This document shows positions 1 to 64,000 of a stretch of DNA of 64,000 bases, piece after piece. Origin of the DNA: an uncultured Candidatus Peregrinibacteria bacterium. GTDB lineage: Bacteria; Patescibacteriota; Gracilibacteria; Peribacterales; Peribacteraceae. How positions within the stretch are numbered: position 1 is the first letter of the stretch; each line of letters starts with the position of its first letter. The stretch is from contig CALMES010000105.1 of assembly GCA_937863435.1 (NCBI GenBank), positions 1 to 64,000 on the forward strand. The letters run 5' to 3'. The notes beneath the pieces are model-generated. The model did no database searches. It saw only the letters and a list, made by a program, of their open reading frames with translations, and had not been told where the DNA came from. The translations under genes were made by a program, and so were the position numbers.

Positions 1-1
1 G

Positions 2-328
2 CCATCTACACCCCCACCCCCCTCTGGCCCGCTCATCGCTGCCGATCACGGTATTGTCATCAGTCTCGATACGACTGTCTCGCAAGAGTTACTACTCGAG
101 GGTGTTGCCCGCGATATTATCCGCAGCGTCCAGAAACTGCGCAAAGACAGCGGCCTGGCCTTTACCGATTCCATTACGCTCACGGTGAGCGGCGCCGACG
201 ACGTTCTTGCTGTTTATAAAGATCTGATCGCGCGCGAAACGCGCAGTGCATTCGGCACAGTAACAGGCGAAGCGCATCCGGCAGACATAGAAGGCCGCAC
301 CATCACGCTTCAATTCTCGAAGAACTGA
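2..328 (+). CDS. ileS: Isoleucyl-tRNA synthetase, C-terminal fragment
   Basis: The open frame enters from the left edge and ends at TGA 326-328, giving about 108 residues of the C-terminus. The stretch LEGVARDIIRSVQKLRK followed by SGLAFTD matches the C-terminal segment that follows the anticodon-binding domain in the eukaryote-like (longer) class of IleRS. The protein charges tRNA-Ile in the cytoplasm. The catalytic domain lies outside the window, so the assignment rests only on this tail. It is probably cotranscribed with, or just upstream of, the holin-like gene 44 bases downstream. Confidence 0.8.
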   Translation, partial: PSTPPPPSGPLIAADHGIVISLDTTVSQELLLEGVARDIIRSVQKLRKDSGLAFTDSITLTVSGADDVLAVYKDLIARETRSAFGTVTGEAHPADIEGRTITLQFSKN

Positions 329-372
329 GCACGAAGATGTACACTCTTCCATGATTTTTATTTTCTCTCCCT

Positions 373-762
373 ATGGCTAAACAAGGCTCACTCTCCCTTC
401 GGCTGGTTCTGTCCACCATCATCAATATTGCCGTGGTGTATCTGCTGACGAAACTGATTCCCGGTGAATTTGAAGTAACCGGCGGGATACAGGCGATGAT
501 CGTCGTTGGCATTCTGGTAATGATTTTCAATGCCGTGCTGCGTCCGATTCTGTCGATCGTTACGTTCCCGCTGAAACTGTTTGCGAACCTGATTGCGATT
601 ATCATTGTGAACGGTGCGATCCTGTATGCGGTACTGAAAATCACGCAGTTGATGGATCCGTCACTCATCACACTGACCATCGGCGGCGGCTTCGGCGGCT
701 GGATTGTTGCGAGCATCGCATTCGGCTTTCTCAACTGGCTCCTTAAACACCTGCTCTCATGA
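373..762 (+). CDS. Phage holin family 4 superfamily / DUF membrane protein
   Basis: 129 residues with four hydrophobic segments (about 10-27, 39-57, 67-90 and 101-125) and the conserved N-x-x-L-R-P-I-L and G-x-F-x-x-N-L patterns of the Phage_holin_4_2 family (PF04020). These are small integral membrane proteins common in bacterial chromosomes, and a true holin role is not implied. The start is preceded by the pyrimidine tract TTCTCTCCCT. The stop overlaps the next gene by four bases (ATGA), which suggests translational coupling. Confidence 0.85.
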   Translation: MAKQGSLSLRLVLSTIINIAVVYLLTKLIPGEFEVTGGIQAMIVVGILVMIFNAVLRPILSIVTFPLKLFANLIAIIIVNGAILYAVLKITQLMDPSLITLTIGGGFGGWIVASIAFGFLNWLLKHLLS

Positions 763-1739
763 CATCTGTTCGCCGCTCCTCACCGTTTCTCACCTCCGTC
801 GGACTTGCCGGTTCCGCTCTCGCACTGCTGAGCGCCACCGCCTGCCGCACATCGCCACCGCCTGCCGCAAACATAACGACACAGACGTCATCACTCTCGT
901 CTGTTGCAGCGGATGCAGCAGATATCGATACGCAACACCGGCTGATGACCAGTCCGAATACGTCGAAAATGTACAGCCTGCTGACCATGCTCACAGCCAG
1001 CGGCCAGACGGTCGTACTGCAGGATGCAACATTTTCACAATCACCTGTTCTGCTCAGCGGCATGCAAACGCTGCGTACGCAGTCCGGCAGCCTGGATTAC
1101 CGCGGCCACACGCTGGTAGCCGTACAACGCATACAGGATGCCAACGGGGAGCACGATGAACTGTGGGCCTACACGACAGCGGGCGGCAAGCGTCTGATGC
1201 AGGGCCGCGACATCCTCTTCGCCCTTTCGCCACAGGCACGCTTTGTGGCGGCGGCCAACGCGCATGCGCTCCAGCTGATCGATGTACGAACAGGCACGCT
1301 GGAACGCACGCTTGCAAGCAGCGACTTGCCACAGAGTCTTGTTTCCCGAAAAGAGAACTTCTTTGGCAAGCCGACAACACTGGTTCCGCAGGCATGGTCG
1401 GACGACGGCTCTGCGCTGTGGTTCTCGGCGGACATCGGCCGTCCGTATGCATTTGCAAAACTGACAGTCGGCACCGGAAATATCGATACCTATGCATTGG
1501 ACAAAGATTTTACCGCCACCGACACAGCACTCAACGCCAACACCGGCAAAATGGCTTTCAGTGATGCAAAAGCAAGTAACAACAATCAGAAGGTCACTCT
1601 CTCGATACTGGATTTGATGACGAATGACATGAAGACGGTGATGACCGCAACCGGCGGCGCACTGCATCCGCAGTGGTTGAATGATGATACGCTGTTTATT
1701 GTGAAGAACGGCAAGAAGATGCCGATGAGCTTGCAGTAA
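759..1739 (+). CDS. Putative lipoprotein with beta-propeller-like repeats
   Basis: 326 residues. The N-terminus has positive charge (MTSVRR), a hydrophobic stretch and a lipobox-like LSATAC, so export and lipid attachment near Cys29 are predicted. The rest contains recurrent strands such as DDGSALWFS, NTGKMAFSDAK and GALHPQWLNDDTLF. These resemble TolB/WD40-like (PD40) blades, in which D-G-x-x-L/I-x-F strands recur. The gene overlaps the upstream holin-like gene by 4 bp. No enzymatic motif is visible. It may bind a ligand or partner at the cell surface, which is inference from the fold type only. Confidence 0.7.
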   Translation: MTSVRRSSPFLTSVGLAGSALALLSATACRTSPPPAANITTQTSSLSSVAADAADIDTQHRLMTSPNTSKMYSLLTMLTASGQTVVLQDATFSQSPVLLSGMQTLRTQSGSLDYRGHTLVAVQRIQDANGEHDELWAYTTAGGKRLMQGRDILFALSPQARFVAAANAHALQLIDVRTGTLERTLASSDLPQSLVSRKENFFGKPTTLVPQAWSDDGSALWFSADIGRPYAFAKLTVGTGNIDTYALDKDFTATDTALNANTGKMAFSDAKASNNNQKVTLSILDLMTNDMKTVMTATGGALHPQWLNDDTLFIVKNGKKMPMSLQ

Positions 1740-2091
1740 CTACACTCAGGCAGATGGAAAATAAATGTCAAGCAGGGCTTCTTCTATGAAATCTCAAAAC
1801 ATATTTTATCATCCGCAGCTGCGACGCGGCGTCGCAGACGGACCGCAGGCCGAACCAACTCCGGGACGCCTGCCCGACTTTTACAAGTCATTCAGGCGGG
1901 CAGCGTCCCGCCTGCGGGAATCTAAAAGAAGTTTTTGGATTTCACATTACACATCACTAAAAGAGCCCTATTAGCAGTTATAGAGCCTAACTTGCCAAGC
2001 GAAGCACAAGCTTTGTGGAAGCAATTTCCCCACTACGCTAAAGCTTCGCGGGGCAAACTCCGCAGTGGAAGTATGTGGCTCGCCACGCGAA
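1740..2091. repeat. Intergenic stretch with hairpin words, no gene supported
   Basis: About 350 bases without a convincing gene. It holds GC-rich inverted words: GCGACGCGGCGTCGC near 1826, and GGGACGCCTGCCCGA (1862) facing GGCGGGCAGCGTCCC (1895). Beyond 1990 there are repeated CGAAGC/GCTTCG words, with CCACTACGC (2030) facing GCAGTGG (2062). A similar GGGACGCAGCGTCCC palindrome sits at about 41714. A 69-residue open frame here (1765-1974) reads through these repeats and is not treated as coding. Confidence 0.5.
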
Positions 2092-2119
2092 GCTCTTTTT
2101 TCACGAAGTGAAAAAGAGC
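2092..2119 (-). terminator. Terminator of tmRNA
   Basis: GCTCTTTTTTCAC and GTGAAAAAGAGC form a 12-bp stem with one bulge and a GAA loop, six bases beyond the CCA end of tmRNA on the minus strand. The position fits 3' end formation of the ssrA transcript. Confidence 0.65.
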
Positions 2120-2125
2120 GAAGTG

Positions 2126-2525
2126 TGGTGGAGATGCCGGGAGTTGAACCCGGGTCCAACGTGTAGAAAGGAGGCCCGTACTGTCATGGTCTTCTCGATA
2201 CTCACGCCATCTTAGAGAAGAACAAAGATGATGGGTGAGGATGATGTCTGGATACGTGGTTGCGTACAACATCCGATACGCAAGACGCCTCGCTGGTAAC
2301 GCCCTTACTCTCTAGCGAGAATCCAGAGGGAGCGCGGTTTCACAAAGGGAAACCTTAAGCCATTGCAAGAGCAGGCATCTCGAACTTGTCGAGGATGCTG
2401 CGTGCAGCAGCCATAATTTTGCTTTCGGCAAATATTTTTTGCAACATGTGGGTATCGGGAACCGTTGCCATCCCGGACAGAAGCACACACTCTCTAGTAT
2501 CACGCTGTCGAAGCCTGTCATCCCC
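2126..2525 (-). ncRNA. ssrA: tmRNA (ssrA)
   Basis: Transfer-messenger RNA that rescues stalled ribosomes. Read on the minus strand, the 5' end is GGGGATGACAGGCTTCGACA, the standard tmRNA start. The 3' end has the T-arm GGGTTCAACTCCC and an encoded ACCA tail. The 5' GGGGATG pairs with CATCTCC to form the 7-bp acceptor stem. The total is about 400 nt. The tag frame runs from about 2429 (GCC) down to the TAA ending at 2355. It begins AESKIM and ends PALAMA, 24 residues. The resume codon is inferred from U at -5 and A at -4, which match the known positioning bases. The tag is longer than the usual 8-15 residues. Confidence 0.95.
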
Positions 2526-2666
2526 ACGTAAAAACTCGCTATCGCTCGTTCACGTGGCGCCGCCTCGTAAAATCTTGCTTCGCTCCAGTTCATGGCAAGC
2601 CACGAATAGGAGTGATAGTGAAACTAAAAATGCGCTTATCGCAGTGGTGTAATAGAGCGAGCCGCT

Positions 2667-2672
2667 AGTATA
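2667..2672 (-). promoter_or_regulatory. Probable -10 box for ssrA
   Basis: TATACT on the minus strand, about 140 nt upstream of the mature 5' end, which would imply a leader removed by processing. It lies just beyond the end of the TrmB-like gene. No clear -35 box is seen. Confidence 0.4.
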
Positions 2673-2697
2673 GCACAATAAACGATCATAAATGCAT

Positions 2698-3483
2698 TTA
2701 TTTTCGTTTAGCCTGCGACTTTTTCCCGTACTTCTCTGCAGCCTCATAACTAAGATTGAAAATCGCCCCAAGAGCGTCGGCAATTTCCTGGCTCTCTATA
2801 ATGATGCCGAGCTTGTCTTTCCATGACACAATATTTACTTTGTCATTGTAGATCTGGATTTCCGGAGTGAGGGTAAATTTCTCACAAGGCACAAGTACGC
2901 TCGAACGAAGTTCTTTCCTGTCCTGTTCCTGATATTCGCGTGAGAGTTTGGTATCCGGATGAATGGATATCATGGGGATTTTTTTCTTTGCACGACGCCT
3001 ATAATAGGTCGTGAAATAATCCGGCAATGCATCGCGGTTGGCATCGAACGAACCCCATGAGCGCAAACCGTTTTTGGCCGTGAGCGTGTCTTCATACACT
3101 TTTTCCAAACCCGACGTTCCTTCGTAAAATGTGATTTTCGGACGGCTTTTTGCATAATGACGTACCGATAATTCATCACCGTATTTTTCCAGCAGGCCGA
3201 TCTGATTTTTCACTTCCTGCTCGGTTTGTTCCAAACGATGTTCCAGAATACGTATAAGACTCTCCTTTGTTTCCGCGCTGTAGTACTGCGTATTGCCACG
3301 ACGTGTCTTGGCAATGAGTCCTTTACGCGAGAGAGAATCCAGCATATTGCGCACCGTATTGCGCGGTAATTCTGCAATCCTCGCTATGCTGGAAGCCGGC
3401 TGCGGCCCCAGTTCCAGCACCTTCTTGAAGACAGTAATTTCCTTGCCGCTTAACTGAAAGGCTTTTAAGAGATTGTCTATCAT
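2698..3483 (-). CDS. TrmB-family transcriptional regulator
   Basis: 261 residues from the ATG at 3483. A longer open frame exists, but its first 65 codons are not protein-like and cover the promoter region. Residues about 1-70 form a winged helix (LSGKEITVFKKVLELG, then SIARIAELPRNTVRNMLDSL and KGLIAKTRRGNTQYY) like TrmB or PadR-type sugar or stress regulators. A coiled segment follows (about 80-105), then a C-terminal ligand or regulatory domain of the TrmB/phospholipase-D-like type (SWGSFDANRDALPDYF, KEIPM-like strands). It is divergent from the 3581 gene. Palindromes between the two suggest autoregulation. Confidence 0.8.
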   Translation of the reverse strand: MIDNLLKAFQLSGKEITVFKKVLELGPQPASSIARIAELPRNTVRNMLDSLSRKGLIAKTRRGNTQYYSAETKESLIRILEHRLEQTEQEVKNQIGLLEKYGDELSVRHYAKSRPKITFYEGTSGLEKVYEDTLTAKNGLRSWGSFDANRDALPDYFTTYYRRRAKKKIPMISIHPDTKLSREYQEQDRKELRSSVLVPCEKFTLTPEIQIYNDKVNIVSWKDKLGIIIESQEIADALGAIFNLSYEAAEKYGKKSQAKRK

Positions 3484-3509
3484 ATGCGCAAAAGTAGAAA
3501 AATGACCAA

Positions 3510-3524
3510 ATATGACGGTCATAT
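3510..3524. promoter_or_regulatory. Perfect palindrome, candidate operator
   Basis: ATATGAC-G-GTCATAT, 15 bp, 27 bases upstream of the TrmB-like start. Further TGAC/GTCA half-sites lie around it at 3503, 3531, 3551 and 3583. TTGACATAA (3530-3538) faces TTATGTCAA (3579-3587), and the second overlaps the start of the divergent gene. Binding by the adjacent TrmB-like protein is inferred from position. Confidence 0.5.
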
Positions 3525-3580
3525 GTATATTGACATAAATAAATTTTGGCGTCAATTTATGCGCACTTTCTTTAAACCTT

Positions 3581-3895
3581 ATGTCAAACGACGCCTTTCG
3601 ATCAAAAGTCAGCATAGATGTTGGCATACCTCCATACAGATTAGGACGAGAAGATCCAACAGGACATCTGGAGTTCATTTATGAACTCATTAGCGAGTTG
3701 CAGAAAGCACATTATGCATTGCTGTGGCATGGCCGACCATCTTCTTTCAGCAATCTTTCGCAAAAAGAGCGAGAGCTGGAAGAGACACGAATGCAAAATA
3801 TAGTAATTAAAGAAACACAGTTCCATGTGGAACGACTACGTGGCCGTATCGATATGTATTTGCGCCAGCAATGCGAAAACGGATCGCATATTTAA
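3581..3895 (+). CDS. Hypothetical protein
   Basis: 104 residues, not recognised. The N-terminal half is moderately polar (VSIDVGIPPYRLGREDPTGH). The C-terminal half is strongly helical and charged (LSQKERELEETRM, then RLRGRIDMYLRQQ), so a small helical protein is likely. It is divergent from the TrmB-like regulator, with possible operators between them, and lies 27 bases upstream of the next hypothetical gene, with which it probably forms an operon. The ATG overlaps one arm of a 9-bp inverted repeat (TTATGTCAA). Confidence 0.55.
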   Translation: MSNDAFRSKVSIDVGIPPYRLGREDPTGHLEFIYELISELQKAHYALLWHGRPSSFSNLSQKERELEETRMQNIVIKETQFHVERLRGRIDMYLRQQCENGSHI

Positions 3896-3922
3896 AACCG
3901 TTTTCTATTTCCAATTTTTATT

Positions 3923-4480
3923 ATGGAATTCAGTCATTCAGACGTTGAGAAGGTCGTACAGAAGCTTGTAGAGATAGAAGCTTCACTCGAAATGCGTGAC
4001 GAGGAGCTGGCGCGCTATGTCTATGACAATGAAGAAGGGGCGAACGTTATTCTTCCTCCTCACGGGCCATTGAATTTCAAAGAAGAAAGTGACTGGGCTA
4101 CATTTAGTCCTCTACGTACGCAGATTGCCGATAAGTTATATACTCTACTGTGCGGTGCGTGCCAGTCCGATGTGGCAAAGTTATCAGAAATTTATAGACT
4201 GCTGATTGGCAAGACTCTTCCGGGATTTATATTTATTGAAGAGCTTTACCCGCAGAGGGATTTCTCAATGGCACTGGAAGGACTTATTGAAGAGTATGCG
4301 ACGCGCGCATATGTCATTCTGCGACGAACCGATAGTACGTTGCCATTTATTTACGAATGCGGAGATGAAGAATCAATCCGTCAACATTTGATGGGATTGG
4401 GAGAGGATTGCAAAGATGAAGTCGATGAGTGGATGGATGCAATTTATGCTGAACTAAAAAAGATTTTCACTCAGTCTTGA
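3923..4480 (+). CDS. Hypothetical acidic helical protein
   Basis: 185 residues, acidic and predicted mostly helical, without signal peptide or membrane segment. No family was recognised. Conserved-looking blocks are VVQKLVEIEASLEMRDEEL near the N-terminus and DEVDEWMDAIYAELKKI at the end. The start follows a U/C-rich stretch (TTTCTATTTCCAATTTTTATT). Its stop is only two bases from the stop of the convergent minus-strand gene, leaving no room for a terminator. Confidence 0.6.
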   Translation: MEFSHSDVEKVVQKLVEIEASLEMRDEELARYVYDNEEGANVILPPHGPLNFKEESDWATFSPLRTQIADKLYTLLCGACQSDVAKLSEIYRLLIGKTLPGFIFIEELYPQRDFSMALEGLIEEYATRAYVILRRTDSTLPFIYECGDEESIRQHLMGLGEDCKDEVDEWMDAIYAELKKIFTQS

Positions 4481-4482
4481 AC

Positions 4483-5004
4483 TCAAATTTTCCGACTATC
4501 ATACGCCCAATGCAGCACAGCCTGCCGCTGCTTTCGCCGGCAAGTCATATCCCCTGGCCGGCAGTTCTTACGTATTTGAGCAATATGCCGGCGGATAGCG
4601 AGCCAGCGCTTTATCTGGCGGTCATCCTCCTGCGGCATGCGGCGGCCTTGGTAGTAGCGACAGTACCACTGGAACCAGCCGCGCGGATCGGCCGGGTGAA
4701 TCCAGCCTTTTCTGCGCCACTCGGTAAGAGGCTGACTCGCATTTATACCGAAGTAGTTGAGCGCCGGATCGTGCTTTTCGTGACACAGCTTTGCATGTGT
4801 AAACCAGTCGGCCGGGAATTCATCCTGGCAATCGGTCATGTATTTGCCGCCAAAGACGCCGAGTGCGAGCATCTGTTTGGGCGTCAGCTCTGGCTTGAAT
4901 CGCGGATCGAAATTCTTCCCTTCCGGTTCGCTGAGAGTATAGGTCGCCACCTGCATGGTGTCGTGCACGTGAATCGTTGCCGGCCGTTTAGTCGATGCGT
5001 GCAT
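4483..5004 (-). CDS. Conserved hypothetical protein (LTPKQMLALGVFGGKYM family)
   Basis: 173 residues with motifs seen in a conserved uncharacterised family of bacteria and algae: LTPKQMLALGVFGGKYM, DEFPADWF, and a C-terminal RGWFQWYCRYYQGRRMPQED followed by a basic Arg/Cys-rich helix. The Trp/Tyr-rich RGWFQWYCRYYxGRR segment suggests nucleic-acid or nucleotide binding, but no function is established from the sequence. The ATG sits six bases after a TAGTAT -10 box (5011-5016), so the mRNA is predicted to be leaderless. Confidence 0.75.
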   Translation of the reverse strand: MHASTKRPATIHVHDTMQVATYTLSEPEGKNFDPRFKPELTPKQMLALGVFGGKYMTDCQDEFPADWFTHAKLCHEKHDPALNYFGINASQPLTEWRRKGWIHPADPRGWFQWYCRYYQGRRMPQEDDRQIKRWLAIRRHIAQIRKNCRPGDMTCRRKQRQAVLHWAYDSRKI

Positions 5005-5010
5005 TTGCTG

Positions 5011-5016
5011 ATACTA
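5011..5016 (-). promoter_or_regulatory. -10 box, leaderless start at 5004
   Basis: TAGTAT on the minus strand, with six bases between it and the ATG at 5004. Transcription would therefore begin at or next to the start codon. The -35 region is taken up by the palindrome at 5024-5061. Confidence 0.4.
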
Positions 5017-5023
5017 GCACAAC

Positions 5024-5061
5024 CGAATTACGAAGTGCGAAATTTCGTACTTCGTAATTCG
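5024..5061. repeat. 38-bp near-perfect palindrome
   Basis: CGAATTACGAAGT and ACTTCGTAATTCG flank a centre GCGAAATTTCGT that is also self-complementary, apart from a G:T pair. The whole 38 bases can fold into a 19-bp stem. Copies of the same words (TCGTACTTCG, CTCGTACTTCGCC) continue to about 5078. It belongs with the other permuted-word hairpins of this window. Confidence 0.7.
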
Positions 5062-5124
5062 TGCCTCGTACTTCGCCATCAAGCGCGGCTCGACACTCGC
5101 TCCCTATTTCTTGTTAAAAATTTC

Positions 5125-5508
5125 TTACCAAAGCGCCTTGTACTTCTTGCGCTCAGTCCAGAGGAAGAATGCATTGAGGATGAGCAACAGGTCGGCAAGG
5201 ATGGCCGATGGATGGAAGAGGCCGTATTCCGCAAAGATGTGGAACAGCACCACGTTCACGGTAAAAGGTGCCAGGATAATGGCAGCCAAAGCCGTGCGGT
5301 TGATTGCAAGCAAGACAGCACACACCGCACAGGTAGCGCCGACGAGCGGCATCATGTAACCCACTGCCATAAGTGCACTCATAAATGCCCAACCGTTTGG
5401 TGGATACATATCAGCTGTTGGAGCCGGGAAGACACCCAGTACTCCCAGTACCGGCATAATAAGAACGAGAATGAGGAGAATACGCAGGATAACGCGAAGT
5501 ATTTTCAT
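5125..5508 (-). CDS. DoxX-like integral membrane protein
   Basis: 127 residues from ATG 5508, with four hydrophobic segments at about 2-22, 38-58, 62-82 and 90-115. The block PFTVNVVLFHIFAEYGLF followed by LLLILNAFFLW resembles the third and fourth helices of DoxX/DoxD-like proteins. The more distal ATG at 5613 would add a non-hydrophobic extension through a promoter-like region and is less likely. The function is unknown. DoxX-like proteins are small membrane proteins sometimes linked to redox or sulfur metabolism. Confidence 0.7.
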   Translation of the reverse strand: MKILRVILRILLILVLIMPVLGVLGVFPAPTADMYPPNGWAFMSALMAVGYMMPLVGATCAVCAVLLAINRTALAAIILAPFTVNVVLFHIFAEYGLFHPSAILADLLLILNAFFLWTERKKYKALW

Positions 5509-5750
5509 AGAGATGAAGAAGAGGAAAGAATAACCAAAGTATATCGCTGGCAGGAATAAAGAACCGATTGACCCGTACCCTGAGCATGATGTGGTAGCAA
5601 ATAATTGACACAATAAATTATTATTATATTATATTACAGCAACAATCACAGATGATTGCTTGCATTGATCATTTCTATCGAAGTTGTGTTTCTTTCCGGC
5701 AAAGAGTTTTCCATGAAAATTGTTTGCCGGGAAGAGTGCTACCCATCCTC

Positions 5751-6062
5751 ATGATTCGGAGACGACCCATGCAGTTCCGCGCCAATTTTGATCCGAACAC
5801 CGACCAGTACACGGGCCATGCGTTCCAAATCGATCCGTGGGAATATCGTGCTCTTAACGCTGATAACAACCCTTTTAGAAATGAAGCGCTGAGATTGAAT
5901 ACATGGTACTTAGGACCATGGCCATGCGGCAGCCCTGACGAACTCCTCGTTGTCATACGAGACCACCCTCACGTCTACTTCCGAAGACCAGTGGATATCG
6001 AGCGCATGCAAAAATGGGGAAGCGGGCAGAAATTCCAAATCTCAGCCGAGGAAATACGATAG
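5751..6062 (+). CDS. Hypothetical protein
   Basis: 103 residues from ATG 5751, chosen because the C/T-rich TACCCATCCTC precedes it directly. ATG 5769 is an alternative. The protein is soluble and rich in Trp, Pro and Arg (PWEYRALNADNNPFRNEA, YLGPWPCGSPDELLVV, HPHVYFRRPVDIERMQKW). No family was recognised. It is followed 11 bases later by a strong terminator, so it is a single-gene unit. Confidence 0.6.
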   Translation: MIRRRPMQFRANFDPNTDQYTGHAFQIDPWEYRALNADNNPFRNEALRLNTWYLGPWPCGSPDELLVVIRDHPHVYFRRPVDIERMQKWGSGQKFQISAEEIR

Positions 6063-6073
6063 CACAACTTCCA

Positions 6074-6109
6074 CGGCCCTCGGACTCTGCTCCGAGGGCC
6101 GCCCTTTTA
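6074..6109 (+). terminator. Rho-independent terminator
   Basis: An 11-bp perfect stem CGGCCCTCGGA / TCCGAGGGCCG with a CTCTGC loop, followed by CCCTTTTATT. It ends the transcript of the 5751-6062 gene. Confidence 0.85.
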
Positions 6110-6164
6110 TTATGAGCGACATTTTTGCTACACTCTGCGCATTCTTTTCTTTCCCCCTTTCTGC

Positions 6165-6560
6165 ATGAAAGCCCGTGTTTCTTCTATCATCGCGTGGATC
6201 TGCGTTATCCTGGTTGCAGTATTCAACCTCTTTGCCGCCGTCATGAAATTTGTTCCGCAGGCTCCGGATTCCGAAGGCGCTAAGTTTATGACTCTCCTCG
6301 GTGTTACTCCAAGCATGGAACATATCCTTGGCGTACTGGAATTCGCTATCGTCATTCTGTACCTTGTGCCACGCACTTCGACAGTCGGCTTTGTGCTGAT
6401 GGTCGGCTACATGGCCGGTGCACTTGCCACAAACCTCACGCACGGATTCAGCAACATGGACGCGCTGCCAATCTACATCTGCTTCCTGCTCATGACCGTT
6501 TCGGCGTACTTCCGCAACCCGGAACTGTTGAGCCGGCTGAAGGGACAGAAGACTGCATAA
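6165..6560 (+). CDS. DoxX-like membrane protein
   Basis: 131 residues with four predicted helices (about 6-28, 48-66, 72-92 and 98-115). The pattern resembles DoxX-like family members: an early Phe-Asn-x-Phe helix, then GVTPSMEHILGVLEFAIVILYLVP, then GYMAGALATNLTHG. It precedes a bidirectional terminator. The start is directly preceded by an extended pyrimidine tract (TTCTTTCCCCCTTTCTGC). The substrate is unknown. Confidence 0.8.
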   Translation: MKARVSSIIAWICVILVAVFNLFAAVMKFVPQAPDSEGAKFMTLLGVTPSMEHILGVLEFAIVILYLVPRTSTVGFVLMVGYMAGALATNLTHGFSNMDALPIYICFLLMTVSAYFRNPELLSRLKGQKTA

Positions 6561-6594
6561 AAGATGACAGTGATTCCACTGAAGACACCATAAC

Positions 6595-6627
6595 AAAAAG
6601 CCCCGAACCAATGGAACGGGGCTTTTT
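6595..6627. terminator. Bidirectional terminator
   Basis: AAAAAGCCCCG and CGGGGCTTTTT form an 11-bp stem around an 11-base loop, with a T-run on either strand. It lies between the convergent DoxX-like gene and the secreted-protein cluster. Confidence 0.9.
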
Positions 6628-6639
6628 CATGGAGGTGCA

Positions 6640-7113
6640 TTATTCGCCTGTCAGAACTCCCTCCTGCCCGATGATCGGGTCTGGCAAGTCGCCCAGAGCA
6701 ACCTGCTTGTTCTTGCACTTCTCCCAGGCAGTAAGGGCATTGATAAAGGCGACAGTAGCATCTTTTACAGCTTTTATGGCCTTTTTCTGCTGTTCAACCA
6801 ATTCGTTTTCCTTTTTTTCCAGCTCTTTCATTTTCTCCACATCTTCTTTCGTTGGATTCTTTTTGTCTTCCAGGTTCTTGAGTTCATCCGCAACCGCTGT
6901 CAGCTGCTGTGTCACTTCACCCATTTTTTTACTAGCTTCTTCGAGAGCTTTTTTTGCACTCTCGTAGGCATCTTTCTCTTTCTTGCAAGGATCGGTCACC
7001 GCTTGATCGGTCTGCAATGTCATCGTAATTTCCTGAGCATGAACCGATACGGATTGCAGAGGGAACAAAACAAGGCTACAGAGAATAACCGCTGCTGATG
7101 TATGGAATTTCAT
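6640..7113 (-). CDS. Secreted coiled-coil protein
   Basis: 157 residues from ATG 7113. A clear signal peptide (MKFHTSAAVILCSLVLF, then QSVSVHA with cleavage before QEITMTL) leads into a long Lys/Glu-rich coiled coil (about residues 55-130; KELEKKENELVEQQKKAIKAV). The C-terminus ends PDPIIGQEGVLTGE. A single Cys near residue 43 and another near 143 could form a disulfide. It is the third of three exported small proteins read in the same direction and has its own TATAAT box upstream. No family was recognised. Confidence 0.75.
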   Translation of the reverse strand: MKFHTSAAVILCSLVLFPLQSVSVHAQEITMTLQTDQAVTDPCKKEKDAYESAKKALEEASKKMGEVTQQLTAVADELKNLEDKKNPTKEDVEKMKELEKKENELVEQQKKAIKAVKDATVAFINALTAWEKCKNKQVALGDLPDPIIGQEGVLTGE

Positions 7114-7135
7114 AGGAGAGAGAAAGTATTGCATG

Positions 7136-7141
7136 ATTATA
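7136..7141 (-). promoter_or_regulatory. -10 box of the 6640-7113 gene
   Basis: TATAAT on the minus strand, 22 bases upstream of the ATG, leaving a leader of about 16 nt that ends CTTTCTCTCTCCT. The gene can therefore be transcribed apart from its upstream neighbours. Confidence 0.55.
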
Positions 7142-7169
7142 GCAAATTTCTTTAAAAAGTACAGTACGT

Positions 7170-7643
7170 TCATGGCCAAAAACCAAGACACTCCAGCAGC
7201 GCAATGAGGGCAGCAGTTTCGGCAGCTTGTGCCTTATGCCAGGCATCACGAGCTTTGACCATCGCAATATGAGATGCGACAGCCGTGGTTTCCATAGCCT
7301 GTATTTCTCTAACCAAATCTTTCATTGCCGCTGTATACGCATATACATCTCCGTAGGGGGCATAATTTGGCCCGTTTAATCTCGTCAGCGCATCGAATTG
7401 AATGTTTAATTCAATCAATTCATCCTGGTCATATCTCCATATCGACCAGGCATTATCGTATGCGGCCTTGGCACTTACGGTTGCTGCGTGCGCTGCGGCA
7501 AGAGCTGCATCCTCTGCAGCACAATCATCTCCTCCGGTGCCAGGCGGATTGGCGCGGACGGTCGGCACAAAGCCGGAAGTCGTCAGAGACAATGCGAATA
7601 ATAACGTGAGTACTATACTCAAACTTTTGGTGCGTAGTTTCAT
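7170..7643 (-). CDS. Secreted Ala-rich helical protein
   Basis: 157 residues. A signal peptide (MKLRTKSLSIVLTLLFALSL, then VPTVRA before NPPGTGG) precedes a Cys (GGDDCAAEDAAL) and Ala-rich helices (AHAATVSAKAAYDNAW). A conserved-looking second half with AAMKDLVREIQAMET and KARDAWHKAQAAETAALIALLEC pairs a second Cys near the C-terminus. The two Cys probably join the helical hairpin. The gene starts 34 bases after the stop of the upstream secreted gene, with a pyrimidine tract before the ATG, so the two are likely cotranscribed. Confidence 0.75.
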   Translation of the reverse strand: MKLRTKSLSIVLTLLFALSLTTSGFVPTVRANPPGTGGDDCAAEDAALAAAHAATVSAKAAYDNAWSIWRYDQDELIELNIQFDALTRLNGPNYAPYGDVYAYTAAMKDLVREIQAMETTAVASHIAMVKARDAWHKAQAAETAALIALLECLGFWP

Positions 7644-7676
7644 AAAGGGAAAAAGGGAGGAAATCAGAAAAATGCG

Positions 7677-8135
7677 TTATTCAGACATGCAAGCTTCGTA
7701 TGCATCGATGGCCGCGACATACGCACTTGCGTCTCTGGAAGCGATGAGTGCTTCAAATGACGATTGCAAAGCGCTTAATGAACCGGACAGAGTGAGAACA
7801 TCTGCGAGATGACTGTTGATAATCGCGATTGCGCCGCTGGAAGCAGCATTGAGAGATCCGGTTGCGGTAGAGAGCGCGTTGGTCAGGCTGTAGGCGCTGC
7901 TGATGTGGCTTTGTATGGCTTCGTCGTCGGAATCGATGGCTGCGGTCAAAGTGGCGCCACTATTAAAAAAAGAGAGCAAGCCACCGGTACCTGCCAAAAC
8001 GGCTGCAATTTGCGCTGAACAGTCAGGCGTTCCGTGCACCGGCTGCGGCTGAAAAAAATAGGTGCTCACACCGGTTGCGACAAGAACACCCAGCAGGATC
8101 AATCCTGATTTTTTGGGAAGAGATAATGGAATCAT
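7677..8135 (-). CDS. Secreted or surface Ala/Ser-rich protein
   Basis: 152 residues. The N-terminus (MIPLSLPKKSGLILLGVLVA) is a signal peptide or anchor, followed by PDCSAQIAAVLAG and a long Ala/Ser-rich helical region (LSTATGSLNAASSGAI, LSGSLSALQSSFEALIASRD), ending in DAYEACMSE. As in its downstream neighbour, one Cys lies just after the signal region and one at the C-terminus. This is the first gene of the three-gene secreted cluster. A 9-bp inverted repeat lies in its upstream region. Confidence 0.75.
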   Translation of the reverse strand: MIPLSLPKKSGLILLGVLVATGVSTYFFQPQPVHGTPDCSAQIAAVLAGTGGLLSFFNSGATLTAAIDSDDEAIQSHISSAYSLTNALSTATGSLNAASSGAIAIINSHLADVLTLSGSLSALQSSFEALIASRDASAYVAAIDAYEACMSE

Positions 8136-8161
8136 AGAAGGAATAAGGAGAAGAGTATTCC

Positions 8162-8220
8162 TTCATACTACAATCATTTTTCACGCTTCCCATTGTAACA
8201 ACAGCAAAAGGTAGTATGAA
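8162..8220 (-). promoter_or_regulatory. Inverted repeat upstream of secreted cluster
   Basis: TTCATACTA (8162-8170) and TAGTATGAA (8212-8220) are perfect inverted copies 41 bases apart. The proximal arm contains TAGTAT on the minus strand, a possible -10 box for the 8135 start. This could be an operator or a pair of opposed -10 elements. Confidence 0.35.
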
Positions 8221-8450
8221 CTTTAAATGTAAAAATTTTTTACTTGATTTTATGTTACTCCCGTAGCGCTCTTCATTGAGCATTCTTTCAAATCTATTGC
8301 ACTCACCGCCAATCAGGAATAAACCATAGCAAAACAACGATGACCATGAGGATATTTCCTCATCATCATTTCGCACTCCCCCTCTCGAGAGCTCCAAACA
8401 AGCAGACACACATCACCATCGCTTTTTTTATTTCTTCCTCATTTTTTGTT

Positions 8451-8645
8451 ATGCCAACATGTAAAACTTGTGGCGTTCCCACCAAATTTTTCGGCTCGTG
8501 CTCTTCGTGCAAAGCAAAGCAGTTTAAGGACAATGCCTATCGCTATGGCACTCATACATGCAAAGGAAATCACTGCACGACTATTATCTCGAAAGACCAA
8601 ACGTATTGTCCTGGCTGTAAATATAAATTGTTTGTGAAGAAGTAA
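8451..8645 (+). CDS. Small double zinc-ribbon protein
   Basis: 64 residues from ATG 8451; the upstream in-frame stretch is low-complexity leader (TTTTTATTTCTTCCTC). Cys pairs CKTC and CSSC, then CKGNHC and CPGC, can bind one or two zinc ions. The core is rich in Lys and Tyr (KFFGSCSSCKAKQFKDNAYRY). A nucleic-acid-binding or adaptor role is possible but not shown. It is monocistronic and followed by dispersed repeat arms. Confidence 0.65.
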   Translation: MPTCKTCGVPTKFFGSCSSCKAKQFKDNAYRYGTHTCKGNHCTTIISKDQTYCPGCKYKLFVKK

Positions 8646-8656
8646 TACCGTGTTCG

Positions 8657-8788
8657 CCCCTCACCCCCAACCCCTCTCCCTGCTCAAGCAGGGTAGAGGG
8701 GATCTCTGATTAAATTATGAATGGAATTTTTTCTGGCATTCCTCTCTCCTCGCCGGAGAGAGGTGGCGCATCAGCGCCGGAGTGAGGC
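8657..8788. repeat. Pair of inverted CCTCACCCC-type repeat arms
   Basis: The left arm, 8657-8701, starts CCCCTCACCCCCAACCCC and contains a CTCTCCCTG/CAGGGTAGAG hairpin. The right arm, 8749-8788, reads outward on the opposite strand as GGCCTCACTCCGGCGC with a CTCTCTCC/GGAGAGAG hairpin. About 47 A/T-rich bases separate them. It has the same architecture as the arms around the DUF559 gene at 14.2-14.7 kb, but without a gene inside. Confidence 0.7.
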
Positions 8789-8794
8789 CAGATT

Positions 8795-11700
8795 CTAGCG
8801 CATCAAATCCGTCGCCAGCGAAATGATCTTCGCCACTTCCGCGCGGGTAATGCTGTCTTCGGGCCGGAACTTGCCCGTCGGCTTGCCTGCGGCATCTGCG
8901 TCGCCCGAGACAATGCCGAGGAATGCGGCAATGCCGATTGCGTTTGTGTACGGATGGGCAAGAGGCACATCCGAAAAATCCGCCCTGTGATTGCCGATCG
9001 GCATATGCAATGCCTCCAGAACTGTCTGCACGACTTCACCTCGCGTTGCCGGCTTTGAGATATCCACTTCCGGAACGTACACCGAAAGACCCAGATCCTC
9101 GGCTGCTTTCGCGTACGCACTCGACCACTGTCCTCTTGCAGACTGGTTGCGCGGCGTGCCGGGGTGATCTTTCAGATTCACTTTCGCGGCCTCCATCACC
9201 ATTTTGAGCAATTCCGAACGCAGAACAGGATTGGCGGGGCCGTAGCGGCCGGTCAGTTTTCCCTCTGCACTCTTGTAGCCGCTGACGATGCCGCCTTCGG
9301 CAACTTTGTACACGAAATACGCAAACCAGTCTTTGGTCTTCACGTCTTTAAAGACGACACGCTCGCCGCTCACTGTCGCCTGCAGACTTCCGTCTTTCTG
9401 CGGCAAACGGGCGATGGCATCCGGCGTCGGTACGGCAGGCGCGATTTTGTTTTCCGCAATCACCTTCTCAAACGCCTGGGCCGCGCGCGTCTGCTGCTGC
9501 GAACCCTGCCTGGACTGGGCGTAGCGGATGAGCGCCGCTTTGACGATATTGTAGGACGGATTGTACCGCGCATATCCCCCGCCGCCGCGCTGAGTCGTTC
9601 CCTGATCAGCTACACTGCTCGATGTACTTGAGGCAGAGAACGTCCAGTTCGTATTGTTGCCGGAATCAGTACAGAACTGAGCGGAAGTATAACAAACCAT
9701 GGCAGCGGCATTGATGTTCTCGCTGTCTTTGACATCCAGGTACGCCAGATTGCGTACTCCCTGGACATCGATCTTCCACTGGTTGCCGGCAGTGCCGGAG
9801 CGGAGGGAGAGCAACGCGCTTGACGATGCTCCGGTGAGTGTCAGTGCGCCAAGAATTGTCTGTGTGGAGCCGGATGCGAATGTAAGCGTGGCGCTTGTAG
9901 AAGCAGTTTTTTTGAAGGCATTAAATGTTGTGCTGCCCGACAGAGTTTGATTCGTTCCATTGAAAAAGACCAGGCCGCTATTATGCGTAAATGTTCCACC
10001 CTGCCTGTTCCAATTGCCCGACACGGTCATAGTGCCCGACGGAGCGAGGAAGGAACCCGTATTCATGAGCATATTGCCATTGATGTTCACCGTGCCGGCC
10101 GTACCGTTTACCACAGCACCAGATAATAGTAATCCGCCATCCAGTCGAGCGTAGCCACTGCCCACTGTCAGCGAACCGTCACCGCGCAGCAATTGCATCA
10201 CACTCCGAATGACGGTCACAGATGAATCCAGTGTCGACAAAAGCCCGCTGTCTATCCTGAGTGCGTTTACCACCAAATTTGCGCCAAGACTGAACAGAGC
10301 TGTCGAGAGTGCGCCATTGGCATAACTTCCGCGGGAAAGGTTTACGACTTCGTTTGCCGACAGCGCCCGATTATAGATTCGCACATCGTCCATCGCACCA
10401 TTAAAGAAACGTTCATTGTTACCAAACCATGTGCCGATCCGCAGTTTACTCAGGCTATTGGACGTATAGTTGATGGTATCCGCACTCGTCTGCGAACCTA
10501 TAAGCGTGCCGTCCTGATAGACTTTTGCCGTCGCGCCGTCCCATGTCGCAACCACATGCGACCAATGACCAGCAAGGGACGTCGGATTGGGCTGCAAGTC
10601 TATAAAGGATGTACCGGCGCCGTTATCGAGACGCAATCGCAGTAAGTTTGCCGTTTGATGATAAATAAATGCGACCGATTCCGTGGCGGCGGATCCGCCA
10701 ATATTCACACCCTGCCCGTACGTGACAATCGCATTGCGATCGCCGGCGGCAGATGACAGATTGATCCAGGCGGAAATAGTGAATGCCTGCAATTCGAACT
10801 GTGACGACTGCGGCACATCGATCTCGTCGTTATAGCCATTGAACTTCATGGCAAACGCATTATCAAATTGAATGAGCGACGGAAGTGATGAACCGCTCCA
10901 CGTACTGCCCGTGCCAGTACGAACCCCTGTGTGTCCGTACCCGGATGAGTCGCGGATGATTGCCTGACCATCATCCAGTTTCCAGTAGGCAATGAGTCCG
11001 CTTTCTGTCGGGTCTTCGATGTGCAATGTATTGAAGTGTGAAAAATTGGTGACAGTACTGTTGGCCGGCGACATCAGAACCACGCTACCCGATTCCGCCG
11101 AAAAACCGCCGCCGTTTTCATACCAGGTTCCAGCATGAACGGTATAACTGCCCGACGCATCGAGCGTACCCGAAGTGAATGTAACAGTGCCACTCGCTGT
11201 CAATCGATCACGCGTATTCCACGTACCGCCGCTGCCGAATGTCATATTGTTAAACCATTGCCCGCCCGACAAAACTTCGAGCCCGGCCGATGAAGAGCCG
11301 AATGTGACAGTACCGTTACGCGCATTGAACGTCCCTCCGTTGTTCAGCCACGATCCTCCGACCGTAATACCGTAATTCGATGACGAGACATCGAGCAGTC
11401 CGCTGTTGAGCGTAAGATTGTTATTGACTGTCAGCGCGCTGCCAAGCGTGAGTGTGCCCGACGCTGTCGCCGGCTGGTTGCCGGCACCCAGAGCCGCAAT
11501 TTCACCCTGACTCAACACTCTGTTGTAGATACGGAAGTCATCCATTTTCCCCTGGTAGTAGGCATCGACACCCCAGTTACTGCGGCCGATGTAGTTGAGT
11601 GTACGCGTAATATTCACGGGCGCATTCGTTGTGCCGCTCGCAAGAAGTTGACCGTCTTTATACAAACGCACCCCACCGACTGCCGTAACAGTAGCAGCGT

Positions 11701-13225
11701 AATGGTGCCACTGATTATTCGAGATAGCTCCAGTAGCCGTTACCCCGCCTCCTGTAGCACCCGTATAGATCTCAAACCACAAATCGGACGTGGAGGATTT
11801 GCGTCCGAACAGAATATTGTTACTCGACTGGCCGTTTCCGAAATCCATAAACCTCGCCCAGTTGCCTGTCGCTGACGGATTGGCCCACAGCGCAATTGTT
11901 ATACCATTGTGCAAATCGCTGAACCCGGCGGGAACCGTGACGTGATCGTTGATGCCGTCGAAACTCAGGCTGCGCGGATTATGGAAATTCAGCGGCGCGA
12001 CAACTGCTGATGGAACGGCTCCGCCGACGAGAGTGCCCGACCCGTTATAGCCGGATGCATCGGCAGCGCGCGTGCCCGATTTTTCGTCAAATTTCAGATA
12101 CGTCATCAGTCCGTCATTGATAGTGAAGTTGTAATACGTGCCGCCAAGAGGCAGGCCGGAATAGGAACCCGTTCCGTAGACCATCGCGGTGCCGTGCGAC
12201 GTATCATTTGCCGCAATGCTGATGGTGCTGTTTCCCAAAACCGCCAGCGTGCCGTAGTTGGTGAAGAGTCCCACATCATTGAGGGTGAATTTTTTGCCCG
12301 TCAGCTGCAATAACGCCCCCGTGTTGATCGTCAGCGCCGCGCCCGATACGGCAACCGGTACAACGGGACTGCGCGCAGTGGCTGCAACAACAATATTGGT
12401 ATACGGATCGGGTACCGCACCGATATCCCAGTTGGCTCCGGTCTCCCAGCTGGTCGACGTTCCGCCCGCCCATGTTGCCGTCGTATTCAGGGAATTGGCG
12501 AGCGCTGTCACTTCGGTCTGCGACAGGACCCGGTTGTACACACGGACATCATCAACTTTTCCGACAAAATAGTTATCGGGGTAATCACCGGCATTACCGA
12601 AATGAAACACTCCCCTCCCGCCGGCACCCGGTGTCCCCACCCAGGTGGTAGTTCCCTGCAGAGATCCGTTCACATAGAACTTGATGGTGTACGTCGTTCC
12701 GGACAATCCCCAGGTCAAAACCAGATGATTCCACGTGTTTTGCGTGATAGTTGCTGACGCAGTAATGGCCGCTTCGGCATTGCCGCTGTTGTTCGGCCGA
12801 AAAACACCGCGCCATCTTCCCGGCGAGCCGGCCCCGCCTTCATCGATGAGCGCGTAGCCGTTCGTCGCACCCAACAGCTTCCATCCGGCCGGGCTGATCC
12901 AGTCAGTATATGATGTCGGATAGGCCCAGAGAACGATGGAGCCGGTATCCGTCCAGGTGACGGACGTTGTTGCGTAGTTCGACCCGTTAAACTGCAGACC
13001 GTTGATGAACTTGCCGGTCGTCCAGACTGGCGAGCCTGTCAATGTTGCCGTCTTGCCGTCACCCGATGCATCGGCAGCGCTTGTGCCTGTTCCTTCATCA
13101 AGCTTCCAGAACCCCTTCAAAGCATCGGTGTTATATGCTGCCAATGCAGGCGATATGCGTATCAGCAAAAAAACAGTCAACAGAAGTGTTGCAAAAAATA
13201 CAAACAAACGCGTGCGAAATGACAA
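8795..13225 (-). CDS. Giant surface protein with three LamG domains and C-terminal SLH repeats
   Basis: 1476 residues from TTG 13225. This start is chosen because a signal peptide (SFRTRLFVFFATLLLTVFL, then SPALA) follows directly, and it is preceded by a pyrimidine tract and a TACAAT box; the ATG at 13345 would read through that promoter. Concanavalin-like LamG domains lie at about 32-250, 373-580 and 741-965, each opening L-x-Y/F-W/L-K-L/F-D-E/D and closing DD-x-R-I/V-YNR-x-LS. Between and after them are repetitive Gly/Ser/Thr beta-strand segments. Three SLH-like repeats close the protein (about 1290-1476; DWFAYFVYKVAEGGIVSG, FRPEDSITRAEVAKII). The protein is predicted to attach to the cell wall through SLH and to bind glycans. 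Confidence 0.85.
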   Translation of the reverse strand: MSFRTRLFVFFATLLLTVFLLIRISPALAAYNTDALKGFWKLDEGTGTSAADASGDGKTATLTGSPVWTTGKFINGLQFNGSNYATTSVTWTDTGSIVLWAYPTSYTDWISPAGWKLLGATNGYALIDEGGAGSPGRWRGVFRPNNSGNAEAAITASATITQNTWNHLVLTWGLSGTTYTIKFYVNGSLQGTTTWVGTPGAGGRGVFHFGNAGDYPDNYFVGKVDDVRVYNRVLSQTEVTALANSLNTTATWAGGTSTSWETGANWDIGAVPDPYTNIVVAATARSPVVPVAVSGAALTINTGALLQLTGKKFTLNDVGLFTNYGTLAVLGNSTISIAANDTSHGTAMVYGTGSYSGLPLGGTYYNFTINDGLMTYLKFDEKSGTRAADASGYNGSGTLVGGAVPSAVVAPLNFHNPRSLSFDGINDHVTVPAGFSDLHNGITIALWANPSATGNWARFMDFGNGQSSNNILFGRKSSTSDLWFEIYTGATGGGVTATGAISNNQWHHYAATVTAVGGVRLYKDGQLLASGTTNAPVNITRTLNYIGRSNWGVDAYYQGKMDDFRIYNRVLSQGEIAALGAGNQPATASGTLTLGSALTVNNNLTLNSGLLDVSSSNYGITVGGSWLNNGGTFNARNGTVTFGSSSAGLEVLSGGQWFNNMTFGSGGTWNTRDRLTASGTVTFTSGTLDASGSYTVHAGTWYENGGGFSAESGSVVLMSPANSTVTNFSHFNTLHIEDPTESGLIAYWKLDDGQAIIRDSSGYGHTGVRTGTGSTWSGSSLPSLIQFDNAFAMKFNGYNDEIDVPQSSQFELQAFTISAWINLSSAAGDRNAIVTYGQGVNIGGSAATESVAFIYHQTANLLRLRLDNGAGTSFIDLQPNPTSLAGHWSHVVATWDGATAKVYQDGTLIGSQTSADTINYTSNSLSKLRIGTWFGNNERFFNGAMDDVRIYNRALSANEVVNLSRGSYANGALSTALFSLGANLVVNALRIDSGLLSTLDSSVTVIRSVMQLLRGDGSLTVGSGYARLDGGLLLSGAVVNGTAGTVNINGNMLMNTGSFLAPSGTMTVSGNWNRQGGTFTHNSGLVFFNGTNQTLSGSTTFNAFKKTASTSATLTFASGSTQTILGALTLTGASSSALLSLRSGTAGNQWKIDVQGVRNLAYLDVKDSENINAAAMVCYTSAQFCTDSGNNTNWTFSASSTSSSVADQGTTQRGGGGYARYNPSYNIVKAALIRYAQSRQGSQQQTRAAQAFEKVIAENKIAPAVPTPDAIARLPQKDGSLQATVSGERVVFKDVKTKDWFAYFVYKVAEGGIVSGYKSAEGKLTGRYGPANPVLRSELLKMVMEAAKVNLKDHPGTPRNQSARGQWSSAYAKAAEDLGLSVYVPEVDISKPATRGEVVQTVLEALHMPIGNHRADFSDVPLAHPYTNAIGIAAFLGIVSGDADAAGKPTGKFRPEDSITRAEVAKIISLATDLMR

Positions 13226-13250
13226 GAGGCGAGAGGGAAAGATAAAGCTG

Positions 13251-13256
13251 ATTGTA
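13251..13256 (-). promoter_or_regulatory. -10 box of the LamG/SLH gene
   Basis: TACAAT on the minus strand, 25 bases before the proposed TTG start. The transcribed leader would be the pyrimidine-rich TTTATCTTTCCCTCTCGCC segment. Confidence 0.5.
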
Positions 13257-13363
13257 GCAACGGAATGTGTCACACACGACCTTCTGTGACCGACTTCGAT
13301 TGCAAGACATCTGCATTTGTGATGAATGGGCAATACGCTCAGCATACCGGCATGACGGCTAAA

Positions 13364-13391
13364 AAAAGAGCCCCGTAACCGGAGCTCTTTT
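13364..13391. terminator. Terminator after the secreted His/Gly-rich protein
   Basis: AAAAGAGCCCCG and CGGAGCTCTTTT pair with one mismatch around a short loop, with T-runs on both strands. It lies 23 bases beyond the stop at 13415 on the minus strand. Confidence 0.7.
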
Positions 13392-13414
13392 CCTGCACCT
13401 CTGAACGTCGACAG

Positions 13415-14029
13415 TTACTGGGCGGACGTTCCGGGGTTCATGACGCCGCGCGAGCGGAAATCACCGCGAGACGGAAGCGTAATGCCTTTTTCGGCCGCAA
13501 GCTGCTCAACGGTCTTGCCGCCGCTGATAGCGGTCTGCAGCTCAGCTTCGGTCATGCCGAGCTTGGTTGCCAGGACGCCCTTAGCCATGCCGCCGTGACC
13601 AAAACCCTTATGACCACCACCATGACCAAATGGCATCATGGCGTACTTCAGGTTGGGATTCGCGGTAATGGCGGCCTCGATTGCCGTACGCATATCCGCC
13701 TGGGCTTTCTCGACGGCAGCCATGCGCTGCTTCTCATCCGTAATGGCAGCAGCGGCAGTCAAGGCAGACTGATGTGTTGCAACAGCGCTCTTCTGCACTG
13801 TTACCATCGCGTCAATATTCGAGAGAAAGAGACCGTCTTTCGCTGCTAAGTCTGTCACCTGCTGCTGCGTGAGTGGTGTGTGCTTAAACATCGTGGAGCT
13901 GGTACTTGTTGCCGTAGGAGTCGTGATTGTTGCGGCAGACTGCGCGCTCGTGATCTGTGCAAAGAGTGGAACTGCCAGAGCGAGAGAGGACATGCCGGCT
14001 ACAACGCCGAGTGTAAATTTGTTCTTCAT
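13415..14029 (-). CDS. Secreted His/Gly-rich protein, predicted target of the adjacent two-component system
   Basis: 204 residues. A signal peptide (MKNKFTLGVVAGMSSLALAV, cleavage near AQITSAQ) precedes a Thr/Ser linker. A helical domain at about 50-130 follows (LTQQQVTDLAAKDGLFLSN, KQRMAAVEKAQADMRTAIEAAI). A metal-binding-like GHGGGHKGFGHGG stretch lies near 139-151, then LGMTEAELQTAISGGKTVEQLA, a C-terminal helix-turn-helix-like repeat that recurs in secreted bacterial proteins. The domain plan resembles small periplasmic stress or metal sensors, but homology is not shown. Its promoter shares a direct-repeat box with the response regulator gene. Confidence 0.75.
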   Translation of the reverse strand: MKNKFTLGVVAGMSSLALAVPLFAQITSAQSAATITTPTATSTSSTMFKHTPLTQQQVTDLAAKDGLFLSNIDAMVTVQKSAVATHQSALTAAAAITDEKQRMAAVEKAQADMRTAIEAAITANPNLKYAMMPFGHGGGHKGFGHGGMAKGVLATKLGMTEAELQTAISGGKTVEQLAAEKGITLPSRGDFRSRGVMNPGTSAQ

Positions 14030-14080
14030 AGAAAGAGGGGGGGGGAGAAATAAAGAAGTGATCGTGTCGCGACAATGCCA

Positions 14081-14114
14081 ACTATAGGCAGGAGATGTTA
14101 AAGCTGAGTTAAAG
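14081..14114 (-). promoter_or_regulatory. Promoter with OmpR-type direct-repeat box
   Basis: On the minus strand two TTTAAC hexamers lie 11 bp apart (14108-14114 and 14097-14103), followed after 10 bp by a TATAGT -10 box (14081-14086). The repeats occupy the -35 position, typical of a class II activator site. The same geometry occurs at 16751-16783. Confidence 0.65.
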
Positions 14115-14196
14115 TGTTATGCGCGAAAACAAGCGAGAGCTATTTATGGCTTTCTGCTGACGTTTGATAGATGAAATAATTTTAATACTCAACGTA

Positions 14197-14234
14197 CCCT
14201 CACCCTAACCCTCTCCCTTTGCGAAGGGAGAGGG
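14197..14234 (+). repeat. Left arm of DUF559-flanking inverted repeat
   Basis: CCCTCACCCTAACCCTCTCC followed by CTTTGCGAAGGGAGAGGG, so the arm itself ends in a CTCTCCCTT/AAGGGAGAG hairpin. Together with the arm at 14677-14720 it brackets the DUF559 frame. Confidence 0.8.
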
Positions 14235-14237
14235 AAC

Positions 14238-14661
14238 ATGGAACATTACCTTCTGAAATCAATACAAACCTATTTTCGTGTCATGAATAGTATAAAGCAG
14301 CATCAGCTTATGCTATCGACACGCGTTCCCCGAGCTATCAGCACAGCAAAAATGTTGCGCAAACGCCAAACGAAATCTGAAATTTTATTATGGAATACAT
14401 TGCGCAATCGCCGTCCGGGCGATTTCAAATTCAGACGACAATCACCTATTGATCGTTATATTGTTGATTGTGTATGTATAGAAAAAACTCATTGTGGAGA
14501 TTGATGGCGATGCTCATTTATACAAAGAAAAATCGGACTACATCCGCGAGCAGATGGTGATACGAGCCTGCTTCATTGTTCAAAGATTTACCAATGATCA
14601 ACTATACGAATCGATGGATTTTGTTCCTGAATCCATACTCTCTGCATTACAAAATCAGTAA
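14238..14661 (+). pseudogene. DUF559 endonuclease-like protein, frameshifted
   Basis: The first frame (from 14238, or ATG 14283) gives the DUF559 N-terminal half: LRKRQTKSEILLWNTLRNRR, then FKFRRQSPIDRYIVDCVCIEK. At the A-run 14482-14487 the frame breaks. Adding one base of shift continues it as LIVEIDGDAHLYKEKSDYIR to the TAA at 14661. The combined protein matches the Vsr/PD-(D/E)XK-like DUF559 fold, whose catalytic residues include the E-I-D of this strand. One extra A explains the break, which may be a real mutation or an assembly or sequencing error. Confidence 0.8.
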
Positions 14662-14676
14662 CAGAAATACTACTAC

Positions 14677-14720
14677 ATTCCCTCTCCCAGCCGTGGCGCG
14701 GAGAAGGCTAGGGTGAGGGG
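14677..14720 (-). repeat. Right arm of DUF559-flanking inverted repeat
   Basis: Read on the minus strand it starts CCCCTCACCCTAGCCTTCTC and ends GGGAGAGGG, matching the left arm at 14197-14234 outward to inward. The two arms are 442 bases apart and hold only the DUF559 frame. Confidence 0.8.
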
Positions 14721-14741
14721 CGCACCATCAGAAGAAGAATC

Positions 14742-15938
14742 TTATTTCTTCGTCTCTTTCTCTTTTTTCGCCGGAGAAAAATGCATCGTGAACGTTGTTT
14801 CCTGTCCGTGCGTGCTCTGGGCGTGAATAGTCCATCCGTGCAAATCCACGATGCGTTTGACGAGTGCGAGGCCGAGGCCGAGGCCCGTTTTGCCCTTGGT
14901 GCGCGATGTATCTTCCTGATAAAAGCGATTGAAGATATTGGGAAGCGCGTCTTGCGCAATGCCCTTCCCCGTATCGCGAACGGCCAGGGTATGGGAGGTA
15001 AGTTTTACCTGTATCTTTCCGCCGTCTTTATTGAACTTCACGGCATTCGCCAGAAGATTGGTGACAATCTGACGAATGAGCGATCCGTCACCCAGCACTT
15101 TTACAGCAGGCGCGATGTGACGTTCAATGACAATGTTTTTCTGATCGGCAAACTGCTGGTGCCTGTCGATGGTTTCTTCAACAAGCGCCGACAGATTCAC
15201 CTCTTCTTTGCGCAGAAGAAAATGATCCAGCCGTGCAAGTTCAAGTAATCGTTCCACAAGCGTGTTTATTTCCTTCAGATCATTTTTCGCACTCAATACG
15301 TTCTCGCGGAATTCACCGGTTGCAAGAGCAAGATCAAGAGACGTGCTTATGGCGGTCAGAGGTGTGCGTAATTCGTGGCTGGCATCCTGGGTGAACTGCT
15401 CGAGTCGCTCCACCATCTGCTGGGCCGGCTTCAGACTGCGCCGGGCGAAATACAGCCCTACGGCAAATGTCAGAAAAGAAATACCCAGACTCACCCATAC
15501 AAACAGCGTCACCTGTTTGGACAAATCATCGGGCGGTGACCGGTCGGCAATCTGCAAAAATCCTCCCGGCTGGCCGGTTTCCAGCAGCAAAGGCGTGGTG
15601 AGAATATCGTATGTTTCCGCCTCCACCGTAATGGTCGACATGCCAACATCCAGTTCGAACGGAATCTGCTCGTAGAGTTCGCCGCTGAACAGACTGTTGC
15701 CGCTTGCATCCAGCACGCGCAAGCGGCTGCGCAGCACCGGCGGCACGGACAACGGAAGATCCCGGCCGCCTTTCTGTCGCTGCAAAATCGCCTGCTGCAT
15801 CTGCTCCAGATGCGCGCGCTTGTGCCGGTAACGGTCAGCGAAACTGGCACCAAGGAAAATCATGCCGGTTATAAAGAGCATCAGGAAAACAAAGGCGGTA
15901 AACTGCGCGGCGATTCTGTAACTGATGCGGTTGAACAT
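14742..15938 (-). CDS. Sensor histidine kinase
   Basis: 398 residues. TM1 is at about 9-31, an extracytoplasmic sensor domain at about 35-140 (LDASGNSLFSGELYEQIPFE) and TM2 at about 143-165. The HisKA box is QDASHELRTPLTAIS with phospho-acceptor His188. The HATPase domain has an N box (LLANAVKFN), G1 (VRDTGKGIA), an F box and G2 (GKTGLGLGLALVKRI). It phosphorylates the OmpR-type regulator encoded upstream. Between the two genes lies a 127-base stretch of GGGACTTAGGG-type words, so the pair is not tightly overlapped. Confidence 0.92.
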   Translation of the reverse strand: MFNRISYRIAAQFTAFVFLMLFITGMIFLGASFADRYRHKRAHLEQMQQAILQRQKGGRDLPLSVPPVLRSRLRVLDASGNSLFSGELYEQIPFELDVGMSTITVEAETYDILTTPLLLETGQPGGFLQIADRSPPDDLSKQVTLFVWVSLGISFLTFAVGLYFARRSLKPAQQMVERLEQFTQDASHELRTPLTAISTSLDLALATGEFRENVLSAKNDLKEINTLVERLLELARLDHFLLRKEEVNLSALVEETIDRHQQFADQKNIVIERHIAPAVKVLGDGSLIRQIVTNLLANAVKFNKDGGKIQVKLTSHTLAVRDTGKGIAQDALPNIFNRFYQEDTSRTKGKTGLGLGLALVKRIVDLHGWTIHAQSTHGQETTFTMHFSPAKKEKETKK

Positions 15939-15944
15939 GCGAGG

Positions 15945-16012
15945 AGTGAGGACTTAGGGGTTAGGGCTTAGGACTGAGGGCTTGGGAATTGGGACTTTGG
16001 GAGTTGGTAATT
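15945..16012. repeat. Permuted-word repeat between sensor and regulator
   Basis: Short words such as GACTTAGGGGTTAGGGCTTAG, GACTGAGGGCTTGGG and AATTGGGACTTTGGGAGTTGG follow each other with small changes. They resemble the CCAAATCCC elements at 41.8 and 52.9 kb read on the other strand. Confidence 0.6.
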
Positions 16013-16065
16013 GCGATCATACGACAGCTCTTATCGCTTCCCGCTGACCACTTCCCGCTCATCAA

Positions 16066-16725
16066 CTACTCAGCAATCCTATACCCCTTTCCAGGAACGG
16101 TAATAATCGCATCCGATCCCAGTTTACGACGGAGGAAGTTGATATGCACGTCCACCGTATTGGAAAACATGAGCGAATCGCTGTTACCCCACACGTGTTC
16201 CAGAATGCGCGGACGCTCGAGAACGATTCCCTTGTGATGCATGAGGTAGGCAAGCAACGCGTACTCTTTGGGAGACAGATTGATTTTCTTCGAACTTTTG
16301 AGCACCTCCTGCGTGTTGGTATCGAGCGTCAGTTTGCCGGCTTTTAGAATGGGCGCCTTTTCCGTACTTTGGCGCCGCAGCAATGCACGTACGCGGGCGA
16401 GCAACACCTCCAGATCAAATGGCTTCACTAAGTAATCATCGGCGCCGAGGTTTAAACCTTCCACCATTTCGGCCTGCTTGCTTCTGGCAGTCAGCATCAG
16501 AATCGGCATTTTTTTGCCGCTGTTACGCAACATCGAACAGATGGTGTAACCGTCCATGCCCGGCAGGTTGATGTCCAGAATGAGCAGATCGACTCCCTGC
16601 GTCATCGCCATTTCCAGCCCGTCACTGCCGTTATGGGCAACGCTCACGACAAATTGCTGCAATTCGAGAAATTTTTTGATGTTGCTAGCAACTGTCTCGT
16701 GATCTTCTATAAGGAGGATGTGCAT
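16066..16725 (-). CDS. OmpR-family response regulator
   Basis: 219 residues. The receiver domain (1-120) carries acidic residues at ED8, phospho-acceptor Asp51 (LLILDINLPGMDGY), Thr79 and Lys101 (YLVKPFD). The C-terminal winged helix (about 125-219) has LSPKEYALLAYLMHHKGIV and the recognition region NTVDVHINFLRRKLG. It is predicted to bind TTTAAY direct repeats found upstream of its own gene and of the secreted protein gene at 14029. The start is preceded by the pyrimidine tract TCCCTCTTCCT. Confidence 0.93.
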   Translation of the reverse strand: MHILLIEDHETVASNIKKFLELQQFVVSVAHNGSDGLEMAMTQGVDLLILDINLPGMDGYTICSMLRNSGKKMPILMLTARSKQAEMVEGLNLGADDYLVKPFDLEVLLARVRALLRRQSTEKAPILKAGKLTLDTNTQEVLKSSKKINLSPKEYALLAYLMHHKGIVLERPRILEHVWGNSDSLMFSNTVDVHINFLRRKLGSDAIITVPGKGYRIAE

Positions 16726-16750
16726 AGGAAGAGGGATGATAACACTGTTC

Positions 16751-16783
16751 AGTGTACGTCTGGGGTATTAAAGCGACATTAAA
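16751..16783 (-). promoter_or_regulatory. Autoregulatory promoter with direct-repeat box
   Basis: On the minus strand TTTAAT (16778-16783) and TTTAAT (16767-16772) are 11 bp apart, followed after 10 bp by TACACT (16751-16756). The arrangement is identical to that of the promoter at 14081-14114. A palindrome ACACTG-TT-CAGTGT (16742-16755) overlaps the -10 box. Confidence 0.65.
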
Positions 16784-16951
16784 TACACAGAGAACCGCCA
16801 GATTCACAACATGTCTCGCAGGCAGGTATACCTCCGTCTGAGTCCGCTGGCGAAAATATTATTATATTGATCAAAATTTATGTTCAAAAATTTGTTTTTC
16901 TATAAATGAATTATCTGAACAAATAATAGATACATATTTTATTTTCCGTCT

Positions 16952-17536
16952 TCATACCATAAACGCCTGCGTTCCGGCCAGCATCAGGAATATCCCAATC
17001 GTATTCAGCGCAAAGCACAGAATGGCGAACTTGCGACCGTCGATATCGGTAAGCCCTCCAAGCAGCGTTGTCGCGAGTTCATCTGGCAGCGGCGACGCAA
17101 TGACAATGCCAGAGACAGACCATAGCAAGTATTCCTGCACGCGAGTGGGCAAACGCCTATGGTGTGCAGCCAGTATGCGGAAAAATTTGACACGGCGCAT
17201 GCGATCGAATTCGTCGTGCAGAGAAAATCGTACGAACTTAAAAATGGTCATGTCTGACAGTAGTGCACCAAAACCCCCAATCAGTGCAGCCGCCAGCGGA
17301 TGGACATCGGGCGCCATCACGATGAACATGCCAATGGCAAACGGGGTGGTAAAACCGAAGCTGAACAAGAGCCCTGCCAAAAAGACCGACGCATAGCCGT
17401 ATTCGTGCATACCCGTCATCAGCGAACCGAATGCGCCAACGTGGAACAGCACATACGAGAAAATACAGCACAGCAACAAACAGAGCAGTTTGGGATACTC
17501 CACAATATTTTGCCATGTGTGTGTTGGATAGTGCAC
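16952..17536 (-). CDS. Polytopic membrane protein, conserved hypothetical
   Basis: 194 residues from a GTG start, with about five hydrophobic segments (15-37, 48-68, 78-100, 140-160 and 172-192). Motifs include GFTTPFAIGMFIVMAPD, HPLAAALIGGFGALLSD and ASPLPDELATTLLGGL. The last is reminiscent of the VTT/DedA or small YqaA-like proteins, which have a G-x-P-x-P-D-E motif near a re-entrant loop. Exact family membership is uncertain. The GTG lies seven bases after TATAAT with TTGATA 17 bp upstream, a near-consensus promoter, so the mRNA is leaderless. Confidence 0.75.
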   Translation of the reverse strand: MHYPTHTWQNIVEYPKLLCLLLCCIFSYVLFHVGAFGSLMTGMHEYGYASVFLAGLLFSFGFTTPFAIGMFIVMAPDVHPLAAALIGGFGALLSDMTIFKFVRFSLHDEFDRMRRVKFFRILAAHHRRLPTRVQEYLLWSVSGIVIASPLPDELATTLLGGLTDIDGRKFAILCFALNTIGIFLMLAGTQAFMV

Positions 17537-17543
17537 TATTCAT

Positions 17544-17572
17544 ATTATAACATAAATAGTATATATTATCAA
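17544..17572 (-). promoter_or_regulatory. Sigma70-type promoter, leaderless GTG
   Basis: TTGATA (17567-17572), a 17-bp spacer and TATAAT (17544-17549) on the minus strand. Seven bases separate the -10 box from GTG 17536. Confidence 0.75.
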
Positions 17573-17619
17573 TCATCAAACCATGCTCGTGCCGCTCTAT
17601 AAGCGGTTTCTGCTTATTG

Positions 17620-17649
17620 CATATGACATTGTCTGTACAATGTCATATG
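17620..17649. promoter_or_regulatory. Operator of the toxin-antitoxin operon
   Basis: A 13-bp perfect inverted repeat CATATGACATTGT / ACAATGTCATATG around CTGT. It overlaps the predicted -35 (TGTACA, 17634-17639) of a promoter whose -10 is TATACT (17657-17662). RelB/DinJ antitoxins repress their operons through such palindromes. Confidence 0.75.
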
Positions 17650-17668
17650 TGTCACGTATACTGGTGAC

Positions 17669-17941
17669 ATGGATACCACTATTCAAATCCGCACCAATCA
17701 GAAAACCAAGAAATCCGCCCAGCTGATTTTAGAAAAGCTCGGACTGGATTTAAGTACGGCGATCAATATTTATCTGGTGCAGATTATCGCCAAGAAAGGT
17801 ATTCCGTTTGAGATTCTGACAGAAAACGGCATGACGGTTGCCGAGGAAAAAGAACTACTGGAAGATATTGAATGGACGAAGAAGCATGGAAAATCGTATA
17901 CATCGACAAAGGAGATGATGGAGGATATTCTTGCAGAATGA
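17669..17941 (+). CDS. RelB/DinJ-family antitoxin
   Basis: 90 residues. The N-terminal ribbon-helix-helix (MDTTIQIRTNQKTKKSAQLI, then LGLDLSTAINIYLVQIIAKKGIPFEI) is characteristic of DinJ/RelB, which bind operator DNA as dimers. The acidic C-terminus (EEKELLEDIEWTKKHGKSYT) would wrap the toxin. The ATG sits six bases after TATACT, so the transcript is leaderless. It overlaps the toxin start by 4 bp (ATGA). Confidence 0.88.
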   Translation: MDTTIQIRTNQKTKKSAQLILEKLGLDLSTAINIYLVQIIAKKGIPFEILTENGMTVAEEKELLEDIEWTKKHGKSYTSTKEMMEDILAE

Positions 17942-18225
17942 AGGAATATGTACGACAAACATCGAAGCAATTTCGTAAAGATGTCCGCCGTCTTGGTAAA
18001 TCGGGATATGACCTTACGAAGCTAGAGAGGATAATCGACTTGCTCGCCTCCGATAAAAAGCTACCCGATACCTATAAAGACCATGAATTACGCGGCAATT
18101 TTGCCGGAAAAAGAGAATGTCATATCGGCCCCGACTGGTTACTGATGTATGAAAAAGATGAGGGCCGGCTCATTCTGCTGCTCATTCGCACCGGTCGTCA
18201 CCGGCAGGTTCTGGGTATTGAGTAA
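17938..18225 (+). CDS. YafQ/RelE-family mRNA interferase toxin
   Basis: 95 residues. It carries the YafQ catalytic set: His49 (YKDHEL), His62 and Asp66 (ECHIGPDWLL) and His88 (RTGRHRQVL), matching the family's H50, H63, D67 and H87. It cleaves ribosome-bound mRNA when free of the antitoxin. The start overlaps the antitoxin stop. A GGAGG lies 12 bases upstream, one of the few Shine-Dalgarno-like sequences in the window, which hints at transfer from another lineage. Confidence 0.9.
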   Translation: MKEYVRQTSKQFRKDVRRLGKSGYDLTKLERIIDLLASDKKLPDTYKDHELRGNFAGKRECHIGPDWLLMYEKDEGRLILLLIRTGRHRQVLGIE

Positions 18226-18292
18226 AAATACACAGATCTATTTTTGCCGCTTATGAGCAGCAACTGAGAGACATGTTATTATCGCATCCGCC

Positions 18293-18309
18293 GCGCCTAG
18301 AAAAGGCGC
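18293..18309 (+). terminator. Weak hairpin after the toxin gene
   Basis: GCGCCT / AGGCGC with an AGAAA loop. The following bases (TCTCGTGTGG) are not a clear T-run, so this may be a weak terminator or a structural element. Confidence 0.35.
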
Positions 18310-18390
18310 TCTCGTGTGGAATGTATTTCCATTATCCTCTCCTCCTTTCCTCCTCTACACCCTCTCCTCTTCTCCTCTCATCTCCCCCTC

Positions 18391-19227
18391 ATGAAACGCC
18401 TCATCATCAACGCCGACGATTTGGGGGTGAATAGCCAGCGCTCGCATGGCATTTTTCAGTGTATGGAGTTTGGCGTGGTGAGCAGCACAAGCCTGTATCC
18501 CAATGGAACTGATAGCGACGCAGCGGCCAAACATGCGCGCGAACGGGGTGTATCGGTTGGCCTGCACCTAAATCTGACGGAGGAATTTCCCTTGAGCAAG
18601 CGCGAAACGATTGAATCGATTTTGGAAGGCAACGGTATGTTTATGGAACCGCACAGACTGGAAGAAGCACTGAACGACGGCGAAGTGGAGCCCGAACATT
18701 TGTCGCGCGAAATCCGTACGCAGGTTGAATGGTTTTTCGATACCTGCGGCTATCCGACCCACATCAATAGCCACCATCACATGCATTTACACCCAATGAT
18801 TGCGACTGCCCTGATGCCGATTATGGAACGCTACGGACTCAGCAAAATCCGCATTCCCTACGAAATGCCGATTCCGCCGTTTGGTTATGTGGTGCCCGAA
18901 GAACAGGTCGAACGTGTTGCAAAAATGAATGAAAAAGCGCTTATCGCCAAGAAGATCTACGCAGGCAACGGCTTTGAAACGACGGATCATTTCCGGGGCA
19001 TGTGCCTGGCCGGCAATGCATCGATCAAGAATATCAAGCATATCATCAGTAAATTGCCAGACGGTACGACCGAACTAATGGTTCATCCGGGTAGCGCCAT
19101 TACCTATGGCACGAAGTATGATCTGGATCCGCAGCGACAGACGGAGCTTCGGATGCTGCTCGATGATGTGGTGAAGGAGTTTATAGCGGAGAAGGGAGTG
19201 GAGTTAGTTGGATGGGATGAAATTTAA
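18391..19227 (+). CDS. YdjC/ChbG-type carbohydrate deacetylase
   Basis: 278 residues from ATG 18391. NADDLG (residues 6-11) supplies the catalytic Asp and a metal-binding Asp. HLNLTEEFPLS and HINSHHHMHLHP supply His ligands, as in the ChbG/HpnK family, and LMVHPG closes the active site. The family removes N-acetyl groups from sugars such as diacetylchitobiose or glycolipid heads; the substrate is unknown here. The leader is an almost pure C/T run of about 50 bases before the ATG, the most extreme in the window. Confidence 0.88.
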   Translation: MKRLIINADDLGVNSQRSHGIFQCMEFGVVSSTSLYPNGTDSDAAAKHARERGVSVGLHLNLTEEFPLSKRETIESILEGNGMFMEPHRLEEALNDGEVEPEHLSREIRTQVEWFFDTCGYPTHINSHHHMHLHPMIATALMPIMERYGLSKIRIPYEMPIPPFGYVVPEEQVERVAKMNEKALIAKKIYAGNGFETTDHFRGMCLAGNASIKNIKHIISKLPDGTTELMVHPGSAITYGTKYDLDPQRQTELRMLLDDVVKEFIAEKGVELVGWDEI

Positions 19228-19349
19228 AATTAGTATTCTTATTTTTTGTTTATATATAGCTAAATTATTAGAGTAAATTTTGTGTGCATACTTCCGAACA
19301 AACGCACGTATCTTTTACGTAAAACATTCCATAGATTTACTATTTATGG

Positions 19350-19355
19350 TATAAT
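19350..19355 (+). promoter_or_regulatory. -10 box of the 19368 gene
   Basis: TATAAT, 12 bases before ATG 19368, giving a leader of only about 5 nt. No clear -35 is seen. Confidence 0.5.
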
Positions 19356-19367
19356 AATCTGTTATTT

Positions 19368-20180
19368 ATGTCTCTCCGCAAAGAAACCGCCCACAGGCTC
19401 TCGGACAATGTGCGAGAAGAGGGGTTGTCACAAGAAAAGTCACATCTATTCCCTGCTTCAGAAAGCCCTGAACAAATAAAGAGAATTTTGGATCTGAATG
19501 TACTCGATGAACATGAATGGAAAAATCTTCATGCCGATTGCGAACAATATCGACAGCATTCTGATGAATCAAAGCGGCAGTACATTCGCTCGCTGATGCA
19601 AACAGTGTTTCAGGATCCGAAAAAATTAAACATGTATGCGCTTGTCGAAATGGCACTACTCTTTGCAGATGACAGACAGAATTTTATGAAAGAAAACGTG
19701 CAGCACATTTTTGAAAATGTCAGTAAAGAAAAATCTGGGATTGGAAAAACGCAGCTTCAGAATCTTCTGCAGCAACTGAATCTACTTGAAGCGCACGCTC
19801 ATACGCCAATGATCCGTTATCAGTTGCATCTTATTTTGGATCTTATTACCGAATGTCTTGAGCTGATAGATATAGACAGTTTTGAAAAAGCTGCCAAGGA
19901 AAATTCTGTGCCATCACACGGTATATTCCGTAAAGAAATGGCTCATTTTTCGACTGAAAAAATGCGCACATCATCGAATTATCTGCTTTCGAGAAAATAT
20001 CAGGATATATATGAATTGCTGCATGCAGACACGCTCGATAAACCTGATGCGCTTCATGGAGTCTATGGAGCACCTCTCAGCACTTATCGAACTAATGCAA
20101 GGCAGAGCCCCAAAAGCAAAATCATCAGAAGGAACCCGCACATCGTTGGGCAAACTTCTTTCCGGTGTATTGGGCAGTAA
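19368..20180 (+). CDS. Hypothetical coiled-coil protein, first frame of a probable frameshifted gene
   Basis: A 270-residue frame. Residues 1 to about 228 are helical and charged (SPEQIKRILDLNVLDEHEW, YALVEMALLFADDRQNFM, KTQLQNLLQQLNLLEAHAH). After about 20050 the residues become Ser/Arg/Thr-rich and look out of frame, while the +1 frame carries helical, protein-like sequence that continues to 20679. Either one gene is interrupted by a frameshift, or two genes overlap by about 125 bases. No known family was recognised. Confidence 0.55.
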   Translation: MSLRKETAHRLSDNVREEGLSQEKSHLFPASESPEQIKRILDLNVLDEHEWKNLHADCEQYRQHSDESKRQYIRSLMQTVFQDPKKLNMYALVEMALLFADDRQNFMKENVQHIFENVSKEKSGIGKTQLQNLLQQLNLLEAHAHTPMIRYQLHLILDLITECLELIDIDSFEKAAKENSVPSHGIFRKEMAHFSTEKMRTSSNYLLSRKYQDIYELLHADTLDKPDALHGVYGAPLSTYRTNARQSPKSKIIRRNPHIVGQTSFRCIGQ

Positions 20181-20679
20181 TGATGAGAATACAGGGGAAC
20201 CGGAAAACCCTCGCACTCCTGTTTTGTCTCATCAGCCGGCAAAACCGGTGCAGAACACCAAGACGGAAGCACCAACCAAACCTGCTTATAGACCTCTTGC
20301 TGATATGACTCCGCCAGAAAAAGAGGCAGAATATGACGAGAATGACACGGCAATTCTTGCGCTCGCAACAAGAATCAACGAATTGGAAAGGAAGATCGCG
20401 GATGCAGAAACAATGCTCAGCACACAGACTCCTGTTCTGACTGAAAAAGCAACCATACTCGGCAAAATGAATGGCGCTTCCAGGGCCTGGAAAGAGGAGA
20501 ACGGTCTGGACACAGACGCAAAGAGAATTGCTTTCCGTCAATCGCATACGGAATTAAGCACTGCATTGCGTCTGCTGAAAGAGTCACTTCCAGAATTGCG
20601 CGAGACACTTTCTGCGCAACAAACACTGAGAGCGGCTTTGCAAGAACGCAATGAATCGCTGCTAGCCAACTTGGAATAA
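20056..20679 (+). CDS. Hypothetical coiled-coil protein, second frame
   Basis: 207 residues if started at ATG 20056, overlapping the previous frame in the +1 register. The order is a helix (MEHLSALIELMQGRAPKAK), a Pro/Thr/Asn-rich linker (about 35-95), then a long coiled coil from about 100 to the end (ALATRINELERKIADAETML, LLKESLPELRETLSAQQTL). The C-terminal coiled coil and linker suggest a structural or scaffold role. It may be the natural C-terminal half of the protein begun at 19368. Confidence 0.5.
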   Translation: MESMEHLSALIELMQGRAPKAKSSEGTRTSLGKLLSGVLGSNDENTGEPENPRTPVLSHQPAKPVQNTKTEAPTKPAYRPLADMTPPEKEAEYDENDTAILALATRINELERKIADAETMLSTQTPVLTEKATILGKMNGASRAWKEENGLDTDAKRIAFRQSHTELSTALRLLKESLPELRETLSAQQTLRAALQERNESLLANLE

Positions 20680-20735
20680 TCCGCATGAGGTTCCGCTGTC
20701 ACTGTTTCAGGGAACAGATCTGAATTAACCTGTAT

Positions 20736-20764
20736 TTGCATAATTTTAATAATTATGTTATAAT
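20736..20764 (+). promoter_or_regulatory. Promoter of the 20783 gene
   Basis: TTGCAT (20736-20741), a 17-bp spacer and TATAAT (20759-20764). ATG 20783 follows after 18 bases. Confidence 0.55.
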
Positions 20765-20782
20765 ATATAAAATACACCCCGT

Positions 20783-21319
20783 ATGGCCAAACACACATTC
20801 ATTCAGGCGCGCAGTAACTGGCTGGCCCCTGGCGCAGTGATGGCTCTTATTATCGGCAGCGGCGTATCGCTGTGGATACAGGCCTTGCACCCGGGGATGG
20901 CCACCTTTCTGCCGGCTGCAGCCATAAGCCACTTTACTCAGGAAACCGATGTGTCGCCGAGTGCGGCCGCGCGTTCTGTGAGCGCCGATGCAGACGTGCA
21001 CCGCGCAGCCGATTCGGTTACCGAACTGCTTGCCCAGACCAAGCCAACACTCATGCGTCTGCAGCTGTCTTCCACACTTGGCCGCATGCCGCTGCGCATG
21101 AAAACCGGCACCAAACTAACACTCCAGGCACGCGGTTTTTACAGCAATACACCGACAGAATCCAAACTTGTAACAGCAACCTATAGTATGAATGGCACTG
21201 TTATTCCAGAATGCCAGTCTGTGAATGCCTGTACGTTCAAGCCGGCGGCATCCGGCACGTACACGCTTCGCGTCAGCAAAGACGGAAAGACGGCGGATGC
21301 CATCATCAAAGTCCGGTAA
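20783..21319 (+). CDS. Membrane-anchored protein with an Ig-like C-terminal domain
   Basis: 178 residues. The N-terminal hydrophobic segment (about 15-33; PGAVMALIIGSGVSLWI) is a signal anchor. A low-complexity helical stretch follows. The C-terminal domain (about 100-178) has beta strands with GTKLTLQARGFY and SGTYTLRVSKDGKTADAIIKV, as in small Ig-like or PKD-like extracellular domains. Two Cys (ECQSVNACTF) could bond. It stands directly upstream of the O-antigen-ligase-like gene and may be cotranscribed with it. Confidence 0.65.
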   Translation: MAKHTFIQARSNWLAPGAVMALIIGSGVSLWIQALHPGMATFLPAAAISHFTQETDVSPSAAARSVSADADVHRAADSVTELLAQTKPTLMRLQLSSTLGRMPLRMKTGTKLTLQARGFYSNTPTESKLVTATYSMNGTVIPECQSVNACTFKPAASGTYTLRVSKDGKTADAIIKVR

Positions 21320-21340
21320 CAACTGTGTCTGTCCGATTGC

Positions 21341-23299
21341 ATGGCGTTTTGCCGCAGAATGACGTACCGCATCTTGAGCGGGCGTTCCCGCTGCAGTAGC
21401 ATCACCTCCATTCCCTCTTTCGCACACCTGCGGCAACACTCACACGCACGTACCGACTGGAAACCGTGGACCGGTGCCGCGTTTGTCGCCGGCGTGCTGG
21501 CCGCCATACCGGCAGACGGCCTGCCTTTCGAGCTGCCCAAAACCGCACTGCTGGCGCTTGGCGCATGCATCGGTATCGCTGGAATTCTGGCCGAACGCGC
21601 AGACTGCCTTGGCCGTCTGCGCCGAAGCAGGATCGGACAGGCGGGCCTGGCATTTTTCCTCATCGCCATTCTGTCGCCCGCATGGTCTGTCGCACCGCTG
21701 CAGAGCATAGTCGGCGCATCGGCGCGTTTTGAAGGAGCGTTCGCCTACATTCTGTATTTCGCCTGGATGCTCATCGGTATGCATATGGCAAGCACTCCAC
21801 AGGGCAGACGCTATGTCGAATACACGCTGCTGGCAGCGGCAAGCGGCGTCGTTCTGTACGGCATTCTGCAGATTCTGCACCTCGATCCGCTGCAGTCGCA
21901 GTGGCAGAGCGATGTGTTTCTGGGCCGCAATTTCTCCACTCTCGGTCAGCCGAATGCACTGGGCCTGTGGCTGCTTCTGGTTGTTCCGATCGTCTCCCGG
22001 TACATGATCCGTGCTGCCGGAGCCGCGCGCATTCTGGCGGCCGGACTGGTTATAGGAAGCTGCATTCTGCTGCTTGCAACCGTCAGCCGCGCCGCGTTCT
22101 TCGGCCTGGTTGCCATGATCATACTGGGCGTCTGGTGGCACCGCAGCCGTGTGAAAAAATTCCGATGGCCGCACTGGGCGGCCGCTCTCACCGCCAGCAT
22201 TGTTGTCCTTGGCCTTGGCAGCTGCTTTGCCCAGGTGCGCTTCAGTACGGCTGGCGAAGACACGCGGTCGCAGTCTTCGCGGATTCTTCTCTGGAACGCG
22301 GCAGTGCGCATGATCGCCCACCGCCCCTACGGCTACGGGCCGGACACTCTGGGACTGGTCTCGAGTACATTCCTCTCGCCGGAGATCATACGTTACGAGC
22401 CGCTGACAGTCCGCATCGACCGCGCGCACAGTCAGATTTTCGATCTCGCTCTGTCACTTGGCATAGCAGGAGCGGTGATTTTTTATCTGTTTGTACTGTC
22501 ACTTATTGCGACTGCTACCGATGCAAACAGCCGTCCGCACACACACGACCCCCGGCCGTACGCGCTTGCGCTCGCAGGCAGCAGTCTGTGCCTGCTGTTT
22601 GTTTTCCACACTGTCACAACCGCCGTCACCTTCTTTTTTATAACCGGCGTGACACTCGGCCTGCTTTTGCCGTCGTACAAGCACGTTCGATCGCAGCTCG
22701 ATACCCTCAGCCTGTCTGTCGTTCTTTTGCTGCTTGGGACACTGGTTGTCGGTACGCTCTGCTGGATGCGCAGTGATCTGCAGATGGCGCGCGCCAGGCG
22801 CGCGCTTGCCGGAAACGATCTGCAAGCCGCACTTGTTTTCTCGGCGCAGGGCGTCCACACGTTTCCCTTCGACAGAGTACATCTCATAGACGCACTCGAA
22901 CTGCAGCTCGATCTCGTTACCATGACAGACGACGCGGAGCTTACCCGACAAGCTGGCAGACACATCACGCGTGAACTGATGCTTTTAGAACAACTCACAG
23001 GCGGTACAGACGGCTTTGCGTACCTTCTCGCCGCCTGGAAAACCGCGCTGCAGGGCGACCGCATCCTCACCGAAGCCTACCTGGCGAAAGCATCCGTCCA
23101 TTCCCCGGGCCGCGTGACATACCTGCGCATCGCCGCACACTGCTTTGCCCTGCTCGGCGACCGGGCAAAAGTGGCACGAGCTCGCGCACTGCTCATCGAA
23201 CTTCTGCCGCCGGACTGGAGGAACCCGACCTCTGTTCCGACACGCATTCTGCTTAAAGAAAATCCCTGGCTCAGCGACATCACTCATTCTAATGAATAA
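21341..23299 (+). CDS. O-antigen ligase (Wzy/WaaL)-like polymerase
   Basis: 652 residues. There are about 11 hydrophobic helices between residues 40 and 480. A long extracytoplasmic loop holds SSRILLWNAAVRMIAHRPYG and GPDTLG, matching the Wzy_C (PF04932) signature with its conserved Arg, Trp and G-x-G-x-D. The C-terminal 170 residues are soluble and helical (RARRALAGNDLQAALVFSA), resembling TPR-like repeats. The protein joins or extends lipid-linked glycans at the outer face of the membrane. The start is uncertain: ATG 21341 or 21362. It begins 21 bases after the upstream stop. Confidence 0.85.
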   Translation: MAFCRRMTYRILSGRSRCSSITSIPSFAHLRQHSHARTDWKPWTGAAFVAGVLAAIPADGLPFELPKTALLALGACIGIAGILAERADCLGRLRRSRIGQAGLAFFLIAILSPAWSVAPLQSIVGASARFEGAFAYILYFAWMLIGMHMASTPQGRRYVEYTLLAAASGVVLYGILQILHLDPLQSQWQSDVFLGRNFSTLGQPNALGLWLLLVVPIVSRYMIRAAGAARILAAGLVIGSCILLLATVSRAAFFGLVAMIILGVWWHRSRVKKFRWPHWAAALTASIVVLGLGSCFAQVRFSTAGEDTRSQSSRILLWNAAVRMIAHRPYGYGPDTLGLVSSTFLSPEIIRYEPLTVRIDRAHSQIFDLALSLGIAGAVIFYLFVLSLIATATDANSRPHTHDPRPYALALAGSSLCLLFVFHTVTTAVTFFFITGVTLGLLLPSYKHVRSQLDTLSLSVVLLLLGTLVVGTLCWMRSDLQMARARRALAGNDLQAALVFSAQGVHTFPFDRVHLIDALELQLDLVTMTDDAELTRQAGRHITRELMLLEQLTGGTDGFAYLLAAWKTALQGDRILTEAYLAKASVHSPGRVTYLRIAAHCFALLGDRAKVARARALLIELLPPDWRNPTSVPTRILLKENPWLSDITHSNE

Positions 23300-23491
23300 A
23301 TATTGTGATCTGTTATTTTGCTTTTTATATGCAGATTTAATAGATCAGAATAATTATACGTCAATACGACTGCATCGATGAACGCTGAGCAATCCTGTTC
23401 ACAGGCAGACCTGATTCCGCTTCTTCGGCTGATGTCCTGCTAGATGGCTTGCCTGTGCCGCAAATCATGTCCTTCACCTATATTTCCCTGC

Positions 23492-23497
23492 TATACT
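23492..23497 (+). promoter_or_regulatory. -10 box of the aquaporin gene
   Basis: TATACT, 28 bases before ATG 23525. The transcribed leader is TTTATTCTGTCC followed by a T/C run. The remaining 190 bases upstream hold nothing recognised. Confidence 0.45.
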
Positions 23498-23524
23498 CCG
23501 TTTATTCTGTCCTTTTTCCTTTTT

Positions 23525-24130
23525 ATGAAAACACTTCCTTACAAACCATACATCGCAGAAATTATCGGCACATTCACACTCACTCTCGCAGTCTCGCTGT
23601 CCCTGCTTGGAAAAGTCGGCGCACTCCCCACCCCGCTCGTCGCCGCAACCGTGCTGGGGCTGTTTGTCTATACCATCGGAGCCATCAGCGGTGCGCATCT
23701 AAATCCGGCTGTCACACTTGGCTTATGGAGTATCAAAAAAATCAACGCCCAACAGGCGGGTTTGTACATTGTTTCCGAATTGATCGGAGCAGCTGTGGCT
23801 ATGCTCGTGGTCGGTCTTTTTGCCTTCAATCAGCCGGCTGTCACAGTTAATACTGATGTTACGATTCTCGCGGCCGAGACAATCGGCACGTTCTTTTTGG
23901 CATTCGGTGTGAGTTCGGTTGTGTACGGAAAAGTATCGGACGTTGCATCCGGTCTTGTGATTGGCACCTCGCTGCTGCTTGGCATTCTGATCGCCGCAGG
24001 TCTTGGCTCCAATGGCGTCCTCAATCCTGCCGTTGCTTTTGGCATCGGCTCGGCCGGACCGATGTATTTGCTCGGTCCGATCGTGGGATCGATTGCGGCA
24101 ATGCAGTTATATAGGTGGATGGCGAAGTGA
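23525..24130 (+). CDS. Aquaporin / glycerol facilitator (MIP family)
   Basis: 201 residues from ATG 23525, with six helices and two half-helix NPA motifs: SGAHLNPAVTLGLW (about residue 60) and SNGVLNPAVAFGIG (about 165). It forms a tetrameric channel for water or small solutes in the cytoplasmic membrane. The length is below the usual 230-270, the loops being short. Whether it conducts glycerol cannot be decided reliably from the selectivity-filter residues alone. Confidence 0.93.
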   Translation: MKTLPYKPYIAEIIGTFTLTLAVSLSLLGKVGALPTPLVAATVLGLFVYTIGAISGAHLNPAVTLGLWSIKKINAQQAGLYIVSELIGAAVAMLVVGLFAFNQPAVTVNTDVTILAAETIGTFFLAFGVSSVVYGKVSDVASGLVIGTSLLLGILIAAGLGSNGVLNPAVAFGIGSAGPMYLLGPIVGSIAAMQLYRWMAK

Positions 24131-24226
24131 AGATGAGACAATGGTAAAAATTACCAAGATACAAGAAACAAATGACAAAAAGTTCCAATGACCAACTCCC
24201 GGTTTTCCAATCAATCATCATCGAAG

Positions 24227-24272
24227 CTCCCCTCTCTGCCGCTTTAGCGGGGAGAGGGGTTGGGGTGAGGGG
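24227..24272 (-). repeat. Single CCCTCACCCCAACCCC repeat arm
   Basis: Read on the minus strand it starts GCCCCTCACCCCAACCCCTC and ends in a CTCCCCGCT/AGCGGCAGAGAGG-type hairpin. It is the same family as the arms at 8.7, 14.2, 14.7, 57.2 and 63.95 kb, but solitary. Confidence 0.7.
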
Positions 24273-24365
24273 CCAGGCCTACGAATGATGAGCCTCATCT
24301 TAATAGCAGTACACTGTATTTCCCATCTTGTAAGCAAGTATGACTGCACGCCATACTGCCTGCCT

Positions 24366-25256
24366 ATGCTGAAAAAACTTCTGCTTCCGGCCTGCTTTGC
24401 GCCGATCACTATCGCGCTGCTCCTGTCGGCCTGTACCAAAACCCCGCCAGCGCCGAACGCGGATATCTCGGCTGCACTGTCATCTGCCATTGCCGCAAAA
24501 AACGCTCAGAATGGCATCGAAACCGGCACCGGCAGGACGCGCTCCACTCCCCCTCCGTCGCTGCGCACATCCTTTTACGGCTCGATGATCGAGAGCTACC
24601 AAACTCTCGATGCAAAAAAGAAGAACGTCGTTGAAGCCGGCATTCTCATTCCGGGCAGCGCAATGGAAGAAGCGATCAGAACGCTGAGTGGCGGTAATGT
24701 CTCTTTGCCTGTCGTTCAACTGGATCTTCCGGCAGAAGTAAAAAAGACGACGTACCTGGACCATGTGGAGATTACATTCGTTCCCACGGCAAAAAATTCA
24801 ACCGATCCCTATGCACCCGGGCATTTTGCGTTTCATTTTTTGACTGTTACACCCGAGCAACAGAACAAAATTAACTGCCTGCTCACACTCGATGTATCGG
24901 CTGACCGTTTCCCCGATAGCTACGCGATGGATAAACCAGGGCTGCCTCCCAATGGCGACTGTGTGCCGTTTTTCGGCAATCGGGCAATCGATATCACGTC
25001 TCCGGAGCAGGATCTGGTCAATAAGCCACTGTTCACCCATACGATGTCCCTCCAATACTACAGCGGGCGTATGGTGGCACTCACGCCTCTCATCACACTC
25101 GAGAAACTGCTGACAAAAAAGCCCATCAGTATGCCTGTCAATCTGCCTCTGACCGTGGGCAAGGACACGCTTTTTCCGACTCAATTCACCGTCACGTATG
25201 ATCGGACAAAAAAAATGTTCAATCTGGCGTTTTCGGAATGGGTGACGATGAAATAA
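24366..25256 (+). CDS. Putative lipoprotein
   Basis: 296 residues from ATG 24366. The signal peptide MLKKLLLPACFAPITIALLL ends in the lipobox LLSAC, so lipid attachment is expected at about Cys23. The mature domain is a soluble mixed alpha/beta domain (KNVVEAGILIPGSAMEEAIRT, DHVEITFVPTAKN, FTVTYDRTKKMFNLAF) without a known family signature. It is monocistronic. A possible promoter has TTGTAA and CATACT, 10 bases before the ATG. Confidence 0.7.
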   Translation: MLKKLLLPACFAPITIALLLSACTKTPPAPNADISAALSSAIAAKNAQNGIETGTGRTRSTPPPSLRTSFYGSMIESYQTLDAKKKNVVEAGILIPGSAMEEAIRTLSGGNVSLPVVQLDLPAEVKKTTYLDHVEITFVPTAKNSTDPYAPGHFAFHFLTVTPEQQNKINCLLTLDVSADRFPDSYAMDKPGLPPNGDCVPFFGNRAIDITSPEQDLVNKPLFTHTMSLQYYSGRMVALTPLITLEKLLTKKPISMPVNLPLTVGKDTLFPTQFTVTYDRTKKMFNLAFSEWVTMK

Positions 25257-25397
25257 AGAGGATACGATGATGTAGAGGATATGAAGATCAGAGGATGCAA
25301 AGATGAGAGGAAATGACAGTCATTAAAGCACAAAATTTGTGCAATCATTATCCACTTTCCTCTCACCCTCTGCTCTTCTCCTCTTCTCATCCTCATA
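25257..25397. repeat. Long purine/pyrimidine inverted element
   Basis: The left half is a run of GAGGAT/GATGAG words (AGAGGATACGATGATGTAGAG, GATCAGAGGATGC). The right half is the complementary CTCTCACCCTCTGCTCTTCTC, with GCACAAAATTTGTGC as a central palindrome at about 25328. It lies between convergent genes and could act as a degenerate terminator. Confidence 0.6.
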
Positions 25398-27152
25398 TTA
25401 TAGCTTCTGCCTCTCCCACAGCTCGAAGAACTTTCCCTTCTTTTTCATCAGCTGATCGAAAGAGCCGGATTCCACGATCGCGCCTTTTTCCAGCACGATG
25501 ACCGTGTCCATCTCGCGGATCGTGGTCAGACGATGGGCGATGACGACGGCCGTTACTGAACGGAAAAATGTATGCAGTGAATCGCGTATCTTCTGCTCGG
25601 ACTCCAGGTCGAGGTGAGAGGTGGCTTCATCGAGAAACAGTATGTCCGGCTGCTTGAAAATGGCTCTGGCAAGGCCCAGTCTCTGCCTTTCTCCGCCCGA
25701 GAGCTTGATCCCCTTCTCGCCGATGACCGTTTGCTCCTTGCGCGGCAGCTTGGTCAGAAAATCCTTCACGTGGGCGATGACAAGCGAGCGGTCAAACAAC
25801 TGTGCGTCGTCCTTTCTGCTCGCGTTTGCAATCGTCACATTGTCTTTCAGCGATACATTGAACACTTCTGTTTCCTGCAACACGGCGGCAGTGCGCTCGA
25901 AATATGCATCGCGCCGGATGTCGCGCAGGGAAACGCCGTCAATCAGAATTTCCCCTTCGTACTCCTCGCGCTCTTTCAAAAGAATGCGCATGAGCGTGGA
26001 TTTTCCGGCGCCGGACAAACCGACAATGCCGAGTTTTTCACCGCGCCTGATGGTGAACGAAATATTATTCAGCACAGCATTGTTTCCGTAGGCAAAGTGC
26101 AGGTTACGCACGTCGATCTTTTTCCAGTCCGCAGGAAAATCCTTGTGCCCGGCCGGCTGCGGCGGTTCGCGCAGGATGTCCGTCATCCGCGCTATGGAAT
26201 ATTGGGAACTGGAAAATTCCTGTGCCACCTGCGCCAGCTCATCGACCGATGCCCAGATACGATCGAAGTAGCCGTAAAAAAGAATGAGGAAGCCGACAGG
26301 ATAGTAACCGTGCCAGATGCCATACATAATCCCCATTACCGCACCGAGCCGGAACACCTGTCCCCAGCCGCTGAGCACCACCTGGCGTATGCGAAACCAC
26401 AGCACGCGCGATCGTATCCTGACAAACAGTTCGTCCATATGGGTGCGCAGAATATCGAGCAGCGACCGGCGGATACCGAGCACTTTCACGGTCCGGATAT
26501 TGTTCATCACCTCAAAGGCAAAACCCGACACTTCCTCTTCGGCGATATTGACCCTGTTCACCTGCGCTACCGTCTTGCGCGTCAGTTGTCGGGAAAACAG
26601 GTAATACGTAACCAGAAACGCCAGAATGACAACTGCCATTCTCCAGTCAAATCCGGCAATGATGATGCTCATGCCGACGAAGTTCACAAAAATTTCAATG
26701 AAGTTGATAAACCACATGCGCGTGATGATGGCAAGACCGTCCGCTCCACGCTGCAGTCGCTTGACCTTGTTTCCCGTATTTTCCTTCTCCTGCCAGGACA
26801 TCTGCAGCCGCAGGAGATGGGAAATCGTTTCGTACTGCGCATCAACCGCAATGCGTTCGGCAATCAGAAAGCCGATGTATTTGGCAGTGTCGATAGCGGT
26901 AAAACGGATGACGGACGCCATCACCCATGCCGTCAGAATGCCAAGAATACTGTGCAGCACTCCGGGTGACGGTGACTGCGCAAGCAGCGTGACAATGTGC
27001 GAGAGCGCATAGGCCGGGTACAGCCAGATAATATCGGCAGTCAGTCGCAAAAGCGTGGCAAGCAGAAACTTCCACCGGTACGGCTGGATACGCCGCCAGA
27101 TTTCCGCGACAAGCTGCGTGGCCGAATAGGGAGAAGGAAGAGCGTCTTTCAT
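25398..27152 (-). CDS. ABC transporter, fused permease and ATPase (exporter type)
   Basis: 584 residues. The transmembrane domain (about 25-320) has six helices and an N-terminal amphipathic region. The nucleotide-binding domain (about 345-580) has Walker A GLSGAGKST (near 380), a Q-loop, signature LSGGERQRLGLARA, Walker B ILFLDEATS (near 501) and H-loop VIAHRLTT. It is a homodimeric half-exporter of the MsbA/multidrug type, with unknown substrate. It is divergent from the histidine kinase gene; 207 bases between them hold A/T-rich promoter sequence. Confidence 0.9.
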   Translation of the reverse strand: MKDALPSPYSATQLVAEIWRRIQPYRWKFLLATLLRLTADIIWLYPAYALSHIVTLLAQSPSPGVLHSILGILTAWVMASVIRFTAIDTAKYIGFLIAERIAVDAQYETISHLLRLQMSWQEKENTGNKVKRLQRGADGLAIITRMWFINFIEIFVNFVGMSIIIAGFDWRMAVVILAFLVTYYLFSRQLTRKTVAQVNRVNIAEEEVSGFAFEVMNNIRTVKVLGIRRSLLDILRTHMDELFVRIRSRVLWFRIRQVVLSGWGQVFRLGAVMGIMYGIWHGYYPVGFLILFYGYFDRIWASVDELAQVAQEFSSSQYSIARMTDILREPPQPAGHKDFPADWKKIDVRNLHFAYGNNAVLNNISFTIRRGEKLGIVGLSGAGKSTLMRILLKEREEYEGEILIDGVSLRDIRRDAYFERTAAVLQETEVFNVSLKDNVTIANASRKDDAQLFDRSLVIAHVKDFLTKLPRKEQTVIGEKGIKLSGGERQRLGLARAIFKQPDILFLDEATSHLDLESEQKIRDSLHTFFRSVTAVVIAHRLTTIREMDTVIVLEKGAIVESGSFDQLMKKKGKFFELWERQKL

Positions 27153-27344
27153 GGATGAGCGGACATGTGCCGCGATTAATGAACATATATTGTATACAAA
27201 TTTTACCTCTTTTATTTGCTACAAACCTACAATGACGATTGTAATCCATGCACCCGGATAAATCCACCGGCCGGGCCAGACGGTGGTTTTCAGCGCTCAT
27301 CACACCCTCCTTCCGGGAATCTGGCTAAAAATAGCATAATCTGG

Positions 27345-27350
27345 TACAAT
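27345..27350 (+). promoter_or_regulatory. -10 box, leaderless start at 27360
   Basis: TACAAT, nine bases before ATG 27360, so the mRNA has at most 2-3 untranslated bases. Confidence 0.5.
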
Positions 27351-27359
27351 GATGAGATT

Positions 27360-28781
27360 ATGCACACAAAATACACCCTTGTACAAAAAGCCTATCGTTC
27401 CAACTGGACGATTGCGGTGTATTGCATGACCATTGTGCTGATCGTTTCGCTGATCGGTCTCATGTTTTTCGTGCGCGGGAAAATCATCATGGAAAACCAG
27501 CTGAAGGACAAACTCCGCAGCACGGCTGCCGCTGCCGCAATGCAGTTTGACGGACAATTACTGGAAAGCATCCGCGGTCCGCAGGATATGACCGGGTCCA
27601 CGTATCTGGACACCGTGCAGCGGCTGAAACTGATCAAAGACACGGTACCCAACATCCGCAGTGCATACCTGATGCGACGCACATCTCGTCCGCAGGAGCT
27701 GGCGTTTATTGCCGACAGCGACGATGCGACGCCGCGTGACCTGCGTGACGCCAACCACAACGGCATGATCGATCCGGAAGAAAACGCAGGCGTTCCCGGC
27801 CAGACGTACGATATTTCCAGTCAGCCGACCATGCAGAACGAGGCGTTTTTACATCCGTCGGTCGACAGCGAAATCAACACAGACCAGTGGGGAACTGTCA
27901 TCTCGGGCTACGCCCCCATTGCGGACGCATCGGGCAAATCCGTCGCCATCCTCGGCATTGACATGGATGCGCAGGACTATACCAGCATTTCACACAGCAT
28001 TTTCTCGCCGCTGGCATTTCTGCTCATCATTCTGTCGGCAGTGCTGATTGCCGGGACGATTGTGTTTTACATTTCCACGCGCCAGCTTGAAATTCTCAAA
28101 CGCCTGGATCTGGAACGGGCCGGACTGCTGCGCCTTGCCTTCCATCAGCTGGGCAGTCCGCTGACTATTCTCAACTGGTCGCTGGAAATGCTCAAAGACC
28201 GCAAAGAGAATGAGCCGGTGGACAAATACGTTGCAAGCATGGAAGAGGGCATGAGCCGGCTTGGCAATATTCTCAACTCTCTGCGGGACGCCGACCAGGT
28301 GCACGAGGGGACCATTCTGTACCAGCCCGAAGTCGTCTCGCTGAGCCAGATTATCACCCACATCGCCCGGGAATTTGAACCGCGTCTGGAGCGCTACCGC
28401 CAGAAGCTCGTACTGTCTCTCGACAGCGATACCAAAATGAAGCTCGACAAAAAACTGATCGATGCGGTGCTGCGCGAACTGCTGGGAAACTCCATCGATT
28501 TTTCACCACCGGGAAGCACGACAACCATCCGTGTCACCCAGACAGTGAGACATGCTCAAATCGAAGTGCACGACCAGGGATACGGCATTCCGGAAGTCGA
28601 TATGAAGCGCATCTTTGAAGAATTCGCACGCGGCTCCAACGCCAACAAGTATAAACCGGACGGCAGCGGACTCGGCTTGTACATCGTGCGCGGCATCGTC
28701 GAACGCGCCGGCGGCCGCATATGGCTGGAAAGCAAGCAGGGCAAGGGAACGAGCGTGTACATCCAGCTGCCGATTGCCTGA
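27360..28781 (+). CDS. Orphan sensor histidine kinase with EF-hand-like loop
   Basis: 473 residues from ATG 27360. TM1 is at 15-38, and an extracytoplasmic Cache-like sensor at about 40-212 contains DANHNGMIDPEE (130-141), an EF-hand-type calcium loop. TM2 is at about 215-239. HisKA has His262 in LAFHQLGSPLTIL. HATPase follows with LLGNSIDFSPPGS, HDQGYGIP, a FEEFARGS box and DGSGLGLYIV. No response regulator is adjacent; the single-domain regulator at 57183 is far away. Calcium sensing is inferred from the loop alone. Confidence 0.88.
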   Translation: MHTKYTLVQKAYRSNWTIAVYCMTIVLIVSLIGLMFFVRGKIIMENQLKDKLRSTAAAAAMQFDGQLLESIRGPQDMTGSTYLDTVQRLKLIKDTVPNIRSAYLMRRTSRPQELAFIADSDDATPRDLRDANHNGMIDPEENAGVPGQTYDISSQPTMQNEAFLHPSVDSEINTDQWGTVISGYAPIADASGKSVAILGIDMDAQDYTSISHSIFSPLAFLLIILSAVLIAGTIVFYISTRQLEILKRLDLERAGLLRLAFHQLGSPLTILNWSLEMLKDRKENEPVDKYVASMEEGMSRLGNILNSLRDADQVHEGTILYQPEVVSLSQIITHIAREFEPRLERYRQKLVLSLDSDTKMKLDKKLIDAVLRELLGNSIDFSPPGSTTTIRVTQTVRHAQIEVHDQGYGIPEVDMKRIFEEFARGSNANKYKPDGSGLGLYIVRGIVERAGGRIWLESKQGKGTSVYIQLPIA

Positions 28782-28937
28782 GACAACGGAAGCAGCAACG
28801 AGGGAGTTGGCTGACACTGCTGCCGAGCACTCTTTCCCCGTACACAAATCATCTTCCTTCGGGGAAAATTATCCCTATAATCTCCTCTGTCGCCTCTTCG
28901 AAAAAGCGACACTTCATCCAATTTTTCCACCCGGCTT

Positions 28938-29759
28938 ATGAGTATCGCTCTGCTTATTACGTTTCGTGAAACACTGGAAGCGTCGCTGGTTGTCGGGATC
29001 ATTCTTGCGTATCTGCGCAAAACGGAGAATGCGCACCACGAACGATTCATCTGGAGCGGTGTCGGACTTGGCGCGATGTTCAGCCTGGTGCTGGCTTATG
29101 TCTTCGACCGGCTGCTGGGCGGCTTTACCGGCAGAGCCGAGGAAATCTACGAAGGCATGACCATGCTGGTTGCAGCCGGCCTTTTAAGCTGGATGATTAT
29201 CTGGATGATGCGCCAGAGCGCCTCACTCAGGCGCTCCATCGAGCAGAAAGTCGAAACGCACATTGAACGCGACCACCCTGTCGGACTCATGCTGCTGGCG
29301 TTTTTGAGCATCGCACGCGAAGGCACGGAAACAGTGATTTTCCTGAAAGCCGCATTTCTGCAGGCGCAGTCCGCCTACAGTTCTGCAGGCGCGGTGCTGG
29401 GTATCGTGCTGGCAGTCGCCATCAGCTACCTGCTGTTTAAAGGAATGCGGTATCTGCCGATCAAATCGTTCTTCCGCATCAGCGGCATCATCCTGATTCT
29501 GTTTGCCGCCGGCCTGGCCGCTCACGGTGCACATGAGTTCATGGAAGCCGGTCTGCTGCCGGAAAGCATGACGCTCTGGAATCTCGCCGCTCACCCCGTG
29601 CTGTCAGCTGATGCATTTGCCGGCAGCATGATGAAAGCATTGCTGGGATACAACGACAAAATGACTCTGCTGGAAGGCCTGGTATACCTTGTCTATGTTG
29701 GCGGGATTATCGGCGTCTGGAACAGCATCAACCGAACGCCTCGCACAACAATACGCTGA
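28938..29759 (+). CDS. FTR1/EfeU-family iron permease
   Basis: 273 residues with seven predicted helices. The two iron-binding R-E-x-x-E-type motifs are present: FRETLEAS in the first helix and AREGTETV in the fourth. The family imports iron as Fe3+ (or Fe2+ in EfeU) across the cytoplasmic membrane. No EfeO/EfeB partners are seen. The start follows a T/C-rich stretch (CCAATTTTTCCACCC). It is 156 bases downstream of the orphan histidine kinase in the same direction, so they may be functionally linked. Confidence 0.9.
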   Translation: MSIALLITFRETLEASLVVGIILAYLRKTENAHHERFIWSGVGLGAMFSLVLAYVFDRLLGGFTGRAEEIYEGMTMLVAAGLLSWMIIWMMRQSASLRRSIEQKVETHIERDHPVGLMLLAFLSIAREGTETVIFLKAAFLQAQSAYSSAGAVLGIVLAVAISYLLFKGMRYLPIKSFFRISGIILILFAAGLAAHGAHEFMEAGLLPESMTLWNLAAHPVLSADAFAGSMMKALLGYNDKMTLLEGLVYLVYVGGIIGVWNSINRTPRTTIR

Positions 29760-29778
29760 GTTCCCGACTCCTCCTGCT

Positions 29779-29919
29779 TCAGTGCCTGCCAAGCAGACTG
29801 GCCGACACGCCTGCAAGAGATGCCTGCAGAGCGGGTCCGACAACAGGCGTTTTCAGGAGCACCAGTACGGCAACAATCAACGCAAACGCCACTGCAAAGC
29901 TGCGACCGATATGATTCAT
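29779..29919 (-). CDS. Small single-helix membrane protein, tentative
   Basis: 46 residues: MNHIGRS followed by a hydrophobic helix (FAVAFALIVAVLVLLKTPVV) and a short tail ending SLLGRH. It lies 31 bases downstream of the VanW gene in the same direction. The small size and lack of a family make it tentative, but the clean transmembrane helix and spacing favour a real gene. Confidence 0.4.
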   Translation of the reverse strand: MNHIGRSFAVAFALIVAVLVLLKTPVVGPALQASLAGVSASLLGRH

Positions 29920-29950
29920 GGTGACATCTTGAAAGGACGAAGGCCGCCCG

Positions 29951-31312
29951 TCAATACTTCGCCAGCAATGGTGCCGGCGGAAGGTGTGTTGCAATCCATG
30001 TGTCGGCAACGGCGCGCAAGGCATACTTGTAACGCGATACCAGCTGGTCCGCCGCGACAGTCCCGTCTTTATACGTGACTGAACGCAGCCAGACAATTTC
30101 ATTGTGACGCACAGACCGGTTATTCACTTTCAAATCTGCCGGAGCGTTTTGGGCGAAGTACGGCCCGCTCACTGTCACCGACCGGCTGTCCGGTACGGCA
30201 AAGATGCGGACGTACGCGTCGGATCCGCTTGTCTCCGCCTGAATGACGATGGGCGTTGCAAAATCATTTTTGAAGCTGAAATCCTGGGAACCCAGGTAAA
30301 TCGTCACATCCTGTCCGATGCCGTACTGCTCATAATAGTGCACGAAGAGGCTGTGGCTTTTGTGTTCGAGGAGCGGCATGCCGGCCTCCAGCGCGGCGCG
30401 GTAGAGAGTGGTGGAACCCTGACAGATACCGCCACCCAGTGTGGGCTTCAGCTGGCCGTCTTCAAAAATACCCAGCCCCATACGCCAGCCGTCTTTGGTC
30501 TGGAGGTCGCCGAGCATGGCATTGAAAGAGAATATCGCACCGGCGGGCACGATGATGTTATGCACCCTCTCGCTCATCACTTTGCGCACATTCGCCGCGC
30601 GGTTGGGATCCGATCCCTCAAAGTTCGAGCGCCCGACCGACAGAAGCGACAATGACAGATGGTGCACTTCGTCCTGCAATACAGGCTGGTCTGCCGTAAA
30701 CACGACTGTCACGTCCGTGCCGCCAGACAGCAGTGCGTCACGCAGTGCTTCTTTGAGTGCCGCCTGATGGAACAAGACGCCGGTACGAGCGACACATGCA
30801 CTGTCTTTCCATACCGGCCTGAGTGTTCCCTGTTTATCGGTGGTCGTAGCGGTCATCGTGCACGATACCGCCGGAGGGAATGAGCGCATCAATGATCGTG
30901 TGAGATCCGCCATCATGGCGTCCACATCGACCGCCGAAAACAGGCTGGCTCCGTCATCTTCCACGCGGATCCACTGCGGATGATCTTTGAATGCCAGTAT
31001 CCACGGATCGATGCGGCGATTGTCCGGAAACACAAAGGACAGCCGGATGCTGGCGTTCATCACCGATCGTCTCTCGCGCATGGCACCGGCAATGCGATTG
31101 TCCGTAGACGCATCGGCAATCGTGCGGCCGGCTGCAAAGTCCGCAATCGGTACAATAGTACGGCGCTGGTTCTGTTCGCGTTTGGCTGCCGCCAAACTCC
31201 CCGACGCGTCGGTTCCCAGTGCAGTGAGAAATATGGCACACGCCAGAACACCGGACAAAGCCCCGGCGAGCGAACGCGGCGAAGCGGCATGTGGTGTTGG
31301 TGTGTGTGACAT
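29951..31312 (-). CDS. VanW-family protein
   Basis: 453 residues. An N-terminal signal anchor (about 14-38; GALSGVLACAIFLTALG) precedes an extracytoplasmic region of about 170 residues. The VanW domain lies at about 235-380 (IIVPAGAIFSFNAMLGD, GGGICQGSTTLYRAALEAGM, HSLFVHYYEQYGIGQDVTIYLGS). VanW proteins are cell-envelope proteins, first seen in vancomycin-resistance clusters, with unknown chemistry. The ATG sits 10 bases after TATAAT with TTGCCA 17 bp upstream, so the message is practically leaderless. Confidence 0.9.
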   Translation of the reverse strand: MSHTPTPHAASPRSLAGALSGVLACAIFLTALGTDASGSLAAAKREQNQRRTIVPIADFAAGRTIADASTDNRIAGAMRERRSVMNASIRLSFVFPDNRRIDPWILAFKDHPQWIRVEDDGASLFSAVDVDAMMADLTRSLMRSFPPAVSCTMTATTTDKQGTLRPVWKDSACVARTGVLFHQAALKEALRDALLSGGTDVTVVFTADQPVLQDEVHHLSLSLLSVGRSNFEGSDPNRAANVRKVMSERVHNIIVPAGAIFSFNAMLGDLQTKDGWRMGLGIFEDGQLKPTLGGGICQGSTTLYRAALEAGMPLLEHKSHSLFVHYYEQYGIGQDVTIYLGSQDFSFKNDFATPIVIQAETSGSDAYVRIFAVPDSRSVTVSGPYFAQNAPADLKVNNRSVRHNEIVWLRSVTYKDGTVAADQLVSRYKYALRAVADTWIATHLPPAPLLAKY

Positions 31313-31322
31313 CTTTTATTAT

Positions 31323-31351
31323 ATTATACTATATTTTTATATTTTTGGCAA
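31323..31351 (-). promoter_or_regulatory. Promoter of the VanW gene
   Basis: TTGCCA (31346-31351), a 17-bp spacer and TATAAT (31323-31328) on the minus strand, with 10 bases to the ATG. The remaining upstream sequence to 31464 contains inverted words such as GAATTCTCATT and TAATGAGAAC. Confidence 0.7.
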
Positions 31352-31464
31352 ATTGCTCAAAGCACCCGAATTCTCATTCAAATCCGAACACCCAGGTGTT
31401 TACAGTGTGCGGAGAATGCTTCGTGAGGAGTTCTAATGAGAACGTACGAATTTTCACCTCACCC

Positions 31465-32049
31465 TCACTGTTTTACCGTCTCCCACAACTCAACAGGCGG
31501 CTTGATGCCGGCGACAAGCGATCCGGTCTGACGCAGGCGATCCGCCTGCAGTGCAAGCACTTGCAGCAACGCTTCGCCACACTGACGGACGGCAGCAATA
31601 AGCGGCTGTTGGTCAGTCTGCAAATTTGGTAATGATACCGATTGCCCGCTTTTTGCAAGACGGCTGACACGTCCGTCAAAAATGGTGATGCGATGTGTTA
31701 AAACTTCGGACATTATGTGCCACTGCGGGTCCAGGACATGCAATTGAACCAATCGGTGCACATCGGTAAAAAACGGGTCGGGCTGCAGCGTTTTGCCAGC
31801 ATGCGCGCAGCCTGGGTTGGCAATGCGGACGGAATGCGGGCAAAGCGCAGCGTCTGGAGAAATAATTGGCAATTGCGGAGTGCTGGCCGCCAGCTGTAAT
31901 TCATGTCTGCAGCCACAGACAAACAGTGCCTGCATTCTTTTTTCTATCCGGCGACGTATGCATTCAATTCCCGCAAGAGGATTGTTGCTGAACTCCACGA
32001 TGGCGGGAAGGCGGGGCAAGGAATCCGCCTGGTCTGGGCTGCGGCGCAT
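31465..32049 (-). CDS. Hypothetical protein
   Basis: 194 residues from ATG 32049, eight bases after a TAGTAT box (an upstream ATG at 32067 lies before that box). The protein is soluble, with several Cys and His (FVCGCRHELQ, ALCPHSVRIANPGCAHAG) that may bind a metal. The second half has WHIMSEVLTHRITIFDGRVSR and a C-terminal helix (RQCGEALLQVLALQADRLRQ). No family was recognised. It lies upstream of the VanW gene, which has its own promoter. Confidence 0.5.
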   Translation of the reverse strand: MRRSPDQADSLPRLPAIVEFSNNPLAGIECIRRRIEKRMQALFVCGCRHELQLAASTPQLPIISPDAALCPHSVRIANPGCAHAGKTLQPDPFFTDVHRLVQLHVLDPQWHIMSEVLTHRITIFDGRVSRLAKSGQSVSLPNLQTDQQPLIAAVRQCGEALLQVLALQADRLRQTGSLVAGIKPPVELWETVKQ

Positions 32050-32102
32050 AGCGGTCCATACTATCACAAAGACACGGGCGCATCATACGCAATCATAAGC
32101 TG

Positions 32103-32123
32103 AAAACCCCGCTTGCGCGGAGT
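32103..32123 (-). terminator. Terminator of the repeat-domain surface protein
   Basis: On the minus strand ACTCCGC-GCAA-GCGGGGT is a 7-bp stem with a GCAA tetraloop, followed by TTTTCAG. It lies 48 bases beyond the stop at 32171. Confidence 0.7.
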
Positions 32124-32170
32124 CTTTCAGCTTCTTCCCTTAGCCTACCTGTTTCCACAAAAGTCGGATG

Positions 32171-35100
32171 TTAGATAAGAAATCTCTTCATGCGGCGCAA
32201 GCCGAAGGCAGACGCCAGACCGCTCATGCTCGTAAGCATCATGCTGAGCACCCCCATATCTGTTCCTGTCTGCGGCATCACGTAGCCTTCAAAGCTGATC
32301 TGCGGCAGCGGCTGGATAATCTGCTGCTGCTGTTGCTGCTGCTGGATCGGCTGCTGGTATACCGGCTGCTGGTACACGGGCTGTGCATCGTAGTTGTAGG
32401 CGTACTGAGGATAGTAGGGCGGAGCTGAATTGTACGAGTAGTTGTTGATGACAGGGCTGAACGTGTTGGTATTCGAGTTGTTATTGCTGCCGCCACCACC
32501 GCCGCCGTCCGGCGTACAGATGCCAGGCGTGCCGACCAACTCACCGTCGAGACCGTTCACCGGCCAGTTGTTGTTCGGATGCGTATCCGTGCCGTACCAG
32601 ACATCAATCTGATGATAGCCGGTTGGAACCAGCAGTTTGCCCGGATAGACAGAACGAGCAGGAATGGTGGCAAAGAATGTGCTGTACAGAGACTGTGTGC
32701 CGTTACAGGCAATGGCAAACGAAGCAAACGACGCAGGGAAAGAACAGTCCGTGTTGTTGGTAATCGTCAGCGTGTCTGTCGTTCCGTTACGGTTGATGGT
32801 AATCTGACCGGATGCGATGAACGCCTTCACCTGTTCCAGTGTCAGAGGCGACGTACAGGTTGTCGGTACGGACGAGGAAGACGAACTGGAGGAGCTGGAT
32901 ACGCTGGAGGAGCTGCTGGAAGAACAGACGGTGCCCGGGAGGATTTCCCCGTCGAGGCCGTTGACTGGCCAGTTGTTGTTCGTGTATGTCGAGTTGCCGT
33001 ACCACAGATCCAGCTGGTAAGCGCCGCAAGACGGGACATTGACGATGCCCGGATAGACGGAATGAGGGGCAACGGTTGCAAAGCGCTGGTCAAACAATAC
33101 CTGTGAGCCGCCGGTGAGAATGGAGAAAGAAGCGGATGTCACAGGGAAGGAACAGTCGGTGTTGTTGGTCACGGAGATGGAGTTGAGAGAACCGTTGCGG
33201 TTGATGATGATAGTACCCTGGGCAATGGCCACTTTTACCTGCGCGACTGTCAGCGTGCATGCCGATGGCACGGAGGAGGAGCTGGAAGAACAAGAGATCG
33301 CACTTACAGGCAAACCGTAGAGACCGTTTATATCCCACTGGTTATTCGTCGGATCGGTGTAGCCGAACCAGATGGCATGAGCACCGCCTACGCCACAAGG
33401 GATAGGAGCAAAAGTGACAATCTGACTGGTGCCTGTCTGCACCACGATTTTCTGGGTGTTAAGATAAGTGACCGGACTGGAATACACGACTGTGGTAGCC
33501 CCGAACGGGATACTGCAGCCGGTATTATTCACAATTCTGACACTACCGTCGGACTGCACCTCAAAACGCAGATCGCCGCGGGCAATTGCCGCCTTGGTCT
33601 GAGCAATGGTAAATGGCGCAAAACAATTGGTCGGTACGGACGAGGAAGACGAACTGGAGGAGCTGGATACGCTGGAGGAGCTGCTGGAAGAACAGACGGT
33701 GCCCGGGAGGATTTCCCCGTCGAGGCCGTTGACTGGCCAGTTGTTGTTCGTGTATGTCGAGTTGCCGTACCACAGATCCAGCTGGTAAGCGCCGCAAGAC
33801 GGGACATTGACGATGCCCGGATAGACGGAATGAGGGGCAACGGTTGCAAAGCGCTGGTCAAACAATACCTGTGAGCCGCCGGTGAGAATGGAGAAAGAAG
33901 CGGATGTCACAGGGAAGGAACAGTCGGTGTTGTTGGTCACGGAGATGGAGTTGAGAGAACCGTTGCGGTTGATGATGATAGTACCCTGGGCAATGGCCAC
34001 TTTTACCTGCGCGACTGTCAGCGTGCATGCCGATGGCACGGAGGAGGAGCTGGAAGACGGACAGGCAGGACGATTGTGACGATTTCCAAACAACGCGTTT
34101 ACCGCCCAGTTATTCTGCGTCACTTCGCTCTTGCCGTACCAGGCATCGAAATCGAAGGTGCCACAGGGAGGTGTCATGAGTGTGACTGCTGTTGTCGCAT
34201 GCGGTGCTGCATCAGCGAATTTGATATCTACCTGCTGCGGCTGCACCTGCGAGAAAGCGGTGAACGGGAAAGAACAGTCCGTGTTGTTGTTTACAAGCAC
34301 CTGGGTATCGTTGTCGTAGAAACCGATTGTTCCGGCAGCAACCGCTGCCTTCACCTGATCCAGCGTGAGCGTACAGGACGCAGGCGGTGTCACAGGCGCT
34401 CCGCCTTCAACGGTAACGCTGAAGTTACACTTGCCGCGGTTGTCGTCGTAGCGGGAGTCCGGATACGAACCGACCAGGGTGACCGCACCGGCCGGCGCAA
34501 ACACGCCGCCCTGCATGGCAGAGCCCCAGATGGAGTTCGTTCCGTGCACACCGCCGCCAGGAATGGCAACGACATTACCCTGCGCGTCCAAAAACTGGAA
34601 GATGAGCACCTGCTTTGGAATGGCGTTCTGTCCGTTCCCAAAACAACTGGAAGGATTCTGATACCCTGCACCTCCGCCCCAGTCGATGGTACCGGAGATG
34701 CCGGAAATCGTGATCTTGTCTCCGAATTGCATATTAGCGACGATCACCTGAGGAGCCTGCTTTGCAGCTCCAAGCCAGTGTTCCTGGAAAAACGATGTTA
34801 AGCCCTGTCCTCCGCCAAGATCCGGCTTTGGGCCTTGCTTGGAATCAACAGAGGTTGCGACAATCTGCGCGGTTGTCCGGCCGGTAATCCGGGCGGATCC
34901 CCCGGCAGCCATGGTCAACTGGGATTCGCTGACAGTCTGTACCGGACTATTGTCCGTTACTGCGGCAGGAGCGACTGCTGCCAGCTGCTGCTGGACAACG
35001 GGTGCCACCTCCACAGTCGTACGTGCGGCCTCTGGCACAGAGGATGAGACTGGCAGCAAGGTCTCGGTTGAAGACACCGAGGCGACAGGCTCAACAAACG

Positions 35101-35356
35101 GCATCAATACAGGCTGATCTGCCATTGCTGCTGCTGAGGCAGACGTGCTCTCGGAAACGACAGAAGCGTCGTTTTGCGGGGCAGCAAGTGCAAGCTGCAC
35201 TGTTTGCCCGCCTTCAACGAGCGCTACAGACGATTCGTCGGCGCGGACAGAGGGCACCAGGCTGCGGATGGCAGTGGTAACGGCACTCAGGTTCAGCGCA
35301 GCGGAGATAAAGACGGCCAGTGTGACACTCGCCAGAAGCTTTCGTGAAGTAAACAT
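32171..35356 (-). CDS. Repeat-domain surface protein with sortase-type MPQTG signal
   Basis: 1061 residues from ATG 35356. A signal peptide (FTSRKLLASVTLAVFISAAL) precedes a Ser/Val/Ala-rich region, a domain at about 185-320, then five homologous domains of about 110 residues (near 327, 441, 577, 697 and 833). Each has a Q-V/T-K-A/V-x-I-A-x-G opening, NNTDCSFP and a W-Y-G-x(6-9)-NNNWPVNGL-type ending, joined by poly-Ser linkers. A Tyr/Gln/Pro-rich tail leads to MPQTG (1027-1031), a hydrophobic helix and RRMKR, a cell-wall sorting signal. No sortase gene is in the window. Domains two and four are identical in DNA. Confidence 0.85.
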   Translation of the reverse strand: MFTSRKLLASVTLAVFISAALNLSAVTTAIRSLVPSVRADESSVALVEGGQTVQLALAAPQNDASVVSESTSASAAAMADQPVLMPFVEPVASVSSTETLLPVSSSVPEAARTTVEVAPVVQQQLAAVAPAAVTDNSPVQTVSESQLTMAAGGSARITGRTTAQIVATSVDSKQGPKPDLGGGQGLTSFFQEHWLGAAKQAPQVIVANMQFGDKITISGISGTIDWGGGAGYQNPSSCFGNGQNAIPKQVLIFQFLDAQGNVVAIPGGGVHGTNSIWGSAMQGGVFAPAGAVTLVGSYPDSRYDDNRGKCNFSVTVEGGAPVTPPASCTLTLDQVKAAVAAGTIGFYDNDTQVLVNNNTDCSFPFTAFSQVQPQQVDIKFADAAPHATTAVTLMTPPCGTFDFDAWYGKSEVTQNNWAVNALFGNRHNRPACPSSSSSSVPSACTLTVAQVKVAIAQGTIIINRNGSLNSISVTNNTDCSFPVTSASFSILTGGSQVLFDQRFATVAPHSVYPGIVNVPSCGAYQLDLWYGNSTYTNNNWPVNGLDGEILPGTVCSSSSSSSVSSSSSSSSSSVPTNCFAPFTIAQTKAAIARGDLRFEVQSDGSVRIVNNTGCSIPFGATTVVYSSPVTYLNTQKIVVQTGTSQIVTFAPIPCGVGGAHAIWFGYTDPTNNQWDINGLYGLPVSAISCSSSSSSVPSACTLTVAQVKVAIAQGTIIINRNGSLNSISVTNNTDCSFPVTSASFSILTGGSQVLFDQRFATVAPHSVYPGIVNVPSCGAYQLDLWYGNSTYTNNNWPVNGLDGEILPGTVCSSSSSSSVSSSSSSSSSSVPTTCTSPLTLEQVKAFIASGQITINRNGTTDTLTITNNTDCSFPASFASFAIACNGTQSLYSTFFATIPARSVYPGKLLVPTGYHQIDVWYGTDTHPNNNWPVNGLDGELVGTPGICTPDGGGGGGSNNNSNTNTFSPVINNYSYNSAPPYYPQYAYNYDAQPVYQQPVYQQPIQQQQQQQQIIQPLPQISFEGYVMPQTGTDMGVLSMMLTSMSGLASAFGLRRMKRFLI
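32862..34057 (-). repeat. 428-bp exact duplication within the surface protein gene
   Basis: 32862-33289 and 33630-34057 appear identical base for base, 768 bp apart, each encoding one domain plus a Ser-rich linker. The intervening domain (about 33290-33629) is diverged. This indicates a recent duplication or gene conversion. Confidence 0.85.
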
Positions 35357-35398
35357 ACGGAGGGGAGGGAAGAAAGCCTTTTTTGACAAAAGGGATCA

Positions 35399-35426
35399 AT
35401 TGTATTCATTTCAGATCATATGTCAA
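35399..35426 (-). promoter_or_regulatory. Promoter of the surface protein gene
   Basis: TTGACA (35421-35426), a 16-bp spacer and TACAAT (35399-35404) on the minus strand. The leader of about 36 nt ends in the pyrimidine tract CTTTCTTCCCTCCCCTCCGT. Confidence 0.7.
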
Positions 35427-35655
35427 GCATTCTTTTCATATGCTGCCGCTCATCTGTCTCTCTGCCATATGCCAAAAAACGCCATTTCGCCCATCCTGCC
35501 GCTCGTTTTGCCGGGCATACATCAAAAAAAGGCTTTAAAAAGCCAAAAAGAATGCAATAGCCATAAAACAATCGGAAAGGTTGCAGTTGCACGGCTATAC
35601 GACGCATTCGGTCATGCGCTCTTACCTGACTGAGCCAACCACCACTCATTGCCAT

Positions 35656-35684
35656 TTGAGCAGGGCCGTATTTCGCTCTACAAT
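35656..35684 (+). promoter_or_regulatory. Promoter of alaS
   Basis: TTGAGC (35656-35661), a 17-bp spacer and TACAAT (35679-35684). The short leader ends CCATCCCCTCTTTCTT directly before the ATG. The intergenic space of about 350 bases to the divergent surface protein also holds a GGCTT-TAAA-AAGCC hairpin at about 35533. Confidence 0.6.
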
Positions 35685-35704
35685 CACACCATCCCCTCTT
35701 TCTT

Positions 35705-37531
35705 ATGCAACCACGCACTACCGACGACATCCGCAAGGCGTACCTGGATTTTTTTGCCGGCAAGGGCCACAGCGTGATTGCCGGTGCGTCGCTCGTGCCG
35801 GATAACGATCCGACAGTGCTCTTTACAACCGCCGGTATGCACCCGCTGGTTCCCTACCTTATGGGAGAAGCTCACCCGGCCGGCAAGCGCCTGTGCGACG
35901 CACAGCTGTGTGTACGCACGCAGGACATTGATGAAGTGGGCGACAACACGCACCTGACCTGTTTCGAAATGATGGGCAACTGGAGCCTTGGCGATTACTT
36001 TAAGAAAGGAGCGATAGAAATGAGTTTCGAATTCCTCACCAAAGTACTTGGCATCCCGCTCGAGAAATTTGCCGTCACCTGTTTCGAAGGCGACAGCGAT
36101 GCCCCGCGCGACAATGAATCAGCGGATATTTGGCATTCACTCGGCGTCCCGCGTGAACGCATCGGATTCCTTCCTAAAGCCAAAAACTGGTGGGGACCGG
36201 CCGGCAAAACAGGACCCTGCGGACCGGATACCGAAATGTTCTACTGGGTCGGACCAAGCGAGCTGCCGCCTGCCGGCAGTAATCCGGCAACCGATGATCC
36301 AAACTGGATGGAAATCTGGAACGACGTGTTCATGCAATATAATAAAAAGGAAGACGGAACGTTCGAGCCGCTGGCACAGCAGAACGTAGATACCGGTATG
36401 GGACTGGAGCGTGTGGCTGCGGTCTTGCAGAAAGTGTCCAATGTCTACGAAACAGATTCGCTGAAAAAAATCCTGGCTAAAGTATTGGAACTGCGAAAAT
36501 CAACTGATGCCCTAAAAGATATCGAAGTGAAAGCTGCCAGAATTATGACAGACCACCTCAAAGCTGCCACTTTTATGATTGCCGATGGCGTGAAGCCGTC
36601 GAACGTCGACCAGGGATATGTGTTACGTCGGTTAATCCGTCGTGCGATCCGTTCTGCCCGTCAGTTAGGGCTGAATGCCGAACAAGGATTGTGTTCATTT
36701 GTGAGCAGTGAGGTGATTGCAACGTATGCATCGGCGTATCCGAAGCTGCGCCAAAAAGAAGACGAGATCCGCGCGACACTCGATACGGAAGAACAGCAAT
36801 TCTCCAAGGCATTGCACGAAGGACAGAAACAGTTCGATAAGCTCACCGAGCCCTTGCAGAAGGGACAAATTATTGATGGACAGTCGGTCTTTCATCTCTA
36901 CGATACCTACGGCTTTCCAGTCGAGCTCACCAAAGAAATGGCGACCGAAAGAGAGCTGAAGATTGATGAAGCCGGTTTTGCCGCTGCTTTTGAAGCGCAT
37001 CAGAAGCTGTCTCGTGCCGGAGCAGAAAAACGTTTTGCCGGAGGGCTCGCCGACACGTCGGATGAAACGACCAAGCTGCACACGGCAACGCATTTATTGA
37101 ATCAAGCGTTGCGAACGGTTCTTGGCGATCACGTCTTCCAGAAGGGATCGAATATTACAGCCGAACGCTTGCGCTTCGACTTCTCACACCCGGACAAAAT
37201 GACACCCGAGCAGATCAAGAAGGCTGAGGAGCTCGTCAATGAAGCGATTAAAGCCGACGCACCGGTAAGCTACTCGGTCATGACCGTCGATGAGGCCAAG
37301 GCGCAGGGAGCGATTGGCGTATTTGGCGACAAGTATGGGGAGAAAGTGAAAGTCTACACCATGGGCACATTCTCCAAGGAGATTTGCGGCGGTCCGCATG
37401 TAGCACGTACCGGCATGCTAGGCAGTTTCAAGATTCAGAAAGAAGAGAGCTCCTCGTCCGGCGTCCGTAGAATTAAAGCGATTGTCTCAGGCGGACCGGC
37501 GAAGATAGAGGTGGCGGGTGAGAAAAACTGA
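35705..37531 (+). CDS. alaS: Alanyl-tRNA synthetase lacking the C-Ala domain
   Basis: 608 residues, against about 870 in most bacteria. The class II catalytic core is complete (RKAYLDFFAGKGHSV, TTAGMHPLVPYLMG, GMGLERVAAVLQ), and so are the tRNA-recognition helices. The editing domain keeps its zinc site: HTATH (459, 463) and CGGPH (561, 565). The protein ends directly after the editing domain at SGGPAKIEVAGEKN, so the C-Ala/DHHA1 domain, which normally mediates dimerisation and tRNA elbow binding, is absent. The stop is a genuine TGA with no coding continuation. Confidence 0.93.
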   Translation: MQPRTTDDIRKAYLDFFAGKGHSVIAGASLVPDNDPTVLFTTAGMHPLVPYLMGEAHPAGKRLCDAQLCVRTQDIDEVGDNTHLTCFEMMGNWSLGDYFKKGAIEMSFEFLTKVLGIPLEKFAVTCFEGDSDAPRDNESADIWHSLGVPRERIGFLPKAKNWWGPAGKTGPCGPDTEMFYWVGPSELPPAGSNPATDDPNWMEIWNDVFMQYNKKEDGTFEPLAQQNVDTGMGLERVAAVLQKVSNVYETDSLKKILAKVLELRKSTDALKDIEVKAARIMTDHLKAATFMIADGVKPSNVDQGYVLRRLIRRAIRSARQLGLNAEQGLCSFVSSEVIATYASAYPKLRQKEDEIRATLDTEEQQFSKALHEGQKQFDKLTEPLQKGQIIDGQSVFHLYDTYGFPVELTKEMATERELKIDEAGFAAAFEAHQKLSRAGAEKRFAGGLADTSDETTKLHTATHLLNQALRTVLGDHVFQKGSNITAERLRFDFSHPDKMTPEQIKKAEELVNEAIKADAPVSYSVMTVDEAKAQGAIGVFGDKYGEKVKVYTMGTFSKEICGGPHVARTGMLGSFKIQKEESSSSGVRRIKAIVSGGPAKIEVAGEKN

Positions 37532-37638
37532 TAACGAGAAGTAGTTCTGATGCCATTGCCGCTGCTGCCTGCCCCGACGACCTCGCTTGCGCATAGACAG
37601 CGACAGTGTTTCCTATTACCAAAACTCTGTCTCTTCAG

Positions 37639-37644
37639 TAGAAT
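37639..37644 (+). promoter_or_regulatory. -10 box, leaderless GTG start
   Basis: TAGAAT, eight bases before GTG 37653, with TTACCA 17 bp upstream (37616-37621). Confidence 0.5.
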
Positions 37645-37652
37645 AATTTTCC

Positions 37653-38828
37653 GTGAGACAACGCCTTGTCCTTATCGCCTGCAGCATTGGAATGCTTACC
37701 TGCACCCAAGCTGCGTTTGCCATGCAGGAACAAGTGTTCAGCCTGGCGAAAGATGAGGTGAATGCGAACTGGACAGCCTACAACGACCTGAGCGCGGCTG
37801 CCGTGGAAAACGGTGTTGCCATGACAGCCAGGGAAACCGGCGTCTTCATGGCGAACATCATGATCGAACGGCCGGCACAAGCGATGATTATCACGACTTC
37901 TTCAGACAAAGAGCAAACGGTGCACGTTGCCTGGATTGTCGGGGATAATGTGCAGCAGGGTATGTGGTACCGCACAAACGTCACGATAAAAGCAGGCGAA
38001 GGCGTGGAAACGGCCATAGCGCTCAACGCCATTCCCGAATGGAAAAACGACGCAAGCTATATCGGTATCGAACTTCCGCAGGGAACCGCGCTGACGCTGC
38101 ACAGCATCCGGCTGCTGCACGCTTCGCTGCCGGAACAGCTGCGGGAAGCATTTTTGTCGTTCTGGACGTTCGATGCCTTTCGTCCCTACAGCATCAATTT
38201 CGGCTGGGGGCCGCAGATTGCCGTCACCGCAGTGCAACGGATGACCATGTTCGATACGCTTCCGCCGCGTGCGCTGTCGGCCACGTACGTTCTGTACGTT
38301 CTGATGATTGCCCTGCTTGCGGCCTGCGTGCTTGCAGGCCGGCTTCTGCACAACATCTATAGCCGCCCGCGATTCATTGTGACAGCCAGTCTGTGCGTTA
38401 TGGTGATCGGCTGGGTTTTCATGGACGTGCGCATGGGCAGCGAATTCCTGTCATGGATGATGCGTGATATGCAGCAGTATATTGCCGCACCGGTGGAGGA
38501 ACGCACATTCCGCGACAGACACCGCTTCTACGATTTCGCCGCCTTTGTCGCGCCGCTGGTTGCCGACAGAAAGCACTACGTATTTTTCGCCGAGGTACCG
38601 TGGCCGTATGTGGGCAATATCGGCTATATCACGTATCCGTCGCTGCCATCCGATGCCATTGAACGTGATGACACGTGGGTTATCTACCGCCGTAACGATA
38701 TGAAGCTGAATGCCGCAAACGAACTCGAGTCTGACGGGAAAGTTGTTTCCGCTCCCGGCGAGGTTATCGGCCGGTTCGATGATTCTTCGTTTGTTTTCCG
38801 CCTCTCCTCTCCGCCTTTCGCACAATGA
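37653..38828 (+). CDS. Exported membrane protein, hypothetical
   Basis: 391 residues from a GTG start. A signal peptide (MRQRLVLIACSIGMLTC, then AAFA before MQEQVF) precedes an extracytoplasmic beta-rich domain at about 25-175 (carbohydrate-binding-like strands). Two helices follow (about 210-233 and 243-262) and a C-terminal domain with AEVPWPYVGNIGYITYP and TWVIYRRND. The helix and tail arrangement is like that of glycosyltransferase-associated proteins. It overlaps the next gene (GT-C-like) by 4 bp, so the two probably act together. Confidence 0.7.
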   Translation: MRQRLVLIACSIGMLTCTQAAFAMQEQVFSLAKDEVNANWTAYNDLSAAAVENGVAMTARETGVFMANIMIERPAQAMIITTSSDKEQTVHVAWIVGDNVQQGMWYRTNVTIKAGEGVETAIALNAIPEWKNDASYIGIELPQGTALTLHSIRLLHASLPEQLREAFLSFWTFDAFRPYSINFGWGPQIAVTAVQRMTMFDTLPPRALSATYVLYVLMIALLAACVLAGRLLHNIYSRPRFIVTASLCVMVIGWVFMDVRMGSEFLSWMMRDMQQYIAAPVEERTFRDRHRFYDFAAFVAPLVADRKHYVFFAEVPWPYVGNIGYITYPSLPSDAIERDDTWVIYRRNDMKLNAANELESDGKVVSAPGEVIGRFDDSSFVFRLSSPPFAQ

Positions 38829-40249
38829 CCACCCTGCTTCTGCTTGCCATTGCCATGCTGGTACCCGCCCTTCCGGGGTGGCTGGCTTTGCGGCTGTGCG
38901 AAGGACGATCACCTGTGCTGCATCGTACGGAACGGATAGTGTGGTCGATGATTCTCGGCCCCAGCCTGTGCATGCTTGTCACTACCATGGTGTTCTGGAC
39001 AGGCCTGATATCCCTCGATCTGCCGGGTTTTCTGCTGCCGTGGACTGCCGTGAGCGTCGTGCTCTTTCTTGTCGCCTGGAAATGCGGCTTGCTCCGGAAA
39101 AAACCGGAAGGACCGGTGGTGCTCCTGCATGAGTCGTGCCGCCTCAGCAGGCTGCAATGGACCGCAGTAGCCGTACTGATGGCCTGGACGGCGGTCAAAC
39201 TGGGAGCGGGCGCCTTCAATCTGGTATCCACCCCGACATACTGGGACGATTCGTTTAACAACTGGAACATGCGCGGCAAGATTTTCTTTGTGACCAAAGA
39301 TCTCCTCCCGGACTTGCACGGCGAAACAATCCAGCTCAGCTCGAGCGGGGGCACCAGTTCGTACCCTCCCAATGTGGCGCTGACCAAAGCATGGATGGCG
39401 AATCTCTATGGCACATGGAATGATCAGTTTGAAAACAGTGTGCACTTCGTGTGGTTTGCCCTGCTCATCTGCGCATTTTTCTTCACCTTGCGGCGTTTTG
39501 GCGGCACCGCACTGAGCCTGTTTGGCGTGTACCTTCTCGTGTCCATGCCGCTCATGCTGCTGCACGGCACCAATCCGTACGCCGATGTGTTCGTGGCGAT
39601 GCATCTGTTTGTCACCGTGTCATGCCTGTTGCAGATGTCGCTTGCGAATGATCATTCTTCGTTCCGGCGCTGGTGTGTTCTTTTCGGCTTGAGCGCTGCC
39701 CTTTTAACCTTTACCAAAAACGAGGGGACGGCACTGTATCTTCCCCTGTGCATGACAGCCGCACTGTGGATTGTGTGGCGCAAAATCGTTCGCGGCATGA
39801 TGACCGGACGGCAGGCGCTGACATTCGTTCTTGCGGGGGTTGCCGTCTTTACGGGCATCGCAAGCCCGTGGTTTTTGTATAAAGTGATCAACCATCTGTC
39901 TTTTGGCAACGGCAAGTATCTCTCCGATCTGTCGCTCAGTTTTCATGCCGACGCGCTGAATGCCATCGTCTTCCAGCTGACGCGTGAAGCGAATTTCCTG
40001 CTGCTGCCTTTCGTCCTTCTTGTAACCGCAATCGCCGGATGGAAGCGCCTGCTTGTTCTGCCCTACAGCATCCTTGCTTTCATCGGCATGGTGGCCGGCG
40101 CCCTGCAAATCGGCATCTTCGTCTTCACCGCTCTTGCAACCGAAGCCGTGATGCAGACAGGCCTGGCCCGCGGCATGCTGCATGTATCACCGCTGCTGCT
40201 GCTGCTCGTCATTCTTGTATGGAACGACCTGTGGAAACGCAGCGCATGA
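38825..40249 (+). CDS. GT-C-fold glycosyltransferase-like membrane protein
   Basis: 474 residues with about 11 hydrophobic helices. The first long loop carries a D-D-containing motif TYWDDSFNNWNMRGKIFF, where acidic residues near the end of helix 1 or 2 are typical of GT-C enzymes (ArnT/PMT type). Further on are SSGGTSSYPPNVALTKAWM and FTKNEGTALYLPL. It would use a polyprenyl-phosphate sugar to glycosylate an exported acceptor; donor and acceptor are unknown. It starts within the stop of the upstream exported protein. Confidence 0.75.
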   Translation: MTTLLLLAIAMLVPALPGWLALRLCEGRSPVLHRTERIVWSMILGPSLCMLVTTMVFWTGLISLDLPGFLLPWTAVSVVLFLVAWKCGLLRKKPEGPVVLLHESCRLSRLQWTAVAVLMAWTAVKLGAGAFNLVSTPTYWDDSFNNWNMRGKIFFVTKDLLPDLHGETIQLSSSGGTSSYPPNVALTKAWMANLYGTWNDQFENSVHFVWFALLICAFFFTLRRFGGTALSLFGVYLLVSMPLMLLHGTNPYADVFVAMHLFVTVSCLLQMSLANDHSSFRRWCVLFGLSAALLTFTKNEGTALYLPLCMTAALWIVWRKIVRGMMTGRQALTFVLAGVAVFTGIASPWFLYKVINHLSFGNGKYLSDLSLSFHADALNAIVFQLTREANFLLLPFVLLVTAIAGWKRLLVLPYSILAFIGMVAGALQIGIFVFTALATEAVMQTGLARGMLHVSPLLLLLVILVWNDLWKRSA

Positions 40250-40273
40250 TACGGAAACATGCGCAGGTAGCCG

Positions 40274-40942
40274 CTACATTTTCTGCTGCAGTACCGGTGC
40301 CCCCTTCAGGAGCGCCCAGATTGTCGCGTATGAAAGAAGCAGGAATACCCCGAACAGCGCCGATACGCCCATGGCCTGCGGTTCGATAATGCGCGATGCA
40401 ATGTCCATCGACAGTGACGGCAGGTTGACGACCAGATCCCAGCTGTTCCACCGCATGAATCGGCCGACGTACATGCCGAAGCCGCTGAGCATCTGTATGA
40501 CAATCACCAGCAGCCATCCTACAGCGGCACCCTTCTTGCTCTGAATCAGCCGGTGAAGATGATGCAATGACAAAAAGCCGAGTAGCAACCCGTTCCAGGC
40601 GCAGGAACCTATGAGCACCAGATCAAACCACAGCGGAATGTCCGATCGCTCACGCAGATGAATGAAATCTGTCAGAATGTACGGCGCGTTCGGATAGAAA
40701 ACCAGCCATGCAATTGCCAGAAGAACAAGAAGCCAGCGGTTCATACGCCGCTTGTGGCCTTCGACGATGATGATCGAAAGGCAAAGCGGAATCCATGCCA
40801 AACATAAATTCCACAGTAGAAAACTGAATGTCACCCAGCCCGTATACACAACCCGCACACAGATGAGCGCGCTGCAAAAGACCGTGAGTGCCGCAAGCGA
40901 CAGCAGCATGACGAGATCCCGGGAATGGAACATGCGTTTCAT
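40274..40942 (-). CDS. DUF1361 membrane protein
   Basis: 222 residues with six or seven helices and the DUF1361 signature FYPNAPYILTDFIHL followed by WFDLVLIGSCAWNGLLLG. The function of the family is unknown. The gene begins six bases after the stop of the DedA gene on the same strand, so they form an operon. It converges on the GT-C-like gene, 24 bases away, and no clear terminator is visible. Confidence 0.88.
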   Translation of the reverse strand: MKRMFHSRDLVMLLSLAALTVFCSALICVRVVYTGWVTFSFLLWNLCLAWIPLCLSIIIVEGHKRRMNRWLLVLLAIAWLVFYPNAPYILTDFIHLRERSDIPLWFDLVLIGSCAWNGLLLGFLSLHHLHRLIQSKKGAAVGWLLVIVIQMLSGFGMYVGRFMRWNSWDLVVNLPSLSMDIASRIIEPQAMGVSALFGVFLLLSYATIWALLKGAPVLQQKM

Positions 40943-40948
40943 GCAAAA

Positions 40949-41593
40949 TCAGATAGAGCTGCGCGCAAGCAAATGCTTCAGCCAGGCAAAGAAGCCAGGC
41001 AGTACGGTGACGACGATAATCGCCAGAATAACGATGCTGAAATTATGCGCAACCCAGGGCAGATTGCCGAAGAAGAAACCAGCGAAGATAAAGAGACTCA
41101 CCCACACAAGATCGCCGACGACGTTGTACAGAAGGAAAGTCATATAATCCATTTTTCCCACACCGGCGACAAACGGCGCAAAAGTCCGCATGATAGGAAT
41201 GAAGCGGGCAAAGATAATGGTTCTGGCGCCGTTTCTTTTGTAAAACTGATGTGTTTTTTCCAGATGCTCGTGATGCAGAAACCACGCGTTCCAGTGATAG
41301 GCCTTGCGGCCGATGTACGATCCGATCCAGTAGTTGACCGTATCGCCCAGAAAACCGGCAAATGCCAGCAGCACAAACAGCACGCCGACATTCAGATTAC
41401 CCTTGGCGGCAAAGGCGCCGGCGGCAAACAACAGCGAATCGCCGGGGAGAAACGGCGTGACTACCAGTCCTGTTTCACAGAAGATGATGAGAAACAGAAG
41501 GGCGTACGTCATCATTCCATACTGATCGATAATCACCCCAAGGTGCGTATCGAGATGCAGGAATGTATCAATGAACATCTGCAGAAAAGTCAT
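40949..41593 (-). CDS. DedA-family membrane protein (VTT domain)
   Basis: 214 residues from ATG 41593. The SNARE-associated/VTT domain is clear: FCETGLVVTPFLPGDSLLFA, GNLNVGVLFVLLAFAGFLGD, YWIGSYIGRKAY, FARFIPIMRTFAPFVAG and the C-terminal helices. DedA proteins scramble or transport lipids such as undecaprenyl phosphate across the membrane. The ATG sits six bases after TATCAT (41600-41605), so the mRNA is leaderless. It heads the DedA-DUF1361 operon. Confidence 0.93.
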   Translation of the reverse strand: MTFLQMFIDTFLHLDTHLGVIIDQYGMMTYALLFLIIFCETGLVVTPFLPGDSLLFAAGAFAAKGNLNVGVLFVLLAFAGFLGDTVNYWIGSYIGRKAYHWNAWFLHHEHLEKTHQFYKRNGARTIIFARFIPIMRTFAPFVAGVGKMDYMTFLLYNVVGDLVWVSLFIFAGFFFGNLPWVAHNFSIVILAIIVVTVLPGFFAWLKHLLARSSI

Positions 41594-41899
41594 GAGTGGA
41601 TGATAGCATCTGACGAGGAACTCCCAAATACCAAGCAGCCGATGACCAAGATACAAGATACAAATTTCACAAAAGGATCAAATGATAAAGCAATAAAAAA
41701 TATCCGCAGCCGGGACGCAGCGTCCCGGTATTGAAATCGTTACAAACCATCTTCAGCAGCCCGCTCGGATGAGCGCATCCGTTCGGACGGGCGGGGCGCG
41801 TTCCCGCAACGGCCCGATAACATCAAGGATGCCGCTCCCAATGGATTTTTTTAATGCAAAAAACCCAAGTCCAAAGTCCCAATCCCCAATCCCTTCTCT
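41594..41899. repeat. Repeat-rich intergenic region downstream of atpG
   Basis: About 300 bases without a gene. It includes word repeats (AACTCCCAAATACCAAG, AAGATACAAGATACAAATTTC), a CCGGGACGCAGCGTCCCGG palindrome (about 41712-41730), GC-rich CGGATGAGCGCATCCGTTCGGACGGG and AAAAAACCCAAGTCC with AAAGTCCCAATCCCC. The palindrome may serve as the end of the ATP synthase transcript. Confidence 0.55.
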
Positions 41900-42823
41900 C
41901 TACCCAATCGCAGCCGTCGCCGCCGACAATTCACTGAGTTCTGTTGTGGTGTTCGCCTGACGAGTCTGGTTGTACGTCAAAGTCAGATCGTCGAGAATGT
42001 CCGATGCATTGTCGGTTGCATTGCGCATAGCGACCATGCGCGCCGAATGCTCGGAGGCACCGGCTTCCAGCACAGCTTGATAGAACTGCACTTCGGTCAG
42101 CTGCGGCATGATGGCATCGAGAACCTCGACGGCAGACGGCTCAAACTTGAATTCGTCCACATCATCGAATGACACACTTTTCTTCTTCCCGGATTTCCGT
42201 CGCGTGGCAAACTCCGCAGCCATCGCCCGGAGATCGCTTTCGGAAAACGGCAGCAGGACTTTGATTTCCGGCTCCTGCACCAACGCCGACACGAAATCGG
42301 GATAGACGAGAATGACATGATCGTATTTGCCGGCCTTAAAACTTTCGGTTACCAGACGCGAGACAGGAAGGGCGTCGCGATACTTTGGATGGTTCGAGAA
42401 TGCGGGAAACGCCGCAATGACATTCTGCCCCGAGCGAGAGAGAAACTGCTGCCCTTTGCGGCCGACGGCAATGAAATCAGCTTTCTTGAATGTGGACAGT
42501 TTGGTGAGTTGCTGCAGGTACAGGTTAAGAGCGCGAAACAGCTGCGTGTTCAGGCTGCCGCACAGTCCGCGATCGGTTGAGAGCACTATCACCAGCACAT
42601 TCTCCACGGCCTTCTCCTGCAAATACGGATGGACGCCGGGATGCGCCTGTGCGATGCGATGCAGAATGTCCCAGGCACCCTGTGCGTACTCGCGCAGCAT
42701 CTGCGCATTGGCGATCGCCTTGCGCATTTTGGACGCCGACACGAGCTCCATGGCTTTCGTCACCTGGCGCGTCGATTTGATGCCTTTGATTTTGCTGCGA
42801 ATGTCTCTGAGACTTCTTGCCAT
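41900..42823 (-). CDS. atpG: ATP synthase gamma subunit
   Basis: 307 residues. The N-terminal helix (ARSLRDIRSKIKGIKSTRQVTKAMELVSASKMRKA) and the C-terminal helix (SEHSARMVAMRNATDNASDIL, then LTLTYNQTRQANTTTELSEL) form the rotor coiled coil of F1. The central Rossmann-like part contains STDRGLCGSLNTQLF. It is slightly longer than E. coli gamma (287) because of a Lys/Ser-rich insertion at about 220-240 (RRKSGKKKSVSFDDV). It is the last gene of the ATP synthase cluster. A pyrimidine tract precedes the ATG. Confidence 0.97.
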   Translation of the reverse strand: MARSLRDIRSKIKGIKSTRQVTKAMELVSASKMRKAIANAQMLREYAQGAWDILHRIAQAHPGVHPYLQEKAVENVLVIVLSTDRGLCGSLNTQLFRALNLYLQQLTKLSTFKKADFIAVGRKGQQFLSRSGQNVIAAFPAFSNHPKYRDALPVSRLVTESFKAGKYDHVILVYPDFVSALVQEPEIKVLLPFSESDLRAMAAEFATRRKSGKKKSVSFDDVDEFKFEPSAVEVLDAIMPQLTEVQFYQAVLEAGASEHSARMVAMRNATDNASDILDDLTLTYNQTRQANTTTELSELSAATAAIG

Positions 42824-42938
42824 ACAGGCGCTTGGGAGAGGGGGTGATTGACCGGAGATGAATTATGTATCGTGTATTACGTATTATGAATGTTGAAGTT
42901 ATACATAATTCATAATTCTTGATACATAATACTTTTTA
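42824..42938. repeat. Permuted TATGAATTATG hairpin between atpA and atpG
   Basis: GAATTATGTA (about 42858) faces TACATAATTC (about 42902), and ATTACGTATTATGAATG faces ATTCATAATTC. Words recur in both orientations. The element separates the last two ATP synthase genes and may process or attenuate the transcript. Confidence 0.65.
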
Positions 42939-44453
42939 CTATTTCATAAAATCATTCTTGAACGCCGGAACAATTCTCTTCAATTTTTCGTCGGCCTCTT
43001 TCGTGATTTCCATATTGAGCACCTCCATGACGTCATAATTCTTGGTGTTCATAAAATCCAGAAACTCGCGCTGGAAATCCTTGATACGCTCCATAGGAAC
43101 ATCATCCACATATCCGTTGACCGCCGCGTACAAAACAGCAACCTGCTCGGAAACCGGCATGGGAGCATACTGCGGCTGCTTGAGAATTTCGGTAAGACGC
43201 GCACCACGGTCGAGCTGCTGCTTGGTAGCTGCATCGAGATCGGATCCGAATTGGGCGAAGACCGCCAGTTCACGGTACTGCGCCAGATCCAGACGGAGCT
43301 TGCCCGCCACCTTTTTGGTGGATTTGCGCTGAGCGGCCGAACCGACGCGCGAGACCGACTGGCCGACGTTCACCGCCGGACGGATACCTTTGTAAAACAG
43401 ATCGGACTCCAGGAAGATCTGTCCGTCGGTGATGGAAATAACGTTGGTCGGAATGTACGACGAAATATCTCCGGCCTGCGTTTCGATGATCGGCAGAGCG
43501 GTAAGCGAGCCGCCGCCGAACTTTTCGTCCAAACGCACTGCGCGCTCGAGCAGGCGGGAGTGGAGATAGAACACGTCACCCGGATACGCTTCGCGGCCCG
43601 GCGGACGGCGCAGCACGAGTGAGATCTGGCGATACGCCCAGGCATGTTTGGACAGATCGTCATAGACACACAGGACATCCTTGCCCTGATCCACGAAATA
43701 CTCACCCATCGCCGTCCCGGCAAAGGGCGCGATATAGGATAAAGCAGCGGATTCGGAGGCGCCGGCAGAGACGACAATCGTGTAATCCATGGCTCCGTGC
43801 TTTTTGAGCTCGGCAACGGTCTTGGCGACTTTGGACTCCTTCTGGCCGATGGCGACGTAAATGCAGATCACCGGACGATCGGTTTTCTGCGTGAGTTTCT
43901 GATTGATGATCGTGTCGATGGCCACCGCTGTTTTGCCGGTCTGACGGTCGCCGATAATCAGCTCGCGCTGACCGCGGCCGATGGGGATCATGGCGTCGAT
44001 GGCAAGAATACCCGTCTGCAGCGGCGTATCCACAGACTTGCGCTCGATGACACCGGCTGCGATTTTCTCCACCGGATACAGGGTGGTTGTCGGAATTGCC
44101 GGACCGCCATCCTTGGCCTCACCCAGAGGCGATACCACACGACCGATGAGCGCCTCTCCCACCGGAACCGAGAGAATGTTGCCGGTGGCTTTTACCGTGT
44201 CACCGGCCTTTACCTTCGTAAAGTCACCGAGGATGACAGCGCCTACCTGATCCGCTTCCAGGTTGAGCGCGCTTCCTGTGATACCATTGCCGAAATCGAT
44301 CATTTCCGACGAGCCGATGTGCGAAAGTCCGTCGATTTTGGCGATACCATCACCGACTTCGACGACCGTACCGACATGCTCGTGACGCACCTGCTTCTTG
44401 TACGAAGCAATACGCTCTTCGAGTGTCGCGATGATGGAGGGTTGTGCAGACAT
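42939..44453 (-). CDS. atpA: ATP synthase alpha subunit
   Basis: 504 residues. The N-terminal beta-barrel ([20 protein letters not shown]) is followed by the nucleotide-binding domain with P-loop GDRQTGKTA, the [13 protein letters not shown]-type region and [10 protein letters not shown], the catalytic Arg region. The helical C-terminal domain follows. It is non-catalytic and forms the F1 hexamer with beta. It is 43 bases downstream of atpH, with the leader TTTTTTCCACTCACCCCATC. Confidence 0.98.
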
Positions 44454-44496
44454 GATGGGGTGAGTGGAAAAAATCGTGATTCGTGATTCATAATTC

Positions 44497-44916
44497 TCAA
44501 TTCGCCTCCGAAGCGAGAGGTGCCAAGAGATACTCTGTTAATTGATCAATATCCGACCTGATGCTGGAATCGTACATCTCGTCCCCGATGCGCAGGATGC
44601 CGCCGCCAATCAGACTTTCATCCTTGAATTCCTGCAACTGCACTCTGCGACCGATGGCTTTTTCGATCTTCTTCTGTAGCACATCTTTAAGCTCGCCACT
44701 GTCGCCTGTTGGGGTGGTGAGACTTGCAAAGACAATATTGTCCTGGGCTTCGAGTGCAGCAAGCACGCGGCCGGGGAAACTCTGCATATCGGCCTTTCCG
44801 CTCTGCGCCAGCAGCTCCAGAGCCATATCGCACGCCTTGCCGAAATCCCGGGCAGGAATGACCTTGGACATTTCTACGAGTGCCTGCGCGATGGAGTGGG
44901 CGTCGGGATGGGACAT
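44497..44916 (-). CDS. atpH: ATP synthase delta subunit, short
   Basis: 139 residues, against about 175-180 in most bacteria. The C-terminal half is typical ([44 protein letters not shown]). The N-terminal helical domain is shortened by about 35-40 residues ([30 protein letters not shown]). Delta links F1 to the b stalk. The position between atpF and atpA supports the call. Confidence 0.9.
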
Positions 44917-45058
44917 TGAGAGGAGTATTGAGCGGGTAACTGGCTAGAGAACCATGGACAAGCGGCTAGCAGTATCAGTGGCGAGAAGTGAAAGATAGGG
45001 AATGAAATCCAGATTCGAAGCGATCAAAACAGAATACTTATCGCTCACCGCTCCTCGC

Positions 45059-45562
45059 TTACTGCTTATTCGAGACTTCTTTCTCGAGCAAGCTCACCAG
45101 TCGTTTCTGATCAGCCGCCGAGAACTCGCGCTCCAGAATTTTCTGGGTCATGCGGATGATGAGTGTCGAGAGGGTTTTCTGCGCTTCTTCAAAAACTTTG
45201 CGGCGGTCATCTGCGATTTTCTGATGACCGCGGGCAAGAATGTCGCCCGCTTCACTGTGAGCCGCGGAAAGAATGTCATGCTTCATTTTTTCGGCCTGCT
45301 CCTTGGCCTTTTCCAGTATTTTCCCCGCTTCTTTATCCGCTTCAATCAGGCGTTTCTGCCGCAGTTCATCGAGCTCCTTCACCTGATGCTGGATACGCAC
45401 CACATCATCCATCGACTTCCTGATACGCTCGCGTCGTTCGTCGAGAATGCGCAGCAGCGGACGGTAGACAAAGTAGGCAAGCACTCCGGCAACAATGGCA
45501 AAGTTGACAATCTGTGCGAGCAGCAGGCTGCCGTTAATGCCGAGTTTTACCAGAATATCCAT
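45059..45562 (-). CDS. atpF: ATP synthase b subunit
   Basis: 167 residues from ATG 45562. One N-terminal membrane helix (LLAQIVNFAIVAGVLAYFVYRPL) precedes a long charged coiled coil (ILDERRERIRKSMDDVVRI, KILEKAKEQAEKMKHDI), the peripheral stalk. A longer in-frame ORF upstream covers the atpE intergenic space and lacks a coding look. A pyrimidine tract (ACTTCTCCCCTCTCGC) precedes the ATG. 142 bases separate its stop from atpH. Confidence 0.95.
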   Translation of the reverse strand: MDILVKLGINGSLLLAQIVNFAIVAGVLAYFVYRPLLRILDERRERIRKSMDDVVRIQHQVKELDELRQKRLIEADKEAGKILEKAKEQAEKMKHDILSAAHSEAGDILARGHQKIADDRRKVFEEAQKTLSTLIIRMTQKILEREFSAADQKRLVSLLEKEVSNKQ

Positions 45563-45693
45563 GCGAGAGGGGAGAAGTTCTACGAAGTATGAGGAGCGAG
45601 TTATAAACGATTCGAGGGGAAGCAGGAAGGAAGGAATGGCATTGACTGGGAGAAGCAAGAACGTCGTCCTGCACGCTTGCTTCTCGCTTCTGT

Positions 45694-45957
45694 TTACACG
45701 AACTTCAGGATCAGTGCGATGACGAGACAGTAAATGGCGATTGCTTCCGCGAAAGCAGCGGTGAGGATCATTGCGGTCTGAATACGTGAGGCGGCTTCCG
45801 GATTGCGGCCGATAGCCTCTACCGATTTGGCGCCGATCCAGCCGATGGCAAGGGCCGAACCGAGAGGGGTGACCATCATGACCAGTGCTGCGGCAAAATT
45901 TTTGTCGGCGAGTATCGCGCTTGTCTGACTGACGAGTTCTGCAGTTTCTGCTGCCAT
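45694..45957 (-). CDS. atpE: ATP synthase c subunit
   Basis: 87 residues from ATG 45957, two helices with the polar loop GRNPEA. The ion-carrying carboxylate is Glu71 (TAAFAEAIAIYCLVIALIL). The Na+ signature (Gln in helix 1, Glu-Ser/Thr in helix 2) is not seen: helix 1 has Leu/Ile/Ala at those places and Glu71 is followed by Ala. A proton-driven rotor is therefore more likely. A strong pyrimidine leader (CCTTTCCCCACCCTTCT) is present, suited to high expression. Confidence 0.96.
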   Translation of the reverse strand: MAAETAELVSQTSAILADKNFAAALVMMVTPLGSALAIGWIGAKSVEAIGRNPEAASRIQTAMILTAAFAEAIAIYCLVIALILKFV

Positions 45958-46051
45958 AGAAGGGTGGGGAAAGGATGGGGAAAGGTGGATGGATTGTAGG
46001 AACGTTCGTTGAGGTATACAAGGCCCTCGAAACCGTCTCTGCCGACAGACA

Positions 46052-46843
46052 TCAGGAAACGGAGGCCGGAGCGTGCGCATCGTCATGACCATGGGCGGTC
46101 ATGGCCATTTTCAGGAACACCAGCGTGAGCATGGCAAATACCAGCGCCTGAATGAAGCCGACGAAAATTTCGAGGCCGAGAAACGGAATCGGTGCGATGT
46201 ACGGCACGAGAAAGGCGATGACAACAAGCAGCACTTCACCGGCAAAAATATTGCCGAACAGACGGAAGGTGAAGGAGACAAGCCGCGAAAATTCGGCGAA
46301 CAGCTCCAGAATGCCCACGAAGCTGCCGAAGAAATCTTTCCACGGAGCAACGAAGAACTTGCCCCCGTACGAACCGATACCCAGTGCGGCAATGCCGAAT
46401 GCCTGCACGGCCACTATGGCAATGAGCGCCACCGCCAGTGTCATATTTACATCCGCATTCATAGAACGCAGAAGCGGTACCGCCAAGGTGTGACCTTCAT
46501 GTTCGGACAGAATGGTAATGCTGCCGACCCCCGGCAAAATGCCCATCCAGTTGGCAACGGTGATGAAAATAAAGATCGTGGCTACCAGCGTGAAAACGCG
46601 CCGTGTCTGCGCCTCGTCATGCATGATGGAATTGAAAAACTGAAACATCTCTCCCACTATCAGCTCCATCAGCGTCTGGAACCGGCCGGGGATCATTTTA
46701 TATCCTGTCGCACGCGTCAGCAGGGCAATGCCTACAATCACCCCCATCGCAAGCCATGACATAAGAAGGGTGTTGCGGATTTCAAACGAACCGACATGTC
46801 CTATGACTTCCGATGCCAGTGTGGGTGCCTCGAGAACGGCCAT
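46052..46843 (-). CDS. atpB: ATP synthase a subunit
   Basis: 263 residues with five or six helices. The C-terminal helices carry the essential Arg in SFTFRLFGNIFAGEVLL and GLEIFVGFIQALVFAMLTLVFL. The block MELIVGEMFQFFNSIMHDE is typical of the cytoplasmic loop. A forms the proton half-channels against the c ring. It ends about 95 bases before the c-subunit start. Confidence 0.97.
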   Translation of the reverse strand: MAVLEAPTLASEVIGHVGSFEIRNTLLMSWLAMGVIVGIALLTRATGYKMIPGRFQTLMELIVGEMFQFFNSIMHDEAQTRRVFTLVATIFIFITVANWMGILPGVGSITILSEHEGHTLAVPLLRSMNADVNMTLAVALIAIVAVQAFGIAALGIGSYGGKFFVAPWKDFFGSFVGILELFAEFSRLVSFTFRLFGNIFAGEVLLVVIAFLVPYIAPIPFLGLEIFVGFIQALVFAMLTLVFLKMAMTAHGHDDAHAPASVS

Positions 46844-46884
46844 AATGTACTATGATCAGAAAATAAACAGGGAAGTCAAGGGTC

Positions 46885-47145
46885 TTAGAGCTGTGATTTG
46901 GTGATCTCTTTGATCTTTCTCGCCACTCCGATTGCCGAGACAGTCAGCGCAAAGAAAATTCCCAGCAGAAAGAACAGCGGTGACATATGAAGGTACTTGT
47001 CCAGGTACGCGCCACCAAAGCCGAATGCGACAGCCGGCAATGCGATGATGTAGCCCAGTTCGCCGGCAAACTGGAGGCCGAGCATCAGAGTCTGCTCTTC
47101 TTTCTTGTGTTGTTGCGCCGGTGTCGGTAGGCGTATGTCGTCCAT
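46885..47145 (-). CDS. atpZ: AtpZ/AtpI-type ATP synthase assembly protein
   Basis: 86 residues, two helices (ELGYIIALPAVAFGFGGAYLD and LFFLLGIFFALTVSAIGVARK) with the G-x-x-x-D-K motif of the AtpZ/AtpI family (PF09527). These helpers act in c-ring assembly or Mg2+/ion supply. The gene lies between epsilon and a, the place AtpQ holds in N-ATPase operons. The ATG is three bases from the atpC stop. Confidence 0.88.
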   Translation of the reverse strand: MDDIRLPTPAQQHKKEEQTLMLGLQFAGELGYIIALPAVAFGFGGAYLDKYLHMSPLFFLLGIFFALTVSAIGVARKIKEITKSQL

Positions 47146-47148
47146 GGA

Positions 47149-47577
47149 TCAAGGGTGACGGCGTGAGGAAGAACGGCGACGGCGCACGCTCTTGAGGCGG
47201 GCCAGCTCGCGGTCGAGAATGGCAGTTGCCTGCGCAAACCCTTCCCTGTCCCCCTGCCTCTGGCTTTTTACCGCCTCCTCGGCACGCCTCTTGGCCTGTT
47301 CAATCGCCTCCTCTTCCAGAGACTCAACGCGATCGGCGATATCGCTGAGTATGCGGATGGTAGTATGATCCACCTCCACCACACCGTGCGACACGGCAAA
47401 AAACCGCTCGCCCCCCTTGCCGTCACGCACGATAATCGTCCCGGGCTCCAGCGTGGACACCAAGGGAATATGGCCGGTCAGCACGGTTATCTCCCCGGCT
47501 GCCGTCGGAATCGTGATGCTCTCCGCCTCACCGGTGAAAGCCACTTCTTCCGGGGTGATGATGCTCAAATGTATCAT
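47149..47577 (-). CDS. atpC: ATP synthase epsilon subunit
   Basis: 142 residues. The N-terminal beta sandwich (LSIITPEEVAFTGEAESITIPTA, EITVLTGHIPLVSTL, ERFFAVSHGVVEV) is followed by the helical hairpin (LEEEAIEQAKRRAEEAVKS). The C-terminal tail is unusually basic (KSVRRRRSSSRRHP). Epsilon belongs to the central stalk and regulates ATP hydrolysis. It is separated from atpD by an inserted four-helix-bundle gene. Confidence 0.95.
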   Translation of the reverse strand: MIHLSIITPEEVAFTGEAESITIPTAAGEITVLTGHIPLVSTLEPGTIIVRDGKGGERFFAVSHGVVEVDHTTIRILSDIADRVESLEEEAIEQAKRRAEEAVKSQRQGDREGFAQATAILDRELARLKSVRRRRSSSRRHP

Positions 47578-47603
47578 GTATTACGTATTATGAATTATGA
47601 ATG
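47578..47603. repeat. Word repeat flanking the inserted gene, 3' side
   Basis: TATTACGTATTATGAATTAT followed by GAATGG. It is made of the same ATTATGAAT words as the elements at 42.86-42.93 kb and 48.0 kb, and touches the epsilon start codon. Confidence 0.6.
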
Positions 47604-48010
47604 GATACCGATACCGGAAAATGAACATTTTTCGCTCCTTTTATGAGTCCATTGAGCAATTTACTTACAACGACACTTTGATTAGCGAGAAGAATAAAAT
47701 CATCTTTCGAGATATACTCAACATCACGAGATATTAAAAATTGATTCTGAGATTCAGTGAGTGAGGAAAGGCCTGTTGAATAAAATTGCACTTTTTCTTT
47801 AGCTGATCGACGAGTGAAGCCTTCTGCAATATTTGAAGAAATAGAGACAGATGCACGTCGGAGTTGATTTGTCAGGCCAAATATTTCATCTGATGGAAAT
47901 TTCTTAGTAATCGAATACACCATCAAAACCAATTTGTGAGCCTCTTTCCAAGCATTCAGGTCGGTGAATGAACGTATTTTTGCCGTTGATTCTTGATTAA
48001 GAGTATTCAT
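47588..48010 (-). CDS. Four-helix bundle protein (S23/IVP family) inserted in the atp operon
   Basis: 140 residues with the TIGR02436-type pattern: FTDLNAWKEAHKLVLMVY, FPSDEIFGLTNQLRRASVSI, SNIAEGFTRRSAKEKVQFY, then SLTESQNQFLISRD. Such proteins are often encoded in 23S rRNA intervening sequences but also stand alone and move between genomes. Here it interrupts the normally contiguous atpD-atpC pair. AT-rich permuted-word repeats flank or overlap both of its ends (47578-47603, 48006-48036). Base composition is more AT-rich than in the neighbouring atp genes. Confidence 0.9.
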   Translation of the reverse strand: MNTLNQESTAKIRSFTDLNAWKEAHKLVLMVYSITKKFPSDEIFGLTNQLRRASVSISSNIAEGFTRRSAKEKVQFYSTGLSSLTESQNQFLISRDVEYISKDDFILLANQSVVVSKLLNGLIKGAKNVHFPVSVSIHNS

Positions 48011-48036
48011 AATTCGTTATACGTAATTCATAATTC
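48006..48036. repeat. Word repeat flanking the inserted gene, 5' side
   Basis: ATTCATAATTCGTTATACGT followed by AATTCATAATTC, in inverted orientation to the repeat at 47578-47603. It overlaps the start of the four-helix-bundle gene and touches the atpD stop. Confidence 0.6.
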
Positions 48037-50953
<2,917 letters not shown>

Positions 50954-51054
50954 GAATTCATTGGCTTTTTCACTTGCCGCATCCAGATTACGTGAAATGC
51001 CGGCGCCGGAAATGAGGCTTGAGAGAGGTATGGCAAAAGAAAGAAATTGGCGGG

Positions 51055-51060
51055 ATTATG
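51055..51060 (-). promoter_or_regulatory. -10 box upstream of the CsoSCA-like gene
   Basis: CATAAT on the minus strand, with TTGCTG 17 bp further upstream (51078-51083). The leader reads CAATTTCTTTCTTTTGCC and continues CCTCTCTCAAGCCTC up to the possible ATT start. Confidence 0.4.
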
Positions 51061-51156
51061 CAGGACTGAAGGAGGAGCAGCAAGACAATGCTCAATTTCG
51101 CTGTACTTGCATCCATTTTCCATTCTCAATTCTCAATTATCAATTACTATGTACGC

Positions 51157-51645
51157 ATGCCAACTCCACTCGTCGCCGTCATTATGGGAAGCAAATCGGA
51201 CTGGGAAACGATGCAGCATGCCGACAGCATCCTGAAAGATTTCGGCGTCGATCATGAATGTGAAGTGGTATCCGCTCACCGCACGCCCAAGTGGATGCTG
51301 GAATTTGCCGAGTCTGCCGAAAAGCGCGGAGTGGAAGTGATCATCGCCGGTGCCGGAGGCGCTGCACATTTACCAGGAATGACCGCTGCTTTTACGACAC
51401 TGCCCGTGCTCGGCGTGCCCGTTGAAAGCAAGACTCTCAAAGGAATCGATTCTCTGCTCTCAATTGCGCAAATGCCGGCAGGCGTACCGGTTGGAACACT
51501 GGCCATTGGGGTCGCCGGAGCCAAAAATGCGGCATTGCTGGCCGTTGCGATTTTGGCAAACAAGCGGCCGGAGCTTCGTGAGAAGCTGAAAAAATTCCGC
51601 GAGAAGCAGGAGAAGGAGGTGAGGAAGATGACGGTAGGAAAGTAG
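51157..51645 (+). CDS. purE: 5-(carboxyamino)imidazole ribonucleotide mutase
   Basis: 162 residues from ATG 51157. The class I PurE signatures are present: [26 protein letters not shown] and [26 protein letters not shown]. It converts N5-CAIR to CAIR in purine synthesis, after PurK. Both enzymes are encoded here in order, purE then purK, on the same strand, 148 bases apart. Leader words such as TTCTCAATTCTCAATTATC precede the start. Confidence 0.96.
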
Positions 51646-51781
51646 ATGCTCAATCAACGATCTTCTTTTCAGCTGAATCTCCATAGGTATTTCGTCATGA
51701 AATTTGATCAGCAATTATCTCTGTCTACAATTACACTTCTTTTACTATTCTATAAATTTTAAGCTCAACGACACAATCTGC

Positions 51782-51787
51782 TATCAT
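51782..51787 (+). promoter_or_regulatory. -10 box, leaderless purK start
   Basis: TATCAT, six bases before ATG 51794. Confidence 0.5.
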
Positions 51788-51793
51788 CGCCGC

Positions 51794-52894
51794 ATGTCAC
51801 CAATTTCTACAATCGGCATCCTCGGCGGCGGGCAACTGGGGATGATGCTCGGCGAGAGTGCCAAGAAACTCGGACTCATGTGTGTGTTTTTGGATCCAGC
51901 CGACAAGCCACCGGCAGCGACGGTCGGGGAAGTGATCAAAGCCAAATATGACGATGAAGCAGCGCTCAAGCAACTGGCTGATCGATGCGATTTGATCACG
52001 TATGAATTTGAAAATGTGCCGGTTTCCGCCGTTAAATTTCTGGCAGGATTAGGAAAGACGATCTACCCGAAAATGGACGCACTGGAGACTGCCCAAGACC
52101 GCGTCTTCGAAAAGTCCTTGTTCGAAAAAATTGGCATTCCAACTCCTCAATTTAAAGCCGTAAAAACAGAACAAGATTTGTATGCAGCTATGGAAGTTAT
52201 CGGTGTGCCGGCCGTCATGAAAATCTGTCGCCAGGGCTACGACGGCAAAGGGCAGGCAATCCTCAAAACTCCCGACGATGTGCTGCCGGCATGGAACCGG
52301 CTCCAGGGCACATCCCTGCTGGTGGAAACATTCATTCCATTCCAGCGCGAGCTGTCGATGATCAGCGTGCGCGGCACAACCGGCGAAACAGCTTTCTATC
52401 CGCTCAACGAAAACGTCCATCGTCAGGGGATTCTGCGCATCACGCGGTCGCCTGCCACCGTGTCCGAAGCCATTCAGAAGCAGGCGGAAGACTACGCCAC
52501 AAAACTGCTCAATCACTTTCAGTATGCCGGCGTGATGACCATTGAATTTTGCGAGGTCGACGGTCAATTGATGGCGATCGAAATGGCACCACGCGTTCAT
52601 AACTCCGGTCACTGGACCATAGAAGGAGCGGCAACGAGTCAGTTCGAAAATCATCTGCGTGCCATAACCGGCATGCCACTGGGCCCAACAGCCGCAACTG
52701 GCGCCTGCGCTATGCTCAATATTATCGGTGTGCAGCCGACACTCGTGAGTCTTATCGGCCAGAGCGGTATCTACATTCATATGTACGGCAAAGAGCCACA
52801 GCCCGGGCGCAAGCTCGGTCACATTACAGTTGTCGCGCATAATCCGCCGGTACTGGAGGAGATGATCAAGGTTGTGCAGCAGGCGATCGGCTGA
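51794..52894 (+). CDS. purK: 5-(carboxyamino)imidazole ribonucleotide synthase
   Basis: 366 residues from ATG 51794. The N-terminal GILGGGQLGMMLGESAKKLG, the ATP-grasp core (VMKICRQGYDGKGQAIL, LLVETFIPFQRELSMI) and EMAPRVHNSGHWTIEGAATSQ are diagnostic of PurK. It carboxylates AIR with bicarbonate and ATP to N5-CAIR. The ATG follows TATCAT by six bases, so purK is transcribed separately from purE on a leaderless mRNA. Purine-synthesis genes are rare in the most reduced CPR lineages. Confidence 0.96.
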   Translation: MSPISTIGILGGGQLGMMLGESAKKLGLMCVFLDPADKPPAATVGEVIKAKYDDEAALKQLADRCDLITYEFENVPVSAVKFLAGLGKTIYPKMDALETAQDRVFEKSLFEKIGIPTPQFKAVKTEQDLYAAMEVIGVPAVMKICRQGYDGKGQAILKTPDDVLPAWNRLQGTSLLVETFIPFQRELSMISVRGTTGETAFYPLNENVHRQGILRITRSPATVSEAIQKQAEDYATKLLNHFQYAGVMTIEFCEVDGQLMAIEMAPRVHNSGHWTIEGAATSQFENHLRAITGMPLGPTAATGACAMLNIIGVQPTLVSLIGQSGIYIHMYGKEPQPGRKLGHITVVAHNPPVLEEMIKVVQQAIG

Positions 52895-52895
52895 G

Positions 52896-52966
52896 GCAAT
52901 TACCAATTTCCAAATCCCAACTACCAAAAATTTTGGGAGTGGGCTATTGGGATTTGGTAGTTAAAC
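52896..52966. repeat. CCAAATCCCAACTACC permuted hairpin
   Basis: TTACCAATTTCCAAATCCCA followed by ACTACCAAAAA faces TTTTGGGAGTGGG followed by TATTGGGATTTGGTAGTT. The arms share words in permuted order and not as a strict copy. It follows purK and precedes the next promoter. Confidence 0.7.
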
Positions 52967-53070
52967 AGCGAGAAAAATGGCTCCCGATTAGATAAAATAT
53001 TTCCTAATTGTCCATTCCACTCAGTACTTCTTCATTGTACATTGTCAATTATACATTATACATTCCTCTT

Positions 53071-54282
53071 ATGCCTTCCTACGCCGCTTTCGTCGGACAT
53101 CAACCGACCCTCAGCACAACCGAACTCTCCGCCCGCTTGCCGGACATGAAAATTGTCCACAATTTCGAGAATCAGTTCGTGGTGTTTTCAACCGAACAGA
53201 AAATTGATCAGGCGTTTTTGCAGACACTCGGCGGTACCGTGCTTCTCGCTCGCGAGGTGACAGGGGGCGCAACCGCGACATTTGCGCAAATCCCCACGCT
53301 GCTGGTCAATGAAACGGAGGGATCGAAGGGCAAGGTGACATTCGCATTGCGCTTTCTGGGGCTTCACCGCAGCAAGGGCCGCGAACTGTACCGCATGTGC
53401 AAAGATCTGCTCAAGCAGAACGGAAAATCGTCACGCTATGTCGGCAACGAGAATCAGCCGGCGCAGACGATTCAGCTGCACGACGAAGGACTGATGGAAA
53501 AGAGCGGCTGTGAACTGGTGATTTTGAAAGACAAGCATTATCAGTGGATTGGCCGTACCGTTGCCGCCCAAAACGTGAAAGCCTACACCATGCGCGACAT
53601 GGAAAAGCCGGTGCGCGACGTCACGGTCGGTCTGCTCCCTCCAAAACTCGCCCAGATGATGCTCAATTTCGGCTGGTACATGGCCAATGCCAAAGCCGGG
53701 AAACAATTAAAGACTCTCACTATTTTTGATCCATTCTGCGGCACCGGCGTCATTCCGATGGAAGCGATGCTCCTGCGCTGGAACATCCTGGCGTCCGACG
53801 TATCGCTGAAGGCGGTCAACGGCTGCACCAAGAATATCGAGTGGGTACGCAAAACGTACAAGATTCTGAAAAAAGACAGCGAGGCGACAATCTGGAAACA
53901 GGATGCCACCAAACCATTTGAACTCAAGGAGCTGCCGGACGTGATTGTGACCGAAGGTTCGCTTGGACCGGCACTCATGCAGCGCCCGACACTGAAAGAA
54001 AGCGAGTCGATGCTCAAAGAGGCAGAGCGTCTGGAAAAAGAATTTCTGGAAAACTGTGCCGCCACTTTGCCCGGCGTGCCGGTTGTGATGATGTGGCCGG
54101 TGTGGTACACGCAGAAGCGTCCGCAGTTTCTGGACAAAGCCCTCAAGATTGCAACCGATCTTGGCTACACCCCTGTCTTGCCACCGCATATTTCGCCGGC
54201 CAGCCCCGAACGCTTCACGCTCATCTACAGACGGCCGGACCAGTACGTCGGTCGCGAGATTGTCCTGCTGATGCCGAAGTAA
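53071..54282 (+). CDS. TRM11-like RNA methyltransferase with altered motif IV
   Basis: 403 residues from ATG 53071, with leader TTATACATTCCTCTT. An N-terminal THUMP-like region (about 1-170; SYAAFVGHQPTLSTTELSA, LGLHRSKGRELYRMCKDLL) precedes a class I SAM-binding domain with motif I TIFDPFCGTGVIPMEA and ASDVSLKAVNGCTKNI. The catalytic D/N-PP-Y of guanosine N2-methylases is not seen; the aligned place reads DVIVTEGSLGP. It probably acts on tRNA position 10, but whether it is catalytic is open. The 3' flank is a long hairpin. Confidence 0.8.
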   Translation: MPSYAAFVGHQPTLSTTELSARLPDMKIVHNFENQFVVFSTEQKIDQAFLQTLGGTVLLAREVTGGATATFAQIPTLLVNETEGSKGKVTFALRFLGLHRSKGRELYRMCKDLLKQNGKSSRYVGNENQPAQTIQLHDEGLMEKSGCELVILKDKHYQWIGRTVAAQNVKAYTMRDMEKPVRDVTVGLLPPKLAQMMLNFGWYMANAKAGKQLKTLTIFDPFCGTGVIPMEAMLLRWNILASDVSLKAVNGCTKNIEWVRKTYKILKKDSEATIWKQDATKPFELKELPDVIVTEGSLGPALMQRPTLKESESMLKEAERLEKEFLENCAATLPGVPVVMMWPVWYTQKRPQFLDKALKIATDLGYTPVLPPHISPASPERFTLIYRRPDQYVGREIVLLMPK

Positions 54283-54283
54283 G

Positions 54284-54440
54284 AGGAAACAGAAGAAACA
54301 AAGGAACCAGACGATACAGAGGATGTGATAGCTCTGTATTGAATGAATACTTGATGTAGATTGAAATTTCGATGTCGCACGATCTTGTTTTCGCTCCTCT
54401 GGTTCTTCTGCATCGTCTGGTTCGTCTGTTTCCTTTCATC
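54284..54440. repeat. Long inverted word repeat
   Basis: The left arm AGGAAACAGAAGAAACAAAG followed by GAACCAGACGATACAGAGG faces a right arm which, read in reverse, is AGGAAACAGACGAACCAGAC followed by GATGCAGAAGAACC. The arms are about 40 bases with a roughly 75-base loop. It lies between convergent-free genes, in the gap before the leaderless 54517 gene. Confidence 0.7.
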
Positions 54441-54504
54441 ATATCTCACGACAAACGTCGCTTCCTCACAATCTCAAACGCCATCTTTTGATCGAGATTC
54501 CCCG

Positions 54505-54510
54505 TAGAAT
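54505..54510 (+). promoter_or_regulatory. -10 box, leaderless GTG start at 54517
   Basis: TAGAAT, six bases before GTG 54517. No clear -35 is seen. Confidence 0.5.
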
Positions 54511-54516
54511 GCCTGT

Positions 54517-55107
54517 GTGAAAAAAATCAGCCAGACATTGGCCGTCGTTATCATTCCTATTTTCTGCATCTGGCACATGGTAGCGATTGCCACGTACCTG
54601 ATTCCTAGCAATGCAACATTTCCCGTTCTGTCCTATTGGCTGCCCGGTGTTGCGAATCTGCCGTGGATGCATGGAGTGATCAACCCGATCAAGCAAGCGA
54701 CTTCGCAGTATGTGCTCATCACCAGCCAGTGGCAGATATGGGATATTTTTTCGCCCAATCCGCTGCGACGTGTCTCCATGCACCGGATCGACGCACGTAT
54801 GCCCGACGGCCGCTGGGAAACCGTGCGTCAGCTCGATCCGCTCTCCATTCCCTGGCCGATCCGGGTAAAAGAACTCAAAATTCTGGGACGACTGGAGGAA
54901 GACGGGTGGCGCAACGCGGTGCCAACCTACCTGGCGGCACACTGCAGCATGGAACACCTGTCTGCTATGGACATACGCCTGCATGTTGTACGGTATGTCA
55001 TTCCACTGCCGGCGGAGGCGCGGGCGGGCGGCGGCTGGGCCGGCTGGTCTGCACACCGCGAGGAAACAGACCTTGGATTCGCCCATTGTCCCCCTCTCCC
55101 TTCATGA
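54517..55107 (+). CDS. DUF5819-like membrane-anchored partner of the HTTM protein
   Basis: 196 residues from GTG. The N-terminal helix (TLAVVIIPIFCIWHMVAIATYL) is followed by an extracytoplasmic domain with TSQWQIWDIFSPNPLRRV and RWETVRQLDPLSIP, like the W-x-x-FSPNP signature of DUF5819 proteins. The C-terminus ends in a Gly/Ala/Trp-rich tail. It overlaps the HTTM-DCC gene by 4 bp, and such pairs occur together in bacteria. A TAGAAT box lies six bases before GTG, so the mRNA is leaderless. Confidence 0.7.
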   Translation: MKKISQTLAVVIIPIFCIWHMVAIATYLIPSNATFPVLSYWLPGVANLPWMHGVINPIKQATSQYVLITSQWQIWDIFSPNPLRRVSMHRIDARMPDGRWETVRQLDPLSIPWPIRVKELKILGRLEEDGWRNAVPTYLAAHCSMEHLSAMDIRLHVVRYVIPLPAEARAGGGWAGWSAHREETDLGFAHCPPLPS

Positions 55108-56456
55108 GGCAATGGACATTCCCCGTACGGCACGCGTGGCAGCACTTCTGGTTCAGGCCGGTTACCGCTGACGGCTTTGACCTGATGCGCATCGCTTTCG
55201 GACTGTGCGCCCTCACTGTCTATCTGCTGCAGATGCCCTACATTTGGTACTACTACAGCGATAAAGGCATTTTCCCGCCACAGCTTGTGTCAGTTATGCT
55301 GCGACACGTCTGGCGGTTTTCTCTGCTGGATGTTGTTCATACGCCTTTGAGCGTGAGCATTCTGTACAGTGTTTTGATCGCGGCACTGGTGTGCGTGACC
55401 ATCGGCATTTTTACGCGTGGCGCGCTGCTTGTTACAGCGTTTCTTCTCTTCTCGTTTCATGAGTATTCGATTGTAATGCTCGATGGCAGCGATACGGTTT
55501 TACGCCTGGTTTGTTTCGTCTTGCTGCTGGCACCATCGGGCCGCGCCTTCTCCCTTCAGAGTGCGCTCTCGCGCTTCGACAGCTGGCAGACGCACGGGCA
55601 CGACACGCCGCATACGAATCGGCAAATGCCCATCTGGCCGTACCGGTTACTGCTGTGGCAGATGATTTGTCTGTACGTCAGTTCGGCAATCGGCAAGATG
55701 CAGGGGGATATGTGGTGGACCGGCACGGCTGTGCAAAGCGTGCTGCTGCATCCATGGTTCTCGCGCGTGCCGCCATCACTTGTGCACTCATGGGTCGAGC
55801 CGATCAGCCCGATCCTGACAATCTTTACCGTGCTCGTGCAGATTTTATGGATGGGAATTTTAATTCTCTCTCTTCTGCGATGGTTGCTTCCGCCGCCCTC
55901 ACGCAGATTCGTGCCGGTGGATGCCTACAAGCGGGCGATGATCTTCTGCGGCTTGCTGCTGCACGGCGGCATCGCCGTTTTCATGGATGTCGGCGTCTTT
56001 TCCTTTGTGATGATGACCGCGTATCTGGGACTGCTGATCGATGCGGATTTCGAGGCGCTGCGCGGTATGTTCAATGGCACAACCAAACCGACTGTCACTA
56101 TTTTGTACGATGGTCAGTGTCGCCTGTGCCGCCGATCGATGGGAATGCTGAGCATGCTCGACTGGCTGCACCGATTACGACTGGTCGATTTTCACGATGC
56201 CGGAGCACGTAAAAAAATCGCTCCAACGACCTCGATTGCGACCCTTTCACATGCGATGCACGCCAAATTGCCGAATGGAAAATTGGCTGCTGGTTACTTT
56301 GCGTTTCGGGCAACAACCTGGCATTTACCGTTTTTATGGCTACTCGCTCCCCTCCTCTACATCCCCGGAGTAACGCCGATTGGAAAAGCGGTCTACGCAA
56401 ACATTGCTGCCAACAGACTGCAGTGTTCGGATGGAAATTGCAGACTAGAAAAATAG
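55104..56456 (+). CDS. HTTM domain protein fused to a DCC thiol-oxidoreductase-like domain
   Basis: 450 residues from ATG 55104; longer in-frame ORF sequence upstream overlaps the previous gene and is not used. The N-terminal HTTM region (about 20-300) has RIAFGLCALTVYLLQMP, YYSDKGIFPPQL, HEYSIVMLDGSDTVLRLV and SAIGKMQGDMWWTGTAVQ, as in vitamin-K-dependent carboxylase-like proteins. The C-terminal DCC (DUF393) domain begins TILYDGQCRLCRRSM with a CxxC pair. The fusion and the upstream partner suggest a membrane-linked redox or modification system of unknown substrate. Confidence 0.85.
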   Translation: MRQWTFPVRHAWQHFWFRPVTADGFDLMRIAFGLCALTVYLLQMPYIWYYYSDKGIFPPQLVSVMLRHVWRFSLLDVVHTPLSVSILYSVLIAALVCVTIGIFTRGALLVTAFLLFSFHEYSIVMLDGSDTVLRLVCFVLLLAPSGRAFSLQSALSRFDSWQTHGHDTPHTNRQMPIWPYRLLLWQMICLYVSSAIGKMQGDMWWTGTAVQSVLLHPWFSRVPPSLVHSWVEPISPILTIFTVLVQILWMGILILSLLRWLLPPPSRRFVPVDAYKRAMIFCGLLLHGGIAVFMDVGVFSFVMMTAYLGLLIDADFEALRGMFNGTTKPTVTILYDGQCRLCRRSMGMLSMLDWLHRLRLVDFHDAGARKKIAPTTSIATLSHAMHAKLPNGKLAAGYFAFRATTWHLPFLWLLAPLLYIPGVTPIGKAVYANIAANRLQCSDGNCRLEK

Positions 56457-56509
56457 TCGCCTATCCCACAGAGCGTGGAACAGGCGACAGAAGGGAATGC
56501 TTCTTTCTC

Positions 56510-56641
56510 TCAGTGCTTCATGGCGTATGCCACGGCAGAACCGAGAGCGGCGAGAATGATCGGGACGGCAATGTAGACCAGGCAGCCCGGATTGTCGGGC
56601 CAGTTACGTCGACCGAAATTCCAATCTCTGAGACCGAACAT
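56510..56641 (-). CDS. Small single-helix membrane protein, tentative
   Basis: 43 residues: MFGLRDWNFGRRNW, then a Pro-Asp-Asn-Pro-Gly turn and the helix CLVYIAVPIILAALGSAVAY with tail AMKH. It is short but protein-like, and a 9-bp inverted repeat lies upstream on the minus strand. Its stop is at 56510, 54 bases from the end of the HTTM-DCC gene, with which it is convergent. Confidence 0.45.
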   Translation of the reverse strand: MFGLRDWNFGRRNWPDNPGCLVYIAVPIILAALGSAVAYAMKH

Positions 56642-56671
56642 TGCACTTGCCCTCTTTTTTACAAGGAACGA

Positions 56672-56694
56672 TTGTGTCAGACGCCCTGACACAA
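56672..56694. promoter_or_regulatory. Inverted repeat, candidate operator
   Basis: TTGTGTCAG-ACGCC-CTGACACAA, nine perfect base pairs around a 5-base centre, 31 bases upstream of the small membrane protein start. No T-run follows, so it is more like an operator than a terminator. Confidence 0.45.
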
Positions 56695-56784
56695 CTAACA
56701 CGCTATAGTGATCAAATTAGGCAATCAAATATTTTTATGCTCACAAATAAAAAATGGCTTATCTGTAACGATAAATCATCATTA

Positions 56785-57183
56785 TTATGATCCCTGATAG
56801 TGCCTCGAGACTTCATCGACGACCTCTTTGAGTGACGACTGGGATTTGACGAAGTATTTTTCCGCACCCAGCATTTTGACAGCATTGATATCTTTTTCAC
56901 TGCCGAGTGCTGAGAGCACGAAGAACGGCGTTTCTTTGTTTTGCGTGTCACCGCGCTCCTTAAGCACATCGAAGCCGGTTTTGCGCGGCATCAGAAGGTC
57001 CATCAGGACGCCGTCGAAATGCGTCTCATTCAGCTTCTGCAATGCATCTGTTCCATCGTAGGCGACGGTGACAGCATATCCCTGCCTGGCGAATTTAACC
57101 GATAGGGCCTGCGTCAGCGCACGCTCATCCTCGACGATGAGCAAATGCTTCTGTCCGTCAATTGGTTTTGGTGTCTGATTCAC
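56785..57183 (-). CDS. Single-domain response regulator
   Basis: 132 residues from GTG 57183. A receiver domain only: acidic pair ED at 18-19, phospho-acceptor Asp62 (GVLMDLLMPRKTGFDVL) and Lys113 (EKYFVKSQSS). No output domain follows, so it acts by protein contact or as a phosphate sink. The GTG lies six bases after TATACT (57190-57195). It has no partner kinase next to it, and the orphan kinase at 27360 is a possible but unproven partner. Confidence 0.9.
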   Translation of the reverse strand: MNQTPKPIDGQKHLLIVEDERALTQALSVKFARQGYAVTVAYDGTDALQKLNETHFDGVLMDLLMPRKTGFDVLKERGDTQNKETPFFVLSALGSEKDINAVKMLGAEKYFVKSQSSLKEVVDEVSRHYQGS

Positions 57184-57189
57184 TCCTCT

Positions 57190-57195
57190 AGTATA
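57190..57195 (-). promoter_or_regulatory. -10 box, leaderless GTG start at 57183
   Basis: TATACT on the minus strand, six bases upstream of the GTG. The CCTCACCCC-type repeat begins 27 bases further upstream. Confidence 0.55.
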
Positions 57196-57221
57196 CACGA
57201 AAACGCCTTTTAGCGCTAGCA

Positions 57222-57360
57222 GCCCCTCACCCCCGGCCCCTCTCTTCGCTAAAGTGAGGAGAGAGGAGCTGAGCATAAGAATATAAATTAGATTTGAAGA
57301 AATTAAGAATGTCCCTCTCCCTGCTTCAGCAGGGAGAGGGTGGCCGTAAGCCGGGTCAGG
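57222..57360. repeat. CCTCACCCC-type repeat arms
   Basis: The left arm 57222-57273 begins CCCCTCACCCCCGGCCCC with a CTCTCTTC/GAGGAGAGAG hairpin. The right arm 57311-57360 has CCCTCTCCCTGCTTCAGCAG followed by GGAGAGGG, then GGCCGTAAGCCGGGTCAGGG. About 37 A/T-rich bases lie between. It belongs to the same family as the arms around the DUF559 gene. Confidence 0.65.
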
Positions 57361-57614
57361 GAGCGAACTGTCAATAATCCCCTCTCAATCCGTAAGAGCT
57401 TTCTGTAAGAGGCGTCATGAATGGCACACTCTTTCCTTTTACTCATGACTACATCGTATCTCCAACTCCTCTCCGGCATTTCTCTCGCTATGTGGGCCCT
57501 CATGCTCAAAGTGCATGCGACGGGTATTTAATACCGAAGCGAATGCGTGAAAATACTGCATTTCTTTCGCTGTGGCTCTTGCGAAACACGCGCAAATGGC
57601 TGACAATACGCCCG

Positions 57615-58505
57615 ATGATCTCCGCTTTTGCCATCACCGCGTTTTACAAGTTCTTTCCGATTGGAAAGGACGATATTCAGCAACTGCAGACACTTTTGCA
57701 AGCTGAGGGCGACCGGCTGGCAATCTGCGGATTACTGTTACTTGCTCCCGAAGGCCTTAACGCCACGGTCGCCGGTTCGCCGGAGGCGATTGCCGTTTTT
57801 AAGGAAGTGATCAAACAGCAAGCAGGGGACGTGATTTTCAAAGACAGCACAGCTGAGACCAAGCCGTTTAAACGCTACAAGGTCAAGATCCGCCAGGAGA
57901 TTGTCTCCATTGGCGATACGTCGAATGTGCCGGAAGACACTCTCACGCATGTCACACCCGATGAATGGGATGCCATGATCGAGAAGGAAGACGTGCTCGT
58001 GATTGACACACGCAATGACTACGAAACGGCAATCGGCATGTTTGAAAAAGCGATTGATCCCAAGCTCAAGACGTTTCAGGAATTTCCGGAATACGTGCGC
58101 ACGGCCGATATTCCCAAAACCAAGAAAGTGATGATTTACTGTACAGGCGGCATCCGCTGCGAAAAGGCGGCGGTTGAATTGCAGCGCCAGGGGTACAAGA
58201 ATGTGTACCAACTGTCGGGTGGCATTCTGAAATATCTGGAAGAGAAAGCTCAAAGCAAATTCCATGGAGAATGTTTTGTGTTTGATCATCGCGTGGCGGT
58301 GAACGAAAAGCTCGAGCCATCCAATAAATACAAACTCTGTCCGCACTGCGGCGATCCGGGCGATCAAAAGATTGTCTGCGTTGAATGTCAGAAAACTGCT
58401 GTTATTTGCAAGGATTGTGCACGTCAACCGGAGTTCCATACTTGTTCGAAGAATTGTGCGCATCATACTGAAAAAAAGATCGCCTCTTCGCTCTCGCATG
58501 CGTAA
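57615..58505 (+). CDS. trhO: tRNA uridine 34 hydroxylase (rhodanese-related, TrhO)
   Basis: 296 residues from ATG 57615. The N-terminal acylphosphatase-like domain (AFYKFFPIGKDDIQQLQTLL, LLAPEGLNATVAGSPEAI) precedes a rhodanese domain with the active-site loop CTGGIRCEKA. The C-terminal Cys-rich tail (CPHCGDPGDQKIVCVECQK, CKDCARQPEFHTCSKNC) is typical. It makes 5-hydroxyuridine at tRNA position 34. Longer upstream frames pass through repeats and look non-coding. The start lies seven bases after GACAAT, so it may be leaderless. It overlaps the next gene by 8 bp. Confidence 0.93.
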   Translation: MISAFAITAFYKFFPIGKDDIQQLQTLLQAEGDRLAICGLLLLAPEGLNATVAGSPEAIAVFKEVIKQQAGDVIFKDSTAETKPFKRYKVKIRQEIVSIGDTSNVPEDTLTHVTPDEWDAMIEKEDVLVIDTRNDYETAIGMFEKAIDPKLKTFQEFPEYVRTADIPKTKKVMIYCTGGIRCEKAAVELQRQGYKNVYQLSGGILKYLEEKAQSKFHGECFVFDHRVAVNEKLEPSNKYKLCPHCGDPGDQKIVCVECQKTAVICKDCARQPEFHTCSKNCAHHTEKKIASSLSHA

Positions 58506-59292
58506 GCATGTCTTTCTTCCTTTAGCGGTTGCCATTCTTCCTCTCGGTTTCGGCGCGTGCCAATCGCAAGTTCCTGATCTGCAAGCTCCTGCTTCCGTTG
58601 CATCAGTTTCCATGACTGCTTCCAGCCAAGTTGCAGTGTCTTCTGCGGTTTCATCGTATGAAAGCACTCCGCTCGATACGAGCAGCAGGTCGAGCATCGG
58701 CATTTCTTCATCTGGAAAGTCATCATCCAGTATGACATGGCTCCCATCCTCGCATGCATCCAAAGCATCCAGAATCGTTCCTGCATTCTCGGAGCAGAAT
58801 GATGTCTGGCGCGGGAATTTTCCGCTGTCTGCAGTCGGCAAAAATGCTCTGCCGGATTTCCTGTCGAAGGCCGGCTTAACTGATATTGCCAATCTGAAAA
58901 TCATTGGCGGGACGAACTTGCTGACATCTGACGTGTGTAAAAAACTCTTCAGTAAATATCAGGTTATAGCCAAAGTGAAAGTCGATACCAGCCGCTGTAC
59001 AACCAACCTATTGAGTGACAGCACATTTGCCGATGGCGATCCGCTTGTCATCAATCTGAGTGAATTTGACAGCAAGTATCTGCTGCTGATGATCGACGAA
59101 GAAGGTCTCGGCCAACCCAAAATGTTCTCGTATGCCTACTCGATATCGACAGGTGAATTTTCCATCATCCACCGTGAAAAAGCAGGAGACACCTACACGT
59201 ATTACGGCGACTCGGTACTCTATTTTACAACACCACAAGGCAAGCTGACGTACGCGTATGATTTGGAAACCAGGCAACTCACGAAGAAATAA
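58498..59292 (+). CDS. Putative lipoprotein
   Basis: 264 residues from ATG 58498. The signal peptide RKHVFLPLAVAILPLGFGAC has its lipobox Cys at 21. A Ser/Ala-rich linker follows to about residue 80. The mature C-terminal domain is soluble (LTSDVCKKLFSKYQVIAKVKV, LVINLSEFDSKYLLLMIDEE, TYTYYGDSVLYFTTPQGKLT), with beta-rich ends and no recognised family. It overlaps trhO by 8 bp with a C/T-rich tract (TTCGCTCTCGC) before the start, which suggests coupling. Confidence 0.75.
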   Translation: MRKHVFLPLAVAILPLGFGACQSQVPDLQAPASVASVSMTASSQVAVSSAVSSYESTPLDTSSRSSIGISSSGKSSSSMTWLPSSHASKASRIVPAFSEQNDVWRGNFPLSAVGKNALPDFLSKAGLTDIANLKIIGGTNLLTSDVCKKLFSKYQVIAKVKVDTSRCTTNLLSDSTFADGDPLVINLSEFDSKYLLLMIDEEGLGQPKMFSYAYSISTGEFSIIHREKAGDTYTYYGDSVLYFTTPQGKLTYAYDLETRQLTKK

Positions 59293-59306
59293 TCCTCGTC
59301 CGCGCT

Positions 59307-60641
59307 CTACCTGATAAATACCGATGCCAGTCCCAAAAACGCCAGGAAGCCGAAGACATCGGTTGCCGTTGTTACAAAGACCGTAGCCGAAATGGCAGGA
59401 TCCACTTTCATGGCCTTGAGCGCCAGTGGCACGATCGCCCCAAAAACACCGGCTATCACCAGATTGATCACCATCGACAGGAGCAGAATAATGCCTATCT
59501 CGACTGTCCCTTTGAATACAAACACCACCGCTGCGACAATGAGACCGTTGATGAGACCGTTGATGAGACCCGCCACCGCCTCCTTGCTGATCACACGCCA
59601 CCACCAGCCCTTGCGCCGTGTGCCCTCTCCAAGCGCCAGTCCGCGAACCACCACCGCCAGCGTCTGCGTGCCGGCGTTGCCACCCATGCCGGCGACAATC
59701 GGCATGTAAGCAGCCAGAATCGCCGTCTTGGCAATGGTCGTCTCGAACAAGGAGACGACAAACGCAGCCAGAAACGCAGTGGCCAGGTTGATGATGAGCC
59801 ACACGTAACGGAATTTCACCGCGGCCAGAGCGGAATCCGACAGTTCCTCCTCTTTGTTCACACCGGCAAACAGGTAAAAGTCCTCCGTCGCCTCCATCTG
59901 GGCAACGCGCAGAAGATCGTGCAGATGAATGACGCCGAGAAACTGCCCCTCATCCACGACGCCGATGAGATCGGCCTTGTTCTGCGTCGCCATCTTAAGC
60001 ACTTTTTCCTGGTCTGTTTTTGACGACGTGACAGTGAGCGGCGTGAGAAAATCCCCCACCGGTTTGACGGGCACATTGAACATGAGCGTCCGGTACGGCA
60101 CAAATCCCAGCAGATGATCGTGGTTATCGAGAACGATCACAATCGGCGCCTGCTTGTGAGCCTGCACGTGCTGTCGCACTTTGTCTGAGACTGCTTTGAT
60201 GGTTTCATCTTCGGATACGGTAATGAAATTCAGATCCATCAGTCCACCGGCTGTTTCGGGGCTGAACTTGAGCAGCTTTTCAATTTTGACGCGCTTCTCG
60301 TCTTTGATGTGACGGAGAATCAGGCTGCGGCGTTCTGCCGGAAGCTCGTGCAACAAGTCCGCCGCATCGTCTTCATTGTTGAAATGCAGGAAGCGGGCCA
60401 GCGCATGGTCCGACAGGCGCGGCAGAATGAACGCCCGCGTATTTTCGGTTGTCAGGAGCGCCACTTCAGCCTGGATTTCCGGCGGCAGCAGGGCAAACGT
60501 CTTGCGCTTGCCGTGCGAAAGCCGGTCGAGCACCAGCGCAATATCGGTGTGACTGTGACGCATCAGGAGATTTTTCAGCTTCAAGTCCTCCTTTTTGCCA
60601 AGGAGACCGTCGACGTGCTCAAGGAGATCCGCAATAACCAT
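59307..60641 (-). CDS. mgtE: MgtE-family magnesium transporter
   Basis: 444 residues from ATG 60641. The cytoplasmic N domain (SHTDIALVLDRLSHGKRKTF) precedes two CBS domains (about 135-250; LGFVPYRTLMFNVPVKPVGDF, ADLIGVVDEGQFLGVIHLHDL) that sense Mg2+. Five helices follow, with the pore motif AYMPIVAGMGGNAGTQTLAVV. It takes up Mg2+, gated by the cytosolic concentration. In the middle of the membrane domain, INGLINGL is encoded by a triplicated 12-base unit, a small tandem expansion. It converges on the lipoprotein gene. Confidence 0.95.
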   Translation of the reverse strand: MVIADLLEHVDGLLGKKEDLKLKNLLMRHSHTDIALVLDRLSHGKRKTFALLPPEIQAEVALLTTENTRAFILPRLSDHALARFLHFNNEDDAADLLHELPAERRSLILRHIKDEKRVKIEKLLKFSPETAGGLMDLNFITVSEDETIKAVSDKVRQHVQAHKQAPIVIVLDNHDHLLGFVPYRTLMFNVPVKPVGDFLTPLTVTSSKTDQEKVLKMATQNKADLIGVVDEGQFLGVIHLHDLLRVAQMEATEDFYLFAGVNKEEELSDSALAAVKFRYVWLIINLATAFLAAFVVSLFETTIAKTAILAAYMPIVAGMGGNAGTQTLAVVVRGLALGEGTRRKGWWWRVISKEAVAGLINGLINGLIVAAVVFVFKGTVEIGIILLLSMVINLVIAGVFGAIVPLALKAMKVDPAISATVFVTTATDVFGFLAFLGLASVFIR

Positions 60642-60888
60642 AACAAGAGTGGGCAGGTTGTATGGAAGACACGCATGCATTTGCGCTGATTCGTTTCTTC
60701 GCCCGTGTCTGCTCTCTTTATGCCCTCCCGCACGCCGGAAGACAAGGGCAAATGCCGATTAGCTTCATAGGTTTTAGCTTCTTAGCTTTTTAGAAAAGTA
60801 CGTAATACGTCATTGGTGATGCACTATTTTTTGCCTGCATTCCTGCAATCTTCTGCAGCAGGCGTCCCGCCCGCGGTGACGCAATAAT

Positions 60889-61632
60889 TTACATCCTCAA
60901 CGAAGGCGTTCCGTACATCAGGCTTAGCACCAGTATAATCAGCGGCTGATGAACGAGATATAGAAGGAGCGAATTGCGCCCTGGTATCCCGATTATCGAA
61001 ACAGACCGATGACGAAGCAGCTGATCCAGAGATGCCGTTCGCCAGTACGGATAGCGCACAAAGAGGCAGTGGCCGACAGCCACCCCGATCAGGATGACAC
61101 CCGACCAGGGAAAGAGAGGAAAATAGTCGATCGTTTCAAAGCCTGCATACCTCACACCAAATGGTAAAAGAAATGATGACTGATCAATTAATGTACTCGT
61201 ATATTGTCCTATAATAATGAATAAAACCCCGAGTAATAAATTTAATTCTTTCAGACGATAGAAACCCGGCAGAAAGAGGATGCTGATGCCAATCAGATGC
61301 AAAATGCCAAACCGCACAAAAGTGTGTGCGTCGAAAATGTACGTCACCACACTGATAATGATTCCGCACCCGACAATGCGCAGTCCGCGCAAAACATATT
61401 TTCGAAAGATGACCGCCGTCTGGCGGGTAGCCACCCGCTGATAAGAAAGCACGAAGCTGACACCCGCCAGAACCAAAAACAGCGATGCACTGCTCACCTG
61501 AAAAACATGCCAAAATACAGTGGAGAGATCGAACGGGAATCCGTAGAGAAATGTCAGATCAAACAGCAGGTGATAGACGATCATCTGAACGATTGCGACG
61601 GTGCGCAGTACATCAATTTCGGGATAACGCAT
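60889..61632 (-). CDS. DUF1624/HGSNAT-like membrane acyltransferase
   Basis: 247 residues with seven or eight helices. Motifs: RYPEIDVLRTVAIVQMIVYHL (catalytic His in helix 1), FVRFGILHLIGISILFL, IDYFPLFPWSGVILIGVAVG and LLLYLVHQPLIILV. This is the pattern of DUF1624 (heparan-alpha-glucosaminide N-acetyltransferase catalytic domain). It would transfer acyl groups from cytoplasmic donors to an outer acceptor. Its leader has a TAGTGT-like box shortly before the ATG, consistent with a leaderless start. The gap of about 250 bases to mgtE holds AT-rich words only. Confidence 0.85.
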   Translation of the reverse strand: MRYPEIDVLRTVAIVQMIVYHLLFDLTFLYGFPFDLSTVFWHVFQVSSASLFLVLAGVSFVLSYQRVATRQTAVIFRKYVLRGLRIVGCGIIISVVTYIFDAHTFVRFGILHLIGISILFLPGFYRLKELNLLLGVLFIIIGQYTSTLIDQSSFLLPFGVRYAGFETIDYFPLFPWSGVILIGVAVGHCLFVRYPYWRTASLDQLLRHRSVSIIGIPGRNSLLLYLVHQPLIILVLSLMYGTPSLRM

Positions 61633-61779
61633 GCAATCACACTATCACGGTGCCGCCAACATCGAAATACGGCAGCGGCACACTGTCCGTCATCAAGGAA
61701 CAAAAATCCGTCTTTCGCTCCCCGCCACTCTGATGGCAAGGTAGAATCAGCATGTCCGCCATCCGTCCCCTGTCCACAC

Positions 61780-62271
61780 ATGACACCGTCATCCACTCTG
61801 TACTACCACTCACCCGTCGGCACACTTGCGGTGCAAGCATCGGACGGGGCTATCGTATCTGTTGCGTTATCGAATAAAAAAATAGTTCATAAAATTACCG
61901 ATCCTCTTCTCAAGAAATGCAAAATTGAATTGGATGAATATTTTGCCGGCACACGCACCGCGTTTTCCCTGCCACTCGCCATGCACGGCACAGAGTTTCA
62001 GCGGGCAGTGTGGCAGGCTACCGCCGATGTTCCGTACGGCGCGCTGGCAAGTTACAAAGATATTGCGCGCAGTGCCAGAAAGCCCGCAGCTGCACGCGCC
62101 GTCGGCAATGCATGCAACGCAAACAGGCTGCTGATCATCATCCCGTGCCATCGCATTGTCCACAGCGACGGCCGCACCAGTGGCTACGCACTCGGAGCCG
62201 AGACAAAAATGTGGCTGCTGGAGCATGAACGAAAGCGGAAAGCGGCGAATGTGTCGGTCTCGACATTTTGA
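61780..62271 (+). CDS. ogt: O6-methylguanine-DNA methyltransferase
   Basis: 163 residues from ATG 61780. The C-terminal half carries FQRAVWQATADVPYGALASYKDIA, ARAVGNACNANRLLIIIPCHRIVHSDG with the PCHR acceptor Cys, and SGYALGAETKMWLLEHE, all diagnostic of the Ogt/MGMT family. It repairs O6-alkylguanine by a suicide transfer. It converges on the secreted protein at 62332 with a terminator between them. Confidence 0.95.
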   Translation: MTPSSTLYYHSPVGTLAVQASDGAIVSVALSNKKIVHKITDPLLKKCKIELDEYFAGTRTAFSLPLAMHGTEFQRAVWQATADVPYGALASYKDIARSARKPAAARAVGNACNANRLLIIIPCHRIVHSDGRTSGYALGAETKMWLLEHERKRKAANVSVSTF

Positions 62272-62290
62272 GCAAGAACGCTCTCACAAA

Positions 62291-62313
62291 AAAACCGCCC
62301 TTGCGAGCGGTTT
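62291..62313. terminator. Bidirectional terminator
   Basis: AAACCGC and GCGGTTT form a 7-bp stem with an 8-base loop, with A/T-runs on both sides, between convergent genes. Confidence 0.7.
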
Positions 62314-62331
62314 CTTTCCAGATCAATACAA

Positions 62332-62883
62332 CTAAATTCCGTCCACTTCGCTGCTTACTTCCGTCGATGCTGCCGATACGTCTGCGGCTGTCGCTCCGGC
62401 CGCCTTCATGCCGTCGATGAATGTTTTGTGCGCTGCTTTTACCGCCTCTCTCCTTGTCTGAGACAACGCGCGGACTGCTTTGTTGAATACTTCCCAGGCT
62501 GCCTTGCGGGCAGTTGCGTCCTTAGCCGTCCAAGCGGCAGCAAGTGACGTTTTGAGAGTTGTACGAGCTGTCTCCCAAGCGGCAAATGCGGTTTTGTGCG
62601 CGGTGATGATCGCATCCTCGCGAGCGGAAACGAGAGCGGCAATGGCGGCTCCATCCAGATTTTTGGCGGCGCCGGACGACTGGCGCGTTGTTGTTTTCTC
62701 GGTCTTGTTCGTCTGCAGCATGCGACGCGATGTGACAGACTGCTGCCGCACGTTCGCGGTACGCGCCGAAGGCACGGAGCTCGTCGATACGGATGACGTC
62801 ATACTGTCAGCGGCAAAAGCCGGCATGGCGACTGTCATGGCCGCAACACCGATGGAGATGAAAGAGAGAACGTTCTTTTTCAT
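62332..62883 (-). CDS. Secreted Ala-rich protein
   Basis: 183 residues. A signal peptide (MKKNVLSFISIGVAAMTVAM, then PAFA before ADSM) is followed by a Ser/Thr/Arg-rich linker (about 30-75) and a helical Ala-rich domain (AHKTAFAAWETARTTLKTSL, WEVFNKAVRALSQTRREAVKA) to a Ser/Val-rich tail. The arrangement resembles the 7170 and 7677 proteins and the 14029 protein in style, with unknown function. A pyrimidine-rich leader (CTTTCCCCTCTTTTCTCT) precedes the ATG. Confidence 0.75.
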   Translation of the reverse strand: MKKNVLSFISIGVAAMTVAMPAFAADSMTSSVSTSSVPSARTANVRQQSVTSRRMLQTNKTEKTTTRQSSGAAKNLDGAAIAALVSAREDAIITAHKTAFAAWETARTTLKTSLAAAWTAKDATARKAAWEVFNKAVRALSQTRREAVKAAHKTFIDGMKAAGATAADVSAASTEVSSEVDGI

Positions 62884-62980
62884 AGAGAAAAGAGGGGAAA
62901 GAAGAGCATCAGCATACCAGCCTGCACAATGATGAAAATTTCTTTGAGTGGACGGTCAGGCAGAAAGACGGTACAAAGAA

Positions 62981-63013
62981 AGGCGGCACCTGTCCTGAGA
63001 GTGCCGCCTTTTC
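62981..63013. terminator. Strong bidirectional terminator
   Basis: AAAGGCGGCAC and GTGCCGCCTTT form an 11-bp perfect stem around an 11-base loop, with T-rich sequence on both sides. It ends the 63288 transcript on the minus strand. Confidence 0.88.
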
Positions 63014-63024
63014 CTCTTCTTCCT

Positions 63025-63288
63025 CTATATTCGTCTCGTTGGGTACGATGTGGATCTGAATGCGTTGAGCAAAAACAGAAGCACAACGGCACCAACGACG
63101 GAAGTAATGAGGGAACCGACCAACCCGTATGTTCCGATGTTGAGCATGTCGAAGATGAATCCGCCGACAAGAGCCCCCAGAACACCCACTATAAGATTCC
63201 CGACCAACCCGAAACCCGACCCTTTCATAATTTCACCGGCAATCCAGCCGGCCAGCATGCCGATGATGAGAAACAGAATAATGTTCAT
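63025..63288 (-). CDS. GlsB/YeaQ/YmgE-type membrane protein
   Basis: 87 residues, three helices with the Transgly_assoc (PF04226) pattern: MLAGWIAGEIMKGSGFGLVG, IVGVLGALVGGFIFDML and the Gly-rich last helix with VGAVVLLFLLNAF. The family occurs in stress-induced operons, and its molecular role is unknown. The leader CTTTTCCCTCTTAACTTCT precedes the ATG, and a strong terminator follows. Confidence 0.9.
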   Translation of the reverse strand: MNIILFLIIGMLAGWIAGEIMKGSGFGLVGNLIVGVLGALVGGFIFDMLNIGTYGLVGSLITSVVGAVVLLFLLNAFRSTSYPTRRI

Positions 63289-63417
63289 AGAAGTTAAGAG
63301 GGAAAAGAAGTAGAAACAGAGAGGAGATGATCGGAACTTTTCTGCACATGTCTAGACGACACTCCCGACCCATCATTACACCTTGATATGTACATTGTGG
63401 ATTTTTATTTTTTAATC

Positions 63418-63535
63418 ATGGTGAGGACCCAGAGGAAAGAAATAGTTCAAAAGACTCAAAGGAGTGGATGTGCGGAAGATGCGCAGATACATACTGGCTC
63501 ATCAGCATTCCTCTGTTCCTCTGAGTCTTTTGAGT
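63418..63535. repeat. Inverted word repeat
   Basis: CAGAGGAAAGAAATAG, TTCAAAAGACTCAAAGG on the left faces a right arm that reads in reverse GAACTCAAAAGACTCAGAGG and AACAGAGGAATGC. The centre holds GCGGAAGATGCGCAGAT. It lies between the GlsB-like and CsbD-like genes, about 30 bases beyond the stop of the latter. Confidence 0.7.
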
Positions 63536-63566
63536 TCTTTTTTTGTGGCAACAAAATATGAACTGG

Positions 63567-63860
63567 TTATGCAGCTTTCTTTTCCAGCTTCGCCTCACGC
63601 TCTTTCCGAGCCGCTTTCAGGAAATCAGCCGTTCCTTTTTTGGCATCACCAACGAGTGCTTCGCCTTTGGCCTTCAATTTGTCCATGGCACCATCGAATG
63701 CGAGATCATCATTATCGGCCAGTTTCCCTACCCCTTTTTCGACAGTGCCTTTCAAATTCAGCCACGCAGATTTTGCCTTGGCAGCCGCTGCGCCGCCTTC
63801 CAAACGTGATTCAACGCGCTTGGATTTTTGATCAACGTAATTGCGAGTTTCGACACCCAT
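63567..63860 (-). CDS. CsbD-like small stress protein
   Basis: 97 residues from ATG 63860, with the leader CTTTCCCCTCTCTTCTT directly before it. The part LNLKGTVEKGVGKLADNDDL, then AFDGAMDKLKAKGEALVGDA is similar to CsbD repeats, and a Lys-rich tail follows. CsbD proteins are general-stress proteins of unknown mechanism. It probably acts in the cytoplasm; no signal peptide is seen. Confidence 0.7.
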   Translation of the reverse strand: MGVETRNYVDQKSKRVESRLEGGAAAAKAKSAWLNLKGTVEKGVGKLADNDDLAFDGAMDKLKAKGEALVGDAKKGTADFLKAARKEREAKLEKKAA

Positions 63861-63952
63861 AAGAAGAGAGGGGAAAGAAAATAAGAGGAAGAAAAAGATG
63901 CAGAGTTGCATCGCATAGAGAAGACGGGGAGAGGGAATGAAACTTACTAACT

Positions 63953-64000
63953 GACCTCATCCGGCCTTCGGCCACCTTCTCCTGCGAGGAGAATGGAAGC
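63953..64000 (+). repeat. CCTCAtCC-type repeat arm at the window edge
   Basis: GACCTCATCCGGCCTTCGG followed by CCACCTTCTCCTGCGAGG and AGAATGGAAGC, a hairpin arm of the CCCTCACCC family cut by the window end. Confidence 0.5.

Follow-up and report, generated by a model that had tools for sequence, protein, structure and literature searches.

Bacterial repeats able to fold into intrastrand DNA triplexes were recognized about 25 years ago and are on record from hundreds of genomes. The largest study, that of Holder et al. (2015), found such triplex motifs (TM or TMECO; earlier named PIT elements, as in the work of Hoyne and Maher cited therein) in more than 260 genomes (PMC4666352). The E. coli MG1655 chromosome harbors 23 TM copies, with five sites consisting of inverted pairs; the motif forms a stable triplex in vitro, and CD and NMR established its fold in solution. 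In vivo, DMS footprinting of E. coli failed to reveal a stable triplex, PIT elements gave no sign of promoter or terminator activity in this species, and TM sites proved unusually variable (PMC4666352). These motifs were regarded as instability-causing repeats with no link to mobile elements; no mobility gene was found nearby, no transposase or integrase remnants were reported, and neither "DUF" nor "endonuclease" occurs in the main text of the article.

Also pertinent are the REPIN/RAYT pairs (Bertels and Rainey 2011, PMC3116915), in which abundant, extragenic inverted pairs of short palindromes, of several subtypes per genome, match the repeats at one enzyme gene. The DUF559 units described below share these features but differ in encoding a Vsr-like nuclease instead of an HUH Y1 transposase, in having triplex-forming arms (folding being inferred), and in being multicopy and moving with their arms, RAYTs being single-copy. 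With insertion sequences (IS) and their MITEs, these units have in common an autonomous form, internally deleted and gene-less derivatives, and arm-bounded copies; they differ in containing no DDE, HUH, serine or tyrosine recombinase and in showing no clear target-site duplication. Finally, DUF559 shares its fold and a similar active-site layout with EDxHD homing endonucleases (3R3P; Z 11.8) and with Vsr (1CW0 and 1VSR; Z 9.7 and 9.1). Unlike these enzymes' genes, DUF559 units involve no intron, intein or cognate allele, are bounded by inverted triplex arms, and have gene-less derivatives.

The window (the whole 64,000-nucleotide stretch of DNA analyzed here, from an uncultured Candidatus Peregrinibacteria bacterium) contains, at positions 14197-14720, two facing arms around a single, frameshifted DUF559 gene. 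We consider it likely, with a probability of roughly 0.72, that this unit is a broken copy of a mobile element having DUF559 as its sole gene and intrastrand-triplex (TM/PIT) motifs as its ends. A 20-nt inverted repeat (14197-14216 and 14700-14719; 90% complementary, spaced by 483 nt) defines the unit. On the folding strand, each arm comprises a C/T-rich stem, a loop, a purine stem, a linker and a tail. The left arm, on the minus strand, reads CCCTCTCCCTT-CGCA-AAGGGAGAGGG-TTA-GGGTGAGGG. Its tail (14197-14205; CCCTCACCC on the plus strand, GGGTGAGGG on the folding strand) begins with the first base of the unit and is joined through a 3-nt linker (14206-14208; TAA/TTA, assigned from the sequence) to the hairpin CCCTCTCCCTT-loop-AAGGGAGAGGG (14209-14234), the stem of which is a perfect 11 bp. 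TTA is the most frequent linker among 279 short-linker arms. The right arm, on the plus strand, reads CCCTCTCC-loop-GGAGAAGG-CTA-GGGTGAGGGG, with an imperfect hairpin at 14680-14707, the CTA linker (likewise read from the sequence) at 14708-14710, and a tail at 14711-14720 that forms the last bases of the unit. Thus the tails point outward and the gene lies between the hairpins. Except for loop length, the left arm conforms to the E. coli consensus, while the right arm is altered at one stem position. With TM/PIT motifs the arms share the grammar CCCTCNCCC-N3-6-GGGNGAGGG-N3-GGGNGAGGG and an intergenic, dispersed distribution, partly in inverted pairs; they differ in being far more varied in sequence and in sometimes having hairpin linkers. 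By sequence, they are the motifs known from E. coli, their folding being inferred. As to known RNA families, Rfam matched only a tmRNA gene in the window (RF00023; 2126-2525, minus strand), so the arms correspond to none.

The first half of the DUF559 gene occupies an open frame of 88 aa (14238-14504, plus strand), with domain positions 4-53 encoded at 14337-14486; the second half lies in another frame (14470-14660, plus strand), with domain positions 49-109 at 14470-14652. Both halves exceed the curated cut-off of the DUF559 profile (PF04480; 54.6 and 39.6 bits against 20.6). The catalytic motif IE-x-DG-x-x-H is found in the second half and is conserved in alignments A1/A2; activity is inferred. 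Because the frame break is located at a run of A residues, the window copy is a pseudogene unless the assembly is in error. A programmed frameshift would require a +1 shift at the A-run, which the usual -1 slippery heptamer does not fit, and this reading was rejected; the frameshift is probably a mutation, although an assembly error could also account for it. The assembly is a fragmented metagenomic bin (2.14 Mb, 168 contigs), and the search for arms across the window's own genome was partial. No transposase or recombinase gene is found inside the window unit, where DUF559 stands alone between the arms; DUF559 units do meet the insertion-sequence criterion of terminal inverted repeats. The first-pass annotation of the window had proposed that DUF559 is the only coding sequence between two matching arms, each able to form a hairpin, and that an extra A breaks the gene. 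All of this held, with the qualifications that the gene lies in two frames, that the right stem is imperfect, and that the split at the A-run could be an assembly artifact.

The tail sequence CCCTCACCC occurs five times in the window as against 0.32 expected, a count attained in none of 100 shuffles. Besides the arms of the unit, the window contains two gene-less pairs and a single arm without partner (24229-24273, plus strand; hairpin, TTG linker, tail GGGTGAGGGG). One pair has a left arm at 8657-8701 (minus strand) and a right arm at 8741-8787 (plus strand) of the linker-hairpin subtype, with tail GGAGTGAGG. The other, shared with a congener (G287) at the orthologous site, has its left arm at 57223-57266 (minus strand) and its right arm, with a linker hairpin and a decayed tail GGGTCAGGG, at 57313-57361 (plus strand). 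The earlier claim that these pairs have the same design as the unit was therefore borne out only in part: the pairs exist, but the second arm of each belongs to another subtype or has decayed. A second DUF559 gene in the window assembly (C147:17412-17726) also sits between facing arms, of a different subtype (GACCTCATCC..CTTCTCCT-GCGA-GGAGAAGG), and this unit is common to the window genome and G287. Among neighboring genes, a minus-strand frame at 8795-13345, adjoining the gene-less pair at 8.7 kb, encodes a 1516-aa protein with repeated LamG-like and C-terminal S-layer-homology-like segments, and two small genes at 17669-18225 (90 and 117 aa) resemble a RelB/RelE-type toxin-antitoxin pair; both assignments were made by eye.

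The tail of an arm repeats its purine stem in reverse order, with A either retained or replaced by T (stem AAAGAGAAGGA with tail GGATGAGTT, AAGGAGGGG with GGGGAGGTT, GGAGAGGG with GGGTGAGG). Such a mirror relation cannot give Watson-Crick pairs but is what a purine-motif triplex requires. Triplexes of this kind are built of G.G-C, A.A-T and T.A-T triplets, with the third strand antiparallel to the purine strand. For the 130 unique arms whose stems are asymmetric, the rule held at 95.7% of tail positions, compared with 81.8% when tails were permuted (z=16.6). A direct-repeat relation between stem and tail gave a weaker signal (z=3.6-6.1) and was discarded. Perfect triplets throughout were found in 126 of 185 arms, permuted tails giving a mean of 18 and a maximum of 28. 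To remove the effect of shared ancestry, tails were swapped between arms of the same locus having different stems: the arm's own tail fitted better in 41 cases and the swapped one in 2, with 6 ties (p=2e-10). The arms thus follow intrastrand-triplex rules by covariation; that these particular arms fold is inferred from sequence. A G-quadruplex was considered in place of the triplex and set aside, since a canonical G3 motif is present in only 51 of the 185 arms and, of the 134 without it, 85 still form perfect triplets. The linker is usually 2-3 nt long and in some lineages forms a hairpin of its own. The sequence criterion for TM/PIT elements, namely a Y-rich stem, a loop, an R-rich stem, a short linker and a third strand pairing by rule, is met.

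Enclosure of DUF559 genes by arms is not peculiar to the window. The 350 bp to the left of each gene were aligned to the reverse complement of the 350 bp to the right (threshold score ≥24), the next 350 bp outward on each side serving as control. Matching facing arms were detected at 81 of 91 DUF559 loci in the window's phylum (adjoining outer flanks, 8/91) and at 70 of 85 loci of a second set (outer flanks, 4/78), or 151 of 176 loci as against 12 of 169 outer flanks altogether. The second set, collected with a single protein as query, consisted of species-representative genomes and six plasmid-collection records, and spanned Proteobacteria, Nitrospirae, Planctomycetes, Chloroflexi, Cyanobacteria-related bacteria, Rickettsiales and others. 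The gene usually occupies the whole space between the arms, with hairpins near its start and stop codons. Arms vary widely in sequence from one element to another, but left and right arms of one element agree; nuclease and arm similarities are weakly correlated across phyla (Mantel rho 0.25; none of 500 permutations as high). By automatic annotation, tails point toward the gene in 81 loci and outward, as in the window, in 16, the remainder being mixed or incomplete. With two orientations of the arms relative to the gene, cut sites are perhaps not equivalent. At some loci a complete arm pair lies on either side of the gene.

Individual loci show further arrangements. In a Gastranaerophilales genome (L171), DUF559 lies between two arms identical over most of about 88 bp, which could reflect recent insertion or conversion. 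Two tandem DUF559 genes of equal score and frame length, 565 bp apart (L082/L083; G252:C13:33253-34138), have arms between and around them. On Picosynechococcus plasmids (L187, L188), many tandem arms flank DUF559, A/T-containing triplex-like repeats (CCCCCGATTCGGGGGCTAGGGGG) lying next to repeats of the TACTGGTG type.

Comparison with G287 provided evidence that arms and gene come and go together. In this congener, a histidine kinase gene (84% identical) and the same upstream gene surround the site of the window unit, with no arms and no DUF559 between them; just 24 nt stand in place of window positions 14197-14754. Homology between the two sequences ends at 14196, one base ahead of the left arm. 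Reciprocally, the window genome lacks a DUF559 unit of G287 (L238), having 42 nt instead at the orthologous site. Neither empty allele contains arms; the units must either have entered arm-free sites or have left without trace. G287 itself carries three DUF559 units. Two of these (L221 and L238) occupy unrelated loci, match each other at 90% identity over 524 columns bounded precisely by the arms, and have the same premature TGA codon. Sharing of this codon implies copying of a unit whose gene was already broken, suggesting that the enzyme acted in trans or was lost very recently. In the third (L220), the frame is intact and no catalytic motif is missing. At two further G287 loci (L237, L243), the middle of the gene is deleted and its two ends are retained, and about 20 dispersed gene-less pairs of 130-200 bp have the same arms, meeting the inverted-doublet criterion of REPIN-type repeats. 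A gene-less pair present in G082 (genus g33) is missing from the congener G010, where the adjacent genes abut. No match to the arms was found anywhere in G032, a genome without DUF559 by the present search.

Arms and gene therefore constitute a single unit, present in one congener and absent from another, and found in near-identical copies at unrelated loci. Mobility of the unit is well supported; no transposition was observed, and how the enzyme would bring it about is inferred. Target-site duplications were not seen reproducibly: TCAT flanks one G082 pair on both sides, and polymorphic motif sites of E. coli gave no clean duplication. Exact junctions and target-site duplications remain unresolved because congener flanks are only 69-77% identical. 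The first-pass annotation had suggested a nuclease-linked element with gene-less derivatives, to be checked by looking for arms at other DUF559 genes and for empty sites in relatives. Both checks came out in its favor, and in G287 one set of arms is found on gene-less, internally deleted and gene-bearing copies alike. What had not been foreseen was the triplex grammar, the tie to TM/PIT repeats and the ycjD gene of E. coli (see below). As a separate observation, the arms of a 220-bp unit of G287 (L242) have counterparts 2.3 kb apart in the window genome (L257; G000:C19, 14040-16480), with two long open frames of 290 and 297 codons between them, representing cargo or a later insertion.

Given the proximity of the hairpins to the start and stop codons of the gene, one could also take the arms for mere bidirectional terminators or REP-like gene ends that have nothing to do with mobility. 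We deem it very unlikely. Termination does not need the mirror rules of the tails, no such activity was found in the E. coli study of PIT elements (PMC4666352), and arm-to-arm copies and sites empty in congeners contradict it.

Gene and motif co-occur. DUF559 is present in 74 of 287 genomes of the window's phylum and a strict motif pattern, covering one common arm type only, in 38, with up to about 70 occurrences per genome; 35 of these 38 have DUF559 (Fisher p about 7e-21, a value inflated by genome relatedness). The pattern read backwards, used as control, occurs in no genome. No DUF559 gene was seen in the three remaining motif-bearing genomes (G029, G143, G145), possibly owing to gene loss or missing contigs.

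These figures bear on the possibility that another enzyme (RAYT/Y1 or an insertion sequence) spreads the arms, DUF559 being a mere passenger. Y1 transposases (PF01797) do occur in the window genome (five) and in G287 (four), and the movement of units sharing an inactivated DUF559 shows that the enzyme can act in trans. However, none of the Y1 genes inspected in the two genomes lies beside these arms, and neither enclosure at 151 of 176 loci across phyla nor the motif-gene association would be expected of a passenger, which makes this explanation unlikely. Where repeats were seen at the RAYT-like Y1 genes, they were other palindromes (AGAGCGGCCGTTCCCGGCCGCGG... and GTAGCCGGCGGTTTAAACCGCCGGCTAC), as at L282 (G000:C106:28778-28990) and L281 (G287:C10:16724-16912). 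Y1 genes and their own palindromes make up a second, separate repeat-enzyme system.

When the family profile was compared with solved chains, the best match was N. gonorrhoeae NGO0050 (3HRL), followed by the catalytic domain of the homing endonuclease I-Bth0305I (3R3P, E 0.0018); enterotoxin and cholera-toxin B-subunit entries (E >0.02) were taken as chance. A structure model (pLDDT 91) matched 3HRL with Z 16.3, 3R3P with Z 11.8 and Vsr (1CW0) with Z 9.7. Residues D46, E57, H63 and D70 are invariant. From the predicted fold and the acidic and histidine residues, DUF559 is a putative Vsr-like, PD-(D/E)XK nuclease, its activity being inferred. Caulobacter VsrA, a DUF559 protein, triggers the SOS response (PMC12907096), indicating that the family is able to damage DNA in vivo. 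An anti-phage role was rejected, PADLOC giving only weak matches to parts of Hhe and DpdF. No element of the present kind was described in the open-access DUF559 literature searched (subscription literature was outside the search).

Kinship with I-Bth0305I raises the possibility of homing, whereby a free-standing DUF559 nuclease would cut gene-less pairs and repair through arm homology would insert the gene. In support, a genome paper already names DUF559 an EDxHD homing-endonuclease gene (PMC9403480), and gene-bearing and gene-less pairs in G287 have arms in common. The criterion of relatedness to a known homing endonuclease is thus met, but that of an intron, intein or intact homologous allele is not: the units are intergenic and arm-bounded. 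Homing remains possible, though we rate it as unlikely; as the only route, it is disfavored by the absence of arms from both empty alleles examined. Moreover, the DUF559 proteins considered here measure about 105-130 aa and lack the extra DNA-binding part of I-Bth0305I.

The data agree with a unit whose limits are set by its two arms and on which DUF559 acts, either in cis or in trans. We picture the following series of events. Arms made single-stranded on the lagging strand, by transcription or by supercoil extrusion, would fold into hairpins, and the G/A/T tail would fold back onto the purine strand as third strand. The DUF559 protein would recognize the folded arm, or a cruciform of two arms, and cut at the tail or close to it, after which the arm-bounded unit would be copied into a new intergenic site by host replication and repair. 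PD-(D/E)XK enzymes cut by hydrolysis and are not known to join strands. Strand joining is thus not expected of a Vsr-like nuclease and must be left to host factors, which is why we propose structure-directed nicking followed by host copying. If any arm pair is usable, internally deleted and gene-less (MITE- or REPIN-like) pairs would come to outnumber gene-bearing ones. Confidence varies with the step: that DUF559 is the mobilizing enzyme is a likely inference; that it reads the folded arm is an inference toward which we only lean; and the cut-then-copy chemistry, also inferred, may well turn out to be wrong.

Alternatively, the triplex repeats could be neutral hot spots that break replication forks and draw repair, with copies arising through arm-arm recombination and DUF559, a mismatch- or structure-repair nuclease, being there by chance or selection. 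The variability of TM sites in E. coli (PMC4666352), recombination of arms into shortened hairpins (O111:H8) and the provocation of SOS by Caulobacter VsrA (PMC12907096) all speak for this view. Yet recombination between arms cannot deliver an arm-bounded unit to an arm-free site, and the presence of matched arms at DUF559 genes in unrelated phyla would be left unexplained; we thus regard a neutral hot spot as unlikely and retain the mobile-element reading. Independently, E. coli arm pairs were seen to be polymorphic at lldD-trmL and hrpB-mrcB (L285, L286, L287, L288), where a full pair, a fused and shortened hairpin, and an absent allele all exist.

The DUF559 link supplies a candidate engine for triplex repeats and may explain their spread, in E. 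coli included. A bolder reading, for and against which the evidence seems to us evenly balanced, is that these units form a separate class of mobile elements, present in many phyla, with DNA-triplex ends and a folded-DNA-reading nuclease of the Vsr/homing-endonuclease type as only enzyme; they would be the source of bacterial intrastrand-triplex repeats, and ycjD would be a domesticated or dying remnant. The DUF559 link would also assign a function to a domain that is very common yet uncharacterized, give triplex DNA a role under selection, and add a type of mobile element in which a structure-reading nuclease replaces the transposase.

E. coli K-12 combines ycjD with about 23 motifs and so lends itself to testing the question; to our knowledge, E. 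coli has no other DUF559 gene. YcjD and NGO0050 are both DUF559 proteins, and the N. gonorrhoeae locus has arms of the same grammar. TM no. 9 (1351204-1351239) lies in the intergenic region adjoining ycjD (1351407-1351760), and strain KE47 has more arm-like sequence directly after the ycjD stop codon. By a rough estimate based on 18 motif sites in the genome, such adjacency would arise by chance in 1-2% of cases, and chance is thus an unlikely cause. The locus differs from the units above in looking like a settled remnant, its flanking arms being one-sided and partly decayed. In Klebsiella pneumoniae, the interval from cysP to a Dyp-type peroxidase gene (L184; a chromosomal locus, on a plasmid record) contains the decayed remains of a DUF559 gene and, after it, a facing arm pair. 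Directly upstream of ycjD (L204; NC_000913.3, about 1351760-1351830) is a perfect inverted repeat, TTCACCTCATTCTGACAA..TTGTCAGAATGAGGTGA, conceivably an operator or the relic of another arm type.
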